A stretch of 64,000 nt of DNA from a virus. The position numbers were made by a program, and so were the translations under genes. Below are positions 1 to 64,000 of the stretch, piece after piece. The DNA is taken from positions 124,001 to 188,000 of the IMG/VR virus record IMGVR_UViG_3300032315_001604. The stretch is one strand, 5' to 3'. Numbering within the stretch: position 1 is the first letter of the stretch; every line of letters begins with the position of its first letter. Below the pieces are notes generated by a model that had not been told where the DNA came from, ran no database searches, and saw only the letters and a program-made list of their open reading frames with translations.

Positions 1-137
1 TTGAAAGCGGTGATATTGTCATGTTCCCTAATGATAAGGGAATTCAAGTAGCCAATATGAATGGTTTAAAAAATGTTGTGTTTTTAAACGAGTCCAGAAT
101 TTTTGGTGTATGTGAACCAAAAAAATCTGAAACATAA
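1..137 (+). CDS. GroES/gp31-like co-chaperonin, C-terminal end (partial)
   Basis: The gene enters the window already open; its last 44 codons are visible, ending in TAA at 135-137. The residues follow the C-terminal pattern of GroES-type co-chaperonins: a GDIVMFPNDKG-like strand, then a VVFLNESRIFGV segment matching the final GroES beta strands. In T4-like phages the GroES homologue gp31 partners host GroEL to fold the major capsid protein, and a capsid gene lies in this window. The roof loop and mobile loop lie outside the window. The family call is from pattern only. Another beta-barrel protein with the same ending is possible. Confidence 0.6.
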   Translation, partial: ESGDIVMFPNDKGIQVANMNGLKNVVFLNESRIFGVCEPKKSET

Positions 138-142
138 TTTTT

Positions 143-523
143 ATGGCTTTGAGTGTTGGCGGCTTAACAAAACTATGTTTGTCTAATGTAGTTGAATTAA
201 AGTTTGTACGTCGAAACAAATTAAGAATACCGCCAACTAGACGTATGCTTTGCACATTGGATTCAACTTTATTAAACTCAACTTTAGGAAAAGAAATTTT
301 AAATTTTAAACCACCGAAATACTCTCCTCCTTACAATGCTGCATCGAAAGGATTGGTTGTAGTTTGGGATGTAATCATGCAAGATTGGAGAGCGGTTCCT
401 GCGGATAGCTGCGAAGTTGTTACAGCAATAACCACAAAACCAGTTTCAACTTTTTGGAAATATTTTGATACAGTTTTAACTAAAATGAATGCTTCACAGA
501 AAAAAGCTTTCATGGACAAATAA
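143..523 (+). CDS. Small basic conserved-type phage protein, unknown function
   Basis: A 126-residue protein starting 5 nt after the co-chaperonin stop. It is rich in Arg and Lys near the N terminus (VELKFVRRNK, then PPTRR) and has a VVVWDVIMQDWRAVPAD core followed by a helical C terminus. The alternation of short beta segments around FVRRNKLR and VWDV resembles small SH3-like phage proteins (DUF2693-type), but the match is weak. There is no catalytic motif. Its stop overlaps the next ATG (TAATG), so it is probably translated together with the downstream genes. Confidence 0.6.
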   Translation: MALSVGGLTKLCLSNVVELKFVRRNKLRIPPTRRMLCTLDSTLLNSTLGKEILNFKPPKYSPPYNAASKGLVVVWDVIMQDWRAVPADSCEVVTAITTKPVSTFWKYFDTVLTKMNASQKKAFMDK

Positions 524-876
524 TGACAATTCACGGATCAAAATTAGAAAATGCTTGCAGATTTCTTTTACAAAAAGAAATAACTATAGATTTGGGAAAA
601 AAATTACACAAAAAAGGAAAATTAATTTTATTTTATCAGAAAAACTTTCATTTGATTTTTATAATGAATACTGCTAAAAAAGATAAAGAAAAGATTGAAT
701 TGCCTATTCCTTATGACGTAGAAGTTCATCATGATGATAATCTAGTATATTTCGATTATCGAATTAAATCGTTGGCAAAATATGCACCTGAAATTGAAAC
801 AAATTTAATTTTATATCCATTAAAAGTTGCAGGTAATAAATTTTGGGATATAATAGTAACTATAGATGGAAACTAA
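523..876 (+). CDS. Hypothetical protein
   Basis: A 117-residue protein. Its ATG overlaps the stop of the preceding gene, which supports this start, although an internal Met at 664 is an alternative. It is Lys-rich and AT-rich. A C-terminal half of alternating hydrophobic strands follows an acidic HHDDN stretch. No family was recognised. It lies in a tightly packed four-gene run (143-2768) ending in a helicase, which suggests a replication or nucleic-acid role, but that is only context. Confidence 0.5.
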   Translation: MTIHGSKLENACRFLLQKEITIDLGKKLHKKGKLILFYQKNFHLIFIMNTAKKDKEKIELPIPYDVEVHHDDNLVYFDYRIKSLAKYAPEIETNLILYPLKVAGNKFWDIIVTIDGN

Positions 877-1129
877 TAGTAATACCGTTTGGATTTATAG
901 CGTTTTTTCAGGAACATTATATCAATTACCAGAAAAAGATATATCTTTATTAGATATAGGTCAGTTGCCCTTGCTTAAAAAGCCTAATACTAGTTGTAAA
1001 AAATGCTATGGTAAGATGGATTTGGGAAGAGATGCACAAAATTATGCATACGTTCCATGTTCTTGCTTGAGAAAAGTTATAAACTTTGATATACTAAAAA
1101 GTCTTGAAAGCGTTCAATTCACAAAATAG
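866..1129 (+). CDS. Small zinc-ribbon-like protein, unknown function
   Basis: An 87-residue protein whose ATG overlaps the end of the previous ORF by 11 nt. The C-terminal half has a CKKCYGKMD segment and, about 20 residues later, a PCSCLRK segment. The four Cys make a CxxC...CxC pair that could bind one zinc ion. The N-terminal half is short beta-type sequence. Such small zinc proteins often sit beside phage DNA-metabolism genes. The adjacent helicase overlaps it by 26 nt. No specific function can be assigned. Confidence 0.5.
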   Translation: METNSNTVWIYSVFSGTLYQLPEKDISLLDIGQLPLLKKPNTSCKKCYGKMDLGRDAQNYAYVPCSCLRKVINFDILKSLESVQFTK

Positions 1130-2768
1130 TATTTTAGATTTTTTTCCTAAAAATTCTCAACCAAGAACACAACAAAAAGAAGCTCTTCTTAAAATAGAAG
1201 AGTCCTTTAACAAAGGCAAAAAATTTGTAATAGGATGTTTACCTACAGGTTCAGGGAAAAGTCATATTGGATATACTGTAGGCTTATCATCAAGATTGAT
1301 GGATGCTGATCTTGTAGAACTTATTAAGAATTATTCAATCTATAAAAAAAATAAAAATGGCGATTATCATTATGAAGATAATTTTTTAAGTAAAAAACCA
1401 TCCTCTGCATTTATTTTAACTATTACAAAATCTTTACAAGAACAATATTTAGGATTATTTAATGACATCAAAGTTTTAAAGGGTAAAAATAACTATCAAT
1501 GTGATGTAGATGGAAACTTTAGTGCAGAAAATGCGCCATGTATCTTTTCAAAAAAACTTAAAAGCGACTGTTTTGACAAGTGTCGCTGTCCTTATTACGA
1601 AGCAAGGAACGATTCACTTGCATCACAATCTCCAATATTAAACTATCGTGTATTTTTTAACCTTCCTGACTTTTTAAAACGTAGAGAAATTTATATTTGC
1701 GATGAAGCAAGTGGTTTAGAAGATGAATTGGTTGCAAAATATTCGTTAAGTTTGCCTTATAACTTTTTAGAATTTGAAAAAATAAAATTTAAAAAAGTAT
1801 TAAGCGATAATGAAAGAGATTCTTTATTTTGGCTTCAAGATATTCAATTGCAAATAGATGATATCTATGAAGAAATAATTAATAATTTAAATTCTTATGA
1901 TATTTCATCACCTAATGACAAAAAATATCTTAAGGATATGCAACGACTTTCTAAAATATCAAAAATTAAACATACATTAAGCGATACAATCGATAATTGG
2001 GAAAAATGTTCATATCTTTTGGAAAAGAAAGATAAAGATGGTGTTGTTTTTTGTCCTTATAACATCAAACCACTTGCTAAAAAGCTTTTTGACAATGCAG
2101 ATAAAGTTTTAATGATGTCTGCAACAATCAGCAATCATGAAGTATATGCAAAAAGTCTTGGCATTGATGATTACGAATACTTTGAAGCAAAATCTTCTTT
2201 CGATCCAAAGAAATCTCCTATATTTTGCAGCAAAAAATATAAACTTTCTTATAAGAACATTGAAAAAGATCTACCACCAGTTATAGAAGCAGCAATGGCT
2301 ATTTGTGAAACACACAAAAACGAAAAAGGTGTAATCCATACACATACAAATAACATTACTGAAAAAATTAAAGGAAAAGTTAAAGGGGATAGAAGATTTT
2401 TATTCAAAGATGAAATAAACAATAACGAAATGCTTTTGGAAGAACATAAAGCCAATGAGGAAGCAACAATTTTAGTAAGTCCTTCATTAGATACAGGAAT
2501 TAGTTTGGATGATGAATTAGGAAGATTTCAAATTATTATTAAATCTCCTTATTTGCCTTTGGGTTCTAAAAGAATTAAAAAAATGTTTGAAAAAAATCCA
2601 AAACATTATACGATGAAAATGTTAGACAAACTAATTCAAATGTCAGGTCGATGCACTCGTTCAAAAAACGATTATTCAGTAACATATATTCTAGATGGAG
2701 TTGCAGTTGACGTAATTATGCGAGAAAAAACCAATCTACCGAAACATTTTTTAGAAAGATTTGTTTGA
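1104..2768 (+). CDS. DinG/XPD-type superfamily 2 DNA helicase
   Basis: A 554-residue ATP-dependent helicase. Walker A PTGSGKS lies at residues 47-53, a DEAS (DEAH-type) motif II near 200, MMSATIS (motif III type) near 337, and the arginine-finger motif VI QMSGRCTR near 512. Between motifs I and II are Cys 133, 146, 156, 160 and 162, placed like the Fe-S cluster cysteines of XPD/DinG helicases. This family unwinds DNA 5'-3' and the cluster couples to strand separation. The start is a TTG at 1104, overlapping the previous gene; no ATG exists upstream of Walker A. A role in replication, repair or recombination is inferred. Confidence 0.85.
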   Translation: MKAFNSQNSILDFFPKNSQPRTQQKEALLKIEESFNKGKKFVIGCLPTGSGKSHIGYTVGLSSRLMDADLVELIKNYSIYKKNKNGDYHYEDNFLSKKPSSAFILTITKSLQEQYLGLFNDIKVLKGKNNYQCDVDGNFSAENAPCIFSKKLKSDCFDKCRCPYYEARNDSLASQSPILNYRVFFNLPDFLKRREIYICDEASGLEDELVAKYSLSLPYNFLEFEKIKFKKVLSDNERDSLFWLQDIQLQIDDIYEEIINNLNSYDISSPNDKKYLKDMQRLSKISKIKHTLSDTIDNWEKCSYLLEKKDKDGVVFCPYNIKPLAKKLFDNADKVLMMSATISNHEVYAKSLGIDDYEYFEAKSSFDPKKSPIFCSKKYKLSYKNIEKDLPPVIEAAMAICETHKNEKGVIHTHTNNITEKIKGKVKGDRRFLFKDEINNNEMLLEEHKANEEATILVSPSLDTGISLDDELGRFQIIIKSPYLPLGSKRIKKMFEKNPKHYTMKMLDKLIQMSGRCTRSKNDYSVTYILDGVAVDVIMREKTNLPKHFLERFV

Positions 2769-2781
2769 TATCGTGTAGTAT

Positions 2782-2789
2782 TGTAAATA
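2782..2789 (+). promoter_or_regulatory. T4-type late promoter box (TGTAAATA)
   Basis: TGTAAATA ends 6 nt before the GTG at 2796 and there is no Shine-Dalgarno site. The box supports GTG as the real start of the tail completion gene. Confidence 0.6.
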
Positions 2790-2795
2790 CTATAA

Positions 2796-4076
2796 GTGAA
2801 AAACTACACTTTCAATTGGGAAATACAGACTTTATTAGAGCAATTCGTGGCAGCTTTTAATGATGTTATCATTAAAAGATACAATAAAGAAAAAAATGTG
2901 ATACCACCACTGAGTGGTATTAAAGTGAATTACGTATACGGTCCTAAACAAAGAGTTTTTAATAGTTTGCAGACACCTGCACCAGGAGGATTAACCGTTC
3001 CAGCAATTGCAGTTAGTATTGGCGGCATATCAAGAGATAACAATAGAGTCTTTAATAAGAATGATGGATTTGCTGTTCCATACAATATTACAGCAACACC
3101 AGCAGATTTTATAAAAAAAATACCACAACCTGTTCCGCTTAATATTAACGTAAACATGACCATGATCACAAGATACCAGAGTGACATGGATCAGTTAATT
3201 TCTAATTTTGCTCCGTATTGTGATCCGTATATTGTAATATCTTGGAAAGTGCCTACTTTAGATGGCACACTATCTCCTTATGAGATAAGGACTGAAGTAT
3301 TATGGAGCGGAAATATAAATTTATCGTATCCAAATGATGCAGGTCCAAATACACCATTTCGTATTGTAGCTGATACAAGTTTTGTTATTAAAGGATGGAT
3401 TTTCAAGAAAATAGATGAAACTTATAAAAAAATATATGTAATCAATTCTGATTATAATGCAGTAAACAATACACAAGAAAATCTTTTAACTGATATTGAT
3501 GATTACAGCACAGAATGGTTTACAATCTCTGCTAGACCTCAACCAAAAAGAATAACACCATATAAAGCAATTGCATTTCAATCTCCATTATCAGGTAATG
3601 CCATAAATGTTAATGTTTTTGGAAAATCTTTTTTTGATGTAACAAATGTTTATGTAAGTGCTTCAAACTTTGCAATGTTTGATAACATTACGTACTTTAA
3701 TCCTTTTTCTGCAATTGGTTCTTTATCTGCAAAATATCCCGCATTTTACGGAATAGTAATTCCAACATTTACGCTTTTCAATGAAAACTTTTTAACTTTT
3801 GAGTTACCTGAATTACCAAACACTACTGGATTTTTAGATATTATTGTTGAAAACGAAGCAGGATATGGAAAATTGACTGTTGATAGCAAATTACCTTTTA
3901 TAAGTTCTTGGTCAGGAGCTACTAATTTACAATTTCCTTATATATCAGGATTTCAAGTAGGAACAATTGCAGATCCCACATGGTATTTGCCTGATGATCT
4001 TGGTTATATATTATCAGAACTACAAAATTATATAATCACAGATTGGATTGGATTTTTAAAGTATGATGATGTATAA
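2796..4076 (+). CDS. gp15: gp15-like tail sheath stabilizer / tail completion protein
   Basis: A 426-residue structural protein. The core TRYQSDMDQLISNFAPYCDP, followed by EIRTEVLWSG and a DTSFVIKGWIF strand, matches the layout of T4 gp15 (TRYEDDMFQI, PYFQPH, then a strand ending in NGWMY). gp15 caps the contractile tail and joins it to the neck. The protein is much longer than T4 gp15 (about 270 residues); the extra 200 C-terminal residues look like two Ig-like beta domains. The start is GTG, chosen because a late box lies 6 nt upstream and the family-like N terminus (FNWEIQTLLEQFVAAF) begins here. The portal gene follows. Confidence 0.75.
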   Translation: MKNYTFNWEIQTLLEQFVAAFNDVIIKRYNKEKNVIPPLSGIKVNYVYGPKQRVFNSLQTPAPGGLTVPAIAVSIGGISRDNNRVFNKNDGFAVPYNITATPADFIKKIPQPVPLNINVNMTMITRYQSDMDQLISNFAPYCDPYIVISWKVPTLDGTLSPYEIRTEVLWSGNINLSYPNDAGPNTPFRIVADTSFVIKGWIFKKIDETYKKIYVINSDYNAVNNTQENLLTDIDDYSTEWFTISARPQPKRITPYKAIAFQSPLSGNAINVNVFGKSFFDVTNVYVSASNFAMFDNITYFNPFSAIGSLSAKYPAFYGIVIPTFTLFNENFLTFELPELPNTTGFLDIIVENEAGYGKLTVDSKLPFISSWSGATNLQFPYISGFQVGTIADPTWYLPDDLGYILSELQNYIITDWIGFLKYDDV

Positions 4077-4123
4077 TTCCTTGATAGACTACACTAAGTA
4101 ACTAATTATAGTTAGAAATTTAT

Positions 4124-5977
4124 ATGGCAGATATTTTATCACAACCTAACAGACAACCAGATAACGGAAGAAATTTTGTAACGTCAATTTTGTCTAAATT
4201 GCCATATGTTCAAGATGTAGTCGAAACAGAAGCAAATAATCCCAAATATGAATTGTTCGATAGACTCTCAAAAAAGAGAGAGTTAAAAATCATGCAACAG
4301 TCGGTCATAACAGGACCGTACATGAATAAAGAATTTTCAGATTACTATAATCCAAATGCAATCACATCAGACAAAGGGTATCACAACTACATATACGCTC
4401 AAATAGATAGTGATAAAATTCGCAGATTAGCCGAATATCGTCGTATGGCAGCTTTTGCAGAAGTTGCTGATTGTTTAGATGAAATATGTGACGAATTCGT
4501 AAATTTTGATGATAACGGCAAAGCTGTTAATATTAAATTTTCAGGGTTTAACAAATTAAGTACCGAGGAAAGAAGCGAAATTGAAAAAGAATTTTACAAA
4601 TTTATTAACAGTTTTGATTTAGAACATAAAGGTTGGGGATATTGTCGCCAGTTGCTTATCGAAGGAGAACTATTTTTTGAAAATATCATTCATGATGAAA
4701 AGAAAGAGTTAGGTATTATAGGAATACTAGGAATACCAGGTGAATTGATCAATCCAGTTTATGATAATATTCAAAATAATGTCATTCAAAACTTTCTTTT
4801 TCAAAAACCTATAAGTCTTTTAAACAATCCTGCTGCTCCAAATTTTCAAACTAACGTAACACCAGCAAATGCACTGCAACATCAGATTGTCACACTTCAA
4901 GGAAACCAAATAACATATATTAACTCTGGTTTATGGAATGAAGATGCATCAATTAAAATTCCATATATAGAAAATTGTCGTAGAGCATACAAACAATTGT
5001 CATTAATTGAAGATTCTATTGTTATATATCGTTTAGTTAGAGCACCAGAAAGATTAAAATTTACTATTGATGTCGGAAACATGCCACCTGCAAAAGCAGA
5101 AGCATATCTACGTCAATTGATGCAACAATATTGGACAAAAAAAACATACGATTCACAATCAAATACTGGAGGTGGAGCATCAAACGTATATGACCCACAA
5201 TCAATGCTTGATTCTTATTGGTTTGCAAGAAGAACAGGAGAACAAGGATCAGATGTTCAAGTGTTACCAGGTGGACAAAACTTAGGAGAACTAAAAGATT
5301 TAATGTATTTTGTTAACAAACTTTATAAAAGTTTAGGTGTTCCTTTATCCAGATTGAATCCAGAAGATACATTTAAAGATGGTTCAGAAATTTTAAGAGA
5401 AGAATTAAAATTTGCAAAAACAATCATACGCATACAAAATCAATTTGCAGGAGGATTGAAAGATGCATTTATTACCCATTTAAAAATTAGAGGATGGTGG
5501 AAAGAATATAAATTGCATGAATCATATTTTGATCTTTCTTTTGTGCCACCTACAAATTTCTTTGCATTAAGACAAAACCAAAACTTTGAATTAAAACTTA
5601 AAAACTTCAATGACATTTCACAAAATGATTCCATATCAAAAACATTTGCACAAAGACATTATTTGAATTTGAGTGATGGTAAAATTAGTGAAAATATGGA
5701 ATGGCTCAGAAAAGATGCTGCTCTTAAATGGGAATTAGAGCAAATTGCAACAACAGGTCCAAATTGGAGAGATCATATTCAAGCAGCAGAAGACGCAAGC
5801 AAAGCAGCAGCGGAATCTACATCTTCAACAGGTACATCTACATCAGAAATACCTGAATTTGGCGGTGGAGGAGAGGGAACAACAGCAGAAACACCAGAAG
5901 CAGCACCAGAAACAACAGAAATTTCAGCAGAAGCTACACCTGAAACAGCAGAAACTCCAGCAGAAACAACAACATAA
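4124..5977 (+). CDS. gp20: Portal vertex protein (T4 gp20 type)
   Basis: A 617-residue portal protein. The N-terminal half has the gp20-type run AEYRRMAAFAEVADCLDEIC, and the centre carries the stem and crown-like segments (IVIYRLVRAPERLKF, then a YWTKK region and RRTGEQGSDVQVLPGGQN). Portals form the dodecameric ring through which DNA is packaged and ejected, and they nucleate prohead assembly. The last 80 residues are a low-complexity tail of Ala, Glu, Thr and Pro after the usual end, making it longer than T4 gp20 (524). A possible ACTAAGTA box lies 23 nt upstream, farther than for most genes. It precedes head-shell genes after a fibre insertion. Confidence 0.9.
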   Translation: MADILSQPNRQPDNGRNFVTSILSKLPYVQDVVETEANNPKYELFDRLSKKRELKIMQQSVITGPYMNKEFSDYYNPNAITSDKGYHNYIYAQIDSDKIRRLAEYRRMAAFAEVADCLDEICDEFVNFDDNGKAVNIKFSGFNKLSTEERSEIEKEFYKFINSFDLEHKGWGYCRQLLIEGELFFENIIHDEKKELGIIGILGIPGELINPVYDNIQNNVIQNFLFQKPISLLNNPAAPNFQTNVTPANALQHQIVTLQGNQITYINSGLWNEDASIKIPYIENCRRAYKQLSLIEDSIVIYRLVRAPERLKFTIDVGNMPPAKAEAYLRQLMQQYWTKKTYDSQSNTGGGASNVYDPQSMLDSYWFARRTGEQGSDVQVLPGGQNLGELKDLMYFVNKLYKSLGVPLSRLNPEDTFKDGSEILREELKFAKTIIRIQNQFAGGLKDAFITHLKIRGWWKEYKLHESYFDLSFVPPTNFFALRQNQNFELKLKNFNDISQNDSISKTFAQRHYLNLSDGKISENMEWLRKDAALKWELEQIATTGPNWRDHIQAAEDASKAAAESTSSTGTSTSEIPEFGGGGEGTTAETPEAAPETTEISAEATPETAETPAETTT

Positions 5978-5993
5978 ATATAGAACACGTATA

Positions 5994-6001
5994 CATAAGT
6001 A
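5994..6001 (+). promoter_or_regulatory. T4-type late promoter box (CATAAGTA)
   Basis: CATAAGTA ends 6 nt before the ATG at 6008. A second copy, CATAAATA, lies 21 nt further upstream at 5973-5980. Confidence 0.55.
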
Positions 6002-6007
6002 TAGAAT

Positions 6008-6388
6008 ATGACTTATGATATACCTGCACATATAACTGGAGATACATGGGACGGTATTACAGTTATAACATTTTCAGAAAACGGTTCTGCAATTAATTTA
6101 ACAGACGCATCATTCACGATGGCTGTTAAATCTGTTTTTAACATAGCTAGTCCAAATATTTTACCTCTTTCGACATCAGCCAGTAGTATTTTAATTTTAT
6201 CACCAGCGTCTGCTGGTCGCATTTCAATACCATCAAGAATTATTGATATACCCGTTGGAAATTATTCTTGGAGTTTAACTATGGTATTGTCTTCAGGAAG
6301 AACAAAAACATATTTAATGGGCAATTGGCCTATTATTCCAAGAGTTCCGTTTTCAAACAATTGGCAAGAAGCACCTAGAATTATATAA
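6008..6388 (+). CDS. Small Ig-like/BppU-type tail or fibre accessory protein
   Basis: A 126-residue all-beta protein. The order of a TWDG segment, an INLTDASFTMAVK strand, GRISIPS, then GNYSWSLTMVL and a GRTKTYLMG strand is the pattern of small Ig-like domains in phage baseplate and receptor-binding proteins (BppU/DUF2479-like). The same segment order appears in many phages just ahead of a fibre gene. Here its stop overlaps the ATG of a 663-residue fibre, so the two are translationally coupled. It may connect that fibre to the virion. No enzymatic motif is seen. Confidence 0.55.
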   Translation: MTYDIPAHITGDTWDGITVITFSENGSAINLTDASFTMAVKSVFNIASPNILPLSTSASSILILSPASAGRISIPSRIIDIPVGNYSWSLTMVLSSGRTKTYLMGNWPIIPRVPFSNNWQEAPRII

Positions 6389-8379
6389 TGAGTGACGAAA
6401 TTATTATTAATATAAATCCAAGCGTATCTGATAATATTGTAGTCGATACTACTACACCAGCACCAGATAATATTCAAATAAATTCATTTTTATCTAATGA
6501 TAATATTGTAGTCGATACTACTACACCAGCACCAGATAATATTCAAATAAATTCATTTTTATCTAATGTTGCCTCAGTTAACGGAAAAACTGGTGTTGTT
6601 TTTTTAGATAAAAATGACATAGGATTGGATCAAGTTGATAATACTAGTGATTTAAATAAACCACTATCTTATAGTACATTAAATTACACTCAACAATATT
6701 TTTTACCTCTTTCTGGTGGAACAGTTGTTGGCAATATAAGTTCTAACGATACCTTTTTTGCTAAAAGTGGTAATTCCAATAATTGGAACTCAGCTTACAC
6801 TGTAGCTACAATTTATCAAAGTGCTTCAGGTTCTTTTGCTACTAATACGCTACTTCAATCTACTTCTGCTCTCTTAACGCCTTTAACGATTACAAATACT
6901 TTAACAGGTACTATTATAAACTACTCTCATACAAACTTTTTACCGCTAACAGGTGGTACATTAACTGGAAATATTTACACTAAAGCTTTATCAGCCAATG
7001 GAACTATTAGTGAAACAGGTTTATTGAGTGCTGTTGTTGCAGTTTTTAATGGCAGTGTTGTCGAAGGAATTGGGGGAGAAGCCACTGGTCTTTATAGTCA
7101 TGTAGAAGGAGCATATAACAAAGCAACAGCATCATTTGCTCACGCAGAAGGTGGTAGTATAACAGACCCCCTTTCAAGAAATACCGCAAGTGGTACATCA
7201 AGTCATGCTGAAGGGAGGGGAACAGTAGCAAGTGGTCTTGCATCTCATGCTGAAGGTGTATCGACTCAAGCTGTAGGTATAGCTTCCCATGCTGAAGGTG
7301 TATCGACTCAAGCTTTAGGTTTAGCTTCTCATGCTGAAGGGTTATCATCTATTGCTGTTGGAGATTATAGTCATGCAGCGGGTCAAAATACATATGCTAC
7401 AGGGATAAGAGCTTATACAACAGGGCAAAACACATCAGCTACAAGAGTTACTAGTTATGCTCATGGTAGATTTGCTCTTGCCAACAATGCAAGATCTTGG
7501 ATCTGGCAAGGAACTGGAACAGAAAACTTAGTTTTTACATCTACAAGAAATGATCAATTTGCCATAAGACCTGAAGGTGGATTTTATGTTTCTGGTAATG
7601 TTGGTATAAACACAGACAGAAATGATAATGCTTTAAGTGTTGTTGGTCATATATCTGCAAGTGGAAATGTTACATCTAATAATTCTATTAATTGGGATAC
7701 GGCATACAATAGAACAACAAATGTAAGTACTGTTTCTAGTAATTGGGATTCAGTTTATAGTAATGTAAATTCAAATAGTGCTAATAATCAATCGGTTTAT
7801 AGTAATGTAAATTCAAATAGTGCTAATTGGAGTTCTGTTTACAGTAATGTAAATTCAAATAGTGCTAATAATCAATCGGTTTATAGTAATGTAAATTCAA
7901 ATAGTGCTAATTGGAGTTCTGTTTATAGTAATGTTAATAGTGCTTCTGCTAATTGGCAATCTGCGGCAAATCTTCTTACTACAGTTCCGATAACAACCTC
8001 TTTTTATGTGCCGAGTTACAGCTTAACACAAACTACAGGTACTCCAAGCAATTTAAGAGTTTTTACGGTTCCTGCTGGAAGAAGGTTTATTGCTAAAATG
8101 CTATTAGGAGTTACAGCAACAGCTACATTAACAGGGGTAGCAACTGCACCTACCTTAAGACTTGTAAACGTAACTCAAGGTAATACAGGCATGATAGGTA
8201 GCTGGACTCCTGCAACAGCCACTTTAGTAACTTCACCTGTACCTGGCGCACACACAACAACAAACGCAAATAGTATTATTGCCCAAGCAGGAGAAGACGT
8301 TGCTCTAAGATTAATAACGGCGGCTGGAGGATTTTCGGTATTAACCGTAGATGTTGTAGTAGACGGGTTTCTGATATAA
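6388..8379 (+). CDS. Trimeric tail fibre with YadA-head-like SHAEG repeats
   Basis: A 663-residue fibre. In order it has a duplicated 23-residue N-terminal segment, a VNGKTGVV...VDNTSD linker typical of tail fibres, a beta-rich shaft, and residues about 235-340 with repeated SHAEG motifs at roughly 14-residue spacing. That spacing is the left-handed beta-roll of trimeric autotransporter heads. NSNSAN...SVYSNV linker repeats (455-520) and a C-terminal jelly-roll-like domain follow. The repeats imply a trimer and receptor binding. It sits between portal and neck genes, an unusual location for a fibre in T4-like maps, suggesting insertion of a two-gene fibre cassette (6008-8379). Confidence 0.8.
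   Translation: MSDEIIININPSVSDNIVVDTTTPAPDNIQINSFLSNDNIVVDTTTPAPDNIQINSFLSNVASVNGKTGVVFLDKNDIGLDQVDNTSDLNKPLSYSTLNYTQQYFLPLSGGTVVGNISSNDTFFAKSGNSNNWNSAYTVATIYQSASGSFATNTLLQSTSALLTPLTITNTLTGTIINYSHTNFLPLTGGTLTGNIYTKALSANGTISETGLLSAVVAVFNGSVVEGIGGEATGLYSHVEGAYNKATASFAHAEGGSITDPLSRNTASGTSSHAEGRGTVASGLASHAEGVSTQAVGIASHAEGVSTQALGLASHAEGLSSIAVGDYSHAAGQNTYATGIRAYTTGQNTSATRVTSYAHGRFALANNARSWIWQGTGTENLVFTSTRNDQFAIRPEGGFYVSGNVGINTDRNDNALSVVGHISASGNVTSNNSINWDTAYNRTTNVSTVSSNWDSVYSNVNSNSANNQSVYSNVNSNSANWSSVYSNVNSNSANNQSVYSNVNSNSANWSSVYSNVNSASANWQSAANLLTTVPITTSFYVPSYSLTQTTGTPSNLRVFTVPAGRRFIAKMLLGVTATATLTGVATAPTLRLVNVTQGNTGMIGSWTPATATLVTSPVPGAHTTTNANSIIAQAGEDVALRLITAAGGFSVLTVDVVVDGFLI
6430..6567 (+). repeat. 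Perfect 69-nt tandem duplication in fibre gene
   Basis: Copy 1 is 6430-6498 and copy 2 is 6499-6567, with no visible differences. It duplicates 23 residues in frame. Confidence 0.95.
7752..7946 (+). repeat. 42/84-nt tandem repeats encoding NSNSA linker
   Basis: A 42-nt unit encodes a 14-residue SVYSNVNSNSAN-type segment, arranged as alternating pairs with an 84-nt period. Related units occur in the fibre gene at 20647-23511. Confidence 0.85.
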
Positions 8380-8456
8380 CTTATTGACATTTAAAAGCAT
8401 TTATTTAAATATTTTATAATATTGTGGCTAATAATGGTATTCTTTAACTCTATTGA

Positions 8457-8464
8457 TATAAATA
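8457..8464 (+). promoter_or_regulatory. T4-type late promoter box (TATAAATA)
   Basis: A perfect T4 late consensus TATAAATA ends 7 nt before the ATG at 8472. Confidence 0.7.
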
Positions 8465-8471
8465 TAATAAG

Positions 8472-9350
8472 ATGTCCGTTTTACCAAATTCATTTCATGG
8501 CAGTACAACTTTTAATTCTAAGATTAAAAGTTATGATTTATTAGCACAAAGAATTCGCCGTTCTTTGGGTGAACCTTTAGTACAAATTGAAATTAGCAGC
8601 GAACAAATATATGAATTAATAGACATATCTTTAGAATGGTTTACTAAATTTGCTGGTGTTACAGAAGAGTATTTGGTTTTTAGAAATGATTTATATGAAA
8701 GAGGTGTTGGTCTAAGAATAGATCGTTTGTTTAACATCACACCTAACATGTACAATTCGATGTCTCCAACGACATCAGGTATGCCTACTTTAAGTGCAGA
8801 TTATGATTACGATTTAGATGACTACAGAAAGGTTGTAGATGTATTTTCATTTGAAGAAGGAAGTAATAACGGAGTAAACACACTTTTTACTATTGAACAT
8901 ACTATTGCACAACAAGCATACTTTGGACATTTGTTAGGAAATGTTGGTTATGATTTAGTAACATGGCATACTCTTAAAAATTGGTTAGATACTAGAGAAA
9001 AAATGTTAGCATTAAGACCCTATATAAGGTTTTATCCTGAAGATCAAATTTTAAGATTAATTCCAGAACCAGCACAAAACAATCGGTATTATGGTTTAGT
9101 GGGATGTAAAGTCCAAAAGCCGATAAAACAACTTGTAGATCAATTGTGGGTATATCGATATACATTAGCACAAACTAAAATTGCCATAGGACATATCAGA
9201 GGAAAATATTCAGGCACAAATTTATTTGGAGGTCAAACAGTCAATGCATCTGATATGTTAAGACAAGGTGAAAAAGAAAAAGACGAATTGGAAAAAGAAT
9301 TAATGTCAGATATGGTTGATAGAGATCCAGTTAGATTTTTTATTGGCTAA
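8472..9350 (+). CDS. Neck / head-completion protein (T4 gp13/gp14 position)
   Basis: A 292-residue protein. Its N-terminal helical part ends in EEYLVF. A DYRKVVDVFSFEEGSNNGVN stretch and a LVTWHTLKNWLDTREKML segment follow, and the C terminus is acidic and helical with an FFIG end. This layout matches proteins annotated as neck or head-completion proteins in marine T4-like phages, where the gp13/gp14 pair joins the portal to the tail. The assignment to gp13 rather than gp14 is not possible by eye. The gene lies between the fibre cassette and gp4, with a clean late box upstream. Confidence 0.55.
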   Translation: MSVLPNSFHGSTTFNSKIKSYDLLAQRIRRSLGEPLVQIEISSEQIYELIDISLEWFTKFAGVTEEYLVFRNDLYERGVGLRIDRLFNITPNMYNSMSPTTSGMPTLSADYDYDLDDYRKVVDVFSFEEGSNNGVNTLFTIEHTIAQQAYFGHLLGNVGYDLVTWHTLKNWLDTREKMLALRPYIRFYPEDQILRLIPEPAQNNRYYGLVGCKVQKPIKQLVDQLWVYRYTLAQTKIAIGHIRGKYSGTNLFGGQTVNASDMLRQGEKEKDELEKELMSDMVDRDPVRFFIG

Positions 9351-9353
9351 TTA

Positions 9354-9812
9354 ATGAATAAAAATTTAGGTAAAAAGAATAGAAATTACACTCAAGGAAT
9401 TTTTAAACCAAAAAATTCAAACAAATATATAGGCTCTACTCCAGTATATAGATCCACAATGGAGCTAAAAGCATTTAGATATCTGGATAACAACCCTAAT
9501 GTCTTAACTTGGTCTTCAGAATCTGTTGTAATTCCTTATATATCACCCGCAGATGGAAAAATGCACAGGTATTTTGTAGATTTAGTTGCAAAACTTAAAT
9601 CTAAAGATGGAACTATAAAAAATCTTTTAATAGAAGTTAAACCAGAAAAACAAACATTACCTCCAGTAGACACAGGAAGGAAAAAACAAAGTACTATTCT
9701 TTATGAAAGATATCAATTTGCCGTAAATTCTGCTAAATGGCAAGCAGCCAGATCTTGGTGTGAACAAAAAGGGTTTACTTTTATAATTTTAAATGAAAAG
9801 CATTTAAATTGA
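9354..9812 (+). CDS. gp4: gp4-like head completion protein (TnsA-type nuclease fold)
   Basis: A 152-residue protein with a restriction-type nuclease signature. Glu37 lies in a YRSTMELKAFRYLD helix, Asp76 in the HRYFVDLV strand, and Glu94-x-Lys96 in LLIEVKPE, giving the E...D...ExK pattern of TnsA-like endonucleases. T4 gp4 (about 150 residues) has this fold and acts late in head completion after packaging. Length and motif order agree. The ATG is 3 nt after the stop of the neck gene, so they are probably cotranslated. Its exact substrate is not known. Confidence 0.8.
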   Translation: MNKNLGKKNRNYTQGIFKPKNSNKYIGSTPVYRSTMELKAFRYLDNNPNVLTWSSESVVIPYISPADGKMHRYFVDLVAKLKSKDGTIKNLLIEVKPEKQTLPPVDTGRKKQSTILYERYQFAVNSAKWQAARSWCEQKGFTFIILNEKHLN

Positions 9813-9829
9813 ATAAATACTTGGTAAGT

Positions 9830-9837
9830 ACTAAATA
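9830..9837 (+). promoter_or_regulatory. T4-type late promoter box (ACTAAATA)
   Basis: ACTAAATA ends 8 nt before the ATG at 9846 of the prohead protease. Confidence 0.6.
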
Positions 9838-9845
9838 GAGAATAT

Positions 9846-10514
9846 ATGAGTAATGTTTATAACTTGTTGGTGGAAACACCGAACTACGAATTAAAATATT
9901 TAGTAGAAGAAAAAAACCGTAATTCACCATCAAATCTTTTTATTCAAGGACCATTTTTAATGGCAGATAAAGCAAATCGCAATAATCGCGTTTATCCTTT
10001 ACAACAAATGGTGGAAGAAGTCAATCGTTACTCATCTGAAATGATTGCAAATAATCGTGCAACAGGTGAATTAAATCACCCATCATCTCCAGAAGTAAAT
10101 TTAGAAAGAGCGTGTCATATTGTTACAGAATTAAAACAAGATGGAAATATTTTTGAAGGAAAATCAAAAATTCTTTCAACTCCAATGGGTCAAGTTGTTC
10201 GTTCATTAATTATGGATGGCGTTAAACTTGGCGTTTCATCAAGAGCACTCGGCAGAGTAGATGAAAAAAATGGTGTTGGTCATGTTTCCGATTTTCGTTT
10301 GGTTGCTATCGATGTTGTAGCAGATCCTTCTGTACCAACAGCATTTGTAAATGGTATCTTAGAATCTAAAAAATGGGTTCTTGCAGATAATGGAGATTTT
10401 GAACCATTTTATGAAAAATTTGAAAGAAGTATAGCAAATCTTCCTAAGAAAAACACAGATCAATATCTGAAAGAACAGTTCATCAGTTTTATTAATGCAC
10501 TTAAAACATTGTAA
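9846..10514 (+). CDS. gp21: Prohead core protease (T4 gp21 type)
   Basis: A 222-residue serine protease of the herpesvirus-assemblin/gp21 fold. A GELNHP motif gives the catalytic His at residue 78, and GVSSRALG gives the nucleophile Ser at 131 or 132. A following IDVVADPS strand is typical of the family. gp21 matures the prohead by cleaving scaffold, capsid and internal proteins after hydrophobic-x-Glu sites. It lies directly before the core and scaffold genes and the capsid gene, as in T4. The many downstream proteins with short N termini ending in hydrophobic-x-Glu are plausible additional substrates. Confidence 0.92.
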   Translation: MSNVYNLLVETPNYELKYLVEEKNRNSPSNLFIQGPFLMADKANRNNRVYPLQQMVEEVNRYSSEMIANNRATGELNHPSSPEVNLERACHIVTELKQDGNIFEGKSKILSTPMGQVVRSLIMDGVKLGVSSRALGRVDEKNGVGHVSDFRLVAIDVVADPSVPTAFVNGILESKKWVLADNGDFEPFYEKFERSIANLPKKNTDQYLKEQFISFINALKTL

Positions 10515-10529
10515 TTTGTATATAATAAA

Positions 10530-10537
10530 GATAAATA
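10530..10537 (+). promoter_or_regulatory. T4-type late promoter box (GATAAATA)
   Basis: GATAAATA ends 12 nt before the ATG at 10550. Confidence 0.5.
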
Positions 10538-10549
10538 ATAATATAACAT

Positions 10550-10786
10550 ATGGAATTACGTAAATTAATCTCAAAGTTTATCACACAAATTTGTGAAAAA
10601 AACTATTCTAAAGCAGATAAAGCATTAGAAACTATTGTAAGCGAAAAATTAAAAACTCGCATTAAAGACATCGACAGCAAAGTAAAAAATAAAAAAGATT
10701 GCGGCTGTGGTCGTGGCGACAAATGCAAAGAAAAAAATTCCAAAAAAACAAAAAAAGTTACTAAAAAGGTAACTAAGAAAGGATAA
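10550..10786 (+). CDS. Small basic prohead core protein (gp67/gp68-like position)
   Basis: A 78-residue protein. The N-terminal helical half (ELRKLISKFITQICEKNY, then ALETIVSEKLKTRI) resembles the small prohead core proteins encoded beside gp21/gp22 in T4-like phages. The C-terminal half is an extreme Lys-rich tail after a CGCGRGDKC cluster of Cys. Core proteins fill the prohead interior and are degraded or cleaved by gp21. Assignment to gp67 or gp68 rests mainly on position. The basic tail could bind DNA or the acidic scaffold, and the Cys cluster could bind a metal. Confidence 0.5.
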   Translation: MELRKLISKFITQICEKNYSKADKALETIVSEKLKTRIKDIDSKVKNKKDCGCGRGDKCKEKNSKKTKKVTKKVTKKG

Positions 10787-10803
10787 GTTTTTATATACAT
10801 TAT

Positions 10804-11709
10804 ATGAATAAGTTTTCAGAGATCTTAAGTAAAGTTGATTCAAACGTAATCAACGAAGAAACCGCAAAAGCAATCACAGAAGCTTTTGATGCTGCTGTTG
10901 AAGAAAAAGTTAATTCAAGAGTTGAATTAGAACTTGAAAGTTCTTTATCTAAACAAGACGAAGAACATGCAGCAAAACTTGGAAAACTTTTAGAAGCTAT
11001 TGATGCAGATCATACTGAAAAGTTACAAAAAGTTGTAAACACAATCACAGAAAATCATACAGGTAAATTAGAACAACTTGTATCTTTCTATCGTAAAGCT
11101 TTAAATGAAAAAGCAGAATCTTTTTCAAATAAAATTGTTAGCGAGATTAGCAACTACCTTGATCTTTATTTAGAAAATAAAGTTCCTTCTCTTCAATTAG
11201 AAGAAGCAGTTGCTAATACATATGCTCGTAAACAATTATCGAAAATTCGTGAAATGGTCGGAATCGATCCAGAAACTATTAACGAAGAAGTAAAAAACAT
11301 GATTGCTAAAGGTAAAAAGAAAATTGATGAACTCAATGAAAAACTCAATGAGTCATATAAAGAAAATCATCAACTTTTTCAGCAAATCAAGAAAAATTCC
11401 ACATCGATTGTTCTTGAACAAAAGACAAAAGGAATGCCAGCAGCTAAAAAAGAATTTGTTTTTAATTTATTGAACGACAAAGACTCTTCATACATTGAAG
11501 AGAATTTTAATTATGTCGTTGAGATGTTTGAACGTAGCGAAGATGAAAGAGCTACGACTCTTGTAGAAGAGGCGAAGAAAAAGGCAGTTAGCCTTAAAGC
11601 TTCAATTCCTACAAAAGCCGTAATCAAAGAATCTGTTGCTACAGAAACAGAAGTAGAAAATTCTACTCCAGTTTCAGGATATCTTAGAGAATTAAATAAA
11701 AAATATTAA
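10804..11709 (+). CDS. gp22: Prohead scaffold core protein (T4 gp22 type)
   Basis: A 301-residue, Glu- and Lys-rich protein that is almost entirely alpha-helical, with long coiled-coil stretches such as EEHAAKLGKLLEAIDADH. It is located between the protease/core genes and the capsid gene. This is the place and composition of gp22, which forms the internal scaffold on which the capsid shell assembles before being digested by gp21. The C terminus (SGYLRELNKKY) resembles the conserved end of gp22 proteins. Length is close to T4 gp22 (269). Confidence 0.85.
   Translation: MNKFSEILSKVDSNVINEETAKAITEAFDAAVEEKVNSRVELELESSLSKQDEEHAAKLGKLLEAIDADHTEKLQKVVNTITENHTGKLEQLVSFYRKALNEKAESFSNKIVSEISNYLDLYLENKVPSLQLEEAVANTYARKQLSKIREMVGIDPETINEEVKNMIAKGKKKIDELNEKLNESYKENHQLFQQIKKNSTSIVLEQKTKGMPAAKKEFVFNLLNDKDSSYIEENFNYVVEMFERSEDERATTLVEEAKKKAVSLKASIPTKAVIKESVATETEVENSTPVSGYLRELNKKY
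11691..11698 (+). promoter_or_regulatory. Possible late promoter box for the capsid gene (ATTAAATA)
   Basis: ATTAAATA lies at the 3' end of the scaffold gene, about 77 nt before the capsid ATG. If used, the capsid mRNA would have a leader of about 70 nt containing a hairpin and a Shine-Dalgarno site. The box also encodes scaffold residues, so chance is possible. Confidence 0.3.
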
Positions 11710-11722
11710 AGAATTTCTGTTG

Positions 11723-11744
11723 AAGAAAGACAATCGTCTTTCTT
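11723..11744 (+). promoter_or_regulatory. 9-bp hairpin in capsid mRNA leader
   Basis: AAGAAAGAC pairs perfectly with GTCTTTCTT around an AATC loop, between scaffold and capsid genes. It has no U-tract, so a stability or processing element is likelier than a terminator. Confidence 0.5.
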
Positions 11745-11759
11745 GATTCTTAAATCCAT

Positions 11760-11766
11760 AGGAGGT
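11760..11766 (+). promoter_or_regulatory. Strong Shine-Dalgarno site of the capsid gene
   Basis: AGGAGGT is followed by 9 nt and then the ATG at 11776. It fixes this start rather than an in-frame ATG at 11743, and it is the only full-strength Shine-Dalgarno site I saw in the window. Confidence 0.85.
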
Positions 11767-11775
11767 AAAGAAATT

Positions 11776-13227
11776 ATGAGAAATGTAAATCCAGCCACAG
11801 GCTATATTGATCGTTCTCGCGCTCAACAACTCGTTGAAAAATGGGCACCAGTCCTCGATTACACATCCGATAAGGTTGCGCCAATCGAAGACGAACATGC
11901 TCGTTTAACAACAGCGATTCTGATGGAAAACCAAGAACGTTGGTGCATTGAAGAAAGCGGAAATTCCGCTGGTTCAGGAGGTGCTTTCGGCACACCAGGA
12001 ACCGCTATCTATTCACCACCTTCAACAGTTACATCAGGAGATCGCTACGCAACAGGTGACAGTCGCTTGCCAAAGGTATTAATACCAATGGTTCGTCGTA
12101 CATTCCCTGAGTTGATCACGAATGAGATCGTCGGTGTTCAGCCAATGAGTGGTCCAGTTGGTTTAGCTTTCGCTCTTCGTTACCGCTATGAGGCAGATAG
12201 TTTAGGTGCTAACGGCGTTGACGGATACGTTACAGGTGCTACCAGCGATAACGGTGGTGGACAGTACAATCGTTCCGTTTCTGACGATAAAGAACTTGGC
12301 TATCAATACTTGGACACACGTTTCACAGGAACAAGTGCCGCATTTCTTTCAGGTGGACCAACAGGAGTCTTTGATTCCATTGGTTCTGACAGAGGTGTTG
12401 CTGCTCTCCTGAGTAACTTCGAATTAACAGGAAATATTCCTCAAGTAACTGTCGAATTCAGCAAAACAGCAGTAGAAGCTGGCACACGCCGTCTCGCTGC
12501 TCGCTGGTCAGTTGAACTCGAACAAGACTTGAAGAACATGAATGGACTCGATATCGACGGTGAATTAACAAATGCTATGTCATATGAAATTCAAGCCGAA
12601 ATTGACCGTGAAATGGTAATTCGTATGATTCAAGTCGCTCTCAATGCAGGTAACCCAAATGGATACAGTTTCTGGTACGCAGCTTCAGCCGATGCACGTT
12701 GGCTCGGAGAGCGTAACCGCGACTTCTACAGCAAGGTAATTGTTGAAGCTAACCGCATCGCAATCCGTAACCGTAGAGGCAGCGCAAACTTCATTATTGC
12801 CACACCTCGCGTGTGTGCAATTCTTGAAATGTTGCCAGAGTATCAATGGATGCCAGTGAATGGCAACGTCAATACACAACCAACAGGCATTGCCAAAGTT
12901 GGTACACTTGGCGGAAGATTCACTGTCTACCGTGACACTCGCACAGAAGCTCAGTATCTGAATGGAGACAGAGCAAACTCATTAGAATATGCCCTACTCG
13001 GATATAAAGGAACAGAATACTATGACACAGGTATTGTATATTGCCCATACATTCCTGTCATGATTCAACGCACAATCGGTCCTAACGACTTCTCACCAAG
13101 AGTTGGTCTTATGACTCGTTATGGTGTTGTTGATCATATCTTCGGTGCTAACTTGTATTATCACGTTATCATCGTTAAGGGTCTTGGTACTTCCTTTAGT
13201 CCAGACAGCGGCAGAATCTATATGTAA
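11776..13227 (+). CDS. gp23: Major capsid protein (T4 gp23 type)
   Basis: A 483-residue HK97-fold capsid protein of the gp23 family. The N terminus (ARLTTAILMENQERW) is typical of the cleavable propeptide region. It is followed by a Gly/Ser-rich stretch, PMVRRTFPELITNEIVGVQP and the C-terminal FSPRVGLMTRYGVVDH. It builds the hexamers of the head. The start is set by the Shine-Dalgarno site at 11760. Codon use is unlike the neighbours: many C-ending codons (CGC, CTC, AAC) and GC near one half, against roughly a third or less around it, as expected for a very highly expressed gene. A terminator follows 16 nt after the stop. Confidence 0.95.
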   Translation: MRNVNPATGYIDRSRAQQLVEKWAPVLDYTSDKVAPIEDEHARLTTAILMENQERWCIEESGNSAGSGGAFGTPGTAIYSPPSTVTSGDRYATGDSRLPKVLIPMVRRTFPELITNEIVGVQPMSGPVGLAFALRYRYEADSLGANGVDGYVTGATSDNGGGQYNRSVSDDKELGYQYLDTRFTGTSAAFLSGGPTGVFDSIGSDRGVAALLSNFELTGNIPQVTVEFSKTAVEAGTRRLAARWSVELEQDLKNMNGLDIDGELTNAMSYEIQAEIDREMVIRMIQVALNAGNPNGYSFWYAASADARWLGERNRDFYSKVIVEANRIAIRNRRGSANFIIATPRVCAILEMLPEYQWMPVNGNVNTQPTGIAKVGTLGGRFTVYRDTRTEAQYLNGDRANSLEYALLGYKGTEYYDTGIVYCPYIPVMIQRTIGPNDFSPRVGLMTRYGVVDHIFGANLYYHVIIVKGLGTSFSPDSGRIYM

Positions 13228-13243
13228 TCAACAGACAAGATCG

Positions 13244-13282
13244 CAAAAAAACCCAACCATCGAAAGGTGGTTGGGTTTTTTA
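13244..13282. terminator. Bidirectional rho-independent terminator
   Basis: CCCAACCA (13252-13259) pairs with TGGTTGGG (13268-13275). The stem is flanked by seven A on the left and six T on the right, so it can terminate the capsid operon on the plus strand and the convergent gene at 13300-13584 on the minus strand. Confidence 0.93.
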
Positions 13283-13299
13283 TTTAATTAATAAAAAAA

Positions 13300-13584
13300 T
13301 TAACTTAAAATATCGTTTAAAAACGATTGATAATTTTTTTGAAACATTTTATTTAAAGATAAATTAAAATGTTTGTTCAATTTCAATTCTTTTAAAAAAT
13401 CATTTTTTATTACTTCATCATTTATTTTTAAAAAAATATTTTTAACATATTCAATAAAACCAACATAATTTTGTTGGAATTTTTCCATTTTTAAATCGAT
13501 ATCTAATACTTTGCCACCATTAGAACTAAAGCTAATATGCGGCATTTCCATTAAAAGTGATTCTACTAAGTTATCAAATTTCAT
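13300..13584 (-). CDS. Small protein with capsid-targeting-like N terminus
   Basis: A 94-residue protein. It begins MKFDNLVESLLMEMP, a short amphipathic segment ending in hydrophobic-x-Glu like the capsid-targeting peptides of T4 internal head proteins, which gp21 removes. The remainder is Asn-, Phe- and Lys-rich and helical, with no recognisable domain. A GATAAATA late box lies 6 nt upstream, consistent with late expression. It ends just before the bidirectional terminator. Encapsidation is an inference from the N terminus shared with at least seven other proteins in the window. Confidence 0.6.
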   Translation of the reverse strand: MKFDNLVESLLMEMPHISFSSNGGKVLDIDLKMEKFQQNYVGFIEYVKNIFLKINDEVIKNDFLKELKLNKHFNLSLNKMFQKNYQSFLNDILS

Positions 13585-13590
13585 TAATAA

Positions 13591-13598
13591 TATTTATC
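13591..13598 (-). promoter_or_regulatory. T4-type late promoter box (GATAAATA)
   Basis: Reads GATAAATA on the minus strand and ends 6 nt before the ATG at 13584. Confidence 0.65.
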
Positions 13599-13605
13599 AA
13601 ATAAA

Positions 13606-14085
13606 TTATTCAATACGTTCAAAATCACCTTCAATCATATCAATGCTGTTTGATTTTTTCGAAGATTTATCAAACAATTGAGACATTATTTCGTCTCTTG
13701 TAGCAATTAAAACATTAGTTTGTGTTGATTTAAGAGCTTTACTATTTGATTCAATTTCCATTTTTTTAATTTCAACATCATTTATTGCTTGTTTGTTTTG
13801 AAGATTGATTTTATTTAATTGATCTAATGCTTTTGTTGCAGCATTTATTAGTTGTGATAAAGCAGCAATCTCTTTTGGATCACTTCCTGTAAGAACATTG
13901 TCTTTTAAAGATTGAACTGCTCCTAAAGTTGATTCTACCAATTCAGAAGATTTTTTATAAACATAATCACTAACGTTTTCATCAGTAACTTTTTCTTTTA
14001 ATTCAATTTTTGTTGTATTTTTTGTTTCAGGTACAGAATCATTTCTCAATTCTTCTATAATTGAATCTATTTCGTTGACAGCCAT
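13606..14085 (-). CDS. gp16: Small terminase subunit, gp16-like
   Basis: A 159-residue, mostly helical protein. A long central coiled-coil (SSELVESTLGAVQSLKDNVL, then ALSQLINAATKALDQLNKIN) is flanked by an acidic N terminus and a C-terminal LIATRDEIMSQLF segment. T4-like gp16 proteins have the same size (164 in T4), a central helical hairpin that oligomerises into a ring, and a C-terminal segment of this kind. gp16 recognises DNA and regulates the gp17 packaging motor. gp17 is not in the window. A late box lies 10 nt upstream. A generic coiled-coil head protein is the alternative. Confidence 0.6.
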   Translation of the reverse strand: MAVNEIDSIIEELRNDSVPETKNTTKIELKEKVTDENVSDYVYKKSSELVESTLGAVQSLKDNVLTGSDPKEIAALSQLINAATKALDQLNKINLQNKQAINDVEIKKMEIESNSKALKSTQTNVLIATRDEIMSQLFDKSSKKSNSIDMIEGDFERIE

Positions 14086-14095
14086 TTTATAGAAG

Positions 14096-14103
14096 TATTT
14101 ATC
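14096..14103 (-). promoter_or_regulatory. T4-type late promoter box (GATAAATA)
   Basis: Reads GATAAATA on the minus strand, ending 10 nt before the ATG at 14085. Confidence 0.6.
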
Positions 14104-14136
14104 AAAAATAAGAAGAATTCCATATGTTTTTAATGC

Positions 14137-14164
14137 TTGATTTATTCTTAAAATAACCTATACT
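14137..14164 (+). promoter_or_regulatory. Sigma70-like promoter of the clamp-loader gene
   Basis: TTGATT (14137-14142), a 16-nt spacer, then TATACT (14159-14164). The ATG is 8 nt after the -10 element. There is no late box, consistent with early or middle expression of a replication gene. Confidence 0.5.
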
Positions 14165-14172
14165 TCAAGAAG

Positions 14173-15099
14173 ATGACATCGTATAACTCTCTTTGGGTTG
14201 AAAAGTATCGCCCAAAAACTTTAAAAGAAATTGTTTTAGACGAAGACAATTACGCATTTTTTTCATCTTTAAGTGATGAAACCCCTCATATTATGCTATG
14301 GGGAACGCCAGGTATAGGAAAAACAACATTAGCAAAAATAATTGTTAATGATATTTTAAAATGTCAATATCTTTACATTAACGCTTCAGATGAAAACGGC
14401 GTTGATACTATTAGAAATAAAGTAGTTTCTTTCTCTCAAATTAAGTCATTTGATGGTAATAAAAAGGTTGTTATTTTAGATGAGTCTGATGGTTTGACAA
14501 ATGAAGGTCAAAGAATTTTAAGAAATGTAATGGAAGAATATGCAGAAAACACAAGATTCATTTTGACTGCAAATTATTTCAATAAAATTATTGAACCGAT
14601 ACGTTCACGTTGTTTATTGTTTAATTTAAAACCACAAATACCTCAAATCTTAGAAAGATGTCTTTATATCTTAAAAGAAGAGAATATACAAATTGATGAA
14701 AAAACTAAAAATGATCTTTCTTTTTTTATTGCAAAAAGATATCCCGATTTGAGAAGAATTATTAACGATCTTCAAAAATATTCAATTGATAAAAATTTTG
14801 ACGTAGAAGATAAAACAGAATTTACAAATTTTGTAGTTGATATACTTAGAAATCTCTTAAAAAAAGAAAACGTATTGGCAATCCGTAAAACTATTATTGA
14901 AAAAGAAAATATTTTTGAGGGAGATTATCAAAAATTATTGGGTGAATTTTTTAATATAATCTATCAATCAAAACTTGATGATAAAAAGAAAAAGTCGGTT
15001 TTAGTAGAAATTGGCGAATATATGTATCGTGACAATTTTGTTTTAGATCACGAAATCAATTTCTTTTGCTGTTTATTAGCAATTGAAAATATTTTTTAG
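14173..15099 (+). CDS. gp44: Sliding-clamp loader ATPase subunit (T4 gp44 / RFC small subunit type)
   Basis: A 308-residue AAA+ ATPase. It starts with the RFC-type box WVEKYRPKTLKEIV. Walker A GTPGIGKTT lies at residues 44-52, Walker B VVILDESD near 98-105, a sensor-1 region at FILTANY, and the RFC signature IRSRC near 143-147. In T4, gp44 with gp62 loads the gp45 clamp for the replisome and for late transcription. Walker B has DESD instead of the common DEAD/DEFD, which still provides the catalytic acid. It is an isolated replication gene inside structural genes, and its stop is interlocked with the convergent gene at 15096. Confidence 0.92.
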   Translation: MTSYNSLWVEKYRPKTLKEIVLDEDNYAFFSSLSDETPHIMLWGTPGIGKTTLAKIIVNDILKCQYLYINASDENGVDTIRNKVVSFSQIKSFDGNKKVVILDESDGLTNEGQRILRNVMEEYAENTRFILTANYFNKIIEPIRSRCLLFNLKPQIPQILERCLYILKEENIQIDEKTKNDLSFFIAKRYPDLRRIINDLQKYSIDKNFDVEDKTEFTNFVVDILRNLLKKENVLAIRKTIIEKENIFEGDYQKLLGEFFNIIYQSKLDDKKKKSVLVEIGEYMYRDNFVLDHEINFFCCLLAIENIF

Positions 15100-15647
15100 G
15101 CGTATCTTCTTTCAACTGCTGGTGAAGCAGGAATAGCAGTATTTTTTAATGGCAAATTGCTATCTTTAGGTTGATTACCAATATTAATTTCTATTTTTAC
15201 TGGTTCTGGTTTAGTTCCAATAGGTTTTTCGTATTTATTAGGTACTCCTTGCACAGGGGGAAGATTTACCCCAAAGTTTAACACTTCAACATAGTCCCAA
15301 TTACCAGGAACGGTAAATTCACTAATTTCTGTTGGAGTTGACACAGTTCTAGGATCATTCTTCAAAATTAAATAACATGTTCCTGTTCCTTCGTTATCGT
15401 TAGCATCCTTAACATTTTGTTCTGCGCCTCTTCCTGCAACTCTTTTGATAAAGAAAAAGTAATCATTCTCGATCATGTTAGTTAACCAATTTACAAAATC
15501 AGTGTCTTTACCATAATGTTCTTGACAATAGGGGCTGCTTAAAAATGCTTTTTTAACTTTAACTGGCGAACCTTCTCTGAAGCCACCATTTGAATAATGA
15601 GCAAAAGCTGTTTCTAAAAGAGTATCAAACTTATTAAATTTCTTCAT
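15096..15647 (-). CDS. Hypothetical protein with capsid-targeting-like N terminus
   Basis: A 183-residue protein. It starts MKKFNKFDTLLETAF, again an amphipathic segment with LLE, then FREGSPVKVKKAFLSSPYC. The middle is beta-rich (GTGTCYLILKNDP). The C-terminal 60 residues are Pro- and Lys-rich and probably disordered. No enzyme motif was recognised. A GGTAAATA box lies 10 nt upstream. The stop codon is interlocked with that of the clamp loader. It could be an internal head protein or a baseplate accessory. Function is unknown. Confidence 0.6.
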   Translation of the reverse strand: MKKFNKFDTLLETAFAHYSNGGFREGSPVKVKKAFLSSPYCQEHYGKDTDFVNWLTNMIENDYFFFIKRVAGRGAEQNVKDANDNEGTGTCYLILKNDPRTVSTPTEISEFTVPGNWDYVEVLNFGVNLPPVQGVPNKYEKPIGTKPEPVKIEINIGNQPKDSNLPLKNTAIPASPAVERRYA

Positions 15648-15657
15648 ATACTGTTAA

Positions 15658-15665
15658 TATTTACC
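15658..15665 (-). promoter_or_regulatory. T4-type late promoter box (GGTAAATA)
   Basis: Reads GGTAAATA on the minus strand, 10 nt before the ATG at 15647. It is back-to-back with the box for gp25. Confidence 0.55.
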
Positions 15666-15672
15666 ATAAGTA
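15665..15672 (+). promoter_or_regulatory. T4-type late promoter box (CATAAGTA)
   Basis: CATAAGTA ends 10 nt before the ATG at 15683 of gp25. It shares one base with the divergent box. Confidence 0.55.
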
Positions 15673-15682
15673 TTTACCTAAA

Positions 15683-16189
15683 ATGGCTACAGTTCGACTA
15701 GATAATTTAATTAAACCTAGACAAGCAAATTCTCCTTTAACTACTCTTTCCAAAGAAGAAGAAAAAAATTTATCAGTTTTTACAGATTTAAAGTTAGATT
15801 TAGAATTGGCAAACTCTATAGGGGTTGGTATAAATCCAACACAAGCTAAAGATATTGTAGTATCAAATGATATAGAAGCAATAAGAAATGCTTTATATAA
15901 CATTTTTACCACAAAAAAAGGACAAAAATTACTAGATCCTGAATTTGGTTCATCTTTAGAACAATATTTGTTCGAAAGTGTTAGTCCAATTATCGGTAAA
16001 ATCATCGGTGATTCTATAGTCAATTCAATTGAAACATATGAGCCAAGAGTCGAAGTTTTAAATGTTACAGTTTATCCAAATCCTGAAGAAAATCTTTATA
16101 AAATCAAATTAACTTTTAAATTTGTTGATATAAATAAAACATCATCAATAGATATTTTAATTGAGAAAAACGGACAAATAACTCTCTAA
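15683..16189 (+). CDS. gp25: Baseplate wedge protein, gp25 type
   Basis: A 168-residue protein with the GPW/gp25 domain. The core is [33 protein letters not shown], then two C-terminal strands ([12 protein letters not shown] and [11 protein letters not shown]). gp25 sits in the inner baseplate and touches the sheath, where it helps trigger contraction; it is related to type VI secretion TssE. The 50 residues before the domain are an extension relative to T4 gp25 (132 residues). It heads the long baseplate and fibre run, with the next ATG 1 nt after its stop. Confidence 0.88.
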
Positions 16190-16190
16190 T

Positions 16191-23540: not shown

Positions 23541-25343
23541 ATGGACGAAAACTTCATTTTTAATAAAAATTCTTATGTTGCTTTTGATGGCACTAGTTTA
23601 AAAAACATCATAATTGATCGTTTAAATCGCGGTCAAGTCTTTACAGACCAAAATTATCAAGGTTCTAATCTTGCTGCAATCATAGATGTTATTTCATATT
23701 CATTCAGCAATTTATTATTTTATTTAAATAAAACATCATCAGAAAGCTTATTCTCAGAATCTCAGATATATGAGAATATGAACAGAATTGTTAAACTTTT
23801 AAATTATAGACCTGTCGGACCACAAGCACAAACAATTCCTATTAGAGTATCTGTAGCCAATTTAAATAAAGGAAATTATATTATACCAAGATATAGCTAT
23901 ATCAATGCAGGATCGACTACATACTCATTCAATGAAGATGTATCTTTTTCAAAATTGACAGATAGTACAACAGAACAAATTATTGATATTAATGACAAGT
24001 ATTCCTTATCACAAGGAGTATATAACGAATATCCAATTTATACATCAGGTGGAATAGATAATGAAAAAATTTATCTTGCAGTTGATGATACGGTTGTTGT
24101 TGACTATTTTAATATTCATGTCTATGTTAAACCATATAACACCACAACTTGGCAAAAATGGACAAGAGTGCAAGATTTATTTTTATACGTAGCCAATGAT
24201 ACCGTTTATGATGTAAGATATAACGAAAATAAAAGATATGAAATATCTTTTGGAGATGACATCAACGGCAAAAAATTACAACAAGGTGATCAAGTAGCAA
24301 TATATTATTTAAGAACCACTCCAAATGTTCAAAGTTTAGGTATTGGAGCATTAAATAACACCAATATTGTATATTATAATTCTTTACAATTTTCTGAGGT
24401 TTTAGATGACACAGGATTAGATTTTGGAAATTACTTAAATGCAAACGGTCTTTCAAATGTTTTTCTCAATAATGAATATCCATCAACAGAATATGCATCA
24501 GAAGAAACAGTCGATGATATTCGTAAAAATGCACCAAAAAGTTTTAGAACACAATACAGATTAGTTACAATAACTGATTATGAAACATATATTAGAACAA
24601 ATTATAGCAATTTGCTAACAGATGTTAAAGTTTTAAACAATGAAGAATATTTAAAACAACACCTAAAATATTTATATAACTTGGGATTAAATAATCCACA
24701 AGAAAACACAACAGTTTTATATAATCAAGTTAAATTTGCAAATACATGCAATTTTAACAATTTATACATTTATTTGGTTCCAAAAAACTCAAATCAAGAA
24801 TTTCTCACACCATCACAAAAAGAATTTATTTTAGAAGGTGTAAACGAAACTAAAACAGTAACCACACAAATAGTTCCTACAGATCCTGTTTATGTATATC
24901 TTGATTTTTATTTGAAAAGTCCTACATCATCTTTAACAATTGATGATATCGATCAAACCAAATTAAGAATTATTAAAAATGAAAATACAAGAAGATCTTC
25001 TTCTGCAATTGCATTAGACGTTAAAAACATTTTTGAAGAAAGTTTTGCTAGATTAACTTCACGTTTAGGTCAGGTAATCGATATATACGAAGTAGCAAAT
25101 CGCATTTTAAATATTGATGGCGTTGATAACGTTCAAACACATCGAGCCGATGTAAACATTACAATAGAAGGTATATCTTTATTGATTTGGAATCCTGTTT
25201 ATCCTGACAAAGATATTAATGTTTATACACAAAATTTAGTTATTGATAATTTTAAATATCCTATTTTTAATAATTTAAATTTTATTTTAGATAGAATAGA
25301 AATAGTAGAAAAAACAGGAGTTATCAAAATAGCTGATTTCTAA
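23541..25343 (+). CDS. gp6: Baseplate wedge protein, gp6 type
   Basis: A 600-residue protein of the gp6/J-like wedge family. The N-terminal SLKNIIIDRLNRGQVFTDQN and FYLNKTSSESLFSESQIYEN are characteristic, as is MNRIVKLLNYRPVGPQAQTIP. A beta-domain with YEISFGDDINGKKLQQGD and the ITDYETYIRTNYSN segment follows. gp6 dimers knit the wedges together into the dome of the baseplate and rearrange at contraction. Length is close to T4 gp6 (660). It is preceded by a consensus late box, and the next gene starts 5 nt after its stop. Confidence 0.9.
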   Translation: MDENFIFNKNSYVAFDGTSLKNIIIDRLNRGQVFTDQNYQGSNLAAIIDVISYSFSNLLFYLNKTSSESLFSESQIYENMNRIVKLLNYRPVGPQAQTIPIRVSVANLNKGNYIIPRYSYINAGSTTYSFNEDVSFSKLTDSTTEQIIDINDKYSLSQGVYNEYPIYTSGGIDNEKIYLAVDDTVVVDYFNIHVYVKPYNTTTWQKWTRVQDLFLYVANDTVYDVRYNENKRYEISFGDDINGKKLQQGDQVAIYYLRTTPNVQSLGIGALNNTNIVYYNSLQFSEVLDDTGLDFGNYLNANGLSNVFLNNEYPSTEYASEETVDDIRKNAPKSFRTQYRLVTITDYETYIRTNYSNLLTDVKVLNNEEYLKQHLKYLYNLGLNNPQENTTVLYNQVKFANTCNFNNLYIYLVPKNSNQEFLTPSQKEFILEGVNETKTVTTQIVPTDPVYVYLDFYLKSPTSSLTIDDIDQTKLRIIKNENTRRSSSAIALDVKNIFEESFARLTSRLGQVIDIYEVANRILNIDGVDNVQTHRADVNITIEGISLLIWNPVYPDKDINVYTQNLVIDNFKYPIFNNLNFILDRIEIVEKTGVIKIADF

Positions 25344-25348
25344 TATAA

Positions 25349-28300
25349 ATGAGCAATCCGTTATCTATTAATTTAAACAAATATGGTGGATATACAAACG
25401 CAAGCAAGTTTGTTTTTTCTACAATATATAATACTTTAAGTGATTTAAAGTTTATTAAATGGAATTTGGGAGACGGTACAATTTTTTATAATCAAAGAGA
25501 AGTTGAACATTATTACGAATTACCAGGCGAGTATAACATTACATTAGTTGGACAAACAAACAGTACATTTTTATCAGCAGTTAGTACCATAACAGTTGAA
25601 AATTTTTTAAAAGAATCTGTATATTTTGATTTTATCCCACCTCCAACTTTTGCAGGGCATTATAATAGATATCCTTTTAGAATTAAGATAACATCATCAA
25701 CAACAGATAATCATTATGTAGATTTATATGCTCAGTTTTCTAGATCTTATCCGTACCAAGAACCACAAAATAAATGGTCTTTTCTTAGACCACAATGGAG
25801 ATTTTTAGATTTAAGTGGAAATCAAATATGGAATATTAAAACTACAGACTATCCAATAAAAATTACAGAAAATAACGCAATTAGCGCAACAGGATTAACA
25901 GTAGGAGTAACAGGTTTTGCTGATTTTTATTTTATAGATGACATTTACAATTATGATTTAGCTTTATCAGGAGCACCATATACAACAATATGGGCTACTT
26001 TACAAACGAGTGCAATTCGTGTAAAAAGTGACGGATTTAATACAGACCTTACAATGCCAAGCTATGCAAACAGCACTTCAATAGCAATGGCTCCATATGT
26101 TGTTTTAAGAAGAACACCAGAATTATTAGACATCAGAGAAAACGGAATTAAAAATTATAGTAATCCAAGATGGACTGATGCTAAACAACCAATACTAATT
26201 AAAGCAGGATTTGCAGACGGTTATCCTGATGAATGGGTAGATGGTATAGGAATTCGAGAATACGATAAAGATGCTAACTTTGCAAGATACATTCCACTCG
26301 AAGCACCTAATATACCATTGAGTGCAGGTGTTTTGGGACTATCAGGAGTTGAATTTTTTGATAAACCAGAATTTCAATGGATAGATGATACAACATATAA
26401 AGCTGCGGGTTATTATAAAGGAAATTTTACAACAACACAACCTTACGCATTTGGAGCATATGTTACAGCATATGCAAATATACCAACTCCAGCAACATCT
26501 GGTTCTTTTTACAATCCTTTAATTTGGCTTTCAAACCCACAAGCTGGAACATTTTCTATTGCACAATATTATTATAATAATACATCAATATTTCAACAAA
26601 TATCAACACCAAATTTAAATAAAGCCCAAGTCAAAACATTTAATATGCCGATTATTCAAAATGTAGATTTTGATATGGATGCAATGGCCCTTTCGGGATT
26701 TCATGGAATATATTCTATTGCTGCTTTACCTGCGCCACAATATCATGCATGGATGTCTGATTCAGAATTAGATAAACTTTATAGAATTAACTCATTAGGC
26801 CAAATTTTATGTTCAATTGATTTAAAATCAATTGTAGAAGAAAATAATTTGGGATTTTTAATCAATAAAAAAGTAAGTCCCGCCCAAATTGCTTTAGATG
26901 GCAATAGAAATATATTGGTTACTTTATATGATACGGTTTCTGTTTTAAAATTTGATCAAGTTGGAAACTTTTTATATGCCATTAATCCATTTCAAGTAAT
27001 GACATATGATACTCCTTATAGCGAGTTAAGATGGTTTTTAGAATCATCTTATTATGATTCGTCTACAAGTGGAGATTATGATTATAATCTTATAGAGCCA
27101 ACTGGGATTGATACTGATAAAGACAATAATATTTGGGTATCTTATTCAAATTCTTTAAGCGGTTTTGTTTTAAAATATAATTCCACAGGAAATGTGGTGT
27201 ATTCTTTAGCAGCACCACTTTGCTCAACACCACAAGAAATTGTAACAGATAAAGATGGTAACGTTTGGATTTGTTATAGTGGTTTAAATTGGAATACTCT
27301 CGGTAAAATAGAAAAAAGAAGTTCAAATGGCACTTTACTTAGAGCAATTACAGGATTAAGAAATCCGAATTATCTTACACTTGATACGGATCAAAACTTA
27401 TGGTTTTCTTTTGCATTTCATAATGTTGGAACTATTAATACAAGAACTGGTACATTTTTCCAATATACTGTTATCGGTCAAGATTTAAAACCAAACGATT
27501 TTCCTAAAAAGAATCGACCATTTGATTCCAAAGAAAGTACAGAACCTTGGTTTGATGTTCTACAAAATGCAGATGAAACAGCAATCGAAGGAATCGCGTG
27601 TGACATGCGAGGTTATTTGTATATTATTAATTCCATAGAAAATCAAGTTTATGTATTTAACACAAAAACTAGAAAGGTTATAGATAGATTTTATGTTAAC
27701 CCCCAAGGATTTTTATTCTATCAACACGATCAAAGAGAGCCTACAATTATGGCATACTATCTTTGGAATAAGTCTTTACAAGCAGCAGGAGATTGGACAG
27801 GATGGAGATGGACAAACAAATATGGTGTAAATTATTTGCCTTACTACACAAATACAGCTAGAAATTTTTATACTAGCGGCATTTCTCTACCACTAGATTT
27901 TTATGATCGCTCAGTTTATACGGCATTTAAAATAAACGAAGATTTTAATTTTTCTGAAAAAATGTACAATGTGGCAAATATGCCAATTTTACAAGAGAGT
28001 ACAAATTTTTTCCAAAACTTTTTAGGAAGTATTTTTGGAAAAGAACCTTTTTATCATGATGATTTGGGAGTAACAGCATATGAAAAAATTGCAAACTTTG
28101 TTACCAATCAAGCAGATGTAGATACTTGTGAAATTTCTCAGTTATACAGTTTATCAGAAATGGTAGATTTAGATTCTGACGATTTTCAATTAAACTATCC
28201 ACCAAGTATCAAAAGAGTCATGAATTTAGCAAGTGTAAATTTATCCAAGTTGATTGGTGTTAAATGTGGATGTGGAGTATCTTTTAATAAACCAAACGAT

Positions 28301-28726
28301 TGTGCAAAAGCAGCAATATGTTCATATTGTAAAAAAGAAAAATTAAATAACAGAGGAGATATACTGTCATCTTTAACATATCAAGTTAGTGCAGGTACGC
28401 CTGTTGTTATGAAAGTTAAATCGATAGATACGTATCGTTTAATACCTACAGGGTTTGTTAACGGAGTTTCAGCATATAGTTTAAACTCTTTAGCAACATC
28501 AATAGGATTAACAACAAATTGGCAAGACTATTACGAATTCTATTCTTATTTAAATGTAACTAATAATAGTATTATTGAAAATTTGATAGATTGGTCTTCA
28601 GACCAAACAACAATTTCTAGAAATCTTTCTACTTTTAATGATTGGTATAAACAAGAAGGAATTTTAGATATGTTTTTTAATTATGAATTATATAATGGTT
28701 TAGGTTTATTGGATCAAAACGATTAA
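25349..28726 (+). CDS. Large baseplate protein with PKD and NHL-propeller domains (gp7 position)
   Basis: An 1125-residue protein. A PKD-type Ig domain lies at about residues 25-85 (WNLGDGT...YELPGEYNITL). Beta domains follow, then an NHL/SMP-30-like propeller (about 450-770) with repeats such as GIDTDKDNNIWVSYS and EIVTDKDGNVWICYS. A C-terminal domain has YEKIANFVTNQADVDTCEIS and a Cys cluster (VKCGCG...CSYCKKE, near 970-1000) that may bind zinc. It follows gp6 directly, where T4 has gp7, and its size is like gp7 (1032). Homology to gp7 is a guess from position. The propeller and PKD are additions not known in T4. Confidence 0.6.
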   Translation: MSNPLSINLNKYGGYTNASKFVFSTIYNTLSDLKFIKWNLGDGTIFYNQREVEHYYELPGEYNITLVGQTNSTFLSAVSTITVENFLKESVYFDFIPPPTFAGHYNRYPFRIKITSSTTDNHYVDLYAQFSRSYPYQEPQNKWSFLRPQWRFLDLSGNQIWNIKTTDYPIKITENNAISATGLTVGVTGFADFYFIDDIYNYDLALSGAPYTTIWATLQTSAIRVKSDGFNTDLTMPSYANSTSIAMAPYVVLRRTPELLDIRENGIKNYSNPRWTDAKQPILIKAGFADGYPDEWVDGIGIREYDKDANFARYIPLEAPNIPLSAGVLGLSGVEFFDKPEFQWIDDTTYKAAGYYKGNFTTTQPYAFGAYVTAYANIPTPATSGSFYNPLIWLSNPQAGTFSIAQYYYNNTSIFQQISTPNLNKAQVKTFNMPIIQNVDFDMDAMALSGFHGIYSIAALPAPQYHAWMSDSELDKLYRINSLGQILCSIDLKSIVEENNLGFLINKKVSPAQIALDGNRNILVTLYDTVSVLKFDQVGNFLYAINPFQVMTYDTPYSELRWFLESSYYDSSTSGDYDYNLIEPTGIDTDKDNNIWVSYSNSLSGFVLKYNSTGNVVYSLAAPLCSTPQEIVTDKDGNVWICYSGLNWNTLGKIEKRSSNGTLLRAITGLRNPNYLTLDTDQNLWFSFAFHNVGTINTRTGTFFQYTVIGQDLKPNDFPKKNRPFDSKESTEPWFDVLQNADETAIEGIACDMRGYLYIINSIENQVYVFNTKTRKVIDRFYVNPQGFLFYQHDQREPTIMAYYLWNKSLQAAGDWTGWRWTNKYGVNYLPYYTNTARNFYTSGISLPLDFYDRSVYTAFKINEDFNFSEKMYNVANMPILQESTNFFQNFLGSIFGKEPFYHDDLGVTAYEKIANFVTNQADVDTCEISQLYSLSEMVDLDSDDFQLNYPPSIKRVMNLASVNLSKLIGVKCGCGVSFNKPNDCAKAAICSYCKKEKLNNRGDILSSLTYQVSAGTPVVMKVKSIDTYRLIPTGFVNGVSAYSLNSLATSIGLTTNWQDYYEFYSYLNVTNNSIIENLIDWSSDQTTISRNLSTFNDWYKQEGILDMFFNYELYNGLGLLDQND

Positions 28727-28752
28727 TTTGTCATTGATAATGCGTATTTTAT

Positions 28753-28760
28753 TCTAAATA
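28753..28760 (+). promoter_or_regulatory. T4-type late promoter box (TCTAAATA)
   Basis: TCTAAATA ends 7 nt before the ATG at 28768. Confidence 0.6.
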
Positions 28761-28767
28761 TTAATAA

Positions 28768-31700
28768 ATGTCGAATCAAGGATTCAGTATAGTAGAGCAA
28801 GGATTTTGGCCTAGAGAAACATATTCAGTTTCTCCAATACTGTCTGCAATTCCTTTAAATTTGGGACTTTTGCCATATAAAAACACGTTTCATCAGATAA
28901 AAAACACATATCTTCAATTAGAGTCTTTAACTGCATCATATTGGCCATTTAATTCAACTGTTGGTTTAGAGTCATGGCAAGGAGATATATCTCAAGCAGT
29001 AGATTTTTTAACCAATCAATCAAAGTTTGTTGTTAATACTTCGGCATTTAGAATTTATGATTTAGGTTCTTATGTTAATATATTTAGAGTTACTTTAAAT
29101 GATTTGGATGCTGATGCGGGACAAAGTACTGATACTATATATGATGATATAGTATATGGATATCTTTTTTATCCAAAAAGATTATTTTTACAACCTATTA
29201 GTGCTCAAAAAATTAATGCAAATTCTTATAAGTTGACTTGTTCTGCCGTTTTAATTAAACCAACGGTTATTAACTTTAAAGATCCTGTACCAGAGAGAAG
29301 AACAGTAACACCATATTACCATGAAAGATTTTTAACCAATCCTCCATCTCTTGAACCGTTAAGTATATCTAAAAATAATGAATGTGTTTTATTTTATGGT
29401 TTAAGTTCTACGCAAACACATATAAACAGACCTATTTTAAACTATGCTCTGAATCAAAACAATGCTTCATTTTCTTTCAACTTAGAAAATAATTCTTATA
29501 ACAATTTACTTAGAAAAGATTTTAATTTTTTAAGTTTTGCTTTAAACTATCAAGCATTCGATAGATTTACAGGATTGCCTTATATTGAAACTTTTGAAAA
29601 TTATTATTACGATACACCAAATTTTGGTATTTTACCATTTAGTAGACCCATAAGATTTTCATATGACCCACAAAATAATCCTCTTCTTCAAACTTTTTAC
29701 ATTGTACAAAGCGGAATATCTTACACTGGAACACCAGGTACACTACTTCCTTTACAAGATCCCAGAAATTCTATTTTTTATGTTAATTTAAATTTACAAA
29801 CAACAAATATTAGACATACCATAAAACAATTTTCTTTAGCAAGTACATTATATAATGCTGTTACTGGAAAAGCAGGTACACCATTTAGCGTTTCTTATAT
29901 TAACGACTCATCTAATATAAGACATAGCACAGAACCAGTTCAAGGTACAATTTCTAATTTTTATGTTCATGGGGATTCGTCCAGCACATTAGGAGTTCGA
30001 GTTTCTTCAACTGTTGCTAAATGTGATACCGTTACTTTTACAACAAAACACCCACCACATTATTATGCATATAATTTGGCTATGGAAGCAATGCCAAATT
30101 CAGCAGGAGTTCAAAATAATTTTACAGAACTTACTGAAATTAATAATTTAACATTTCATTTAAGTTCTTTACCAATTAATAGAACAGCTTCATCTGTATT
30201 TGTTTCAACATATCTTTATTCAGATTTTAATTGTTTAACTTTAGATCTTCCAACATATGCAACGAATGATAAAATAAAATATGTTCAGCAAGGAAATGAT
30301 GACTTTTTAGTACAATCTATTTCGGCTTACACATATCCAGATGGTGTTAAAACATATTATAATTTTAATACATCTCCTTGGCTTAATGCTAATAAAAACA
30401 GTGATTTAGAAATCACATATCCAACTACATATCAAGACACAATTAACTTTACCATTAGAGCTTCTTTATCAACATTAGCTGGAAATAAAGATGCAATATT
30501 AAATTCATCCATACCGTTAATAGGTTTATATAATCCTCCTGCATATCCTCTACTTTTAAATAAAATTGTAGAAGGAGATGATTTTATGGATGTAACGGCG
30601 GAATCACTTACATCGATATTTGTTTATCCAGGAGTAGATTTAACAGACACCAATATATCTTGGAGGGTTAATCCTAATAGTAATGATTTTAAATTAAACT
30701 ATTTAATTAAAGATACAAACGGTGTTTATAAGCCAGTTAATTTTTTAAATAAAAATACCAGTATTAATTTCGATAATTTTTCTTGGGCTGTTAGAATTTC
30801 TGGATATGGACCTACTCCAATTGCTCTTACATTATCTTCACAACAATATAATAATTTTGTAACAATTTCTTCTGACCCTTCGTTTTTTGATTTTTTTGTA
30901 GAAAAAAGAATTATTATAGGACAAAAAGTAGTTTATGATAATTCTTTAGAAACAAGAACAGTAACATTAACAACAAGTGTTCCTTATAAGGGAAGATTAT
31001 ACAATCTTCCTTTAAATCTTCCTGTTTTTTGGAGTTGGACTTATAACAATAATACAATTACGCCAACAATTACTGCATTATATACAATACCACCTTTACT
31101 TGATGATGTGTACGAAGCAGGAGAGAATTTAAATTCTCAAACTTTAAGTTCTTTAAAGTTTTTGATAAAACCTAGACAAACATCCAATACGCCAATAGGA
31201 AATAGTGTAAAAATAAACTTTTATACCACAGATACTATTTTACCTTATAGTGGAACATTCCAATTTGTTGCAGACGATTTTCCAAATAAAACCATATTCA
31301 ATTCTGATTTTGATATCAGATACAGAAGTTTTCCAACTGTTAAAATTTTGGATACTAGGAATAACCAATTCGTTTTAACAAGACCAGATACAGGAAATTC
31401 AAAATATACATTAAGAGCAAATACAGACATTATCCCATTATTGAATTCTGAAAATTATAGTTGGGATATTACTAAAAGTACAACTCCGAGTGTTTCTACA
31501 GTATATGGTTTGACCGCAATTAATTTGGATACTGATGGCGTATACGAAACTACAGTAACATTCACTGCAATATCTGCTACTGCTCTAGGCTGGTCGTATC
31601 CACACAACGCAACACAAACAGTAAAAATATATACTTTAAATAGTACGGATTTTAATAGATCTCCATCATTTATATTATATCCAGAATTTGCATGGCAAAA

Positions 31701-34572
31701 TGCAAAACTTCAAATTTTAAATGATTCTAATTTTAGAACTTATGCAGCATCTACAAGTTCTTACGGGTATAAGAAAACAAGTACAGAGTTTTATTATATT
31801 TCAACCTTTCCTACATATACAAAATATAATTTTTCATATGGATATGATCGTCAACCGATAGCAACATCATTTACAAATAATAGAGGAACTATAGAAATCC
31901 CATATAATACACAATTTTATTCAAACACAGGAATAACATTACAGTTAACAGCATTTAATATTTTTTATCCAGAAAACACACCTTTAAGATATCAAATAGT
32001 TGAAGGTGCATCTTTAGTTACAAAGACTTATAATATTACAGCACAAACAGTACCATATAGTACTGGCACAAGTTCTGCATTAAGATTCTCACAAAATCCT
32101 AAATTAATGGATTATAATAGTATATCACATACTTTTACAGCAACGATTACGTCTTTTGATTTAGATGTCAATAGAGTTATATACGTAGATCAAAGAATAG
32201 AAACAAATCCAAAAAATAGAGCAGCATTTCCACAAGAAAACATTTCAACTATCACCTATATACTTTCTACTCCTCAATGGAAATCTTATAAAAATGTACC
32301 AGCATTGAACGGTTTATATCCAATTTATACATTAAAAGTTGGGGATGAATTTAGTCCATTAACTCTTAATGGGTCGAAATATAATACATTAAGATTAAAT
32401 GCATCCGCTGACTTAAACATCAAAATACCACCAGAAACATTTGATAATTATGCGTTTTTTCAATATACAGGAAATAGAGATTTATGGGACACTAAAAATA
32501 TTGTTTTAACATCTGATTTAGGTCCAATATCAAAATGGAGAACCTTAGTTGCATATTCAACTTCAACATCACCTCAAATATATTTTAGTACATACTATAC
32601 AATTACTGGATATAACATATTCGTAGAGTTTGAGACTCCTGATTATCAATCAAATCCAATTACTAGTTATTCTGTAAATTTTGGTGATAGTACTATTCTT
32701 ACACAAAATAAAAATACAACATTTAATCATCAGTATAGCAGTGTTGGTACATTTTTTATAACGTATAGTGCCATTCGACAAGATTCTTCATTTACCAAAT
32801 ACTTTGCACAAGTTCCTTTTATAGTAAAAGATAAGTGGCCTGAATATAATCAAGAAAATATTAGAATTTTAAATGAGGCTGTTTTGAATTTGCCATATAC
32901 TTTAGATGAAATTTTAATACAACCAAATGAATTTGGAGACAATGATATTTTTAATACATGTATTACACGATTAAACGAATGTTTAGAATACTTAAAAAGT
33001 AATACACAAACCATGAATATAGATGCACCGATTCTTTATTATGGTTGGTTAGGAAGTAATCTTGAAAATCAAAGTGATGGTATCAGATGGTATACTTCTA
33101 CCTATGGTTCAAATTACTATAATCTTTTAGATAATGCCATAAGCAGTGGGAAAAATTATTTTGAAGATATTCGTAGTATAAAATTCGATAACAAATACAT
33201 TTACGTTTTAGATAATTCAAAATTTAGACTTTTTAATAAAGATAAAGATGCAAGTGAAATTTTGTTTGATAATGCATCAGAATTAAACGGAATTTTTGCT
33301 GATCCTAAATCAATCGCAATTTCACAAAATAGTCAGTCTATATATGTTGCAGATTCTATACGTCATAAAGTATATAGATTTGATTTTGATTTTACAGATC
33401 TTAATAAACCAATCTTTTCATTAGTTTTAACAATAGGATCTTTTGGAGGATTAAACGATAATAATAGATTTGATTATCCATCAGAATTACAATACAGATC
33501 AGACAGTTTATACGTTTTAGATTACAATAACAACTGTGTTAAACAATATAACAAAGATTTATCTTGGATTCATACATATTATGATGATTTATTTGTAAAT
33601 GACCAAATTCAAAATATTGCAGTTCATCCTACAAATTTATTATATGTTTTAGGAAAAACTTTAAAAGTTTATGTTTTTGATACATTAGGAGAAACTTCTT
33701 TTAAAACTTTTGATTTACCAGAAATATCTAAAAACAGTGAAATAGCAAGCATATTTTTTGATGATGCTGGAGAATTTTTATATGTTTTAACAGATAAAAA
33801 TGTTTTTAAATATACAGCAGTTGGTGAATATATTACAACTTTAAACATACCTCAAAATAGTCTTGCGTTTGTATCAGGAGATATATCAGAAAATAAATCA
33901 ATTAATATTGCTTCTAAAAATTCAATATTACGCTTTCAAGATTTTGTTGAAATATTTAAAATCGGTGAAGGATTATCTACATCTTATTGGTCTTTAAATC
34001 AAATGCATCTTGCTAAAGAGGAATTTGCACAAGATTTAAATTATAATGCGGCATTGATAAAAGTTGCACAAAATTTAAAAACTTTTAGAACATCATTAAA
34101 TGCAAAATTCGCACTTGTATCCGAACAAACATCAAAAGGTACTGTAACATATTTTTCAATTATTCCGATAAATGTCGAAGATAGACCAGCATTTGAAGAT
34201 GATATCGAACTTGAAAGATTAAGAATCGGAACTAACGAATTTCATATACCTACAGTTATTAATAGAGAGTTAACAAAATTATATAACGCTTTGTTTGATT
34301 TAACATCATATTTAAATATAGTAAGTACAAATACCGATTCATCAACTACAGATAATAATGGGGGATCTGGATGTACAGGTAGTTTTTGTTGGTCATGGAA
34401 ATCGATGGCTTGTTATAACTTAAGTTTACCGATTATCCGTTTATGTAATATCAATCCAATTACATATGCAGAATTGATTAATACATTCCCAATTAATTAT
34501 GCACCAACAAAAACTTGGGGTGAAGCATATGCAAATTGTTGCAGTGATTATGTTTCTCCTTTAGATAAGTAA
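28768..34572 (+). CDS. Giant virion protein (1934 aa) with PKD and NHL propeller
   Basis: The largest protein in the window. Residues 1-1250 are a succession of Tyr-, Asn- and Thr-rich beta domains without recognised family. A PKD domain lies near 1290-1340 (SYSVNFGDSTILTQ...GTFFITYSA) and an NHL propeller at about 1465-1740 (YVLDNSKFRLF, SIYVADSIRHKVYRF, SLYVLDYNNNCVKQY). The C terminus has six Cys in a short region (GCTGSFCWSW...CCSDYV). It is similar in design to the preceding gene and to 39507-42878, so these are probably paralogous baseplate or side-fibre components. A structural or host-contact role is inferred; there is no enzymatic motif. Confidence 0.65.
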   Translation: MSNQGFSIVEQGFWPRETYSVSPILSAIPLNLGLLPYKNTFHQIKNTYLQLESLTASYWPFNSTVGLESWQGDISQAVDFLTNQSKFVVNTSAFRIYDLGSYVNIFRVTLNDLDADAGQSTDTIYDDIVYGYLFYPKRLFLQPISAQKINANSYKLTCSAVLIKPTVINFKDPVPERRTVTPYYHERFLTNPPSLEPLSISKNNECVLFYGLSSTQTHINRPILNYALNQNNASFSFNLENNSYNNLLRKDFNFLSFALNYQAFDRFTGLPYIETFENYYYDTPNFGILPFSRPIRFSYDPQNNPLLQTFYIVQSGISYTGTPGTLLPLQDPRNSIFYVNLNLQTTNIRHTIKQFSLASTLYNAVTGKAGTPFSVSYINDSSNIRHSTEPVQGTISNFYVHGDSSSTLGVRVSSTVAKCDTVTFTTKHPPHYYAYNLAMEAMPNSAGVQNNFTELTEINNLTFHLSSLPINRTASSVFVSTYLYSDFNCLTLDLPTYATNDKIKYVQQGNDDFLVQSISAYTYPDGVKTYYNFNTSPWLNANKNSDLEITYPTTYQDTINFTIRASLSTLAGNKDAILNSSIPLIGLYNPPAYPLLLNKIVEGDDFMDVTAESLTSIFVYPGVDLTDTNISWRVNPNSNDFKLNYLIKDTNGVYKPVNFLNKNTSINFDNFSWAVRISGYGPTPIALTLSSQQYNNFVTISSDPSFFDFFVEKRIIIGQKVVYDNSLETRTVTLTTSVPYKGRLYNLPLNLPVFWSWTYNNNTITPTITALYTIPPLLDDVYEAGENLNSQTLSSLKFLIKPRQTSNTPIGNSVKINFYTTDTILPYSGTFQFVADDFPNKTIFNSDFDIRYRSFPTVKILDTRNNQFVLTRPDTGNSKYTLRANTDIIPLLNSENYSWDITKSTTPSVSTVYGLTAINLDTDGVYETTVTFTAISATALGWSYPHNATQTVKIYTLNSTDFNRSPSFILYPEFAWQNAKLQILNDSNFRTYAASTSSYGYKKTSTEFYYISTFPTYTKYNFSYGYDRQPIATSFTNNRGTIEIPYNTQFYSNTGITLQLTAFNIFYPENTPLRYQIVEGASLVTKTYNITAQTVPYSTGTSSALRFSQNPKLMDYNSISHTFTATITSFDLDVNRVIYVDQRIETNPKNRAAFPQENISTITYILSTPQWKSYKNVPALNGLYPIYTLKVGDEFSPLTLNGSKYNTLRLNASADLNIKIPPETFDNYAFFQYTGNRDLWDTKNIVLTSDLGPISKWRTLVAYSTSTSPQIYFSTYYTITGYNIFVEFETPDYQSNPITSYSVNFGDSTILTQNKNTTFNHQYSSVGTFFITYSAIRQDSSFTKYFAQVPFIVKDKWPEYNQENIRILNEAVLNLPYTLDEILIQPNEFGDNDIFNTCITRLNECLEYLKSNTQTMNIDAPILYYGWLGSNLENQSDGIRWYTSTYGSNYYNLLDNAISSGKNYFEDIRSIKFDNKYIYVLDNSKFRLFNKDKDASEILFDNASELNGIFADPKSIAISQNSQSIYVADSIRHKVYRFDFDFTDLNKPIFSLVLTIGSFGGLNDNNRFDYPSELQYRSDSLYVLDYNNNCVKQYNKDLSWIHTYYDDLFVNDQIQNIAVHPTNLLYVLGKTLKVYVFDTLGETSFKTFDLPEISKNSEIASIFFDDAGEFLYVLTDKNVFKYTAVGEYITTLNIPQNSLAFVSGDISENKSINIASKNSILRFQDFVEIFKIGEGLSTSYWSLNQMHLAKEEFAQDLNYNAALIKVAQNLKTFRTSLNAKFALVSEQTSKGTVTYFSIIPINVEDRPAFEDDIELERLRIGTNEFHIPTVINRELTKLYNALFDLTSYLNIVSTNTDSSTTDNNGGSGCTGSFCWSWKSMACYNLSLPIIRLCNINPITYAELINTFPINYAPTKTWGEAYANCCSDYVSPLDK

Positions 34573-34645
34573 TATTAAGCTTAATCTAAAATAGTAACTC
34601 AGAAATGGGTTCTTGGAAAAAATTCCATAGGCTTGCGATTAACTT

Positions 34646-37600
34646 ATGAGCAATAGATTTCACAATAAATGGCATAGAAAAAACCATCATACGTATGGAA
34701 ATGCATCAAATCCTGATGCAGCGCATGACCCAATCGCAAGTAAAGATCAACCATTTTTAGGAGAATTTGTTTTACAAGGAGCATTGTGTGCAGTAGCTCC
34801 TATGAGTGCTTTTGCTGGTTATTTTTACTCTAACTTTACAGGTCTTTGTGCATTTGCTGGTTATAGAGCAATTCAAGCAAAGGCTTTTAGCTTTCCAGGC
34901 GGTGATAGCATCGGTCTTCAAGTAGATTCACAAAACATTGCTATCAGTGCTTATGCTCCTTGGGTTGGTTTGAATGTTTATAGCATGACCCATGCAATTT
35001 CTGCTTATGGCAAAGGTCGTGGTGCATTTATTGGTTCTGACATAAAAGGGGCCGAAATTGAAGGTGGATCAATAGGAGCAGAAATTTACAGTGATAATAA
35101 GGCTATTAGTGCTAATGGCTTTTTAATGGGTGCAGAAATTTACAGTAATCGCAGAGCAATTTCTGCATATGGTAGTTATACTGCTGCGGAACTTTATGGA
35201 GCAGTAAGAGCAATATCTGCCATGAGTCCAAATCTAGGCATTGAGGTTTATAGTAATAATAGAGCAATTTCTGCATATGGAACATCAATCGGTTTAGAAA
35301 CAGCAAGTCCACAAGTGGCTTTATCAGCTTATAGTCCAAAAATTGCTATTCGTGCATATGCTCCAATTTATACTCAAAATAGCGATGGTGTTCGTGCATT
35401 AGATGTAAGAGGATTTAGTTTTTTTGATGGAGATGTAACAATTTCAGGAAACTTAACGGCTGCTGGAGCTTTGACATATCTTGATACTAAAGTTCAAATT
35501 ACATCATCTCTTTATGTTAAGAATGAAGGAACGGATACGGCATGTACAGTTATTCAAACTGGAAATGTACCTGTTGCTCATTTTTATGATGATAGCAACT
35601 CGGCATTTTTTATTGATGGAAGTACAACGGCTCCAGGATTTGTTGGAATTAATACCGCAACACCAAATCAAAGATTAACAGTTGTTGGAAATATTTCAGG
35701 TTATAGTGATGAAGTATCATTTAATGCAAGCCGTGCAAGCGGTAGATGGAGTTTTGCTTCTGGTACTAGCAGAGCAACAAACAATCTTAGCAATGCAGAA
35801 GGTTCTTCTACATTAGCTTCTGGAATAGCAAGCCACTCACAAGGTATTAGAGCAGTTGCTTCTGGAGAAGCAAGCCATGCGGCAGGATTTGAAACTTTAG
35901 CTTCTGGACAATACGCTACATCAATAGGAATTGTAACATCTGCCACGACACAATATAGTTTTGCAGGTGGTGTAAACTCTATAGTAAAAGACAGGTATAA
36001 TGGATTTGCGTTTGGTAATACTAATAGAGTGACACACGATTCTGCTGTTGCTCTAGGTGGTAACGCTAACTTAGCTAGTGGTCCTAGAGCACACTCATCT
36101 GGATCATCAGGTTCTATAGCATCTGGATATGAAAGTTATACAGAAGGAACAAGAACAGGTACAGGAAATAGAGTTCCTTTCCAGTCATACAACCCTGTAA
36201 CAAAAACATTTACATTCAGTCCAGCAAATTCAGCACTCTTTTTTGGACAATTTTATGGCAATTTGCAAGTAACTTTAAGAGGTTGCATAACAGGTGGTGG
36301 TCTAGGATCCTTTCACGAAGGAGATTTTTTTGATATTCAAGTACAGCCTAATAGTGAAGCAGCAGTAACACCATTTAACACACTTTCGGCTCTTGGAGTT
36401 TATCCTTTATCTGGTGGAGAAATCACATGGAGTATCGGAAGCGGTAAAGGTTGGATTCAAAATGGCTCTGGTTGGGAAAGTCATGCAGAAGGATACGAAT
36501 CAGTCGCATCTGGTTTTCGTAGCAGTCATGCAGAAGGAGTTAGAACATTAGCAAGGGGGGATAATGGCTCACATTCTGAAGGTTATGAAACGGTTGCTTC
36601 AGGTAGATTTGGATCACACGCAGAAGGATATGAAACAGTAGCTTCTGGATATTATGGAAGTCATGCAGAAGGTGAATTCACAGAGGCTTTTGGAAATTCT
36701 AGTCATGCCGAAGGATCTGGTACAATAGCTGGTGGAGAAGATAGTCATGCGGAAGGACAAAACACATCAGCTTCTGGAATAGCAAGTCATGCAGAAGGAA
36801 ACGGTACAACAGCATCTGGAGATTATAGTCATGCAGAAGGATCTAATACAAGAGCTTCAGGAATAGCAAGCCATGCAGAAAACGCTCTCACATTAGCTTC
36901 TGGAGATGCAAGTCATGCAGAAGGATATCAAACAAGAGCTAGAGGATATGCTTCTCATGCAGCAGGATATAAATCAGAAACTCCATATGATTATTCTTAT
37001 GCATGGTCTGGAGATAACACATTAGTTCGAAATGTATCATCTTCTTTACCAAGACAATATTTTATATATGCTCCAAGCGGAGTATATGTTCCTCTCGGAA
37101 TGGTCGGTATTGGAACAGGAACAGATTATCCTAATAATAATTATGGGTTTCCTCTTACTGTAAACGGTGGAATAAGTTCAAAAGGATTAAGACTCTGGGA
37201 TAATAGTCAATTAATATTTGGATATTATCCATCATCAAATGACGGAGCAGCAATATTTTATCAACCAGAAGCTGCTGATCGTGGAACTTTAACTATTCAA
37301 ACAATAGATAATGCAGATTCTAAAATTGTATTAAGACAATTTGATCAAACATCAACAAACAATTATAATAGATTAATAGTTGGATCAGATGGAAATGTTG
37401 GTATTGGAACAGGAACAGCAACAGCAATAGATACATTTAATACCACGCTTGCGGTATATGGAACATTGAGTTCTTATAATTCTTATGTTGGCGAAAAACT
37501 TTATTTTGGTTCATCTACTACACCAGATGTCAATTTATATAAAAGCGCAGCATCTACTCTTAAAACCGATGATAATTTATTGGTTACAGGAACTGTAAGT

Positions 37601-38050
37601 GCTGTTAATTTTATATCATCAAATGGAATTACACCAGTAGCAGTTTCTATTCCATTTAACTTTAGAGGAGAGTTGGGTACATTGTGGCCTTCTAATTTAA
37701 CAGTTCCATATGGGTATAGATTTGTCATCACAGGCACAGGACCAGTTGCTTTTTTTGAAACAGTAGTTGGAAGTGCTCCAGCAGGTAACTATCCACAAGT
37801 GCAACTTATAAGAACCCCCACAGCAGGAAGCGGTATTGTGACAGGAACATACTTTGGGGATGCAGTATCTACTATCATTGCTGGTGAATTTACAAATAGA
37901 ACTTTTGGTTCACCAACTTCTGTTAGAGCATCAGCACAAGCTGGAGATACGGTTCGCGCACAGATTACTGTAGGCTCAACTATAACAGGATATACAACAT
38001 TATCTGGAAAATTGATATTCAATGGAGTATTAATCCCAACAAACATTTAA
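34646..38050 (+). CDS. Long tail fibre with extensive SHAEG beta-roll repeats
   Basis: An 1134-residue fibre. Residues 40-235 contain repeated AISAYG/GAEIYSN units (about 15 residues each). A shaft with ISGNLTAAG and VGINTATPNQRLTVVG segments is followed by SHAAG/SHSQG repeats (370-430), and a second large array of SHAEG repeats lies at about 608-775. A VGIGT...PLTVNGG segment and a C-terminal jelly-roll-like domain similar in style to the fibre at 6388 complete it. The repeats are trimeric adhesin head modules. No late box or Shine-Dalgarno site is visible in the 73-nt gap before it. Confidence 0.8.
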   Translation: MSNRFHNKWHRKNHHTYGNASNPDAAHDPIASKDQPFLGEFVLQGALCAVAPMSAFAGYFYSNFTGLCAFAGYRAIQAKAFSFPGGDSIGLQVDSQNIAISAYAPWVGLNVYSMTHAISAYGKGRGAFIGSDIKGAEIEGGSIGAEIYSDNKAISANGFLMGAEIYSNRRAISAYGSYTAAELYGAVRAISAMSPNLGIEVYSNNRAISAYGTSIGLETASPQVALSAYSPKIAIRAYAPIYTQNSDGVRALDVRGFSFFDGDVTISGNLTAAGALTYLDTKVQITSSLYVKNEGTDTACTVIQTGNVPVAHFYDDSNSAFFIDGSTTAPGFVGINTATPNQRLTVVGNISGYSDEVSFNASRASGRWSFASGTSRATNNLSNAEGSSTLASGIASHSQGIRAVASGEASHAAGFETLASGQYATSIGIVTSATTQYSFAGGVNSIVKDRYNGFAFGNTNRVTHDSAVALGGNANLASGPRAHSSGSSGSIASGYESYTEGTRTGTGNRVPFQSYNPVTKTFTFSPANSALFFGQFYGNLQVTLRGCITGGGLGSFHEGDFFDIQVQPNSEAAVTPFNTLSALGVYPLSGGEITWSIGSGKGWIQNGSGWESHAEGYESVASGFRSSHAEGVRTLARGDNGSHSEGYETVASGRFGSHAEGYETVASGYYGSHAEGEFTEAFGNSSHAEGSGTIAGGEDSHAEGQNTSASGIASHAEGNGTTASGDYSHAEGSNTRASGIASHAENALTLASGDASHAEGYQTRARGYASHAAGYKSETPYDYSYAWSGDNTLVRNVSSSLPRQYFIYAPSGVYVPLGMVGIGTGTDYPNNNYGFPLTVNGGISSKGLRLWDNSQLIFGYYPSSNDGAAIFYQPEAADRGTLTIQTIDNADSKIVLRQFDQTSTNNYNRLIVGSDGNVGIGTGTATAIDTFNTTLAVYGTLSSYNSYVGEKLYFGSSTTPDVNLYKSAASTLKTDDNLLVTGTVSAVNFISSNGITPVAVSIPFNFRGELGTLWPSNLTVPYGYRFVITGTGPVAFFETVVGSAPAGNYPQVQLIRTPTAGSGIVTGTYFGDAVSTIIAGEFTNRTFGSPTSVRASAQAGDTVRAQITVGSTITGYTTLSGKLIFNGVLIPTNI

Positions 38051-38075
38051 AATACTTTATTTTTTAGGTTTTTCT

Positions 38076-38083
38076 ATTAAGTA
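38076..38083 (+). promoter_or_regulatory. T4-type late promoter box (ATTAAGTA)
   Basis: ATTAAGTA ends 6 nt before the ATG at 38090. Confidence 0.55.
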
Positions 38084-38089
38084 TTAATA

Positions 38090-38764
38090 ATGTTAGAATT
38101 TGGCACAGATATATTATTAAGATCCGCTACAAATAATACAGTATTAACTGGTTATGCTCCTTTTACTTTAAGTATTAATCCATCAGCAATAACTCCCCCA
38201 GTAGGTCGTAAAATTTACAAAATAGAATATATTTTTGATGATTTGGAAACAAAAGTACAATCTTTGTTTATTGCTCCTACAGGTAACACAAATTTAGCTT
38301 TTAATTTTGAAGTTGGTGATCCTAGAAATTATAAACAGAAAAAAACTTTTTATTTACCAAATGTTTATAAAAAAGATTATCAAATTACATCTAAAACATA
38401 TTTTATAGGTGTATCAAATCCAACAACAATTTCTTTTTATCTAAGTTTATCTGCACCAGTAATGGACGGTACATTAAATGGATTTTTTAGTTCTGTAAAT
38501 TTAGTACACAGTAGAATGTTTGGTATAGATAATAATATTTTATATGTATTTGAAACAAAAAATCCTGATTATTTTATACCTGTTATTTTTAATTGGAAAT
38601 CAAGACCTGTTGTACCAGAGCCTATAGTCATTGATGAAGGGTATAGACCATTTAGATTATTTGAACCATACGAAGATCAAAGATCAACAAATATCTATAC
38701 GAATATAGATTTTGTAAACGAACAAGGAAATTATGATGATGCACCTGAATATCCGCATTATTAA
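38090..38764 (+). CDS. Virion-type structural protein, unknown
   Basis: A 224-residue beta-rich protein, Tyr/Asn/Phe-rich like the neighbouring tail proteins. It has a YKIEYIFDDLETKVQSLF segment and an acidic, disordered-looking C terminus (NEQGNYDDAPEYPHY). No family was recognised. It lies between a long fibre and two further tail-type genes and carries a late box. The next gene begins 9 nt after its stop, so it is probably cotranscribed with 38773-39492. A role as a fibre connector or baseplate accessory is possible. Confidence 0.6.
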   Translation: MLEFGTDILLRSATNNTVLTGYAPFTLSINPSAITPPVGRKIYKIEYIFDDLETKVQSLFIAPTGNTNLAFNFEVGDPRNYKQKKTFYLPNVYKKDYQITSKTYFIGVSNPTTISFYLSLSAPVMDGTLNGFFSSVNLVHSRMFGIDNNILYVFETKNPDYFIPVIFNWKSRPVVPEPIVIDEGYRPFRLFEPYEDQRSTNIYTNIDFVNEQGNYDDAPEYPHY

Positions 38765-38772
38765 TTTTATAT

Positions 38773-39492
38773 ATGACTAAATTTGAAAAAAATAATGAAA
38801 TTGGAGAATTGTGGTTAAGAACACCATCAGGTGCAATTTATCCAGCAACTTCCGCATTATCCGCAGTGTATTCAAAATATAAAATTGTAGATAGTACTTT
38901 TTATTCAGAATTATCAAACAACCAAATCAAAAAATTTGATTTTTTCTATGATGTTGTGTTTGTAGAAACAAACTCAGGACATATCTTTGATAAAATAGAA
39001 ATAGTAGATAACCGTATTGTTCCTGTAAATCAGGACAATAGATTTTTTGATACTAGAAATCAACCCGCTTTTCCTGATTATTGGTTAGACGAAACCAATA
39101 AAAAAATATATAATGTAATCAATAAAATTTATAGCTGGACTTTAAGTTCTACACATATAGATGTTATTGTAGAACAGTTTGATATTGTTAGAAATCTTTT
39201 TAGTTTAAAGTTAAATTATCAAATAAATTTAAATTTTGGTCAAAACATATATGGTTCTAAACCAATATTAGAACCACCAAAAATAACATATAATATTGAT
39301 ACTAAAACTTTTAATGTATCATTTATTTTTAGAGGACCAAACAAGGATTTTGGATTAATTAGCACCAACTTAATTAAAGAACAATTTTTAAATGTATCTG
39401 AAGTTTATAGTATTTTGCCGTATACGAGTTCTAAAAATATGACTGTTGATATAATAGAACAAAAAACTTTAGAAACAGATTTTTATAGTTAA
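38773..39492 (+). CDS. Virion-type structural protein, unknown
   Basis: A 239-residue protein with alternating aromatic strands (FDFFYDVVFVET, YQINLNFGQN, FNVSFIFRG). The N terminus (EIGELWLRTPSG, then YPATSALSA) resembles attachment segments of other tail proteins here. It follows 38090-38764 closely and ends 15 nt before the next gene. No motif identifies a function; composition and location suggest a component of the same tail substructure. Confidence 0.6.
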   Translation: MTKFEKNNEIGELWLRTPSGAIYPATSALSAVYSKYKIVDSTFYSELSNNQIKKFDFFYDVVFVETNSGHIFDKIEIVDNRIVPVNQDNRFFDTRNQPAFPDYWLDETNKKIYNVINKIYSWTLSSTHIDVIVEQFDIVRNLFSLKLNYQINLNFGQNIYGSKPILEPPKITYNIDTKTFNVSFIFRGPNKDFGLISTNLIKEQFLNVSEVYSILPYTSSKNMTVDIIEQKTLETDFYS

Positions 39493-39504
39493 GTATTATA
39501 AATA
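39488..39504 (+). promoter_or_regulatory. Paired late promoter boxes (GTTAAGTA and TATAAATA)
   Basis: GTTAAGTA (39488-39495) ends 11 nt before the ATG at 39507. TATAAATA (39497-39504) is only 2 nt before it, so the first is the likelier functional box. Confidence 0.5.
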
Positions 39505-39506
39505 AA

Positions 39507-42500
39507 ATGGAAACTGCTGTAAAAGAATTATCATCAATTTATAGTTACCCTGTTAATTTTTATTTAGCAGGAGATAAATTTGTTTGTAAACAAACACCCT
39601 TTTATTTCAGTAATGATTTTTATTGTAATATTCATTCTTTTTTAAAAGAAGCAGAAGATGTTAAATTTAATAAAAAAACAGGTTTATTTTTAACAAATTT
39701 GTTATCTAGTGTAGAAATTTTTAAAGACAAAGAACTTCCAGCAAATACTGAAAATTTATCTTATATTGAAACACCGATATCACATCCTCTTTTATGGGTT
39801 GTTTCATTATCAGGAACACCACCTTTTAAAAAACTAGCATTATATCCTAAAAAAGATTTTAACGAAAGTGATAAGATTAAGTTTGTCTTTAATGAAGACA
39901 ACACTGTAACTGTTGAATCACAAGAAGGCACGATCTTAACACACAATGATACAGTAGGAACAAATAGTTTATTTTTTACAAATAAAGAAACTCCTATACC
40001 CGCTACACAAAAATTTGATTATTTGTTAAGTGATCAATCAATTATATTATATAAATACGGTTCAAATTATGGAATTACTGTTCGAAAAGGTTCGAATAAT
40101 ATATACGAATTAAGCAGTTCTATACCTAACAGAAACATTCCCACACCACAAGATATAATTTTAAACTTTTTATCATTTAAAAATGAGACATATGAATTTG
40201 ATACAGTAGAAAACAGTTATTTGGTCAGATATGTTTCAAGTCCTTTAATAAGCCAAAAAGATATTACACCAACCGAAGATTCTGCAAAAGAAGCATATAA
40301 TCAAAACTATATGTCTTTATTTCCAGTAGAAAATCCTATCATCGAAAACGAAGTAGCAACATATGATTTACATATACACGGTTTAAAAAATTATCAAACA
40401 CCAGAATATAACTATAGTAAAGGCGCGAAATATATTCCTAGTTCTTCTTCAATTAGAAGATTATATAGAAATATTTTTTCAGGTACTAATCAATTAAAAG
40501 GCAGTGAAAATGTATATTTAGGATATACAACAAACACTTTTGAAAAGGTGTTTGCGCCTGATACGTATACAAGTTTTAGATATCCACCAGTATCAGAAAA
40601 AGTATTTTTACCCTTCTCTGGTTTAATTGAAGATGGATCTTACGCAGGAGAAGTTCCTTATACATCAGATAGAATGTACGTTAAACAAATCAATTATGAG
40701 GAAACAATACCTGGCCAGCCACAACCCGAATCTATAAAAAGACAAAATGGTACATGGTTATGTAGTTGGCTTAATGAAGGTCCATTTGGTCCTCGTTGGT
40801 TAGACCGATATTATAACTCAGCATATTACACAATAGAACAAGCTTTATCAGCTACAACAATGGTTTATAATAAAAAACTAAATCCAAATGTTGATTATGA
40901 AGTATGGGATGAACCAACGACAATGATTTTAGATCCAGGCGTACAATATTCATATTTTAGATCTGGTAAAGAAACATCAAAAGAATTTTTAAAATTTTTA
41001 AATTACGATTTTAATAAACCGTTGGGTGCAAAAGTTTTAGATATTCAAACATACCCTGCATCAGCAACTTATTTAGTAGATCAATCCAATTATAAAAACA
41101 ATGGGTTGCTTTACAATAATAAATCTGAAAACTTAAAAAATTCTTATATACAATTAGACGGTACAAATCATGCAGTTTTTCCAGCTAAAAATATTTTATT
41201 GGAACAAAACTATTTAACGCTTTCTTTATGGTTAAATGTCAATGATTGGTCAAACATCAATGGAGATCAAATTATAGGAAATTATTACGAAAGTGGTTTT
41301 GGATTAATTAACGATTCTGCAATTACTGCGCCAATTTTTACAGTTATTGACAGTACATCAGGAATATTTTATAACTTAAATTATAAAATGATACAAGTAG
41401 ATAACATATCTTTACCTACTGTTGCAAATGCACAAAATTATTTTGTGCAAAGGTTATCTGATTATAGCTATTGGATTGTAGATGCATATAACAGAGTATT
41501 AAGAAAATATACGGTAGAAGGCAAAGTTCTTTATGAAACAACAGTACCAGACTTTAGAATAACATATATAGATCAAATCGAAATTGATTCTAAAGAAAAC
41601 TTATATCTTTTTGATGTTAAAAGAAGCCGAATCGCTGTTGTTAATACTTTGGGAGTTGCATTTAGTTCGATACAAATAGGGTCAGAATATAAAAGAATTG
41701 AAATAAACTTAAACAATGCAATTATTCCTTCTTATGGAAACTGTTCTTGTATAGATAATGATAACAATTTATGGGAAGTTGTTGGTGGCAATCTTTACAA
41801 AAATAGAAATATATATGCAAATTTAGGACCGATGCAGCAAATTACGTGTGATACAAGCAATAATCTATGGCTTGTTCATCAAAAAGATAAACTTACAAAA
41901 TTCAATATAAATACAGACAGATTCGAATTTACCAAAAGTATAGGAACCAACAGTTTAATCGATGACGAATGTTTTGATTTTACAAATCAGTTTAGATTTT
42001 TAAACTTTATTAAAGCACCAAAGACAGGGGTTGAATGTAATCCAACCAACGAAAAAACTCAAGACTTGGCGATATTCATAGATGATTGGGATAAACAAGC
42101 TTACCTTCTTACAGATGAAGGTCTTTTAGCATCAAAATTGAATTTAAATGCATTGTTCACAACAAATTTAAATGAAATACAAGTACAAAGATCGTTTAAA
42201 GCAAACGGAGATTTTACGGGTTATCAATATCTTAGAAAATTTGGAAGATCTAATAAAAATTTAAGTTGGAAATTTAAAATTGCCGATATTAATGGACAAA
42301 GAAGCCAATTGCTTAGTTTAAGTTCTAACGTTCAAAATCTTCCTGATGGTTGGCATAATTTTGTTTTTAATTTTGATAGCGAAAAAGGTACAGCTAAATT
42401 CTATATCGATACATTTTTAGTAAATAGTGTTTCATTCGAAAAGAATAGATATCAGTTATATTACGATTATCGATCATCTATTCTTTTGGGCGCATCAAAT

Positions 42501-42878
42501 ATCAAAAACACAACATTAAACGATTTAATTAAAATCGATGATGCATATAAATTTGTTGGATTAGTAGGTCCAATTATGATGTATTCTAAATCTTTAACAA
42601 AAGGTGAAATAGAACAAATTTATTATTCTTCTGAGTTTTCTATACCAAGAGGACCGTTAAAATGGAATGTTAATATAGGAGAAAGAAACTACATAGAAGA
42701 AATTGAACATTGGTTCCAAATGCAATTACCATCAAACAAAAGCAAATACTTTAACATAAACATTCACAATTTACCTGCTAATGATGAAGTTAAACAAGCG
42801 ATAGAAACGGCTATAAAAAACAATATAGCTAAAATTAGCCCTGCTTATACTAGCTTGTATAAAATTAATTGGTTATAA
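39507..42878 (+). CDS. Virion adhesin: LamG-like fold split by an NHL propeller
   Basis: An 1123-residue protein. After 500 residues of beta-rich tail-type sequence, a concanavalin/LamG-like domain begins (about 510-625: YIQLDGTNHAVF, LTLSLWLNVNDW). It is interrupted by an NHL-type propeller (about 628-875: QIEIDSKENLYLFDVKRS, CIDNDNNLWEVVGG). It then resumes at about 910-1040 (LPDGWHNFVFNFDSEKGTAK, FYIDTFLV, GLVGPIMMYSKSLTKGEIEQ), the classic LamG C-terminal strands. LamG domains bind glycans or proteins, so a receptor-binding function is inferred. A propeller nested inside a LamG fold is unusual. Confidence 0.65.
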   Translation: METAVKELSSIYSYPVNFYLAGDKFVCKQTPFYFSNDFYCNIHSFLKEAEDVKFNKKTGLFLTNLLSSVEIFKDKELPANTENLSYIETPISHPLLWVVSLSGTPPFKKLALYPKKDFNESDKIKFVFNEDNTVTVESQEGTILTHNDTVGTNSLFFTNKETPIPATQKFDYLLSDQSIILYKYGSNYGITVRKGSNNIYELSSSIPNRNIPTPQDIILNFLSFKNETYEFDTVENSYLVRYVSSPLISQKDITPTEDSAKEAYNQNYMSLFPVENPIIENEVATYDLHIHGLKNYQTPEYNYSKGAKYIPSSSSIRRLYRNIFSGTNQLKGSENVYLGYTTNTFEKVFAPDTYTSFRYPPVSEKVFLPFSGLIEDGSYAGEVPYTSDRMYVKQINYEETIPGQPQPESIKRQNGTWLCSWLNEGPFGPRWLDRYYNSAYYTIEQALSATTMVYNKKLNPNVDYEVWDEPTTMILDPGVQYSYFRSGKETSKEFLKFLNYDFNKPLGAKVLDIQTYPASATYLVDQSNYKNNGLLYNNKSENLKNSYIQLDGTNHAVFPAKNILLEQNYLTLSLWLNVNDWSNINGDQIIGNYYESGFGLINDSAITAPIFTVIDSTSGIFYNLNYKMIQVDNISLPTVANAQNYFVQRLSDYSYWIVDAYNRVLRKYTVEGKVLYETTVPDFRITYIDQIEIDSKENLYLFDVKRSRIAVVNTLGVAFSSIQIGSEYKRIEINLNNAIIPSYGNCSCIDNDNNLWEVVGGNLYKNRNIYANLGPMQQITCDTSNNLWLVHQKDKLTKFNINTDRFEFTKSIGTNSLIDDECFDFTNQFRFLNFIKAPKTGVECNPTNEKTQDLAIFIDDWDKQAYLLTDEGLLASKLNLNALFTTNLNEIQVQRSFKANGDFTGYQYLRKFGRSNKNLSWKFKIADINGQRSQLLSLSSNVQNLPDGWHNFVFNFDSEKGTAKFYIDTFLVNSVSFEKNRYQLYYDYRSSILLGASNIKNTTLNDLIKIDDAYKFVGLVGPIMMYSKSLTKGEIEQIYYSSEFSIPRGPLKWNVNIGERNYIEEIEHWFQMQLPSNKSKYFNINIHNLPANDEVKQAIETAIKNNIAKISPAYTSLYKINWL

Positions 42879-42879
42879 T

Positions 42880-42887
42880 TATAAATA
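42880..42887 (+). promoter_or_regulatory. T4-type late promoter box (TATAAATA)
   Basis: A perfect TATAAATA ends 9 nt before the ATG at 42897. Confidence 0.65.
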
Positions 42888-42896
42888 TAACATATC

Positions 42897-43370
42897 ATGA
42901 ATAATAGCGATAGCAATATTAGTATAACATTTATATCTAACCAAGTTGAAAGTACTTTAGATTCAACAAGAAATTTCGGAATATTTTTAAATAAGTCATT
43001 ATCTATAATTAAAATGTGTCATTGGTATACAGAAGATTATAATGCACATAAAATACTTGGAAAAGTTTATGATAATCTTTCAGATCTTTTTGATTCATTA
43101 CAAGAAGAAATTATTGGAACATCCAAACAACAAGGAAAACCATTTCCTGAAATTTTTATAGAAATAGATTTAGAAAATATACAAAACTACAGACCCGTAG
43201 AAGGTATCAATATGCAATCTTATTATAAAGCAAGTCAAGCTATTATAACGACATTAACATGTCAAGAAATGACAGCTTATACATCATCCGTAATATCAGG
43301 TATAAACAATACAAAAGAAGAAATTATTTCGGTATTAAACAATGCTAACTATTTGTTAGCTATGATTTAA
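42897..43370 (+). CDS. Dps/ferritin-like helical protein
   Basis: A 157-residue protein, mostly helical. A KMCHWYTEDYNAHKILGKVYD helix is followed by LSDLFDSLQEEIIG, giving His42-Trp43, His51, Asp63, Asp66 and Glu70/Glu71. This HW...H...D...E spacing is the signature of Dps ferroxidase sites. Several phages encode a ferritin-like protein of this size (DUF5856 type). Dps proteins sequester iron and protect or bind DNA. Here the gene has a late box and lies among virion genes, so it could be packaged or act late in infection. The fold call is from spacing only. Its stop is interlocked with the convergent adhesin gene. Confidence 0.55.
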   Translation: MNNSDSNISITFISNQVESTLDSTRNFGIFLNKSLSIIKMCHWYTEDYNAHKILGKVYDNLSDLFDSLQEEIIGTSKQQGKPFPEIFIEIDLENIQNYRPVEGINMQSYYKASQAIITTLTCQEMTAYTSSVISGINNTKEEIISVLNNANYLLAMI

Positions 43371-46300
43371 ACTAAAATTAAATATTGTTCTATATCTAGA
43401 ACTTTTGTTAAGATCGGCGTGGATGGTTTGTTTTGATCTAGTGATATATAAACATATAGTTTTTTATCTACACTACTATAGTCAATCCAGTTATAAAGAT
43501 ATTTGTTTATTCCTGTACTACCACACATATCAAATCCCACAGTACTTTGAATTGCTATTGACGATGTTACATTACCATCTACATCAATTTCTATATGATT
43601 GTTATTTGGATCGTATGGAGCATTTGTGAAAGTATCATATAAAATACCAACACTATTTGGTATACCTTGATATCCCATACCAAAACCGCCACCACCTTCA
43701 TTTGTACTATTACTTTGTAATATAAAACCAAGACCATCGGCTCTAGTTCCTCCACCCATAGAAGATATAAAATAAACAGACCAATCAATTAATTGTCCTA
43801 AATTGTTTTTAATAAAAACTGGAACATTATAGTTTACATTACCTGTTTTTCCTTGTAATGCTCTAGTTAATTTTATACTACCATTTTCAACTTCGACATC
43901 ACCTAAGAATGTACTGTCATTTAAAAATTGTGTAAATTCAATAACATTAAATTCACTCGACCATCTTGCATAATGAATCCAATGTTGATTTGTTAAAGCA
44001 CCAGTTCCTGCACAGAAACCAATATATGTAGAATTTTGACCTACTATAGGTTGTGTTGGAATTATATATGGTGTTGGCGATCCTTTGAATAAACCATACT
44101 CGTTTCCATATATATCACTTCTCCATTGTGATAATTCACCTTTGTTAACCAAAAGACCTCTTTTTCTTAAATCATAAACAGAAGCCATTAATTCTCTACG
44201 ATATGTTAAAGGATAATTTTTTTCATCATTCCAAACAGCAGGATATGTATCAGTCCAAAATTCTATTTTATCATTTTGTCTAGATAATCCGTGATGATTT
44301 TTATTTAAAATTTCATATGTTGTCTGATATGGAGTAAATTTTTGATTTTCTCTTGTATTGATTAACATGCCTTTACGTTGTCCAGAATTAAATGATTCCA
44401 CTAACCATCTATTATCTATAGATTTTATTGACACTGGAGCAATCTGATCTTTTTTAGTTAATCCTCTGTTTCTTCCGCCATATTTTTGTGTACTGAAAAA
44501 TGTTTTTTCGGCACTTAATGTTTCAAACAAAGTAATTTGATTTTTGTCAACTTCTATTTCATACCCCTTTCCTCTGTAAAAAGATACTCCTAAATGAATC
44601 GGTGTCAAATATCCACCATATTGTTTTTCTGAAACCAAATTTTTTGGTACAAAAACTGTAGCCAATGTCGGATAATGCATGTTTAATAAGTTTACATAAG
44701 GTTCTGTTGGTGTTACAATAGCACCAGTATTAAACACGACAAACGTATTATCACATCGATTTATATTGTATAAATCTTGAGTATAAGTAAATGATTTTCT
44801 TGCGTAATAATTGTATCTAGACAATCTAAAATTCGAATAGCTTTCGAGAATCGTGTCACTCGGTTCATCAGAACCATATCCGTAAAAGTTAAATTCTCCG
44901 TTTTTTAATATTTCATTTAAATTATAATAATCTTTTTCAAAAACCAATTTATTCCATTGATGGTCTGATAAAGTAGAAGTCAATGTAACAGGCTGTTTCC
45001 ATTCCATTGATGCGTTCTTTCTTCTAAAATACTGTATAAAATCTCCACTATTGATAACCATAGTAGAAACATCGGGCTGTCTTATTGGAACATATTCATA
45101 TACAAAACGAACATTTCCTCCAAAATGGTTTGTTTCTTTTTTAAAATCATCATTTAAAACTGCAACCGATACTGCCCAATATGGTTTTGCGCCATAATCT
45201 TCACCTATATTGCTTAAACTAAATGTATTTGTATTATAGTTCCAACCATTTAATTTTGTATTGATTGCAAAACTAATTCCACTGGTAGTAAACCCTGAAT
45301 CTAAATCCTCTCCAATATAACTAATATTTTCACGGTGAACATAGATTAGATAATCTCCTGGACTTAAAACCATATCTGAAGGTTCGTTTAAACCAATCCA
45401 AGAACCACTACTATTTCTAATTGCTTTATTCCAGCTTGGTACAACTGATGTACATTGGTTTACAACAGCAGCTATTCTCTGAGAAAGAGAAAATTCATCA
45501 CCATTTCCTTCTGTTAAATATTTTTGTAAATTAAAATAATAACCAGTACCAGAAACAATTTGTTCAATTACATTATTACTGGATGATAACAATCCTATAT
45601 CTACACCATAAATTTGAATTCCAGAATTTTTTAATCTTGTTGCTTCGGGTATAACTAAATTTGCATCTATATTACTTTCGCCATCGCTTATCAACAATAT
45701 TTTTTTACCACAATTTTGTGGTAGATTTAAAAGCTTGGCTTGGTCGTTATCACTCGCAACAATTGTATTGAGATTATTACACAAATCTTGTAAATCAATT
45801 CCTGAACCACTATCAGTGGGTATTCTGTTTTTTAATAAAAATTCAGCTAATACTAAAGCATTTTTTATATTTGTTTTGTAATTTGGAGATGTTGTTGGTA
45901 TTGCAAAACTTCTTAAATTAAATTCTAAAGCTCCTGATTTTTTTGTCAAATATGATACTAAAGAAGCTTCGCGGTTAAAAACAACCAAACCTATTTGTAT
46001 ATTTGGATTTTTTCCATTTAATAGCGTTTTTGATATTTCAATTGCTAAAGTTTTACTCTGTTCAACAGTAAGTTTTTGAGAATTACTAATATCTAACGCT
46101 ATAATTAAATCATAACATCCTTGTGTCAGAGGATCTGGAGAGCATACGCCTCTTAATTCTTTATAAGAATATTTAACAACATAATACGGTGATATAATCC
46201 CATCAGCTACTGTAGATGTTGCATCTTTTCTTAGAGAAGAACGAATATATGTATATCTTCTTCCTGTTTTTAAAATCATGGATTGATCTGTTCCTGTTTT

Positions 46301-48565
46301 CCAATATCCTTCACCCCAACCAACTTTCGAATCTCCTTTTGTTAATTTATAAAAAGAAAACTGAGGACTATTTAAATAGTTTAACCCTCTTGTATCAGAC
46401 CAATTATCAAAATTAAATTCTTCTTGAAGACCATCAGGATCTGCAAAAAGTAAATCAGTCATGGTGCTATAGTCTGTTGGTATGTTTCCTTCATGTCCTA
46501 TCGGAGAATAATAAACAGATTTGCAGCTACATTTAGTCCAATGATTTAAATCTTTTAATTGTTTAGGATTTTGATAATCTTGATCGTCATAATAGTTATG
46601 AGATTCTTTACCATATGGGCAATTTGGTGCATGTTCAAAAAACTTAAATACATCATCAGCAGGTGTATCTTTATCATTCCAAACAAAAGAAACTGCTTCA
46701 GATCCTTCGATTAAAATAGATAATGATGGTTGTACTGGTCCATCAATATATTTTGCACATTTTATGGCAGGATCATCATAAATTTTGTAAGTGTTTGTGG
46801 ATATATCTAAATTTTGAATTGATGTTGAGGCAAGCCATGCTGCTTCAATTGGACTACTGGTTCTAGAATTTAGTTTATAAACAACATCAGCAGTATTAAA
46901 ATCTAAACCAGCCACGGCTCCTGGCATAACTTCAGCTACATTCAAATTAGCCAAACTGACGGGTATGCTAGTATCTTGTAAAACCGTAAGAGGAATATTA
47001 TCAGAATTTTCAAAAGCTTTAAGTGGCCAATATATTTGATTTAAACCTAAAGTAATTGGAATGTTTGTTCTTTGAAATTTATATAAATATGCAACTTCCG
47101 TATTTCCTAAATCTTCATCGTTGTATACCAAGTCGATTTGATTTTCTGGATTATTTCTGCGAATTAAAACATCTCCATCAATAGTAAATTCTCCAGCTTG
47201 AGCACCCCCTTTTATTAATGTAGATTGATTTATATAAAAAAGAGAAGAACTACTATTTGGAAGAGTTTCGGTAAAATATCTTTTTAAGATATCTTTCTTT
47301 TTTGTATCGTCTAATAAATCATATATCCCTGAACTTTCATCTGTAATCGCATGACCTAACCAATTTGCACCTTTAGTAGTTAAATTAAAACCAACATATG
47401 GGAATATAAATTCTTTAACATCTAAAGGTCCGATTTTAACACTGGCTGTAACAGGAGAAGAAATAGATCTATATCCTCTTAACCATGCACCTTCAACAAT
47501 TCCGTTTTTATCAGTAAAAACTAAATCAGATTCTTCATAAGATCCTCTGCCAGTAGCACTAGATGCCACAAAATTAGAATTATTAATTAAGATAGGTTTT
47601 AAATAATTTTCACTAACTGAAGCATCTATCGCTTTACTACCACTTGGCCAGACAAACCAATTATTTCCTTCTGTAAAGTTTAAATTTAAAATCTGGTCTG
47701 GTAAATTTAAATCTCTGAGCCTAATAGCGGTTAAACCATATAAGGTTTCGCCCATATATTTTTCGGTAGCAGCGATTTGATAATTGATTAAATCTGTAGC
47801 TTTTACTTGTGCAGGACCATCAGAAGCAACTTCATTAGAAGAAATAAAATCCAAATATGCTTGATATACTTGACTTAAAGGATTTTCAGCAACTCTTGGT
47901 AAAAACCTAGTGTTTAGTATACCTATAATTTCATCTTCTGTTAAATCTTCATATGGATAAGAGTTTAAAATATCATTGATGTTTACATAATCTGTAACAG
48001 GAACCGTTGGATCTGAATCCAAGTAATTGTTCGTATCATATAACTCTTCTACTTCTATAAAAAAATTGTCTTTAACAGCAGATAAATTTGGAAAAAATGC
48101 TTGAAGAGGAGAAGCAGGAACTTGTGTTATAAAGTTTTCAGTTTTTGTAAAGGATCTTAAAACATATTCATAAAGTAAGGTTTCTAAACCATCATGTGAT
48201 CCATTTAAATTATGTTTTAATTTTGATTTTTTAACAGATGTTCTTTTTGCATTTAATACCTTTGCAATTTCCTTTAATTTTCTTGAAAAATAAGGTATAG
48301 CAAAAATTAATTCTTCAGGATTATTATAATCAATATCTTTTAAAAACCTATCTTTTTCTTCTTGATTAAACAAATAACTTAAATCTTTTATAAGCTGTAG
48401 ATATTCTTGTTTTATTTGCTCTTGGGGTTTGATAAAGTTTTTAGTTTTACTCAAATACCAATTTTTTAAATAATCCATGTATGCTTTTTGTGGATCTTCG
48501 GTTATTCCTATTTTTTGAATAGCTAACCAGTTTTTATAAGAATATGGATTTTGCGTGTCGGTCAT
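43367..48565 (-). CDS. Giant adhesin with VWA and L-type lectin domains
   Basis: A 1732-residue protein on the minus strand. Residues 1-800 are an N-terminal helical head then beta domains, with a Cys-rich patch near 650-690 (NCPYGKESH, KCSCK). A von Willebrand A domain (about 810-1030) has the MIDAS motif DISNS, a QIGLVVF strand and ISDGES. Beta domains follow. The C terminus (about 1560-1725) is an L-type lectin fold: ADGLGFILQ, GGGFGMGYQGIPNSVGILYDT, then DPNNNHIEIDVDG. The lectin Asp/Asn residues would bind calcium and sugar. It probably recognises a surface glycan. It follows a 53-residue gene in the same operon. Confidence 0.8.
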   Translation of the reverse strand: MTDTQNPYSYKNWLAIQKIGITEDPQKAYMDYLKNWYLSKTKNFIKPQEQIKQEYLQLIKDLSYLFNQEEKDRFLKDIDYNNPEELIFAIPYFSRKLKEIAKVLNAKRTSVKKSKLKHNLNGSHDGLETLLYEYVLRSFTKTENFITQVPASPLQAFFPNLSAVKDNFFIEVEELYDTNNYLDSDPTVPVTDYVNINDILNSYPYEDLTEDEIIGILNTRFLPRVAENPLSQVYQAYLDFISSNEVASDGPAQVKATDLINYQIAATEKYMGETLYGLTAIRLRDLNLPDQILNLNFTEGNNWFVWPSGSKAIDASVSENYLKPILINNSNFVASSATGRGSYEESDLVFTDKNGIVEGAWLRGYRSISSPVTASVKIGPLDVKEFIFPYVGFNLTTKGANWLGHAITDESSGIYDLLDDTKKKDILKRYFTETLPNSSSSLFYINQSTLIKGGAQAGEFTIDGDVLIRRNNPENQIDLVYNDEDLGNTEVAYLYKFQRTNIPITLGLNQIYWPLKAFENSDNIPLTVLQDTSIPVSLANLNVAEVMPGAVAGLDFNTADVVYKLNSRTSSPIEAAWLASTSIQNLDISTNTYKIYDDPAIKCAKYIDGPVQPSLSILIEGSEAVSFVWNDKDTPADDVFKFFEHAPNCPYGKESHNYYDDQDYQNPKQLKDLNHWTKCSCKSVYYSPIGHEGNIPTDYSTMTDLLFADPDGLQEEFNFDNWSDTRGLNYLNSPQFSFYKLTKGDSKVGWGEGYWKTGTDQSMILKTGRRYTYIRSSLRKDATSTVADGIISPYYVVKYSYKELRGVCSPDPLTQGCYDLIIALDISNSQKLTVEQSKTLAIEISKTLLNGKNPNIQIGLVVFNREASLVSYLTKKSGALEFNLRSFAIPTTSPNYKTNIKNALVLAEFLLKNRIPTDSGSGIDLQDLCNNLNTIVASDNDQAKLLNLPQNCGKKILLISDGESNIDANLVIPEATRLKNSGIQIYGVDIGLLSSSNNVIEQIVSGTGYYFNLQKYLTEGNGDEFSLSQRIAAVVNQCTSVVPSWNKAIRNSSGSWIGLNEPSDMVLSPGDYLIYVHRENISYIGEDLDSGFTTSGISFAINTKLNGWNYNTNTFSLSNIGEDYGAKPYWAVSVAVLNDDFKKETNHFGGNVRFVYEYVPIRQPDVSTMVINSGDFIQYFRRKNASMEWKQPVTLTSTLSDHQWNKLVFEKDYYNLNEILKNGEFNFYGYGSDEPSDTILESYSNFRLSRYNYYARKSFTYTQDLYNINRCDNTFVVFNTGAIVTPTEPYVNLLNMHYPTLATVFVPKNLVSEKQYGGYLTPIHLGVSFYRGKGYEIEVDKNQITLFETLSAEKTFFSTQKYGGRNRGLTKKDQIAPVSIKSIDNRWLVESFNSGQRKGMLINTRENQKFTPYQTTYEILNKNHHGLSRQNDKIEFWTDTYPAVWNDEKNYPLTYRRELMASVYDLRKRGLLVNKGELSQWRSDIYGNEYGLFKGSPTPYIIPTQPIVGQNSTYIGFCAGTGALTNQHWIHYARWSSEFNVIEFTQFLNDSTFLGDVEVENGSIKLTRALQGKTGNVNYNVPVFIKNNLGQLIDWSVYFISSMGGGTRADGLGFILQSNSTNEGGGGFGMGYQGIPNSVGILYDTFTNAPYDPNNNHIEIDVDGNVTSSIAIQSTVGFDMCGSTGINKYLYNWIDYSSVDKKLYVYISLDQNKPSTPILTKVLDIEQYLILV

Positions 48566-48569
48566 TTTA

Positions 48570-48731
48570 TTAATTTTCAGAGATAGCTTCTAAGTCTTGT
48601 TTAAGTTGATCTTCGGAACTTACAGCATCATCGGTAGCACAAGTAATCTCACTAGAAAAAACGGGGAAAGCACCCTCAAAGGTTTTTCCATTTACTGTAA
48701 AACTTGTAAAATTTTTTACTTTTATTGCCAT
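48570..48731 (-). CDS. Small 53-residue protein upstream of the giant adhesin
   Basis: A short ORF reading MAIKVKNFTSFTVNGKTF, then an acidic C terminus (SSEDQLKQDLEAISEN). It has its own ACTAAATA late box 7 nt upstream of the ATG and ends 4 nt before the adhesin start, so the two form an operon. The N-terminal half looks like one small beta unit. It could be a connector, capping or assembly factor for the adhesin. There is no known family. Confidence 0.7.
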   Translation of the reverse strand: MAIKVKNFTSFTVNGKTFEGAFPVFSSEITCATDDAVSSEDQLKQDLEAISEN

Positions 48732-48738
48732 AAACTAT

Positions 48739-48746
48739 TATTTAGT
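48739..48746 (-). promoter_or_regulatory. T4-type late promoter box (ACTAAATA)
   Basis: Reads ACTAAATA on the minus strand, 7 nt before the ATG at 48731. It would drive the 53-residue gene and the giant adhesin. Confidence 0.65.
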
Positions 48747-48758
48747 ATAATTATTAAT

Positions 48759-49181
48759 ATGAATAATAAAGATATATCTAATCTTTCTAATATTTACCAA
48801 AATATCTTAAAAGAGGCACAAATGGGTTCAGGTTTATCCCAACCTATACAATTGGGTTCGGGAATTAATAAAGGAGGTTCAAATTCTGATGTTGTAGTTA
48901 AAGTTAAAAAAAGTAAGAAAAAAATCAAAAATAAAAGAATATTTGAAGGGTTTATAGGTGGTTTCTTAAAAGGAATTGATATGGCAAAAAAAGGCCAAAT
49001 ACCAACATTTTCAAAAAACAAAGACAAGAAAAAAAGCAATTATCAAAAAACACCAAAAAATAAAAACAATTACAAAAAACCTTCAAAAAAGAAAGGAAAT
49101 TATAATAACCCAAACCCTAGTGCTAACCCAAACCCTAATGCTAACCCAAACACTAGCGGCAATTTAAATAATACACCTTAA
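48759..49181 (+). CDS. Highly basic protein with capsid-targeting-like N terminus
   Basis: A 140-residue protein starting at the ATG at 48759; longer in-frame extensions to 48597 run antisense through the 53-residue gene and are rejected. It begins MNNKDISNLSNIYQNILKEAQ, a helical segment ending in hydrophobic-x-Glu. Lys-rich stretches (KKSKKKIKNKR, KNKDKKKSN) follow, then an Asn-Pro repeat tail. Such composition suits a DNA-binding internal head protein comparable to T4 internal proteins. TATAAT lies 7 nt upstream of the ATG, but its -35 element is poor. Confidence 0.65.
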   Translation: MNNKDISNLSNIYQNILKEAQMGSGLSQPIQLGSGINKGGSNSDVVVKVKKSKKKIKNKRIFEGFIGGFLKGIDMAKKGQIPTFSKNKDKKKSNYQKTPKNKNNYKKPSKKKGNYNNPNPSANPNPNANPNTSGNLNNTP

Positions 49182-49205
49182 TGTCTTTGTTTTTTTTAAA
49201 AAGTT

Positions 49206-49213
49206 AATAAATA
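49206..49213 (+). promoter_or_regulatory. T4-type late promoter box (AATAAATA)
   Basis: AATAAATA ends 7 nt before the ATG at 49221. Confidence 0.6.
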
Positions 49214-49220
49214 TAATTTC

Positions 49221-50012
49221 ATGGCAACTTTAGAATTTGATAAAATAGAAGAGACATGTGGAAATGTTTATCTAATTGATGAAAATTTGTGTTTATCGAA
49301 TTCTTATCAAATCATCAATAAAAATTTTGCTACTCTCTCTGCTTCTTTAGTAAAATTAGATTCTTATGGTAATAGTTTTAATATTTTGTATGCAAACTTT
49401 GCATCAAATAGTGCAAAATGGATTACTTCGATTAATAATTGGGAAACGCTTTCTGCTAAATGGATTAGTGCAGAAACAACCGTCAGACAATTAAGTTCTA
49501 ACTGGCAAACCACTATCAATTTGATTTATAACAAAATTATAAATTTGCAAACATATTATGCAGATGAAAATTTTTATAAAACAACAATTTTAAATTGGTT
49601 GACTACTAATTTTATCAATTACTTTCCAGAAAATCAAATTATTAACGTTAACGTTTACTTAAGTAATCCAGAATCTTTTACTTGGCTTTTTTTTAGAGAA
49701 TATTACGAAAATTGTCTACCACCTAATACAGGAAGATCTGGTAATTGTGCAGTAAGCTTACCCGCACATCCATGCAACGAAGTTGTTGTTTCTGGTGCTG
49801 TACAAGAAGGCGGTAGATGTACAAACGCAACCAAATATTGTACACAAAGTTCTGCAACTACTGTTGGAGGATTAAACAATATTCAATGTCCTGTTTTTGG
49901 AGCAAAAAGCATTTCTTTTAATATACCATATTCTACAACAGATTTAAGCTTAACAAGAGTTATAAGCATAAAATATATTAAAGGAAAAACAAATATTCAA
50001 CTTTATACGTAA
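49221..50012 (+). CDS. Small virion-type protein, member of a three-gene family
   Basis: A 263-residue protein. The N-terminal half is helical with repeated Asn/Ser/Trp segments (NFASNSAKWITSINNWETLS, NWQTTINLIYNKI). The C-terminal half is beta-type with six or more Cys in CxxxxxC spacing (APCNEV-like, RCTNATKYC). It has the same two-part layout as 50014-50802 and 50857-51477: an early segment with isolated Ser/Asn repeats, an NYF or YWQ motif, then a C-terminal strand ending in an IKVLKF- or ISIKYI-like sequence. Probably trimeric fibre-tip or neck-fibre proteins. The function is unknown. Confidence 0.6.
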   Translation: MATLEFDKIEETCGNVYLIDENLCLSNSYQIINKNFATLSASLVKLDSYGNSFNILYANFASNSAKWITSINNWETLSAKWISAETTVRQLSSNWQTTINLIYNKIINLQTYYADENFYKTTILNWLTTNFINYFPENQIINVNVYLSNPESFTWLFFREYYENCLPPNTGRSGNCAVSLPAHPCNEVVVSGAVQEGGRCTNATKYCTQSSATTVGGLNNIQCPVFGAKSISFNIPYSTTDLSLTRVISIKYIKGKTNIQLYT

Positions 50013-50013
50013 A

Positions 50014-50802
50014 ATGTCATATACAATTATACCAACAGTTTCGACGCAATTTATAGGAAATAGTTTATCATCAATAAACATTTCCTATAAAAGTTTAGAA
50101 TTTTGGACAAATAATATCAATTTTAGCACAACGAACTATTTTGAACCTTTAGTTAATTTTTATTTATATTATGGAGATTTTTGGAAACAAACAATTAATT
50201 ATGCAATTTCAATTGATGCTCCTGCTAGATTAAGCTCATTTAAAACAAACGTTCAATCTAACAGTTCACAATGGCTAAAATCTATAACATATTTTTATCC
50301 TGAAGTTTTTCGTTATGACGCATTAACAATTAACAATTATATTACAAGTGCTATAAACTGGTTTACAAATAAATTTCCTATTTTTAATCCAAATATACAA
50401 GTTTTCCCATTACCACAAAATTCTCCAAATTTTGTTGAAGGTACTAAAGCAACCTTACACTTTCTTAGTTATGATATAAATGTAAAAGTAGACCAAAACG
50501 TAACTCATACAAACTCAACGGTATGTAGTACTCAAGACAGAAGTGGTACAGCCTATTGTAATATTGTATGGAACAATAATGTTTCTTGTTATGGATCAGG
50601 AAACATATGTCCAAGATACAACGGAACATATGCAAAAACTTTTACGGTTATATGTAATTATGAAAACAATCTAAAGAGTGTTACAAGAAATGGCATAGTG
50701 AATATAGATAGAGAATTTATAGATCGTAGCGAAAGGCCAGATTTAGGAACAATCGTTCTACAAGTTAAAAATTGTGAATGGCAGTTTGTAAAACTACTTT
50801 GA
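50014..50802 (+). CDS. Small virion-type protein, second family member
   Basis: A 262-residue protein beginning 1 nt after the previous stop, so translationally coupled. It has a helical N-terminal half (FWTNNINFSTTNYFEPLVNF, SSQWLKSITYFYPEV) and a Cys-rich C-terminal half (VCSTQDRSGTAYC, CYGSGNICPRY) ending in a VKNCEWQFVKLL strand. The paired Cys may stabilise an exposed domain in the virion. The layout is shared with the neighbours on both sides. There is no known family. Confidence 0.6.
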   Translation: MSYTIIPTVSTQFIGNSLSSINISYKSLEFWTNNINFSTTNYFEPLVNFYLYYGDFWKQTINYAISIDAPARLSSFKTNVQSNSSQWLKSITYFYPEVFRYDALTINNYITSAINWFTNKFPIFNPNIQVFPLPQNSPNFVEGTKATLHFLSYDINVKVDQNVTHTNSTVCSTQDRSGTAYCNIVWNNNVSCYGSGNICPRYNGTYAKTFTVICNYENNLKSVTRNGIVNIDREFIDRSERPDLGTIVLQVKNCEWQFVKLL

Positions 50803-50840
50803 TATCTTATTAGAGAATCATATGGCTTTTTTAAAAAAAG

Positions 50841-50848
50841 AGTAAATA
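50841..50848 (+). promoter_or_regulatory. T4-type late promoter box (AGTAAATA)
   Basis: AGTAAATA ends 8 nt before the ATG at 50857. Confidence 0.55.
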
Positions 50849-50856
50849 TAAAATAA

Positions 50857-51477
50857 ATGAGCAATCAATTAGTATATAACATTTCATTAGATGAATGTGT
50901 CGGAGACTCTGTAAGTAAACACAATTACAATGTGTTATCTTTAGATACAAATATTTGTAATTTGTCTTCTACGTTTTTTAACATACAAAACAATTATTTG
51001 AGTATTTTTAGTGATCTTTGTGCAAATATAGAAAATTTTAACGATTTTGCTTCTACTTTTTATGAACCTTCTGATATAACAGAAGCTTCTACAGCAACAT
51101 CATATTTAAGTAGCTATTGGCAAAGAAATGAAATCACAATTACATATCCTGTAAACATATATACTTTAGATGGCGCAACCAAATATTATGTAGATGACAA
51201 TGTATCAGATGCTACATTAATACAGTATGGTTTAATCATTTTAAATAAAAATTATCCTTCAACAGGATTTATTCCAAGAACAATCGCAAACGTTGTATTT
51301 TTAATGTATAGTAATACTGGTGCTGTAACTCAAACAGAAACTAGTAGTTTTGGAGTTACAAACAAAATTTTTAATGTTACACAAAGAAAAAATGATGTTC
51401 ATATTGCTAAGATAAAAGTATTGAAATTTATCAACAGTTCAAGTAGAGTTTGGACATTTAATCAAAATGTGGTATAA
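50857..51477 (+). CDS. Small virion-type protein, third family member
   Basis: A 206-residue protein related in layout to the two preceding genes: a start-proximal SLDECVGDSVSKHNYNVLSL segment, a helical middle (FFNIQNNYLSIFSDLCANIE), a YWQRNEITITYPVNIY strand, and a C terminus AKIKVLKFINSSS. It lacks the dense Cys pairs of the other two. Late box 8 nt upstream. Its 3' end carries the sigma70-like promoter for the next gene. Function is unknown. Confidence 0.55.
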   Translation: MSNQLVYNISLDECVGDSVSKHNYNVLSLDTNICNLSSTFFNIQNNYLSIFSDLCANIENFNDFASTFYEPSDITEASTATSYLSSYWQRNEITITYPVNIYTLDGATKYYVDDNVSDATLIQYGLIILNKNYPSTGFIPRTIANVVFLMYSNTGAVTQTETSSFGVTNKIFNVTQRKNDVHIAKIKVLKFINSSSRVWTFNQNVV

Positions 51478-51478
51478 T
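51451..51478 (+). promoter_or_regulatory. Sigma70-like promoter
   Basis: TGGACA (51451-51456), a 16-nt spacer, TATAAT (51473-51478); the ATG follows 7 nt later at 51486. It lies inside the end of the preceding coding region. Confidence 0.6.
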
Positions 51479-51485
51479 TTTTTTT

Positions 51486-51896
51486 ATGTACGCAGTTTTT
51501 GATGAAAATAAAAACTTTATAAGTTATAGTGATACTGTATTTCAAACACAAGGTAGTCTTTCTTTTAAAGAAATATCTTTAGACAAATCTGATTTATTAA
51601 AATGGAGGTGGGAAGGGGACTGTGATACAGGACAAATGGTATTGATATCTGAAAACGCATATCCCGAAACTTATAATCAAAATACATTTGAATCGAAATT
51701 TCCATTTTCTGTCTTTTTATCTATAATATTAAAACAACTATTTTTAATTTCAGAAAAACTAGATTCTACAGATATAGTTTTTAAACAAATGATTAAAGAA
51801 TATCTTCATTCGTTTGAAAACGAATCATCATATATAGATTTATTACAAGAAGCGAATAAAATAAAACGTGAAAACAAAAACCGACCCAATTCTTAA
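51486..51896 (+). CDS. Hypothetical protein, first gene of non-structural block
   Basis: A 136-residue protein. The N-terminal 60 residues are beta-type (MYAVFDENKNFISYSD, KWRWEGDCDTGQMVL), in the style of small phage proteins that carry a short tail-assembly-like domain. The C-terminal half is helical (IILKQLFLISEKL). It has a good sigma70-like promoter and no late box, suggesting early or middle expression. It overlaps the next gene by 29 nt. No family was identified. Confidence 0.55.
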   Translation: MYAVFDENKNFISYSDTVFQTQGSLSFKEISLDKSDLLKWRWEGDCDTGQMVLISENAYPETYNQNTFESKFPFSVFLSIILKQLFLISEKLDSTDIVFKQMIKEYLHSFENESSYIDLLQEANKIKRENKNRPNS

Positions 51897-52305
51897 ATTA
51901 CGATATTGTTATGGTTTAGGCGATATTTTAAGATGTTTTTTACATTCTAAATATATTGGACCTATTGTATTTTTCTTAACAAAGAAAGACAAAACATGCA
52001 AAACTTGCTCAAATAGAGCAATCGCATTAAATATGCTATTTCCTATTCCTGTTTGGAAAATGTTTTTTACGTCTGAAGAAAAAATGAAAGAATCTTTAAT
52101 TAAAGATTTAAGGGATTATGGATATTCAGTAACTGATGATGCATTTAATCCAAAAAATATAGATAACGGAAGCGTTATAGAATCTAAAGATTCTCCTCAT
52201 ATTAAAGTAGACTGCATAGGTTACGATGGATATCATTTAATAGAAAAAAATGAAATATGTGAAACGGATTTTAAAACTATAAAATTAGTTTTTAAAAAAA
52301 TCTAG
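51868..52305 (+). CDS. Small putative zinc-binding phage protein
   Basis: A 145-residue protein with a GTG start inside the end of the previous gene. Its YCYGLGDILRCFLHS segment is followed by CKTCSNRAIALNMLFPIPVW. The motif CxxCxxRxxxLNxxFP recurs in many small phage proteins and probably binds zinc with Cys supplied from the first segment. The C-terminal half is a beta-strand pair ending in FKTIKLVFKKI. Function is not known. It is part of the block with sigma70-like promoters. Confidence 0.55.
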   Translation: MKTKTDPILKLRYCYGLGDILRCFLHSKYIGPIVFFLTKKDKTCKTCSNRAIALNMLFPIPVWKMFFTSEEKMKESLIKDLRDYGYSVTDDAFNPKNIDNGSVIESKDSPHIKVDCIGYDGYHLIEKNEICETDFKTIKLVFKKI

Positions 52306-52330
52306 ACGTATTATTTTTTTGTGATATTAT
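52303..52330 (+). promoter_or_regulatory. Weak sigma70-like promoter
   Basis: TAGACG (52303-52308), a 16-nt spacer, TATTAT (52325-52330); the ATG follows 6 nt later at 52337. The -35 match is only partial. Confidence 0.4.
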
Positions 52331-52336
52331 CATTGC

Positions 52337-53089
52337 ATGGCAAAAATAAATTTTTTAGCTTCTTCAAAAGAAGTATTAAGCGATTTTCCGCATCCTGAAC
52401 CATCAAATAAATTTGTACCAAACTGGTACAAAGACATGCCTTCTTTTACAACCAAAGAAAAATATATTACCGATGCAGGAAACATAAACGGTACAGTTAA
52501 ATTGTGTGTGCCATTTAGAGATGCAATGTTTGCAGGGTATTCTATACCTTTACCTTTTGATGTTTATTTTAAAAGAATGGGGAAAGATTTAAATATAAAT
52601 TCATCATATTGTGGAGACTTTCAAATTGTATATAATCACGAACCAGAACAATTTTTTATGTATCCAATCCCAAAGGAATATGAACCAATAGCTTTTAAGT
52701 GGAATAATCCTTGGATTGTTCAAACCCCGAAAGGTTGGTCTACTCTTTTTACGACACCAACTCATCATGATTTACCTTTCATAAATCTGAGTGGTATTGT
52801 TGATACCGATAAACACCCTTTGCCTGTTGCAATAATATTTTTTATCAGAAAAGACTTTGAAGGTATTATACCGAAAGGCACTCCAATTGCTCAATGTATT
52901 CCTATTAAAAGAGATAATTTTATAGGTTATATCGGACAACGAACAGAAAATTTATATAGTAAATGGCGTAAGGCAACAACTCAAGCTATGGATAGATATA
53001 AAGATTATTTTCATACGCCCAAAGTTTATAAAATCGATAAAACAGAATCTAAATGTCCGTTTGCGAAAATGTTTAAAAATAATTCTTGA
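52337..53089 (+). CDS. DUF6065-like conserved phage protein
   Basis: A 250-residue protein. Recognisable segments in order: VPNWYKDMPSF, CVPFRDAMFAGYSIPLPFDV, FKWNNPWIVQTPKGWSTLFT, FINLSGIVDTDKHPLPVAII, then IIPKGTPIAQCIPIKR. This order, with a NxWxIxTPxGxS core and a KGTPIxQxIPxKR end, is that of a conserved uncharacterised family in marine phages (I believe DUF6065). It is predicted to be a double-stranded beta-helix-like fold. No catalytic role is established. It has its own probable promoter. Confidence 0.6.
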   Translation: MAKINFLASSKEVLSDFPHPEPSNKFVPNWYKDMPSFTTKEKYITDAGNINGTVKLCVPFRDAMFAGYSIPLPFDVYFKRMGKDLNINSSYCGDFQIVYNHEPEQFFMYPIPKEYEPIAFKWNNPWIVQTPKGWSTLFTTPTHHDLPFINLSGIVDTDKHPLPVAIIFFIRKDFEGIIPKGTPIAQCIPIKRDNFIGYIGQRTENLYSKWRKATTQAMDRYKDYFHTPKVYKIDKTESKCPFAKMFKNNS

Positions 53090-53113
53090 AAAGAAAAAAA
53101 ACTAGTATATAAT
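53086..53113 (+). promoter_or_regulatory. Sigma70-like promoter of the ABC-GNAT operon
   Basis: TTGAAA (53086-53091), a 16-nt spacer, TATAAT (53108-53113); the ATG follows 6 nt later at 53120. Confidence 0.6.
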
Positions 53114-53119
53114 ATACAT

Positions 53120-53326
53120 ATGAATCAAGCAAAAACAGATACGGTCAAAATCCAATTAAAACCAGCTTCAAATTTTAATCAAAGAGAAAAAATGATTAAT
53201 GTTGAAATTCAAAAAACTATTGATCTTTATAATACCAAAGGCTATACAGTTTTAAATCATGAAACTGTAAATAAAACTGATAGCTTTGCAACTGTTAAAT
53301 TTACTCTTAAAAGAATGATTGGTTAA
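53120..53326 (+). CDS. Small hypothetical protein, leader gene of the ABC-GNAT operon
   Basis: A 68-residue protein of the helix-strand type (MINVEIQKTIDLYNTKGYTV, then SFATVKFTLKRM). A ferredoxin-like or dodecin-like small fold is possible, but nothing decisive is seen. Its TAA overlaps the ATG of the ABC-GNAT gene (TAATG), so the two are translationally coupled and may form a complex. Confidence 0.55.
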   Translation: MNQAKTDTVKIQLKPASNFNQREKMINVEIQKTIDLYNTKGYTVLNHETVNKTDSFATVKFTLKRMIG

Positions 53327-54432
53327 TGGTTGATATTATTTTAGAATCAGATATTGTACATGATTCTTATACTGAAGAAGCATGTCGATACTTTGATGTT
53401 CCATTTGAGGAAAAAAGTAGAGTTGTTGTTAAAAACAACATAGAATATCCTGCCGATTGGCAAGTAGGATTAATATATGGACCATCTGGTTCAGGTAAAA
53501 CAACACTTTTAAAAAGTATAGGAAAAATTAAAACAAATGAATGGGATCCGACTAAAGCAGTTATATCTAATTTTGCTCCAAAAGATTTCGAATCTGTTTC
53601 TTTGGCTTTATGTTCAGTGGGCTTATCCACTATTCCTTCTTGGTATCGGTCTTACCACAATTTATCTAATGGAGAAAAATTTCGGGCTGATCTTGCAAAA
53701 ACCTTGATTTCTGATGACAAAATTCATCTTGTGGATGAATTTACATCAGTAGTAGATCGAACAGTAGCAAAAAGCGTTTCTTATGCTGTGTCCAAATGGA
53801 TTAGAAATAATCCAAATAAAAAAACAATCTTTGCCTCATGTCATGAGGACATCATAGATTGGCTACAACCCGATTGGATATACAATCCTCTGGAAGGCAC
53901 AACAGTCTATCCAAGAGGCTGTCTTCAGCGACCACCAATTAATCTCAAAATTTTCAGAGTCAAATACGAAGCGTGGGAATTGTTTAAACAACATCATTAT
54001 TTAACTCAATCATTGAATAAAGCAGCAAAAAGCTTTATGGTTACTTGGAATGATAGACCTGTTGCTTTTAATGCAACATTGTCTTTTCCTCATCCTTATT
54101 TAAAAAAAGCTTGGAGAGGAAGCCGTACTGTTGTATTGCCAGATTATCAAGGGTTAGGCATAGGCTCTTGGCTTTCGGATTACATCGGATCTATGGTCAA
54201 AGCAAACGGAGGAAGATTTTTTTCTAAAACAACACATCCTGCCATGATTTCTTATAGACTAAAAAGCCAAAGCTGGAAAGAAACAACACACTCAAGAAAA
54301 GCACGTAAATCTAATAATGTAAGTATGCTTGCTCGAAATTGGGTAGCAACTGAAAGATATTGTTATGCATTTGAATATGTAGGACCGTCCTCCACAAGAG
54401 AAGAATCTCATTTATTTTGGGAAAAGTGTTGA
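53326..54432 (+). CDS. ABC-type ATPase fused to a GNAT/Mom-like domain
   Basis: A 368-residue fusion. The first 200 residues are an ABC ATPase without membrane parts: Walker A GPSGSGKTT at 52-60, signature LSNGEKFRADLAK from 113, Walker B IHLVDEF near 133-139, and an H-loop SCHED near 172. Residues about 205-368 are GNAT-like, with HHYL near 222-226 and the acyl-CoA-type loop YQGLGIGSW at 274-282. The second half resembles the DNA-modifying Mom family, which alters adenine, but protein or small-molecule acyl transfer is also possible. The ATPase probably remodels or loads the transferase on DNA. Non-structural gene with a sigma70-like promoter. Confidence 0.75.
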   Translation: MVDIILESDIVHDSYTEEACRYFDVPFEEKSRVVVKNNIEYPADWQVGLIYGPSGSGKTTLLKSIGKIKTNEWDPTKAVISNFAPKDFESVSLALCSVGLSTIPSWYRSYHNLSNGEKFRADLAKTLISDDKIHLVDEFTSVVDRTVAKSVSYAVSKWIRNNPNKKTIFASCHEDIIDWLQPDWIYNPLEGTTVYPRGCLQRPPINLKIFRVKYEAWELFKQHHYLTQSLNKAAKSFMVTWNDRPVAFNATLSFPHPYLKKAWRGSRTVVLPDYQGLGIGSWLSDYIGSMVKANGGRFFSKTTHPAMISYRLKSQSWKETTHSRKARKSNNVSMLARNWVATERYCYAFEYVGPSSTREESHLFWEKC

Positions 54433-54453
54433 CATATTAATATATCTAGCTAA

Positions 54454-54461
54454 ACTAAATA
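54454..54461 (+). promoter_or_regulatory. T4-type late promoter box (ACTAAATA)
   Basis: ACTAAATA ends 7 nt before the ATG at 54469. Confidence 0.55.
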
Positions 54462-54468
54462 GCATAAT

Positions 54469-55056
54469 ATGGCAAGAAGTAAAAAAAAGCTAAAAAATAA
54501 AAAGCCAAAACCTAAAAATAAAAAAATAAAAAACAACTCAAAAGTTGTTAAAAATATGGATAAAAAATATCCTATTGATCAATTTGAAGATTTAAATGGT
54601 TGGGTGGAATTCTATAAAGAAAACAAAAAATTTCCTCATCAAAGGGTATTATGCGGAATTTGCCATTCAGGATTTGCTTCCATGAAAGGATTGGGCATGA
54701 CCAAAGCCTTTGAAAGATGTGAAGGTGATGTTCTTCGTGTTTTAAGCGAAACCAAATGTAAAGAGTGTAAAGATCTTGAACCGAAAGAAAAAAAACCACC
54801 CAAAGTTTTAACTCAAGAAGAAATAGAAGCAAGAGCAGAAGAAATTCGTAGAAATTTACCAAAAATAGACTTTCATAAAGAAAGGCAAGTTATTGATTTA
54901 ACAAAAGATAAAGATGCATGTGCCTTATATACACAGTTTGCGTGTTTAAGACCTGATATTTATTTAGATAATGATAAGACTTGCGATTTCTGTAGTATAA
55001 ATAAATACTGCGCTTGTCCAATTAAAAAATTCTCCAAAAATTTTAAGAAAAAATGA
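54469..55056 (+). CDS. Basic, Cys-rich (zinc-binding) protein
   Basis: A 195-residue protein. The N-terminal 30 residues are a Lys/Asn tail of nucleic-acid-binding type. A CGICHSGF motif, a downstream Cys and CKECK make a probable zinc site; the second half has CDFCSINKYCACP, another Cys cluster. Between them is a charged helix (EEIEARAEEIRRNLP). A double zinc-ribbon nucleic-acid-binding protein is likely. It overlaps the next small gene (ATGA). A late box upstream suggests expression later than the ABC-GNAT gene. Confidence 0.6.
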   Translation: MARSKKKLKNKKPKPKNKKIKNNSKVVKNMDKKYPIDQFEDLNGWVEFYKENKKFPHQRVLCGICHSGFASMKGLGMTKAFERCEGDVLRVLSETKCKECKDLEPKEKKPPKVLTQEEIEARAEEIRRNLPKIDFHKERQVIDLTKDKDACALYTQFACLRPDIYLDNDKTCDFCSINKYCACPIKKFSKNFKKK

Positions 55057-55229
55057 AAGATGATATTATTACTATTTTGATAGCAGTTACTATTAGTTTA
55101 AATGCTTTTTATTTGTCAAAGATAAATCAAAAGATAGAAAATCTTCATAATATGATGATAGAATATTATGAACCTATTATGCCCGATTATAATATACATG
55201 AGGAAGCAGAAGATGGTAGACAAAAATAA
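55053..55229 (+). CDS. Small single-span membrane protein
   Basis: A 58-residue ORF whose ATG overlaps the stop of the preceding gene by 4 nt. Residues 5-22 (IITILIAVTISLNAFYLS) are a clear transmembrane helix. A coiled helix (KINQKIENLHNMM) and an acidic C terminus follow. It is shaped like small phage spanin- or inner-membrane-type proteins but has no lipobox. Function is unknown. Confidence 0.6.
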   Translation: MKDDIITILIAVTISLNAFYLSKINQKIENLHNMMIEYYEPIMPDYNIHEEAEDGRQK

Positions 55230-55422
55230 ACGTTACAAAGTCAATTTAACTTTTAAGAATGTTAAATGTAATATTTTAATTAAAAATATTGACGATTATG
55301 AATTTGAAATTTACGTCAAAGCCAATAAAAAACTAGAATCCAAAGATTTGCAAGCTTTAAAAAACTATTTAGAATCTGAAGGATTTAATGATGAAGCAAG
55401 GAAATACAATTTATATCAATAA
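55213..55422 (+). CDS. Small hypothetical protein
   Basis: A 69-residue protein starting at the ATG at 55213, overlapping the preceding small gene by 17 nt. An in-frame extension to 55168 exists but would start inside that gene. It is a mix of two strands and two helices (YKVNLTFKNVKCNILIKN, SKDLQALKNYLESE). No family was recognised. The methyltransferase begins 7 nt later. Confidence 0.55.
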   Translation: MVDKNKRYKVNLTFKNVKCNILIKNIDDYEFEIYVKANKKLESKDLQALKNYLESEGFNDEARKYNLYQ

Positions 55423-55428
55423 AATATT

Positions 55429-55968
55429 ATGTCTATTATAAATGCACCAGCAGATCAGTGTTCAGGATATGGTTTAATCGAACTTTTAAAAGATAAAGGT
55501 AAAATTAAAGGATTAGAAATAGGTTGTGCAGAAGGCACAACATCAGAATTTTTATTAAAAAGTTTACCAGATTTAGATCTTTGGGGTGTTGATCCGTATG
55601 AAGATTATACGGATTGGAACGGAAACCATTTAGATAAATTAAATGAAAAATTTATTAATACTTTAAATCTTCTAAAACCTTTTGAAAGTCGTTTTAAATT
55701 AATAAGAAAATATTCTGATAATGCGGTTGGGGATTTTGAAGATGAAAGTTTAGATTTTATTTTTGTCGATGGTCTTCATACATACGATCAAGTTAAAAAA
55801 GATTTGGAGAACTTTTATCCTAAACTTAAAAAAGGTGGTTTGTTTTCAGGACATGACTTTCATAACATTAAAGAGGTAAAAGATGCAGTTAAAGAATTTG
55901 CAATTCAACAAGGACTGCAACAAATCAATTCCACTCTTTATGATGTTTGGTATTGGTGGAAAAATTAA
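55429..55968 (+). CDS. Class I SAM-dependent methyltransferase (Methyltransf_24 type)
   Basis: A 179-residue Rossmann methyltransferase. Motif I LEIGCAEGT (residues 29-37) binds SAM, Asp55 in LWGVDPY is the acidic ribose contact, and LDFIFVDGLHTYDQVKKDLE gives motif IV with the metal-type DGxH seen in this family. GGLFSGHDFH (about 140-150) is typical of Methyltransf_24/cephalosporin-hydroxylase-like enzymes. Such enzymes often methylate sugars or small molecules; DNA is less likely. The stop codon is interlocked with the convergent gene. Confidence 0.75.
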   Translation: MSIINAPADQCSGYGLIELLKDKGKIKGLEIGCAEGTTSEFLLKSLPDLDLWGVDPYEDYTDWNGNHLDKLNEKFINTLNLLKPFESRFKLIRKYSDNAVGDFEDESLDFIFVDGLHTYDQVKKDLENFYPKLKKGGLFSGHDFHNIKEVKDAVKEFAIQQGLQQINSTLYDVWYWWKN

Positions 55969-57305
55969 AGCTCTAAAGGAGCATCAACACCAGTTAATTT
56001 ATATTCGATTGCACGATATCTTGTGCTTTCTATTCTATCTATTTGTTCTGGCGTAAGAGCTTTTAATAATTTTTTGGAAGGATCTCTTGATTGACTTTGT
56101 GCTAAAATATTCAAGTAATCATTTTTTCTTTCTTTGCTTAATCTTAAGAAAGATGAAACAGGAATGTCTTGACCCATAGAAATAAACTCATATTGATCTT
56201 TGTCATCCATTTGTAAGAAAGCTTCTTCATCAAAACTTCTTCCAAGTCTATCAAAGAAATTCATCTTTTTGATTTCCGATTCACTTAATGGTTTATATAC
56301 AAAAAGCTCTTTATGTTTTTTGATTGATGGAACCAATCTAACAATTTCTTCCCACTCTTTTCTTGCAGTTCCATTTGGTCTTGGAGTAATTTCAAACTCT
56401 CCGTCTTTTCTTCTTGCTACAGCACTCCATACATAAGGATCTGTATTATCTTTTTTCTTGTCTAATACAAAATAAAAACTTAAAGGTTGTTGGCTTCCAA
56501 CTTTACCTTGTCTGTAAGAACTAAAATAATTTGTTACTCCTGAATTAAGAGGATAACTGATACACCAAGTAATTTGAGTGCCACCCAATCTTTTAGATAC
56601 AGCATGACCAATATTGATTGATTTTCCTACATTATCAATATCCCAAATAGCAATTTCCTTATCTTCGTATATTGGATCAACTCCAACTTTAATGTTTTGA
56701 CTTTCTTCTTCTGTTGCATTTTTAGCTTCTTCGTTATGAATAAATTCTGCAAAATCAAAAAATTTATTATATAACCCTAAATCACTTGCACCTTCTACGT
56801 TTTGTTCTTTATACTCTAAAAATTTTTCATATGCATTGATGATTTCAGAATTTGGAAATCTTCCTTTTAATTCTTTAATCCATTTGGCAATAATACCAGA
56901 ATCTCTTTTGCCTAAACTTTTATCTAAGTTTAAAAGTCTTTTTGTTTCATCAGAATCTTTTAAAATCTTTTGAGCATCTTCACTATTTAATTTTGCCAAG
57001 ATCTTTTCCAAATCTTTTAAAGATTTAAATCCTTGAAAGTCTCTGGTTTCTGCTGCTCCTTTGTTTTTGAATTTAACAAACTCTTTATAAAGATTAATAA
57101 TTTGATCTAAAGATAAATCTGACGATGAAACAAATTCTCCAAGTTTAATTGCATCGGATTTTTGTTTGGTTATATCGACTTCAATTAATTTTTTAATGTC
57201 TTCGTCATTAAGGTTCAAAGACTTTAATCTTTTTTCTGTCTCTGAAAGTCCTTCAGCAATAAGACAATACAAAGATTCTAAAATTATTGTATCTTTATCT
57301 CTCAT
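55965..57305 (-). CDS. Putative internal head protein with capsid-targeting-like N terminus
   Basis: A 446-residue protein. N terminus MRDKDTIILESLYCLIAEG, very close to that of 60134-60466 (MKNKDQIFLESLYNKV). Residues 20-190 are helical and charged. The C-terminal half has a beta domain with ITWCISYPLNS, YRQGKVGS and PLSFYFVLDKKK, followed by charged helices. No catalytic motif is certain. It begins 1 nt after the stop of 57307-58530, so the reverse-strand genes 58745 to 55965 form one operon. Delivery into the host with DNA is an inference from the N terminus. Confidence 0.6.
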   Translation of the reverse strand: MRDKDTIILESLYCLIAEGLSETEKRLKSLNLNDEDIKKLIEVDITKQKSDAIKLGEFVSSSDLSLDQIINLYKEFVKFKNKGAAETRDFQGFKSLKDLEKILAKLNSEDAQKILKDSDETKRLLNLDKSLGKRDSGIIAKWIKELKGRFPNSEIINAYEKFLEYKEQNVEGASDLGLYNKFFDFAEFIHNEEAKNATEEESQNIKVGVDPIYEDKEIAIWDIDNVGKSINIGHAVSKRLGGTQITWCISYPLNSGVTNYFSSYRQGKVGSQQPLSFYFVLDKKKDNTDPYVWSAVARRKDGEFEITPRPNGTARKEWEEIVRLVPSIKKHKELFVYKPLSESEIKKMNFFDRLGRSFDEEAFLQMDDKDQYEFISMGQDIPVSSFLRLSKERKNDYLNILAQSQSRDPSKKLLKALTPEQIDRIESTRYRAIEYKLTGVDAPLEL

Positions 57306-57306
57306 T

Positions 57307-58530
57307 TTATGCTAATTGTTTATCGTCTTCGTCTTCTCCAGAAATTTCTTTATCTTGATATTCTTCGACTTCTTCTCCTGTTTCAGGATCTAAACCAAAT
57401 TCATCAGCCATATCTTTTATAATCTGATCGATAATAGATCTTGCTCTGCCACCACCAGCTTGAACTTCTTTGAGATCTTCCATAGGAAGTTGCATTAACT
57501 GTTGATAGATATAATATTTGTGTTTGATAAATTGTGCAGGAATTAACTGTAATATTTGTTTAACTTGTTCTTGAGCAAATCTTGCTTTTCTTGTTTCTCC
57601 TTCTAATGAAGCAGTTTTTTCTACGTTTCTTAATTCATCCATCATAGTAATGTATTGCATAATACCTTTTACTATTTCATGAATTAAGAAACTAAAAGTC
57701 ATTGCTCTTGCTTTAACCACATATTTTCCTTCACCTTCTTCTCCTCTACCTTCTTCAGGTTGAGTTTCAGCACTTCCGAGTGCTGCGCCTGGAGTTTTTG
57801 CCGCCATACCTTCAATCCCTTGAGGTGCATAATAATACATGACTTGAACAATAGCAGATGCTAATCCATACATGTTTGCCAAGTCTGGATTCATTTCATC
57901 AATTTGATCTCTGACTAAATTGTAAGAATACAAATGATTGAATGCTTCTCCATATTTTAAAATATCAGCAAAACTTTTTCTTTCTTTAATTTCTTCTTCT
58001 CCCATTATATTCATAGCCAATGCTATGTTTAGTTTTTCTTCATCTGACAAACCTTCACCTTCTACAACAGGTTCATCTTGCTCGTCTTTTTGTTCTGCTT
58101 CTCTGACTTGTGCTTCTAAATCGGTAATTGCATTTTCTAATTCACCACCAGTTCCAGTAATTTTTGCATCGATCTTTAAAACACCATCAGCAATTGCTTC
58201 ACGAACAGGTTGCATTTCATCTAAATTTAAAACCATTTTAACTGCAAGATCTTCTAACTTTTCTTTGTTCGCAGTTTCTATTCTTTTTATCTTATTTAAA
58301 AGATCTACTGCGGATGTTAATAAAGGATAGTTACCAAGCTCTTCAGGATTTTTACCAGTGTATTGACACAATCTTTCAATTATCTTTTGATAGTTTTTAG
58401 AATAAAGCATATGCTTATATTCTTCTACTGCTTCGTCTTCTGTTAATTTATCTGGATTATAAAAGTTTGGATTACCTTCTCCAATATCAATCGCTTCGTT
58501 AATTTTTTTTAATACTTTATCAAATTTCAT
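57307..58530 (-). CDS. Putative internal head protein, acidic/helical
   Basis: A 407-residue protein. It begins MKFDKVLKKINEAID, with the short amphipathic segment and I-x-E. The rest is rich in Glu, Asp and Ala with two Gly/Glu-rich linkers (PEEGRGEEGEGK, SGEDEDD) separating helical domains. The middle has SIVQVMYYYAPQG-type amphipathic helices. No enzyme motif is seen. Its ATG overlaps the stop of the upstream 72-residue gene (ATGA). It could be an ejected protein or a core or scaffold-like structural component. Confidence 0.6.
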   Translation of the reverse strand: MKFDKVLKKINEAIDIGEGNPNFYNPDKLTEDEAVEEYKHMLYSKNYQKIIERLCQYTGKNPEELGNYPLLTSAVDLLNKIKRIETANKEKLEDLAVKMVLNLDEMQPVREAIADGVLKIDAKITGTGGELENAITDLEAQVREAEQKDEQDEPVVEGEGLSDEEKLNIALAMNIMGEEEIKERKSFADILKYGEAFNHLYSYNLVRDQIDEMNPDLANMYGLASAIVQVMYYYAPQGIEGMAAKTPGAALGSAETQPEEGRGEEGEGKYVVKARAMTFSFLIHEIVKGIMQYITMMDELRNVEKTASLEGETRKARFAQEQVKQILQLIPAQFIKHKYYIYQQLMQLPMEDLKEVQAGGGRARSIIDQIIKDMADEFGLDPETGEEVEEYQDKEISGEDEDDKQLA

Positions 58531-58745
58531 AATTTTATTCCATGTCTTTTAGCAAAAGCATCTCTTTCTTTTTGAATTCTAGATTTTTTAGCATCAGGAT
58601 TTGGGCTGTGTCCTGGCTTTGGTCTACGAAAAGGTGCTCTTTTTGGTTTTGTGTCAGGTTTTGTTGTAGGTTCTGTAGTAGGTTTCGTAGGAGTTTCTAC
58701 TGGTTGCTCTTCTAAAACCTTTAAAATAAAATTTTCCAGATTCAT
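58527..58745 (-). CDS. Small basic Pro/Thr/Lys-rich protein with capsid-targeting-like N terminus
   Basis: A 72-residue protein starting MNLENFILKVLEEQ, then repeated Thr-Lys-Pro units (PTKPTTEPTTKPDTKPK) and a basic C terminus with RRPKPGHSPNP. It is likely disordered and binds nucleic acid. A GGTAAATA box lies 8 nt upstream, and it heads the minus-strand operon with 57307-58530 and 55965-57305. Confidence 0.65.
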   Translation of the reverse strand: MNLENFILKVLEEQPVETPTKPTTEPTTKPDTKPKRAPFRRPKPGHSPNPDAKKSRIQKERDAFAKRHGIKL

Positions 58746-58753
58746 ATTAGATA

Positions 58754-58761
58754 TATTTACC
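58754..58761 (-). promoter_or_regulatory. T4-type late promoter box (GGTAAATA)
   Basis: Reads GGTAAATA on the minus strand, 8 nt before the ATG at 58745. Confidence 0.6.
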
Positions 58762-58790
58762 TTTTTTTTTCCAAAAAGATAATAATATAT

Positions 58791-58798
58791 TGTAAATA
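58791..58798 (+). promoter_or_regulatory. T4-type late promoter box (TGTAAATA)
   Basis: TGTAAATA ends 7 nt before the ATG at 58806. An ATG at 58800 would lie upstream of the predicted transcription start, which favours 58806. Confidence 0.6.
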
Positions 58799-58805
58799 TA
58801 TGTGT

Positions 58806-60125
58806 ATGAATTTCGATAAGCTTATTAAAAAATATATCACCGAGGCAGCAGGAGATATACCACCAAACATTAGAGAGTTTGGAGGAACAGCACTCACACC
58901 ATCTGGAGCATTAGGCTTATTCTTGGCAAAAAGAGACATCGAACAACTTTCAGCATCGCGTGGAAAAGCAAGAGAAGAAGAATCGGGTGAAACATTTCGT
59001 AAAAAACTTTTAGGATATAAAGCTGCAATCGCAGAAGGATATAAAAGATTAAAGGGAGAAAATTTTACTGCAAAAGATGATTACGAAAAACAAGCAGTAG
59101 AAGAATTCAAAACATGGGGAATCGGGGAAGAAGCCGCTGAAGTACTTTATGTTTTAGGTGGAAAGATTGCCAAAAACCTTTGGAGCCTAAACGATTTAAA
59201 TGCTACTCCTAAAGATAAAAAAATTCCTATCATTGACGAAAATGGTAATAAAGTAGCAGATTTAACTATACAAAGTGTTGCAAGAGAAGCACTTGATACT
59301 TTTTATGATCTTTACCAAGAAAACGCAGAACCAACACAAGTAAATGGTAAAACCGTTTTAATGTGGAAAGAATTAAGTCCTGCATTATACATGGAAAAGA
59401 AAGGTGATCCTATTATCTTTATTAAAGGAAAAGGGGAAGGTGAAGAATTAGAAACTACAAAAATTGATCCAATAACAAGAGGACGTTTAGCTTTTAAACA
59501 ACTCATTGACGTTTTAAGAAATTTTACAAAATCTTCAAAAATTGCAGAAAAAAATAAAATGTTTGGTTGGTCATTAACTACAAGACAAACTAAAGGATCA
59601 AACAACTTTTTTGCATTGGATGCACGTTCTACTCCTAATAATTGGATTATTTACACAAATAAAAAAGCAAAAGAAGGCGGTCCTTTAAGATCAATTTATG
59701 GTGCTATAGATAACAAGAAAAAAATCTATAGATTACAAAGTGATTATCCAGATGACACAAAGAATAGAGCAAATACCTTACCTTTAAAGTTTGAGGGGGG
59801 TGTTCCTAAATTCGGAACTCAGTTGACAGAACCAGAAATGTATACAACGATTGAGCAATTCTTGAACATTATTGGTTATGATACAATTTATAATGCATTA
59901 TATGCAAAGTATGTTGAAAAGAAAAAAGATTTTGTATTACCTAATGGTAACAAAATTGATTTGGAAAAATTAAAAGTTTCAGAATATCGTTTGACTGTTC
60001 CTTCTGTTGAAAGAAGATCAAAAGAAGAAACCGTAGCAAAAACAGGTTTAAGACCTGAATACAGACCAAAACCAATGGGCGAATCTTTGGAAGCAGCTTA
60101 CGATCAAGTCTTAATCAAAGAGTAA
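58806..60125 (+). CDS. Putative internal head protein
   Basis: A 439-residue protein from the second of two nearby ATGs, giving MNFDKLIKKYITEAAGD, again a short amphipathic segment ending in I-x-E. Helical regions (LLGYKAAIAEGYKRLKGEN) precede a mixed domain with TLPLKFEGGVPKFGTQ and a basic C-terminal region. An ADARSTPNNWIIYTN stretch is the most structured-looking part. No family was recognised. The next gene begins 8 nt after its stop. Function as an ejected or core protein is inferred. Confidence 0.6.
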   Translation: MNFDKLIKKYITEAAGDIPPNIREFGGTALTPSGALGLFLAKRDIEQLSASRGKAREEESGETFRKKLLGYKAAIAEGYKRLKGENFTAKDDYEKQAVEEFKTWGIGEEAAEVLYVLGGKIAKNLWSLNDLNATPKDKKIPIIDENGNKVADLTIQSVAREALDTFYDLYQENAEPTQVNGKTVLMWKELSPALYMEKKGDPIIFIKGKGEGEELETTKIDPITRGRLAFKQLIDVLRNFTKSSKIAEKNKMFGWSLTTRQTKGSNNFFALDARSTPNNWIIYTNKKAKEGGPLRSIYGAIDNKKKIYRLQSDYPDDTKNRANTLPLKFEGGVPKFGTQLTEPEMYTTIEQFLNIIGYDTIYNALYAKYVEKKKDFVLPNGNKIDLEKLKVSEYRLTVPSVERRSKEETVAKTGLRPEYRPKPMGESLEAAYDQVLIKE

Positions 60126-60128
60126 ATA
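60121..60128 (+). promoter_or_regulatory. T4-type late promoter box (AGTAAATA)
   Basis: AGTAAATA overlaps the stop of the preceding gene and ends 5 nt before the ATG at 60134. Confidence 0.5.
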
Positions 60129-60133
60129 ATAAT

Positions 60134-60466
60134 ATGAAAAACAAAGACCAAATTTTTCTCGAAAGTTTATATAACAAAGTAATTCAAGAACAAATGGACG
60201 ATATCGGAGATGATCAACTCGAATCAGAGTATGAACTTCGCACAGATGTCGGTGATGAAGAAACTTCAATAGAAGATATTGAAGCCAAATTGGAGAATGA
60301 AAAAGGATCAGAAGAAGAAGAAGAAGAAACACCAGAAGTAGAAGGTGAAGCAGAAACTCCTTTGGAAAAGGAAGCAGAAGAAGAGCTTCCAGAAGATGCT
60401 CCAGATGAAGGATTAACAGACGATCAAGTTGATCTCTTCAGTCAATTAATCAAACAAGAAAATTAA
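60134..60466 (+). CDS. Small highly acidic protein with capsid-targeting-like N terminus
   Basis: A 110-residue protein. MKNKDQIFLESLYNKVIQEQ is followed by a strongly acidic, Glu-rich low-complexity stretch (SEEEEEETPEVEGEAETP) and a short helical end (QVDLFSQLIKQEN). Acidic internal proteins may balance the basic ones in the phage head. A late box lies 5 nt upstream. The stop is interlocked with the convergent gene at 60463. Confidence 0.65.
   Translation: MKNKDQIFLESLYNKVIQEQMDDIGDDQLESEYELRTDVGDEETSIEDIEAKLENEKGSEEEEEETPEVEGEAETPLEKEAEEELPEDAPDEGLTDDQVDLFSQLIKQEN

Positions 60467-64000: not shown

Follow-up and report, generated by a model that had tools for sequence, protein, structure and literature searches.

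The locus and its genes

The window, which is the whole stretch of 64,000 nucleotides that was analysed, represents bases 124001–188000 of a viral record of 195,163 bases, with a G+C content of 31%. Genes of a portal, a major head protein, a clamp loader, a tail sheath stabiliser and a baseplate wedge were found in it, and the source is a large, contractile-tailed phage that is probably T4-like. The studied locus includes the following features.

53086–53113, plus strand: sigma-70-like sequence TTGAAA-16-TATAAT upstream of the 68-residue open reading frame, 11 of 12 positions matching
53120–53326, plus strand: open reading frame of 68 amino acid residues, whose stop codon overlaps the ATG of the next gene by 1 nt (TAATG)
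53326–54432, plus strand: ABC ATPase–GNAT fusion gene of 368 amino acid residues, a member of the phrog_11143 family

The fusion gene is real and encodes an intact soluble ABC ATPase joined to a GNAT acyltransferase. The open reading frame and its motifs lie where the original prediction had placed them, and they are corroborated by Pfam, by the PHROGs family phrog_11143 (E 1e-113, residues 4–358) and by conservation in an alignment of 234 full-length relatives. An AlphaFold2 model of the protein, obtained with an alignment of 111 relatives as input, consists of two domains and has a pLDDT of 93.2 and a pTM of 0.89; a single-sequence run gave a pLDDT of 32.

The surroundings of the gene had been described as a small, translationally coupled partner and an early-type promoter. 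The coupling stands as far as the overlap of 1 nt is concerned, but the 68-residue gene is not a conserved partner of the family, as only one distant relative of it was found in the first 101 family loci, 3.8 kb away from the family gene (locus L037). The promoter is not supported: the single sigma-70-like match, whose –10 box ends 6 nt ahead of the ATG, belongs to a type of site that is no commoner than chance (11 such sites observed against 8.6 ± 3.5 expected from shuffles).

The ABC ATPase domain

The N-terminal half of the protein contains the complete set of ABC motifs.

53326–53928, plus strand: ABC ATPase domain, residues 1–201, soluble, without a transmembrane part
53479–53502, plus strand: Walker A GPSGSGKT, residues 52–59; G52, S54 and K58 invariant in the 234 relatives
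53662–53676, plus strand: ABC signature LSNGE, residues 113–117; L113, S114 and G116 invariant in the 234 relatives
53728–53742, plus strand: Walker B LVDEF, residues 135–139, with catalytic E138; D137 and E138 invariant in the 234 relatives
53842–53844, plus strand: H-loop, H173, invariant in the 234 relatives

Residue D175 is likewise invariant. The match to Pfam ABC_tran (E 1e-8) and the superposition of the model on the nucleotide-binding domain (NBD) of PmtCD (6xji_C, Z 14.8, 172 residues, 2.7 Å, VIA-align) complete the picture of an ABC superfamily member having Walker A, the signature, Walker B with the catalytic Glu, the H-loop and the NBD fold; the motifs had been claimed from the letters of the DNA. 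A recognisable DNA-binding domain was found neither in this half nor in the GNAT half.

Many records annotate members of the family as transport proteins, using such names as "ABC iron siderophore transporter" and "hemin importer", and according to these names the protein would be the ATPase of an ABC transporter or a metabolic "moron" related to a drug or a siderophore. However, the model has no transmembrane domain and none of the recurrent linked neighbours is conspicuous as a membrane permease, so, apart from a possible unlinked partner, this reading was rejected as extremely improbable. Matches to PADLOC models (mad3, 94/111) were not accepted as membership in a defence system either, since they look like the common similarity of P-loop ATPases; the best stretch in the window protein is Walker A alone.

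The GNAT domain and its relation to Mom

The C-terminal half is a GNAT domain with two conserved segments.

53932–54387, plus strand: GNAT acyltransferase domain, residues 203–354
53983–54003, plus strand: FKQHHYL motif, residues 220–226; Y225 invariant and F220 nearly so in the 234 relatives
54124–54165, plus strand: acyl-CoA binding loop R267..Q275-G276-x-G278-x-G280; R267, P272 and G276 invariant in the 234 relatives

Q275 is kept in 230 of the 234 relatives, and V269 and G280 are also nearly constant. The GNAT fold and the R/Q-x-x-G-x-G/A acyl-CoA loop, present here as Q275-G-L-G-I-G280, place this half in the GNAT superfamily, and the HHYL and YQGLGIGSW (residues 274–282) of the original prediction are thus genuine parts of a GNAT domain joined to an ABC ATPase. 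Because the catalytic and CoA-loop residues are essentially invariant in the 234 relatives, the pattern fits a functional ATPase joined to a functional CoA-dependent transferase, and, judging by the sequence, both halves look active and not decaying.

By fold and sequence, the nearest proteins are ordinary GNATs, acting on proteins or small molecules. The domain matches Pfam Acetyltransf_7 (E 8e-4), its NCBIfam matches are RimI-like models, and VIA-align gave Z 14.1 with 1y9k (3.1 Å, 135 residues) and Z 13.2 with RimI 5isv. An alignment with protein N-acetyltransferases only had been named beforehand as an outcome that would speak against the prediction, and it was half observed, 1y9k and RimI being the neighbours of this domain.

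It had been suggested that the second half resembles Mom, and the protein would then be a true member of the Mom family, an adenine methylcarbamoylase, that has acquired an ABC domain. Mom of phage Mu (phrog_1384, PDB 8bv8) is also a phage GNAT-like acyltransferase, and the two share an H-Y pair in the opening part of the domain, HHYL in the window protein and HY in 8 of 8 aligned Mom proteins. On the other hand, Mom has no ABC domain, and its CoA site is different: the family studied here has P-D-Y-Q-G-x-G-x-G (PDYQGLGIG in the window protein) where most of the aligned Mom proteins have D-D-x-P-x-N-S-E-S, the conserved Q-x-x-G-x-G loop being missing from Mom. The alignment between the Mom and GNAT profiles extends over no more than about 50 columns surrounding HHYL, with a probability of 11–48%. 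The profile of the GNAT half reached many solved acetyltransferases but not Mom 8bv8, and no Mom model was found among the NCBIfam and PHROG matches of the window protein. In a fold search with the whole model, 8bv8 was not among the matches listed, the list being occupied by matches of the ABC domain. A search of the window's own record with a Mom alignment, run without a positive control, found nothing. PHROG keeps phrog_11143 apart from phrog_1384, and the literature also keeps Mom and the ABC-coupled GNAT separate (PMC7824862). The resemblance therefore comes down to a short HHYL-like segment; membership in the Mom family was rejected because of the local similarity, the canonical CoA loop foreign to Mom and the failure of the profile to reach 8bv8, and we consider it hardly probable. 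The GNAT half may nevertheless act in a Mom-like way.

Distribution of the family

Homologues are numerous. At least 590 relatives were confirmed in viral contigs and at least 419 in cellular genomes, and tblastn found the phrog_11143 family in 81 phage records, all of them less than 60% identical to the window protein. The identity of the latter reaches about 44% at most with named phages and 70% with environmental contigs. The pairing of ABC and GNAT was found in phages of many host phyla, both in large lytic phages and in prophages. A scan led by the GNAT domain gave 39 loci with split adjacent ABC and GNAT genes, 34 with fused genes and 5 with GNAT alone, the last 5 coming from short or incomplete stretches. 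As both fission and fusion occur, it may be argued that ABC and GNAT function together as a single unit.

Several loci have peculiarities of their own. In one of them, a second, separate GNAT of the family is encoded (5152–5724) immediately after a fused ABC–GNAT gene (L095:4001–5155). A gene of a putative 2-oxoglutarate/Fe(II) dioxygenase was noticed by eye 33 bases downstream of the family gene in the closest relatives, which have 70% identity (L001:6134–6679, also in L002 and L003). In phage pT24, a single in-frame stop interrupts the GNAT half of the ABC–GNAT gene (L007:8001–9173), and the annotation lists this gene as two "ABC transporter" genes.

Published predictions and similar systems

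Iyer et al. in 2013 (NAR gkt573) are said to have predicted that the ABC ATPase-coupled GNAT is a nucleobase acyl-modification system. The prediction of the Aravind group was restated later: the coupled GNAT would acylate a DNA base, separately from Mom, and phage pT24 and the accession QAX98348.1 are the examples named (PMC7824862). There it is listed under pT24, but the accession is one of Aeromonas phage AsFcp_2. The window protein has the same architecture and belongs to the same family, with 42% identity to the protein of pT24, a Tenacibaculum phage, and 36.5% to QAX98348.1; it is a coupled ABC and GNAT protein homologous to the named examples, for which the acylation of DNA is a prediction only. 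For no member of the family was biochemical evidence or an assay of its activity found. Since the same family is covered in PMC7824862, the idea is not new, both the architecture and the prediction of DNA acylation having been published. The window protein is new; its family and predicted function are known.

A comparable set of genes occurs in the T5-like phage Cyrano, where ParB-like genes, an ABC gene and a GNAT gene stand in a row, one product being annotated as "MK0520 protein, ABC-type ATPase fused to a predicted acetyltransferase domain". In contrast to the above examples, it is much more distant (25% identity over 65% of the query), and its GNAT belongs to phrog_886 and matches phrog_11143 weakly.

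ParB, formyltransferase-like and other neighbours

A gene with a ParB_N domain lies directly upstream of the family gene in 141 of the 220 loci having upstream sequence. The proportion is 66 of 77 in loci from cellular genomes and 72 of 73 in the loci with fused or split genes from the GNAT-led scan. The upstream protein has about 189 residues, and ParB_N is the sole Pfam model over the cut-off (E 2.7e-6). In a Gemmataceae contig, ParB, ABC and GNAT make up a single open reading frame of 611 residues (L328:3158–4993), with ParB at 46–223 and ABC–GNAT from 245. This type of ParB was found in 0 of 32 Mu-type Mom loci, so the linkage is not a trivial match.

The nearest relatives of the upstream ParB are N-terminal regions of DNA methyltransferases of phages (phrog_498, E 5.5e-52); it reaches 62.5% identity, over half of the query, with the DNA methyltransferase of Vibrio phage D82. 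In such fusions the same ParB_N module precedes a modifying enzyme; they differ in having an AdoMet methyltransferase as the catalytic part instead of ABC–GNAT, and the window phage differs from them in having no ParB_N match. In Microbacterium phage Appa (L216:1969–3121), a ParB-like gene directly precedes a Mom homologue and overlaps its start, so that ParB accompanies both kinds of phage acyltransferases. Taken together, the linkage with a methyltransferase-type ParB_N and the adjacency of ParB and Mom in Appa suggest that the substrate is DNA. In another system, DpdB, a ParB-like ATPase, takes part in the insertion of dPreQ0 into DNA (PMC12839542).

Forty loci contain a Formyl_trans_N gene (E 1.2e-18) directly downstream, and 39 of these 40 also have ParB. 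The formyltransferase-like genes (e.g., L125:4073–4849) retain HPSLLPxHRG and D-x-G, and the residue two positions ahead of His is mostly Gly. In the formyltransferase superfamily this position is usually occupied by Asn, and the replacement suggests that the chemistry may differ from ordinary formylation. The linkage with ParB_N and formyltransferase may already be contained in the paper of Iyer et al. 2013. Genes of ASCH/DUF3850 proteins lie directly downstream in 7 loci, all in the clade of the window protein. A terminase-like gene is present in 38 of 80 cellular loci, and the prophage operon is often just ahead of the terminase genes.

Bacterial ParB loads SMC, an ABC-type ATPase. By analogy with ParB–SMC, the operon might be regarded as a DNA-handling machine for segregation, packaging or the nucleoid, in which GNAT modifies a protein of the machine, and its frequent position ahead of the prophage terminase genes is in line with this. 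At the same time, the ParB of about 189 residues has ParB_N as its only Pfam model over the cut-off and is nearest to the N-termini of methyltransferases, the ABC domain of the AlphaFold2 model contains no long coiled-coil insertion, and large phages retain ABC–GNAT without any ParB_N match, which makes a machine of this kind rather improbable.

The clade of the window protein

In the family tree, the window protein belongs to a clade of 78 rows with a local support of 100 (FastTree, no bootstrap). No ParB neighbour was found in this clade. Neither ParB_N (PF02195) nor Formyl_trans_N gave a match in the 195 kb record of the window, which is possibly incomplete, and ParB_N gave none in the complete phages pT24, VmeM-32 and AsFcp_2. 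The window gene thus lacks the ParB_N gene directly upstream that defines the ParB–ABC–GNAT operon, and its product is, by sequence, a stand-alone, ParB-free version. As its clade is without ParB, the inference about DNA reaches the window protein via homology and not via its own neighbours.

The absence of ParB in this clade is also compatible with a protein acyltransferase serving host takeover or counter-defence, in which GNAT would acylate a host protein and the ABC domain would be regulatory or dimerising; such an enzyme would resemble the protein and small-molecule acetyltransferases of the RimI kind to which the GNAT half is close. Against it stand the methyltransferase-type ParB_N genes of the 141 loci, together with the ParB fusion, and the occurrence in both large lytic phages and prophages of many host phyla. 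Because the pairing spans so many phyla, a generic substrate such as DNA fits better than one host protein, and we regard the protein-acylating role as unlikely.

Proposed function

In our opinion, the most probable function (roughly 0.55) is ATP-gated, CoA-dependent acylation of phage DNA bases for evading restriction. A DNA-modifying role is best supported mainly because the prophage members follow a methyltransferase-type ParB_N gene, and it agrees with the published prediction (PMC7824862). Thus, of the base-modifying transferase for protection against restriction that was originally proposed, the DNA-modifying role is retained and Mom is not. What speaks against a DNA base is that ordinary GNATs are the closest neighbours of the GNAT half and that the link with DNA comes from the context of the sister clade.

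In ABC ATPases, the binding of ATP closes a head-to-tail dimer and its hydrolysis opens the dimer. By analogy, the ABC domain of the phage protein would form an ATP-dependent head-to-tail dimer, which might hold DNA like a clamp, shift it or control access to it, with two GNAT domains being brought onto the substrate. The GNAT domain would bind acyl-CoA via the Q-x-x-G-x-G loop, and the exocyclic amine of a base would receive the acyl moiety. In the clade with ParB, the ParB_N protein may bring the ABC–GNAT complex to DNA. We infer that the resulting acyl mark would help the phage genome to escape host nucleases, protection against restriction being the simplest form of this.

More tentatively, it is conceivable that ParB–ABC–GNAT, often with the formyltransferase-like enzyme, represents widespread ATP-driven acylation of DNA bases with a hitherto undescribed chemistry. 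ParB would recruit an ABC–GNAT motor to DNA and GNAT would attach an acyl or aminoacyl group, with the modification being completed by the formyltransferase-like enzyme in some phages, while the clade of the window protein would be a streamlined, ParB-free version of large phages.

If DNA is indeed acylated, the family would add ATP-coupled modification to the known types of base modification and would explain the block of genes ahead of the terminase in many prophages. Many records carry transporter-like names, and a probable DNA-modification system may thus be hidden by misannotation. The operons were found in laboratory-tractable phages, among them Lactococcus phage P335, which has split genes, and Pseudomonas phage Komp_PAO1_1, which has a formyltransferase-like gene; this makes the prediction of 2013 directly testable by nucleoside mass spectrometry. 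Nonlabens phage P12024S is another relative that can be cultured.

Other genes of the window

Two further genes of the window deserve mention.

43367–48565, minus strand: open reading frame of 1732 residues among long plus-strand open reading frames
55429–55968, plus strand: methyltransferase gene, 1 kb downstream of the fusion gene

The product of the latter matches Methyltransf_24 (E 6e-18) and phrog_2675, "DNA methyltransferase" (E 1.9e-19), DNA being its putative substrate.
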